Shown: in pieces, positions 1 to 8,657 of the stretch
Numbering within the stretch: position 1 is the stretch's first letter
Layout of the letters: every line of letters begins with the position of its first letter
Origin: Dehalococcoidia bacterium
GTDB lineage: Bacteria; Chloroflexota; Dehalococcoidia; Dehalococcoidales; W498
DNA: 8,657 nucleotides
Direction of reading: 5' to 3'
Assembly (NCBI GenBank): GCA_030608125.1
Contig: JAUWEU010000023.1
Location: forward strand, 1 to 8,657
Position numbers and translations under genes: made by a program
The notes under the pieces: model-generated
The model's input: the letters and a program-made list of their open reading frames with translations, nothing else
The model's database searches: none
What the model was told of the DNA's origin: nothing

Positions 1-22
1 TGCAGACTCTGTGTTAGTAGTA

Positions 23-28
23 TATACT
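23..28 (+). promoter_or_regulatory. Possible -10 box of the selC promoter
   Basis: TATACT at 23-28 matches the sigma-70 -10 consensus at 5 of 6 positions and sits 16 bases before the tRNA-Sec 5' end, a plausible distance for a short precursor leader. The matching -35 would fall at the first bases of the window, where only a poor hexamer is visible, so the assignment is tentative. Confidence 0.3.
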
Positions 29-44
29 TAATTGAGTAAGGCCA

Positions 45-141
45 GGGAGCGGATGAGTCCCGGTGGGCTTCGCGGACTTCAAATCCGTTGGGGGGCATAA
101 GAAGTGTCTTCGGTGGGTTCGACTCCCATGCGCTCCCGCCA
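45..141 (+). tRNA. selC: tRNA-Sec (anticodon TCA, reads UGA)
   Basis: This is the selenocysteine tRNA, charged with serine by SerRS, converted to Sec-tRNA by SelA and carried to the ribosome by SelB. The gene is 97 nt including an encoded CCA (139-141) and discriminator G138; the E. coli tRNA is 95 nt. The anticodon loop is CTTCAAA (77-83) with anticodon TCA at 79-81. The T-loop is TTCGACT between GTGGG and CCCAT. The acceptor arm starts GGGAGCG and pairs with CGCTCCC. The long variable arm (about 90-111) can fold into a 7-bp, G-U-rich stem. D-arm and loop layout match the extended bacterial tRNA-Sec pattern. It is on the strand opposite selA-selB and about 1.2 kb from the 3' end of selB. An overlapping reading frame across it is not a gene. 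Confidence 0.97.
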
Positions 142-420
142 CTGTTTTGCTTAACACTCCATATAAGACAACGGCTTGCTAGTCCTCTTACTATAAGCAT
201 TAATCGAAAACTCAACAAGCTACGCTTACCTGGCTCCGCATTGCCTGAAATATATTCGTGGTTTTTATACGGACAAGAGTTAGCTAAGTGCGAATCAGCT
301 ATTGGACCATTTATAGACGAGTAAGCATATGATGGAAGAGGAGTTGCGCAATAATCATATGTATGTTAAACTTGTCCTATCCTGAAATACTTTGATAACA
401 TGTAGAATAATTGTTGAGGG
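142..420. other. Intergenic stretch, no gene seen
   Basis: This AT-rich spacer lies between tRNA-Sec and the DUF5678-like gene. The frame open from 88 to 324 begins inside the tRNA and its product resembles no known family, so it is treated as chance. No convincing terminator with a U-tract follows selC. A weak promoter-like pair (TTGTCC near 374 and TAACAT 18 bases later) precedes the next gene, but both hexamers match only 4 of 6. Confidence 0.5.
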
Positions 421-714
421 ATGACCGTGAACGACCTTCAAGAGTTCGCCAGGCTATTGGAAGACATAGCTAGGGAAAATAAGCTGTATGAGTCAGCGGT
501 GGTGTTAAGTGGGTCGCAGGATTTTATTTATTCCCATCGTGAAGAGCTCCTACAACAATACCCTGACCAGTGGATTGCGGTGTATAGAAAAGACATAATA
601 GGAAATGACAAGGACCTATTACGGCTGGTACGTAAGCTCCGTACTAGTGGTGTACCGTTAAGACATATCGCTCTTGAAATGCTCAGCCGTGAGGAGATTC
701 CTCTTGCCCTCTAA
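421..714 (+). CDS. Small DUF5678-like protein
   Basis: This is a 97-residue soluble protein with no signal peptide or membrane segment. Residues 1-45 are charged and probably helical. Residues 47-95 (YPDQWIAVY, then a charged helix, then a short hydrophobic end) resemble the DUF5678 pattern, a compact alpha/beta unit with a 'Y-P-x-x-W-I/V-A' strand and a following KxLLxLVRKLR-type helix. Its function is unknown. ATG at 421 directly abuts GAGGG (416-420), which is too close for a normal ribosome site. GTG at 427, six bases after it, is an equally good start and would give 95 residues. The 3' end overlaps the next gene by 11 bases if that gene starts at TTG 704, suggesting coupled translation. 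In my recollection, DUF5678-like genes often sit next to small aspartyl-protease-like genes. The family call rests on pattern only. Confidence 0.6.
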   Translation: MTVNDLQEFARLLEDIARENKLYESAVVLSGSQDFIYSHREELLQQYPDQWIAVYRKDIIGNDKDLLRLVRKLRTSGVPLRHIALEMLSREEIPLAL

Positions 715-1192
715 CTCATCCTCTAACGAAACAAAGTTTCAATTTCACGGTTTTTATCGACAGGGTTACCCAGGTGGACCCGAGCGACCTTTTATCAGGG
801 TTTTCGTAGTTCTACACAGATTCAGGGTCTCTAAACAGGTAGATATGATGGTCGATAGCGGCTCCGATGTTACAACTCTACAACCCAAAGATAGCTTGCT
901 TATGCTAGAAGAATCACAGTTCAAGCAATTAGGTTCACCACGGCCAATATAGGGTATAGGAGGATTTGTAAAGTCCTACACTGAAGAAGGTGCGTTAGGA
1001 TTCTTGCTACCAGACACACGAATTTGCTGGGTTCCTGTCATAATTGATATAACCGATCCAAATTCAGGTTCAACATTGCCATCTACCCTTGGTAACGACG
1101 TTTTAAGGTTCGGTACAACTTCTCTCAATGCCATCCGTAGAATTGTTAGAATTGGACTCTGGTTAACCAATCCCCTGATTACCCTGAGCTAA
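704..1192 (+). pseudogene. Retropepsin-like aspartyl protease, broken by an in-frame TAG
   Basis: One frame stays open from about 674 to 1192 except for a single TAG at 950-952. Before the stop is the aspartyl-protease signature V-D-S-G-S-D-V (catalytic Asp at codon 51 counting from TTG 704; DSG replaces the commoner DTG). After the stop come GIGG, as in the flap region of retropepsin-like proteins, and LGNDVL, which matches the late 'LG-x-DVL' motif of this fold. Both halves therefore belong to one protein of about 162 codons. TTG 704 is chosen as start because GAGGAG (691-696) lies 7 bases upstream; the start overlaps the previous gene. The TAG is best explained as a CAG-to-TAG change (P-I-Q-G-I-G-G to P-I-stop-G-I-G-G). 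A truncated 82-residue product would keep the catalytic Asp but lose the rest of the fold. Sequencing error is possible. Confidence 0.65.
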
Positions 1193-1329
1193 GACTTCCT
1201 TCATAACACTGAACTACTTTGAACACTGACTATCAATTGTTTAAAATGTCTACCGTCTATTCATGCTGTCATCCGTATTCAAGCTCCACAGTTACTCATG
1301 TATTTGACATCAACTCATTATAGACGAAT

Positions 1330-1344
1330 ATAGCTTCAAGCTAT
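1330..1344 (-). terminator. Small hairpin downstream of selB, doubtful terminator
   Basis: ATAGCT (1330-1335) and AGCTAT (1339-1344) form a perfect 6-bp stem with a 3-nt loop, 17 bases past the selB stop on the minus strand. No U-tract follows in that direction, so intrinsic termination is doubtful. Between 1193 and 1361 I see nothing else. Confidence 0.2.
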
Positions 1345-1361
1345 CCTCAAACCTTACCGAC

Positions 1362-3212
1362 CTAGTACAGCACCCGCTCATCACCAACACGGCGGGTTAT
1401 CTTCTTACCATCTAGATGCTCAAGGAGAGCCTGGGCATACTTTCGGCTGGTGTTAAACATGTCCCGTACTTCAGCCAGAGTTATTTTATCCTGTGCCTTA
1501 ATGTGTGCCGTGACCCGGTCTACCATCTCATTGTAGACCGAAGTGGCAAATACCACACTGCCGTTCACTTTCACCACCTCACCCCGCTCAATGAGCCAAT
1601 TAAGCAAGTCAGGCTCAGGTATTAGCTCACTGGGTGGAGCATAGGGATTTTGAGCCAAGGACTTCAGAAAGGCATCTATCTTAGCCTGTTGCGCCTGGGT
1701 AAGCTGAACTTTGTGAGTAGGAAGGCGAACAACCAACCCTTCTTCGACCAGAACACCCTCATCGAGGAGCCTTAGTAAAATCGCCGGGGCATGTGTCCTT
1801 GACCTCAGTTTGTGACTCAGTTCCACTTTAGGTATGCCGCTACGGGTCGGGAACCTCTGATGATAGTCCTGGACTATGCTGACTACTTTCCGGGTCAGAC
1901 GTTCCCAGCCAGAGCTGGTCAGGAGAAGGCAGACTTCTCCTTGACCTATCCTTACTACCTTTTCCTGCTGGATAAGGGCTTCTATGACCGGCTGGACTTC
2001 ACTAACAGATAGGTCACTTTGAGCCAAAAGAGCGGATAGTTCCAAAGGTTGCCTTGTCGCCAGCAATGCCATAACCACCTCTTCGGCAGTGCCCTCCTCC
2101 TTGACTCTCAGGCTTTGAATTATGGTCGGGCGAAAGCGGCGAAGCCGTGTGGCGTGGGCATCAATCACTTTGCCACCCCCCAGAGTATCCATTGGAGAAC
2201 GGATAATGAAGTGGTCGCCATTGACCACGGCTACTGGCTTGTTCAGTCGCAATTGAACCCAGGTAACCTCTCCCGGTTTAAGCTGCTCTGCCTCCAACAG
2301 GCGCACTTTAGCCATTGCCTCGGCTGCCCCGGTATGGAAGCTAACAGTAGCATTATGGCGCAGGGGACGAGGATGATAGTGGAGCAGACGAAGCCTCGCC
2401 GTCAGCATTGTCGTAGGGGCTAGCCAACCAGGCGTGGTTAGCACATCACCGCGCTGCAACTGAGAGGTGGTAACCCCAACCAAGTTTGCCGCAACCCTGC
2501 TCCCAGGATTGGCAGTATCAATGTGGGCTTTATGCGTTTGTAACCCCCGCAGACGTGACTTCAGCCCAGCAGGGACAATTTCCACCTCCTGTCCCATTGT
2601 GAGCGAACCATCGATTAATGTTCCGGTGACTACGGTACCAGAGCCAGCAATAGTGAAAACCCGGTCTATCGGCAGCCTAGGTCGGCCTATGTCTTTCCTC
2701 GGCACAGTAACGTCCAGAAGTTTATCGATAGCTGAAACCAGTTCAGCCAAGCCTTCCCCGGTTACTGCTGAGACAGCGATGATGGGAGCCTGGGACAAGG
2801 TAGTGGGGATAAGCAGCTCCTCTATCTCCATACTGACCAAGCTCAGCCACTCATCATCCACAAGGTCTTTCTTAGTGATAGCCACGATTCCTTTTGCTAT
2901 TTCGAGCAAGTCTAGAATTGCCAGGTGCTCCCTGGTTTGGGGTCTCACCCCCTCGTTAGCAGCGACAATTAGTAGGGCTAAGTCGATACCACCCACCCCA
3001 GCCAGCATGTTTTTGATGAAGCGCTCATGCCCGGGCACATCAACGATTCCGACCTCTCGCCCGCTAGGTAGCTTTAGCCAAGCGAAACCAAGGTCAATGG
3101 TCATGCCCCGCTCTTTCTCCTCACGTAGCCGGTCGGGGTCTATCCCAGTCAAGGCATGCACTAGAACTGACTTGCCGTGGTCTATATGCCCGGCAGTGCC
3201 TAATACAAACAT
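1362..3212 (-). CDS. selB: Selenocysteine-specific elongation factor SelB
   Basis: SelB is the dedicated GTPase that binds Sec-tRNA-Sec and the mRNA SECIS hairpin and delivers Sec to UGA in the ribosome. The protein has 616 residues (E. coli 614). GTPase motifs are clear: G1 GHIDHGKS (8-15), G2 RGMTIDLGFA (35-44), G3 DVPGH (58-62), G4 TKKD (113-116, the SelB form of NKxD), and G5 SAV near 142. EF-Tu-like beta-barrel domains follow. The C-terminal third is a string of winged-helix domains; the last, ending RDMFNTSRKYAQ...ITRRVGDERVLY, matches the SECIS-binding domain. ATG at 3212 is preferred because AAGGTGG lies 5 bases before it; an in-frame GTG at 3221 would add three residues. It is 27 bp downstream of selA in one operon. 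It ends in TAG, so UAG is a normal stop here. The long open frames opposite it are shadows. Confidence 0.97.
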   Translation of the reverse strand: MFVLGTAGHIDHGKSVLVHALTGIDPDRLREEKERGMTIDLGFAWLKLPSGREVGIVDVPGHERFIKNMLAGVGGIDLALLIVAANEGVRPQTREHLAILDLLEIAKGIVAITKKDLVDDEWLSLVSMEIEELLIPTTLSQAPIIAVSAVTGEGLAELVSAIDKLLDVTVPRKDIGRPRLPIDRVFTIAGSGTVVTGTLIDGSLTMGQEVEIVPAGLKSRLRGLQTHKAHIDTANPGSRVAANLVGVTTSQLQRGDVLTTPGWLAPTTMLTARLRLLHYHPRPLRHNATVSFHTGAAEAMAKVRLLEAEQLKPGEVTWVQLRLNKPVAVVNGDHFIIRSPMDTLGGGKVIDAHATRLRRFRPTIIQSLRVKEEGTAEEVVMALLATRQPLELSALLAQSDLSVSEVQPVIEALIQQEKVVRIGQGEVCLLLTSSGWERLTRKVVSIVQDYHQRFPTRSGIPKVELSHKLRSRTHAPAILLRLLDEGVLVEEGLVVRLPTHKVQLTQAQQAKIDAFLKSLAQNPYAPPSELIPEPDLLNWLIERGEVVKVNGSVVFATSVYNEMVDRVTAHIKAQDKITLAEVRDMFNTSRKYAQALLEHLDGKKITRRVGDERVLY

Positions 3213-3239
3213 CGCATCCACCTTTTTTGGTTTTGGTCA

Positions 3240-4634
3240 TCACTGGGTTTGCTCTGAACTAGCGGCTAAATCCCGAAGCGCTTGAAGTATAGCCTCATCC
3301 TCTTCAGGAAGCACCGAGCGGGGGTCAAGGAGCAAAACATTGTCGCTAATCCGACCGATGACTGGTGGCTCTCCGTTCCGCAGCCTTCGAGCCAGCGTTT
3401 GAGCCATACTTTGCCCTTTTCTCTTGCCTTCTCCACTAATGGCTACAAGTCGGGTAGGCAGGGTGCCCCCAGGCAAACTGCCGCCTCCTACCATGCTCTC
3501 TCCTTCTATCACCTGAGCCAAGCCATTGAGAGCCTGAGCCCACAGCCTAGCCCGCTGGTCAATCTCCTCCAGTGTTGCCGAAATCATTCGCCATACCGGG
3601 ATGTTAATTACCGCTGCATCTTTTAAGTAATGAATTAAGGTAGCTACCAGACCAGCCAGCCTTATCTTGTCAATTCGCACTGCCCGAGCTAACGGGTGTT
3701 TCTTTAATTTATCAACCAGCTGTTTCTTACCCACGATAATCCCTGCTTGAGGACCGCCCACGAGCTTGTCTCCAGAAAAGAAGGTCAACCCGGCACCAGC
3801 GGCAACGCTTTGTTGTACCATCGGCTCCGGGTCAAGCCCAAAGGCAGTCGTGTCCAGAAAGCAGCCACTACCTAAGTCGTCCAAGACTGGAAGGTTATTC
3901 CGTCTGCCGATTGCCACTAACTCCTCAAAGGTAACCTCATGAGTGAACCCCATCAGCCTGAAGTTACTGGCATGAACACGCATTAGCGCTGCTGTCCGTG
4001 GGTTAATCGCCTGTTCGTAATCAGCAGCATAGGTACAATTAGTGGTTCCCACCTCAATCAACTTCGCTCCGCTTTGGCGCATCACATCAGGGATACGAAA
4101 GCCACCACCAATCTCTACAGCCTGACTCCGGGAGACGATTACCTCTTCTTTCTTAGCCAAGGCGGTAAGACCTAAAAGTACAGCAGAGGCATTGTTGTTT
4201 ACTACCAGTGCTGTCTCAGCCCCACTTAGCTGGCATAAAATCTGCTCGATATGCGTGTGGCGAGACCCCCTCATTCCACTGTCAAGGTCATACTCCAGAT
4301 TACAGTAGCCCTTGGCAACTGTGTCCATGGCGGCTGTTGCCTCTTTGCTGAGCGGCGCCCGTCCTAGATTAGTATGGAGCAGTACCCCAGTGGCATTAAT
4401 TACGGGAAGCAGGCTGGGATTTTCTAGGGCATATACCTGGGCAGAAACAGATTCCACTATCTCATCAATGGAGGGGCACGGATTACCGATGGCAATAGAA
4501 AGGCGGTCATGTTCGAGGCGTTGCCTAACTAGGTTTACCAGCAAGATATGTGGGTAAGTCTCCTCAAGCTGCTTAATCCGCTCGTCGGAGAGTACCCTGT
4601 CCACACTGGGAAGTTGGCGAAACTGACTATCCAT
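3240..4634 (-). CDS. selA: L-seryl-tRNA(Sec) selenium transferase (Sec synthase)
   Basis: SelA is a PLP enzyme that converts Ser-tRNA-Sec to Sec-tRNA-Sec using selenophosphate, as a large homo-oligomer in the cytosol. The protein has 464 residues (E. coli 463). The N-terminal tRNA-binding region includes LPSVDRVL. Core motifs are INATGVLLHTNLGRAPLS (about 79-96), NNNASAVLLGL, EIGGGFRIPD, EVGTTN, DDLGSG and FSGDKLVGGPQAG. Lys290 of the last motif is the expected PLP Schiff-base lysine (Lys295 in E. coli). The usual SRGEL before VEIGG reads SRSQA here, a departure from E. coli that I cannot interpret. ATG 4634 is chosen over an in-frame TTG at 4637. No strong ribosome site is visible and the candidate promoter leaves only about 6 bases of leader. 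The gene is first in a selA-selB operon, divergent from selD. Its TGA stop overlaps an out-of-frame ATG that is not used. Confidence 0.97.
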   Translation of the reverse strand: MDSQFRQLPSVDRVLSDERIKQLEETYPHILLVNLVRQRLEHDRLSIAIGNPCPSIDEIVESVSAQVYALENPSLLPVINATGVLLHTNLGRAPLSKEATAAMDTVAKGYCNLEYDLDSGMRGSRHTHIEQILCQLSGAETALVVNNNASAVLLGLTALAKKEEVIVSRSQAVEIGGGFRIPDVMRQSGAKLIEVGTTNCTYAADYEQAINPRTAALMRVHASNFRLMGFTHEVTFEELVAIGRRNNLPVLDDLGSGCFLDTTAFGLDPEPMVQQSVAAGAGLTFFSGDKLVGGPQAGIIVGKKQLVDKLKKHPLARAVRIDKIRLAGLVATLIHYLKDAAVINIPVWRMISATLEEIDQRARLWAQALNGLAQVIEGESMVGGGSLPGGTLPTRLVAISGEGKRKGQSMAQTLARRLRNGEPPVIGRISDNVLLLDPRSVLPEEDEAILQALRDLAASSEQTQ

Positions 4635-4646
4635 CAATGCCTGACT

Positions 4647-4674
4647 ATTTTACTATATCTAGGCTCAATTTCAA
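4647..4674 (-). promoter_or_regulatory. Candidate selA-selB promoter
   Basis: On the minus strand, TTGAAA (4674-4669) and TAAAAT (4652-4647) are separated by 16 bases, close to the sigma-70 consensus. Transcription would begin near 4640, giving an almost leaderless selA mRNA. The -35 overlaps one arm of the 11-bp inverted repeat shared with the selD promoter. Confidence 0.45.
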
Positions 4675-4756
4675 AGTTGCTGCTCTTATTCTCGGCTTGG
4701 TGTAAGCTTGTAAACTCAGTGCTAGAGCTTAATCACTCAAGCGGTAGCAACTTTGA
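4671..4756. repeat. Perfect 11-bp inverted repeat in the selA/selD divergent promoter region
   Basis: TCAAAGTTGCT (4671-4681) and AGCAACTTTGA (4746-4756) are exact reverse complements, 64 bases apart, in the 195-bp gap between selA and selD. Read in the direction of each gene, both copies are AGCAACTTTGA. In both cases the TTGA forms the first four bases of the candidate -35 hexamer (TTGAAA for selA, TTGATT for selD). This placement suggests an operator or activator site serving both transcription units, though a chance repeat or a long RNA hairpin cannot be ruled out. Confidence 0.5.
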
Positions 4757-4782
4757 TTTCTCTAGGTGGTCAATGTTACAAT
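4753..4782 (+). promoter_or_regulatory. Candidate selD promoter
   Basis: TTGATT (4753-4758) and TACAAT (4777-4782) are separated by 18 bases, a good sigma-70 arrangement (4 of 6 and 5 of 6 matches). Transcription would start near 4789, leaving about 40 bases of leader before ATG 4830. Confidence 0.5.
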
Positions 4783-4829
4783 ACCAAACGAGATTGGACT
4801 ATTCCCCAACTTCAATAATGGAGGGCTAG

Positions 4830-5879
4830 ATGGGTAACAGGATACCCCCTCGCCTAACCGGAAGTGTCAGTGGCGCAGGTTGAGCTTCTAAGTTAGGTCC
4901 GGGAGACCTATGCAAAGCTTTATTGGGATTGCCTTTAATCTCTGACCCGAATGTGATTCGAGGTATGGAAAGCCTAGATGACGCTGGCGTTTACAAGCTG
5001 ACCGATGAGCTGGCTATCATCCAGACCGTCGATTTCTTTACGCCTATAGTGGACGAGCCTTACGCTTTTGGGCAGATTGCCGCGGCTAATGCACTGAGTG
5101 ATGTCTATGCTATGGGAGGCAAGCCGCTAACCGCCATGAATTTAGTCTGCTTTCCAATAGAGTCTCTGGATATTTCAGTCTTGCAGGATATCCTCAGAGG
5201 CGGAGTGGATAAGCTGCGTGAGGCAGGGGTGACGCTGGTCGGGGGACATAGTATAATCGATGCTGAGTTAAAGTATGGTCTTTCGGTCACAGGTACCGTG
5301 CACCCCAAACGGCTGGTGACCAATGGCGGGGCTAAGGCAGGAGATAAACTGATACTAACCAAGCCGTTGGGAACTGGAATCATAAGCACTGCTGTAAAAG
5401 CAGGGGTGGTCAATGAGGAGCTGGTACGGAAGGTTACAAGGTGCATGGCAACCTTAAATGACAAAGCCTCGGAGCTAATGCAGGAGGTGGGGGTTCATGC
5501 TTGTACTGACATCACTGGTTTCGGTCTTCTTGGACACGCCATCCAGGTAGCTGAGAGCAGCCAGGTAGGCATCGAACTTCATCTAGCTTCAATTCCCTAC
5601 TTTTCTGAAGTAATACAGTTCTCACAACAGGGATTTTGTCCAGGCGGACTATATCGAAACAAGGATTTTTACTCCAACAAGGTGAAATTTATTAACCAAA
5701 TCCCAGAATATATGCAGGATATCCTATTTGATGCCCAGACCTCCGGTGGTTTGCTAATCTGTCTCAGCCCTAGGAAAGCAGAACTGCTGCTTGACAGGCT
5801 GCAACAAGCGGGTGTGGAGGATGCAGTTTCCGTTGGAGAGGTCGTCAGCGAACCAAAAGGAATGGTTACTTTAATATGA
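4830..5879 (+). CDS. selD: Selenophosphate synthetase SelD, itself a Sec-containing protein
   Basis: SelD converts selenide and ATP to selenophosphate, AMP and phosphate, supplying SelA. Read with TGA (4881-4883) as Sec, the protein has 349 residues (E. coli 347). ATG 4830 is preceded by GGAGGG (4820-4825). The N-terminus is ...SVSGAG-U18-ASK21-LGPGDL..., matching the E. coli glycine-rich loop with catalytic Cys17 and Lys20. The metal and ATP ligands Asp51 (DDAGVY), Asp68 (TVDFFTP), Asp91 (ALSDVYAMGG) and Asp227 (TDITGFGLLGH) fall at the same numbers as in E. coli. GGHS is at 138-141 and TSGGLL lies near the end. Without Sec decoding only a 17-residue peptide would form. The TTG at 4923 that a standard gene caller would use lies past the catalytic loop and would give an inactive protein. 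The gene is transcribed away from selA-selB and stops at TGA 5877-5879. Confidence 0.95.
4881..4919 (+). promoter_or_regulatory. Bacterial SECIS element with Sec UGA codon in selD
   Basis: The UGA at 4881-4883 is followed by a two-part hairpin. The lower stem is AGCTT (4883-4887) with AAGCT (4915-4919). An internal loop follows, then a perfect 6-bp upper stem TAGGTC (4894-4899) with GACCTA (4905-4910) closing the 5-nt loop CGGGA (4900-4904). The apical loop begins 17 bases after the UGA, within the spacing known for bacterial SECIS elements, and carries Gs as expected for SelB recognition. The whole element is translated as residues 18-30 of SelD. Confidence 0.88.
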
Positions 5880-6412
5880 CACTCCCACATTGTCTTTTAT
5901 TTAGTGGATTTGGTTACACTTTATAGTAGTCCATTCATCAGGGGGGTACGCAGTATCTTGATACTAGAATCATTTCTTTGCTGACAACCTACCGTATTGA
6001 CATAATAATACTTCTTAGCAAGACTTCACCCCTTCAAATTACCCTTAATAAAAGACCCTATATATGAGTTTGTCTATCATGAGGGGGAAGAATAGTTCTT
6101 GGGGCGGTATAAACCCATGATAAGAAGATATTCATATCATTATAGTCTTCGCCTTATTAAGGGGATAACGGGGATAGGTGATTTCGTTCAGATAGACTGG
6201 GGACACTATGTTACTCAGAATGCGGCATACCTTATCCTCGCTTCCATGTCTTTGCGAGGGCCGTTAGCGACGAAGCAATCTCAGGAGTGCCCTACCATTG
6301 GGATTGTCACGCCTTCGGCTCGCAATGACGAAACAGAGGGAAACATTCGCCACCTTCTATGACCTTGAAATAAGAGACAAGTTTTACTAATCATATGAAC
6401 GAGTACATGGGG
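5880..6412. other. Long AT-rich non-coding stretch between selD and tRNA-Ala
   Basis: No convincing gene is present. The frame 6099-6362 has no usable ribosome site and its last third runs through a dispersed palindrome. Its middle (D-F-V-Q-I-D-W-G-H-Y, around 6180-6210) faintly recalls the QVDWG motif of IS21-type transposases, so it may be a worn mobile-element remnant. Small palindromes are seen at 5952-5965 (AGTATC-TT-GATACT) and about 6089-6101 (AAGAA-TAG-TTCTT), neither followed by a U-tract. No clear terminator for selD is visible. Confidence 0.45.
6248..6329. repeat. 82-bp imperfect palindrome, dispersed-repeat type
   Basis: The ends GTCTTTGCGAG (6248-6258) and CTCGCAATGAC (6319-6329) are inverted copies matching at 10 of 11 positions. 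An inner pair, GCAATCTC (6275-6282) with GGGATTGT (6300-6307), also pairs. The 'GTCATTGCGAG...GAAGCAATCTC...GGGATTG...CTCGCAATGAC' layout is, to my knowledge, a dispersed intergenic repeat in many environmental bacterial genomes, Dehalococcoidia included. It is probably a non-autonomous miniature element or an extragenic palindrome; no protein is encoded. Confidence 0.72.
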
Positions 6413-6441
6413 TTAATAAATAATCCCTTATATGATATAAT
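6413..6441 (+). promoter_or_regulatory. Promoter of tRNA-Ala
   Basis: A perfect -10, TATAAT (6436-6441), lies 17 bases after TTAATA (6413-6418, 4 of 6 matches). Predicted initiation near 6448 is just before the tRNA 5' end at 6452. It may also drive the PEP carboxykinase gene 34 bases beyond the tRNA. Confidence 0.65.
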
Positions 6442-6451
6442 TTATAAATGT

Positions 6452-6524
6452 GGGGATATAGCTCAATAGGGAGAGCGCTGCGTTCGCATCGCAGAGGTCG
6501 GGGGTTCGAATCCCCCTATCTCCA
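6452..6524 (+). tRNA. tRNA-Ala (anticodon CGC)
   Basis: This is a 73-nt cloverleaf. The acceptor GGGGATA (6452-6458) pairs with TATCTCC (6517-6523), with one G-U pair; the discriminator is A6524. The anticodon stem is CTGCG/CGCAG with loop TTCGCAT and anticodon CGC at 6485-6487, reading GCG alanine codons. The T-arm is GGGGG-TTCGAAT-CCCCC. CCA is not encoded. Confidence 0.97.
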
Positions 6525-6558
6525 CTTTATGTGGCAGGTTAACCGCAGGTAAAAGACA

Positions 6559-8058
6559 ATGGATAAAATATTTGGCAAAACCTTCCAGCCGAGGAAAATC
6601 ATTGATAACCCGTCGGATGAGAGCCTTCGGGAATGGGCTTTGCAGCACGGGGGAATCATCACTGAATTCGGCAATCTCTCGGTGATTACTAAAATACGCA
6701 ATAGAATGGCAAAGTTGACCGAGGTGATAATGGATGAGCCCGATTCAGATGACCTGAAGCTCATCCATGAGGTTCTGGACTATCTAAAGAGCAAGGAAGT
6801 GTTAATGCTTGACCGGGTCATGTGCATGACACCGGGCTTTAAAAGAAGCTGCCGTTTATATGTTACCGCTGAGTATGCCAGACTACCCTTGATGTGGGGT
6901 AATACTCTATTCCCTCCAGAGGGAGGAGAGCCAGATTTTGTATCCCTGGCTGTACCAGAGTGGGAGGAAAAGAAGGTTCTTGTCTTTCCTGAGAGGGGCT
7001 TGACTATTATTCTAGGCAGTGACTACAAAGGGGAGCAGAAGAAAGCCATGCTCCGGCAGGTCATGTACTGGGCTAAGAAAGAGGGTAATCTGGGGCTTCA
7101 CGCAGCTAGTAAGATAGTGCGAGTATTCAGGGATGGCAGGTTGAGAGATATAGGCTTTCTCCTCTTTGGTCTCAGTGGTACCGGGAAGACGGCACTCTCC
7201 TGTCATTCCCACTGGTTACGCCCCCCGGAGGGGGTGGTAATTCGTCAGGATGATGTGGCAATACTTAAGTCTGATGGTAGTGCTGTCGGCACCGAGGAGT
7301 CCTTCTATTTAAAGACGGATGGACTGGAGCCTAGCATGCAGCCTCTACTATATGCGGCGGCAATAAGTCCTCGGGCTATACTGGAAAATGTCTGGGTGGA
7401 GCCAGAAACGGGCAAGGTGGATTTCTTCGATACTACATTAACCTCCAATGGTCGGGCAATGGTAAAAAGACGGGACATCGCTTTTACTGATGACACGATT
7501 GACCTGGAAAAGGTTGATTGTATAGTGTTCATTACCCGTCACCATGACATTATGCCTCCGGTAGTGCGCCTTTCCCCGGAATGGGCTGCAGTAGCTTTCA
7601 TGCTGGGTGAGTCCATAGAGACTTCAGCCGGTGACCCGTCTGAAGCCGGCAAAGCACTAAGGGTAGTAGGCACGAACCCATTTATTGTTGGTTCCCACGC
7701 TGAAGAAGGGAATATATTTCTCAGCATTTTGCGGAAGAATCCTGATATCCAGTGCTTTATCCTGAACACAGGAAACGTGGGAGGTATGGTTAGGGGACAA
7801 AAAATCACGGTTAGAGATTCAATAAAGATAGTGGAGATGATAGCCAGAGACAAAATTGCGTGGCAGAAGGATGATTTCTGGGGCTATGAGGTGCCCTCCG
7901 AAATCCCTGGATTAGAACTGGACCGCTTCGACCCCAAGAATTATTATAGTGATGAGCAGATTGAGCAACTATCTCAGAATTTAAAGAGAGAAAGGCTAGC
8001 CTGGCTTTCACAGTTTTCGGCTTTGAATCAGGATATTTTAGCTGCCATAAGTCCGTGA
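6559..8058 (+). CDS. Divergent ATP-type phosphoenolpyruvate carboxykinase family protein
   Basis: The family converts oxaloacetate and ATP to PEP, ADP and CO2 in gluconeogenesis, or works in reverse. The protein has 499 residues (E. coli PckA 540). The nucleotide core is clear: P-loop GLSGTGKTALS (204-214, Lys210/Thr211), metal-binding QDD (Asp231-Asp232) and ILENVWV (274-280). Counterparts of other catalytic residues can be placed: Lys161/162 in GEQKKAM, His181 in LHAAS, Arg299 in TSNGR. Further on, PPVVRLSPEWAAVAFMLG (333-350) parallels the E. coli PPVSRLT...FLSG segment. It departs from classical PckA elsewhere: ESFYLKTDGLEP replaces GCYAKT...EP, and ESIETSAGD replaces TAKLAGTE. Substrate and direction are therefore inferred, not proven. 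ATG 6559 has only a weak AGGT 8 bases upstream. The gene lies between two tRNA genes and has no visible link to selenium. Confidence 0.85.
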   Translation: MDKIFGKTFQPRKIIDNPSDESLREWALQHGGIITEFGNLSVITKIRNRMAKLTEVIMDEPDSDDLKLIHEVLDYLKSKEVLMLDRVMCMTPGFKRSCRLYVTAEYARLPLMWGNTLFPPEGGEPDFVSLAVPEWEEKKVLVFPERGLTIILGSDYKGEQKKAMLRQVMYWAKKEGNLGLHAASKIVRVFRDGRLRDIGFLLFGLSGTGKTALSCHSHWLRPPEGVVIRQDDVAILKSDGSAVGTEESFYLKTDGLEPSMQPLLYAAAISPRAILENVWVEPETGKVDFFDTTLTSNGRAMVKRRDIAFTDDTIDLEKVDCIVFITRHHDIMPPVVRLSPEWAAVAFMLGESIETSAGDPSEAGKALRVVGTNPFIVGSHAEEGNIFLSILRKNPDIQCFILNTGNVGGMVRGQKITVRDSIKIVEMIARDKIAWQKDDFWGYEVPSEIPGLELDRFDPKNYYSDEQIEQLSQNLKRERLAWLSQFSALNQDILAAISP

Positions 8059-8086
8059 GTATCCGCCAGGTTAATGAGCTGAGGAG

Positions 8087-8102
8087 TTAAAAGAGCTTTT
8101 AA
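8087..8102. repeat. AT-rich palindrome between the PEPCK-like gene and tRNA-Arg
   Basis: TTAAAAG (8087-8093) and CTTTTAA (8096-8102) are perfect inverted copies with a 2-base centre. The loop is too tight and the stem too AT-rich for a good terminator. A TAAAAT at about 8120-8125 could be the tRNA-Arg -10, which would place the palindrome just upstream of that promoter. The role is unknown. Confidence 0.3.
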
Positions 8103-8134
8103 ATATAGCCTAGCCGGGTTAAAATTAGAGATAT

Positions 8135-8211
8135 GCCCCTGTAGCTCAGGTGGATAGAGCAGCGGTTTCCTAAACCGCGTGTCGGGCGTTCGAGTCGCCC
8201 CAGGGGTACCA
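8135..8211 (+). tRNA. tRNA-Arg (anticodon CCT)
   Basis: This is a 77-nt gene including an encoded CCA (8209-8211). The acceptor GCCCCTG (8135-8141) pairs with CAGGGGT (8201-8207), with G1-U72 as a wobble pair. The anticodon stem is GCGGT/ACCGC with loop TTCCTAA and anticodon CCT at 8169-8171, reading AGG. The T-arm is GGGCG-TTCGAGT-CGCCC. Unlike tRNA-Ala in this window it encodes CCA. TACCACA and TGTGGTA (8207-8213 and 8222-8228) form a 7-bp inverted repeat overlapping its 3' end; no U-tract follows. Confidence 0.96.
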
Positions 8212-8297
8212 CACAATATCTTGTGGTATAGCCGACGGCACCACTAACAGTCTCGGTAAGGCGTAGCCCAACTGAATCACCCGTTCAACATGCCCCG

Positions 8298-8657
8298 TCA
8301 AACTTTTATAACTTTGCCAGCAGAAAGCAGGGAGTCCACGATATCATACATATTGGTCACTAGTCCCACCCTTAGCTTTTCTTTCAACTGATAATATTTC
8401 AGGCAAGTGCCGCAGGAGAATATCTGGACACTCTCCTTCTCCAGCAGATGCAAGGTTTCTAGAACCTCAGAGCCTTCGGTGGTAAGCCTTACCCCATCAT
8501 TAATGAATAGGAGCTTGGCTGGTTTGGGCTCAGCATCCCAGAGGGTGTTGAGAAAGGCTTTTATCAGTATTTCCCCCAGTCTATCATCTCCCGTCCCCAG
8601 TCGGTCGCTGGTAATAAGGACGACATCGCTACTTCTCTTTGTCTCAGCCTGAGCTGG
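8298..8657 (-). CDS. yedF: Selenium metabolism protein YedF, C-terminal part
   Basis: This is a partial gene: its 5' end lies beyond the right edge, and 119 codons plus TGA are visible. The visible part is the DsrE-like domain of YedF: VVLITSDRLGTGDDRLGEIL (12-31 of the visible part), then LLFINDGVRLTTEGSEVLE, then IFSCGTCLKYY with Cys82 and Cys85, then GLVTNMYDIVDSLL near the end. Family members also carry an N-terminal TusA/SirA-like domain, which would be encoded off the window. YedF co-occurs with selenium-using genes and is proposed to handle selenium or sulfur, but its reaction is not established. Its nearness to selA, selB, selD and selC supports the call. The gene converges on tRNA-Arg, and no strong terminator is seen between them. 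The forward-strand open frame across it is a shadow. Confidence 0.9.
   Translation of the reverse strand, partial: PAQAETKRSSDVVLITSDRLGTGDDRLGEILIKAFLNTLWDAEPKPAKLLFINDGVRLTTEGSEVLETLHLLEKESVQIFSCGTCLKYYQLKEKLRVGLVTNMYDIVDSLLSAGKVIKV

What the first reader, a model, noticed from the sequence alone, without database searches (positions are those of the whole stretch)
4830..4926. SelD is a selenoprotein hidden from standard gene calling
The SelD frame continues 31 codons upstream of the first apparent start (TTG 4923) through one TGA at 4881. That TGA sits in SGAG-U-ASK, where E. coli has Cys17 followed by Lys20. A start codon with a strong ribosome site (GGAGGG, then ATG 4830) lies upstream, and Asp51/68/91/227 come out at E. 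coli numbering only with this extension. Sec-type SelD is known in several lineages, so the class is not new, but a default annotation of this genome would miss the catalytic loop.
Basis: partly seen in the sequence, partly recalled or inferred. Interest (0 to 1): 0.75.

Follow-up and report, generated by a model that had tools for sequence, protein, structure and literature searches.

The report
Selenium-containing selenophosphate synthetase, mis-annotated short
A bacterial gene for the enzyme that activates selenium contains an in-frame stop-like codon that is very probably read as selenocysteine, so ordinary annotation cuts off the catalytic end; this is a well-known kind of gene, and its relatives show the RNA signal for it in two alternative positions.

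Summary
selD runs from ATG 4830 to 5879 with one in-frame TGA (4881-4883) at the E. coli Cys17 position. In the 80 related loci kept from one genome scan the codon there is TGA in 74 and TGC in 6. In the order of a close relative 89 of 92 rows that cover the site contain one TGA. The nearest genome found (91% protein identity) has the same TGA and hairpin, so a sequencing error is excluded. tRNA-Sec, selB, selA and part of yedF lie in the window. A hairpin 16 nt past the UGA meets the published bacterial SECIS rules. The 120 listed database proteins all start after the TGA, so the mis-annotation is real and common. Sec-type SelD has long been known: a new member of a known kind. What my searches did not show in print is that the SelD SECIS occurs in two overlapping registers one codon apart, each far above synonymous-codon expectation (56 vs 7.4 and 52 vs 14.9 of 102; one or both present in 24 of 24 further loci). 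There is no protein evidence.

The parts
4820..4825 (+). ribosome binding site GGAGGG
   Evidence: sequence; nearly the same (GGAGGA) in the 91% relative L112
4830..5879 (+). selD, 349 codons plus stop, UGA at codon 18 read as selenocysteine
4881..4883 (+). in-frame TGA (Sec18; E. coli Cys17 position)
4894..4910 (+). bacterial SECIS upper stem-loop: 6 bp (4894-4899 with 4905-4910), loop CGGGA 4900-4904, 16 nt after the UGA; register A
4884..4918 (+). whole predicted SECIS with lower stem 4884-4887 / 4915-4918, -9.7 kcal/mol
45..137 (+). tRNA-Sec (selC), anticodon TCA
   Evidence: Rfam RF01852 73.3 bits; ARAGORN 45-141
1362..3221 (-). selB, Sec-specific elongation factor with winged-helix domains
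   Evidence: TIGR00475 351.7 bits; PF09106, PF09107
3240..4637 (-). selA, Sec synthase
   Evidence: TIGR00474 556.5 bits
8298..8657 (-). yedF, selenium-metabolism protein, cut by the window end
   Evidence: TIGR03527 153.5 bits

Best explanation
The gene encodes selenophosphate synthetase whose catalytic Cys17-type residue is selenocysteine. Translation starts at ATG 4830; at UGA 4881 the window's SelB, carrying Sec-tRNA(Sec) made by its SelA and selC, binds the hairpin at 4894-4910 and inserts Sec instead of terminating; translation goes on to 5879. The enzyme makes selenophosphate from selenide and ATP, which SelA needs, so SelD depends on its own product. Shown by sequence: the frame, the conserved codon, the hairpin and its selection across relatives, the sel genes. 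Inferred from established knowledge of the pathway: SelB binding, Sec insertion, the enzyme's activity and the feedback loop.
For: Codon at this site: TGA 74 of 80, TGC 6 of 80 (Paenibacillaceae) in the loci kept by one scan. Order-level: 89 of 92 rows that cover the site have one TGA inside; I read 29 of those loci and the TGA is at this codon in 27; the three full-length rows without a stop are TGC, TGC and TGT. In a second phylum 107 of 109 rows that cover the site have one TGA inside. The context in the 102 Sec loci is [A/S/G]-G-U-[A/G]-[S/C/A]-K, though the scripts looked for G-U-x-x-K. Extension scores +20 bits in TIGR00476. selC, selB and selA are in the window. The hairpin meets the bSECIS rules quoted in PMC13188914 (passages): loop 5 nt, stem 6 bp, G within the first two loop positions, 16 nt spacing, MFE -9.7. 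Synonymous bias over 75 Sec loci: codon +5 third base T 63 of 75 against 15.5 expected, codon +6 third base purine 74 of 75 against 31.1, codon +8 third base C 69 of 75 against 33.1.
Against: No peptide or enzyme data. The window's own hairpin taken alone is not exceptional: z -0.91, 39 of 200 shuffles as stable; z -0.81, 39 of 200 in synonymous resampling. No Rfam SECIS family matches. The host genome is not held, so other selenoproteins of this very organism could not be checked.
Confidence: 0.97

Rival explanations
1. Sequencing or assembly error: a Cys codon (TGC/TGT) misread as TGA.
For: Cys forms exist at the same site (6 of 80; L111, L126, L139).
Against: TGA in 74 of 80 loci of many assemblies, including the 91% relative L112 with the same hairpin. 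A Cys codon should have given full-length gene calls, and none of the 120 listed is full length.
Confidence: 0.01
2. The true start is at TTG 4923 or Met46 and the enzyme is a loop-less SelD-like protein; the upstream frame is chance.
For: The 120 listed database entries all start after the TGA, 47 at residue 22 and 37 at residue 46.
Against: Residues 8-17 (RLT..V.GAG) recur in the relatives read; dN 0.11 against dS 0.53 over codons 1-17 to L112, few sites; +20 bits in TIGR00476.
Confidence: 0.01
3. TGA is reassigned genome-wide (Trp or Gly), so this is an ordinary codon.
For: An in-frame TGA exists.
Against: TGA ends selD, selA and PEPCK in this window; tRNA-Sec and selAB are present; where the homologs read have no TGA the residue is Cys, not Trp or Gly.
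Confidence: 0.005
4. UGA acts as a selenium-controlled switch that terminates unless selenium is present, so full SelD is made only then.
For: Follows from Sec insertion needing selenophosphate (established knowledge); not tested here.
Against: No data here; it adds to the best explanation rather than replacing it.
Confidence: 0.3

Closest known systems
Sec-containing SelD, e.g. the Sec-SelDs of PMC1794560 and PMC4561486 (passages)
   Same: UGA at the Cys17 position with a SECIS right after it (here)
   Different: Nothing essential; in place of the E. coli HGAGCGCK the window has SGAGUASK, so the second Cys is Ser
E. coli SelD (3u0o) and the SelD of 2yye/2zod
   Same: Homology over nearly the whole length, E 9.8e-69 and 4.5e-75
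   Different: The chains aligned have Cys at the site; that 2yye is Aquifex SelD and has Sec in nature is recalled, not tested
Bacterial SECIS consensus model, rules as quoted in PMC13188914
   Same: Loop, stem, spacing, G position and energy all fit
   Different: Relatives use two registers one codon apart over nearly the same peptide

Membership tests
SelD (TIGR00476, selenide, water dikinase) | Score over the curated cut-off | tested here: met
   389.9 bits, cut-off 125
SelD (TIGR00476, selenide, water dikinase) | Catalytic Cys/Sec and Lys of the N-terminal loop, conserved Asp residues | tested here: met
   U18, K21, D51, D68, D91, D227 against 3u0o and relatives; the roles of these residues are recalled
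SelD (TIGR00476, selenide, water dikinase) | Selenophosphate synthesis activity | not testable with these tools
   needs an assay
Bacterial selenoprotein | In-frame UGA aligned with Cys in some homologs and UGA in others | tested here: met
Bacterial selenoprotein | bSECIS: 3-9 nt loop, 4-16 bp upper stem, G in first two loop positions, 16-37 nt spacing, MFE at most -7.5 | tested here: met
   5 nt, 6 bp, CG, 16 nt, -9.7 kcal/mol
Bacterial selenoprotein | Sec machinery (selA, selB, selC, selD) in the genome | tested here: met
   all in the window
Bacterial selenoprotein | Sec found in the protein | not testable with these tools
   needs mass spectrometry or 75Se labelling

The most novel reading that the evidence does not exclude
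The SECIS of selD is not one fixed hairpin: it exists in two overlapping registers whose centres differ by exactly one codon (A: GGUC-loop-GACC, as in the window; B: CCRGG-loop-CCUGG). The registers have replaced each other repeatedly, through mRNAs that can form both, while the peptide hardly changes. Where both fit, the mRNA could be a two-state SelB target.
Probability: 0.55. Interest if true: 0.5.

Novelty: new member of a known kind. Interest (0 to 1): 0.3.

Why it matters
For the window: default annotation drops the catalytic loop of this enzyme, and the same happened in the 120 database entries listed, so surveys based on predicted proteins could wrongly score these organisms as having a SelD without its catalytic residue. 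Beyond it: the two SECIS registers, with both-register intermediates and natural Cys forms whose hairpin is weakened, give a ready comparative test of which RNA features SelB needs.

Tried and rejected
Single-sequence folding of the window hairpin is not significant and was not used as evidence alone. Rfam at gathering and at relaxed threshold gives no SECIS. Genome-wide TGA reassignment and sequencing error were considered and rejected (see rivals). I searched formate dehydrogenase alpha in six related genomes: rows with one in-frame TGA occur in G301 (two), G002 (two), G003 (one) and G341 (one), all but one of them below the family's cut-off, so SelD is probably not the only selenoprotein of the group; I did not inspect those TGAs. 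I first counted the G at the start of codon +10 in register B as support, then dropped it: the 5 bp criterion forces it. The phylum-wide draw was not tallied because its list was cut. Literature: searches for bSECIS/SelD/hairpin and for bacterial SECIS/apical loop gave lists of 5 and of 15 of 27 papers, of which I saw passages of some; the search for register or covariation matched 14,858 papers on other words and none of the 12 listed holds 'bacterial SECIS', so it says little; searches for Dehalococcoides plus selD and for Chloroflexota plus SECIS returned no paper. The supplement of PMC4561486 that shows SelD SECIS structures was not readable here, so it may already show both registers.

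Full report
What is there. The frame from ATG 4830 to TGA 5879 codes for a 349-residue SelD with one TGA, 4881-4883, at codon 18. An in-frame TAG at 4827-4829 sits directly before the ATG, and GGAGGG at 4820-4825. The protein passes TIGR00476 with 389.9 bits against 369.9 without the extension (cut-off 125). Against E. coli SelD (3u0o) residue 18 aligns with Cys17, K21 with Lys20, and after a one-residue gap D51, D68, D91 and D227 keep E. coli numbers.

Relatives. One scan of the species-genome collection gave 579 confirmed stretches, of which the best 80 were kept. The codon at residue 18 is TGA in 74 and TGC in 6, all six Paenibacillaceae. The order of G301 (a genome whose SelD is 75% identical) has SelD in 95 of 151 genomes, 97 rows; five rows begin past residue 18; of the other 92, 89 have one TGA inside and three none. 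The table says only that a TGA lies inside; I read 29 loci of that set: 27 have TGA at codon 18, one TGC, one TGT; three of the 29 repeat loci of the first set. The third row without a stop is TGC (L111). In a second phylum, that of G534 (the genome of L060), 104 of 118 genomes match, 111 rows, two of which begin past residue 18; of the other 109, 107 have one TGA inside. In a phylum-wide draw around G001, 311 of 400 genomes match; its list was cut and I did not count rows. The nearest genome, G419, has 91% identical SelD with the same TGA and the same stem-loop sequence, and selB-selA-selD in the same arrangement at about 90% DNA identity.

Machinery. tRNA-Sec lies at 45-137, selB and selA at 1362-3221 and 3240-4637 on the minus strand, and a cut yedF at the window end. 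L003, titled Dehalococcoidales, has the same order tRNA-Sec, selB, selA, selD. In G419 no tRNA was found in the 14 kb taken. The host is not held; by the SelD tree its nearest named kin are Dehalococcoidia. TGA is a real stop for selD, selA and PEPCK in the window, so this is not a changed code.

The SECIS. After the UGA the window folds into a 6 bp stem (4894-4899 with 4905-4910) with loop CGGGA, 16 nt from the UGA, plus a 4 bp lower stem, -9.7 kcal/mol. This fits every rule of the bacterial model as quoted in PMC13188914 (passages). Alone it is not unusual (39 of 200 shuffles are as stable; z -0.81). Across 75 Sec loci it is: mean z of codons +1 to +14 against synonymous resampling is -1.11, against -0.22 and -0.04 for two control stretches of the same genes; 21 of 75 reach 10 or fewer of 200 resamples, against 4 and 3. 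In the six Cys loci the mean z is +0.61. Third bases that matter for pairing are strongly skewed (figures under evidence).

Two registers. The set is 102 Sec loci: the window, 74 and 27 (L082 left out as a copy of L001, L104 not caught by that script; L024 and L086 are the same sequence and both stayed in). Stems of at least 5 bp pile up at two centres: register A (sum of paired positions 38), 56 observed against 7.4 expected from synonymous resampling; register B (sum 44), 52 against 14.9; no other centre exceeds 6 observed. The centres are three bases apart, one codon. 36 loci have A only (the window among them), 32 B only, 20 both, 14 neither; five of the 14 have a 4 bp A stem, and seven of the other nine are distant loci from the phylum-wide draw. 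Where codon +5 is not Gly, so that the GG of register A is gone, 25 of 29 loci are in register B, two in A and two in neither, though most of these B loci form one clade. Compensation: with AGT at codon +5 the A register needs U at position 25; L096 and L097, and in the other phylum L167 and L169, have TTA there and pair; L154 and L171 have AGT with CTG, do not complete A and have B; L103 has AGT and neither. L109 replaces U15-A23 by G-C.

Fresh set. Because the registers were chosen on the first set, I ran another: of 30 loci from the phylum of G534, one was the genome of L060, one (L170) was not read by the script and four repeated earlier loci; the remaining 24 have A (8), B (10) or both (6), none neither; centres 38 and 44 were seen 14 and 16 times against 1.5 and 2.8 expected. 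Near relatives of first-set species may remain in it, and it shares that phylum with much of the first set. On a SelD tree (110 rows, which includes the peptide columns over the hairpin) B needs 10 changes and all five labels 31, against 60.9 for shuffled labels. The three Cys forms in the order have no stem of 5 bp in either register (4 bp at most), whereas all 22 Sec loci scored have one; L121, L125, L129, L134 and L137 were read but not scored.

Judgement. That SelD can be a selenoprotein, and that selenoprotein genes are usually misannotated, is in print (PMC1794560, PMC4561486; passages). The window is therefore a new member of a known kind. The register switch is the only part that my limited searches did not show in print, and it rests on comparative sequence alone.

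Noticed in passing
window 421-714 and 674-1192: A DUF5678 ORF (PF18929, 23.8 bits) followed by a frame that looks like a retropepsin-type protease (VDSGSD motif, recalled) interrupted by TAG 950-952; it lies between tRNA-Sec and selB. No match to it among the loci printed (L001-L030, L081-L111) or in L141, many of which have short flanks.
   Followed up: partly
L111 (G003:C84) and L003 (G003:C53): One MAG holds both a TGA (Sec) selD and a TGC (Cys) selD; the Cys form keeps the Ala of the Sec form (GCACK). Contamination of the MAG is possible.
   Followed up: partly
L011 and L078: One Syntrophorhabdaceae MAG holds two distinct Sec-type selD genes.
   Followed up: no
G165:C68:7946-8039 and 12427-12520: Two tRNA-Sec matches over the cut-off on one contig, both within 7 kb of selD.
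   Followed up: no
L126 and L139: Two further selD genes of the order with Cys codons (TGC and TGT) and a weakened SECIS hairpin, likely Sec-to-Cys changes.
   Followed up: partly
L108: A stop-free selD in a 743-residue open frame, perhaps a fusion, with TGC at the site.
   Followed up: no
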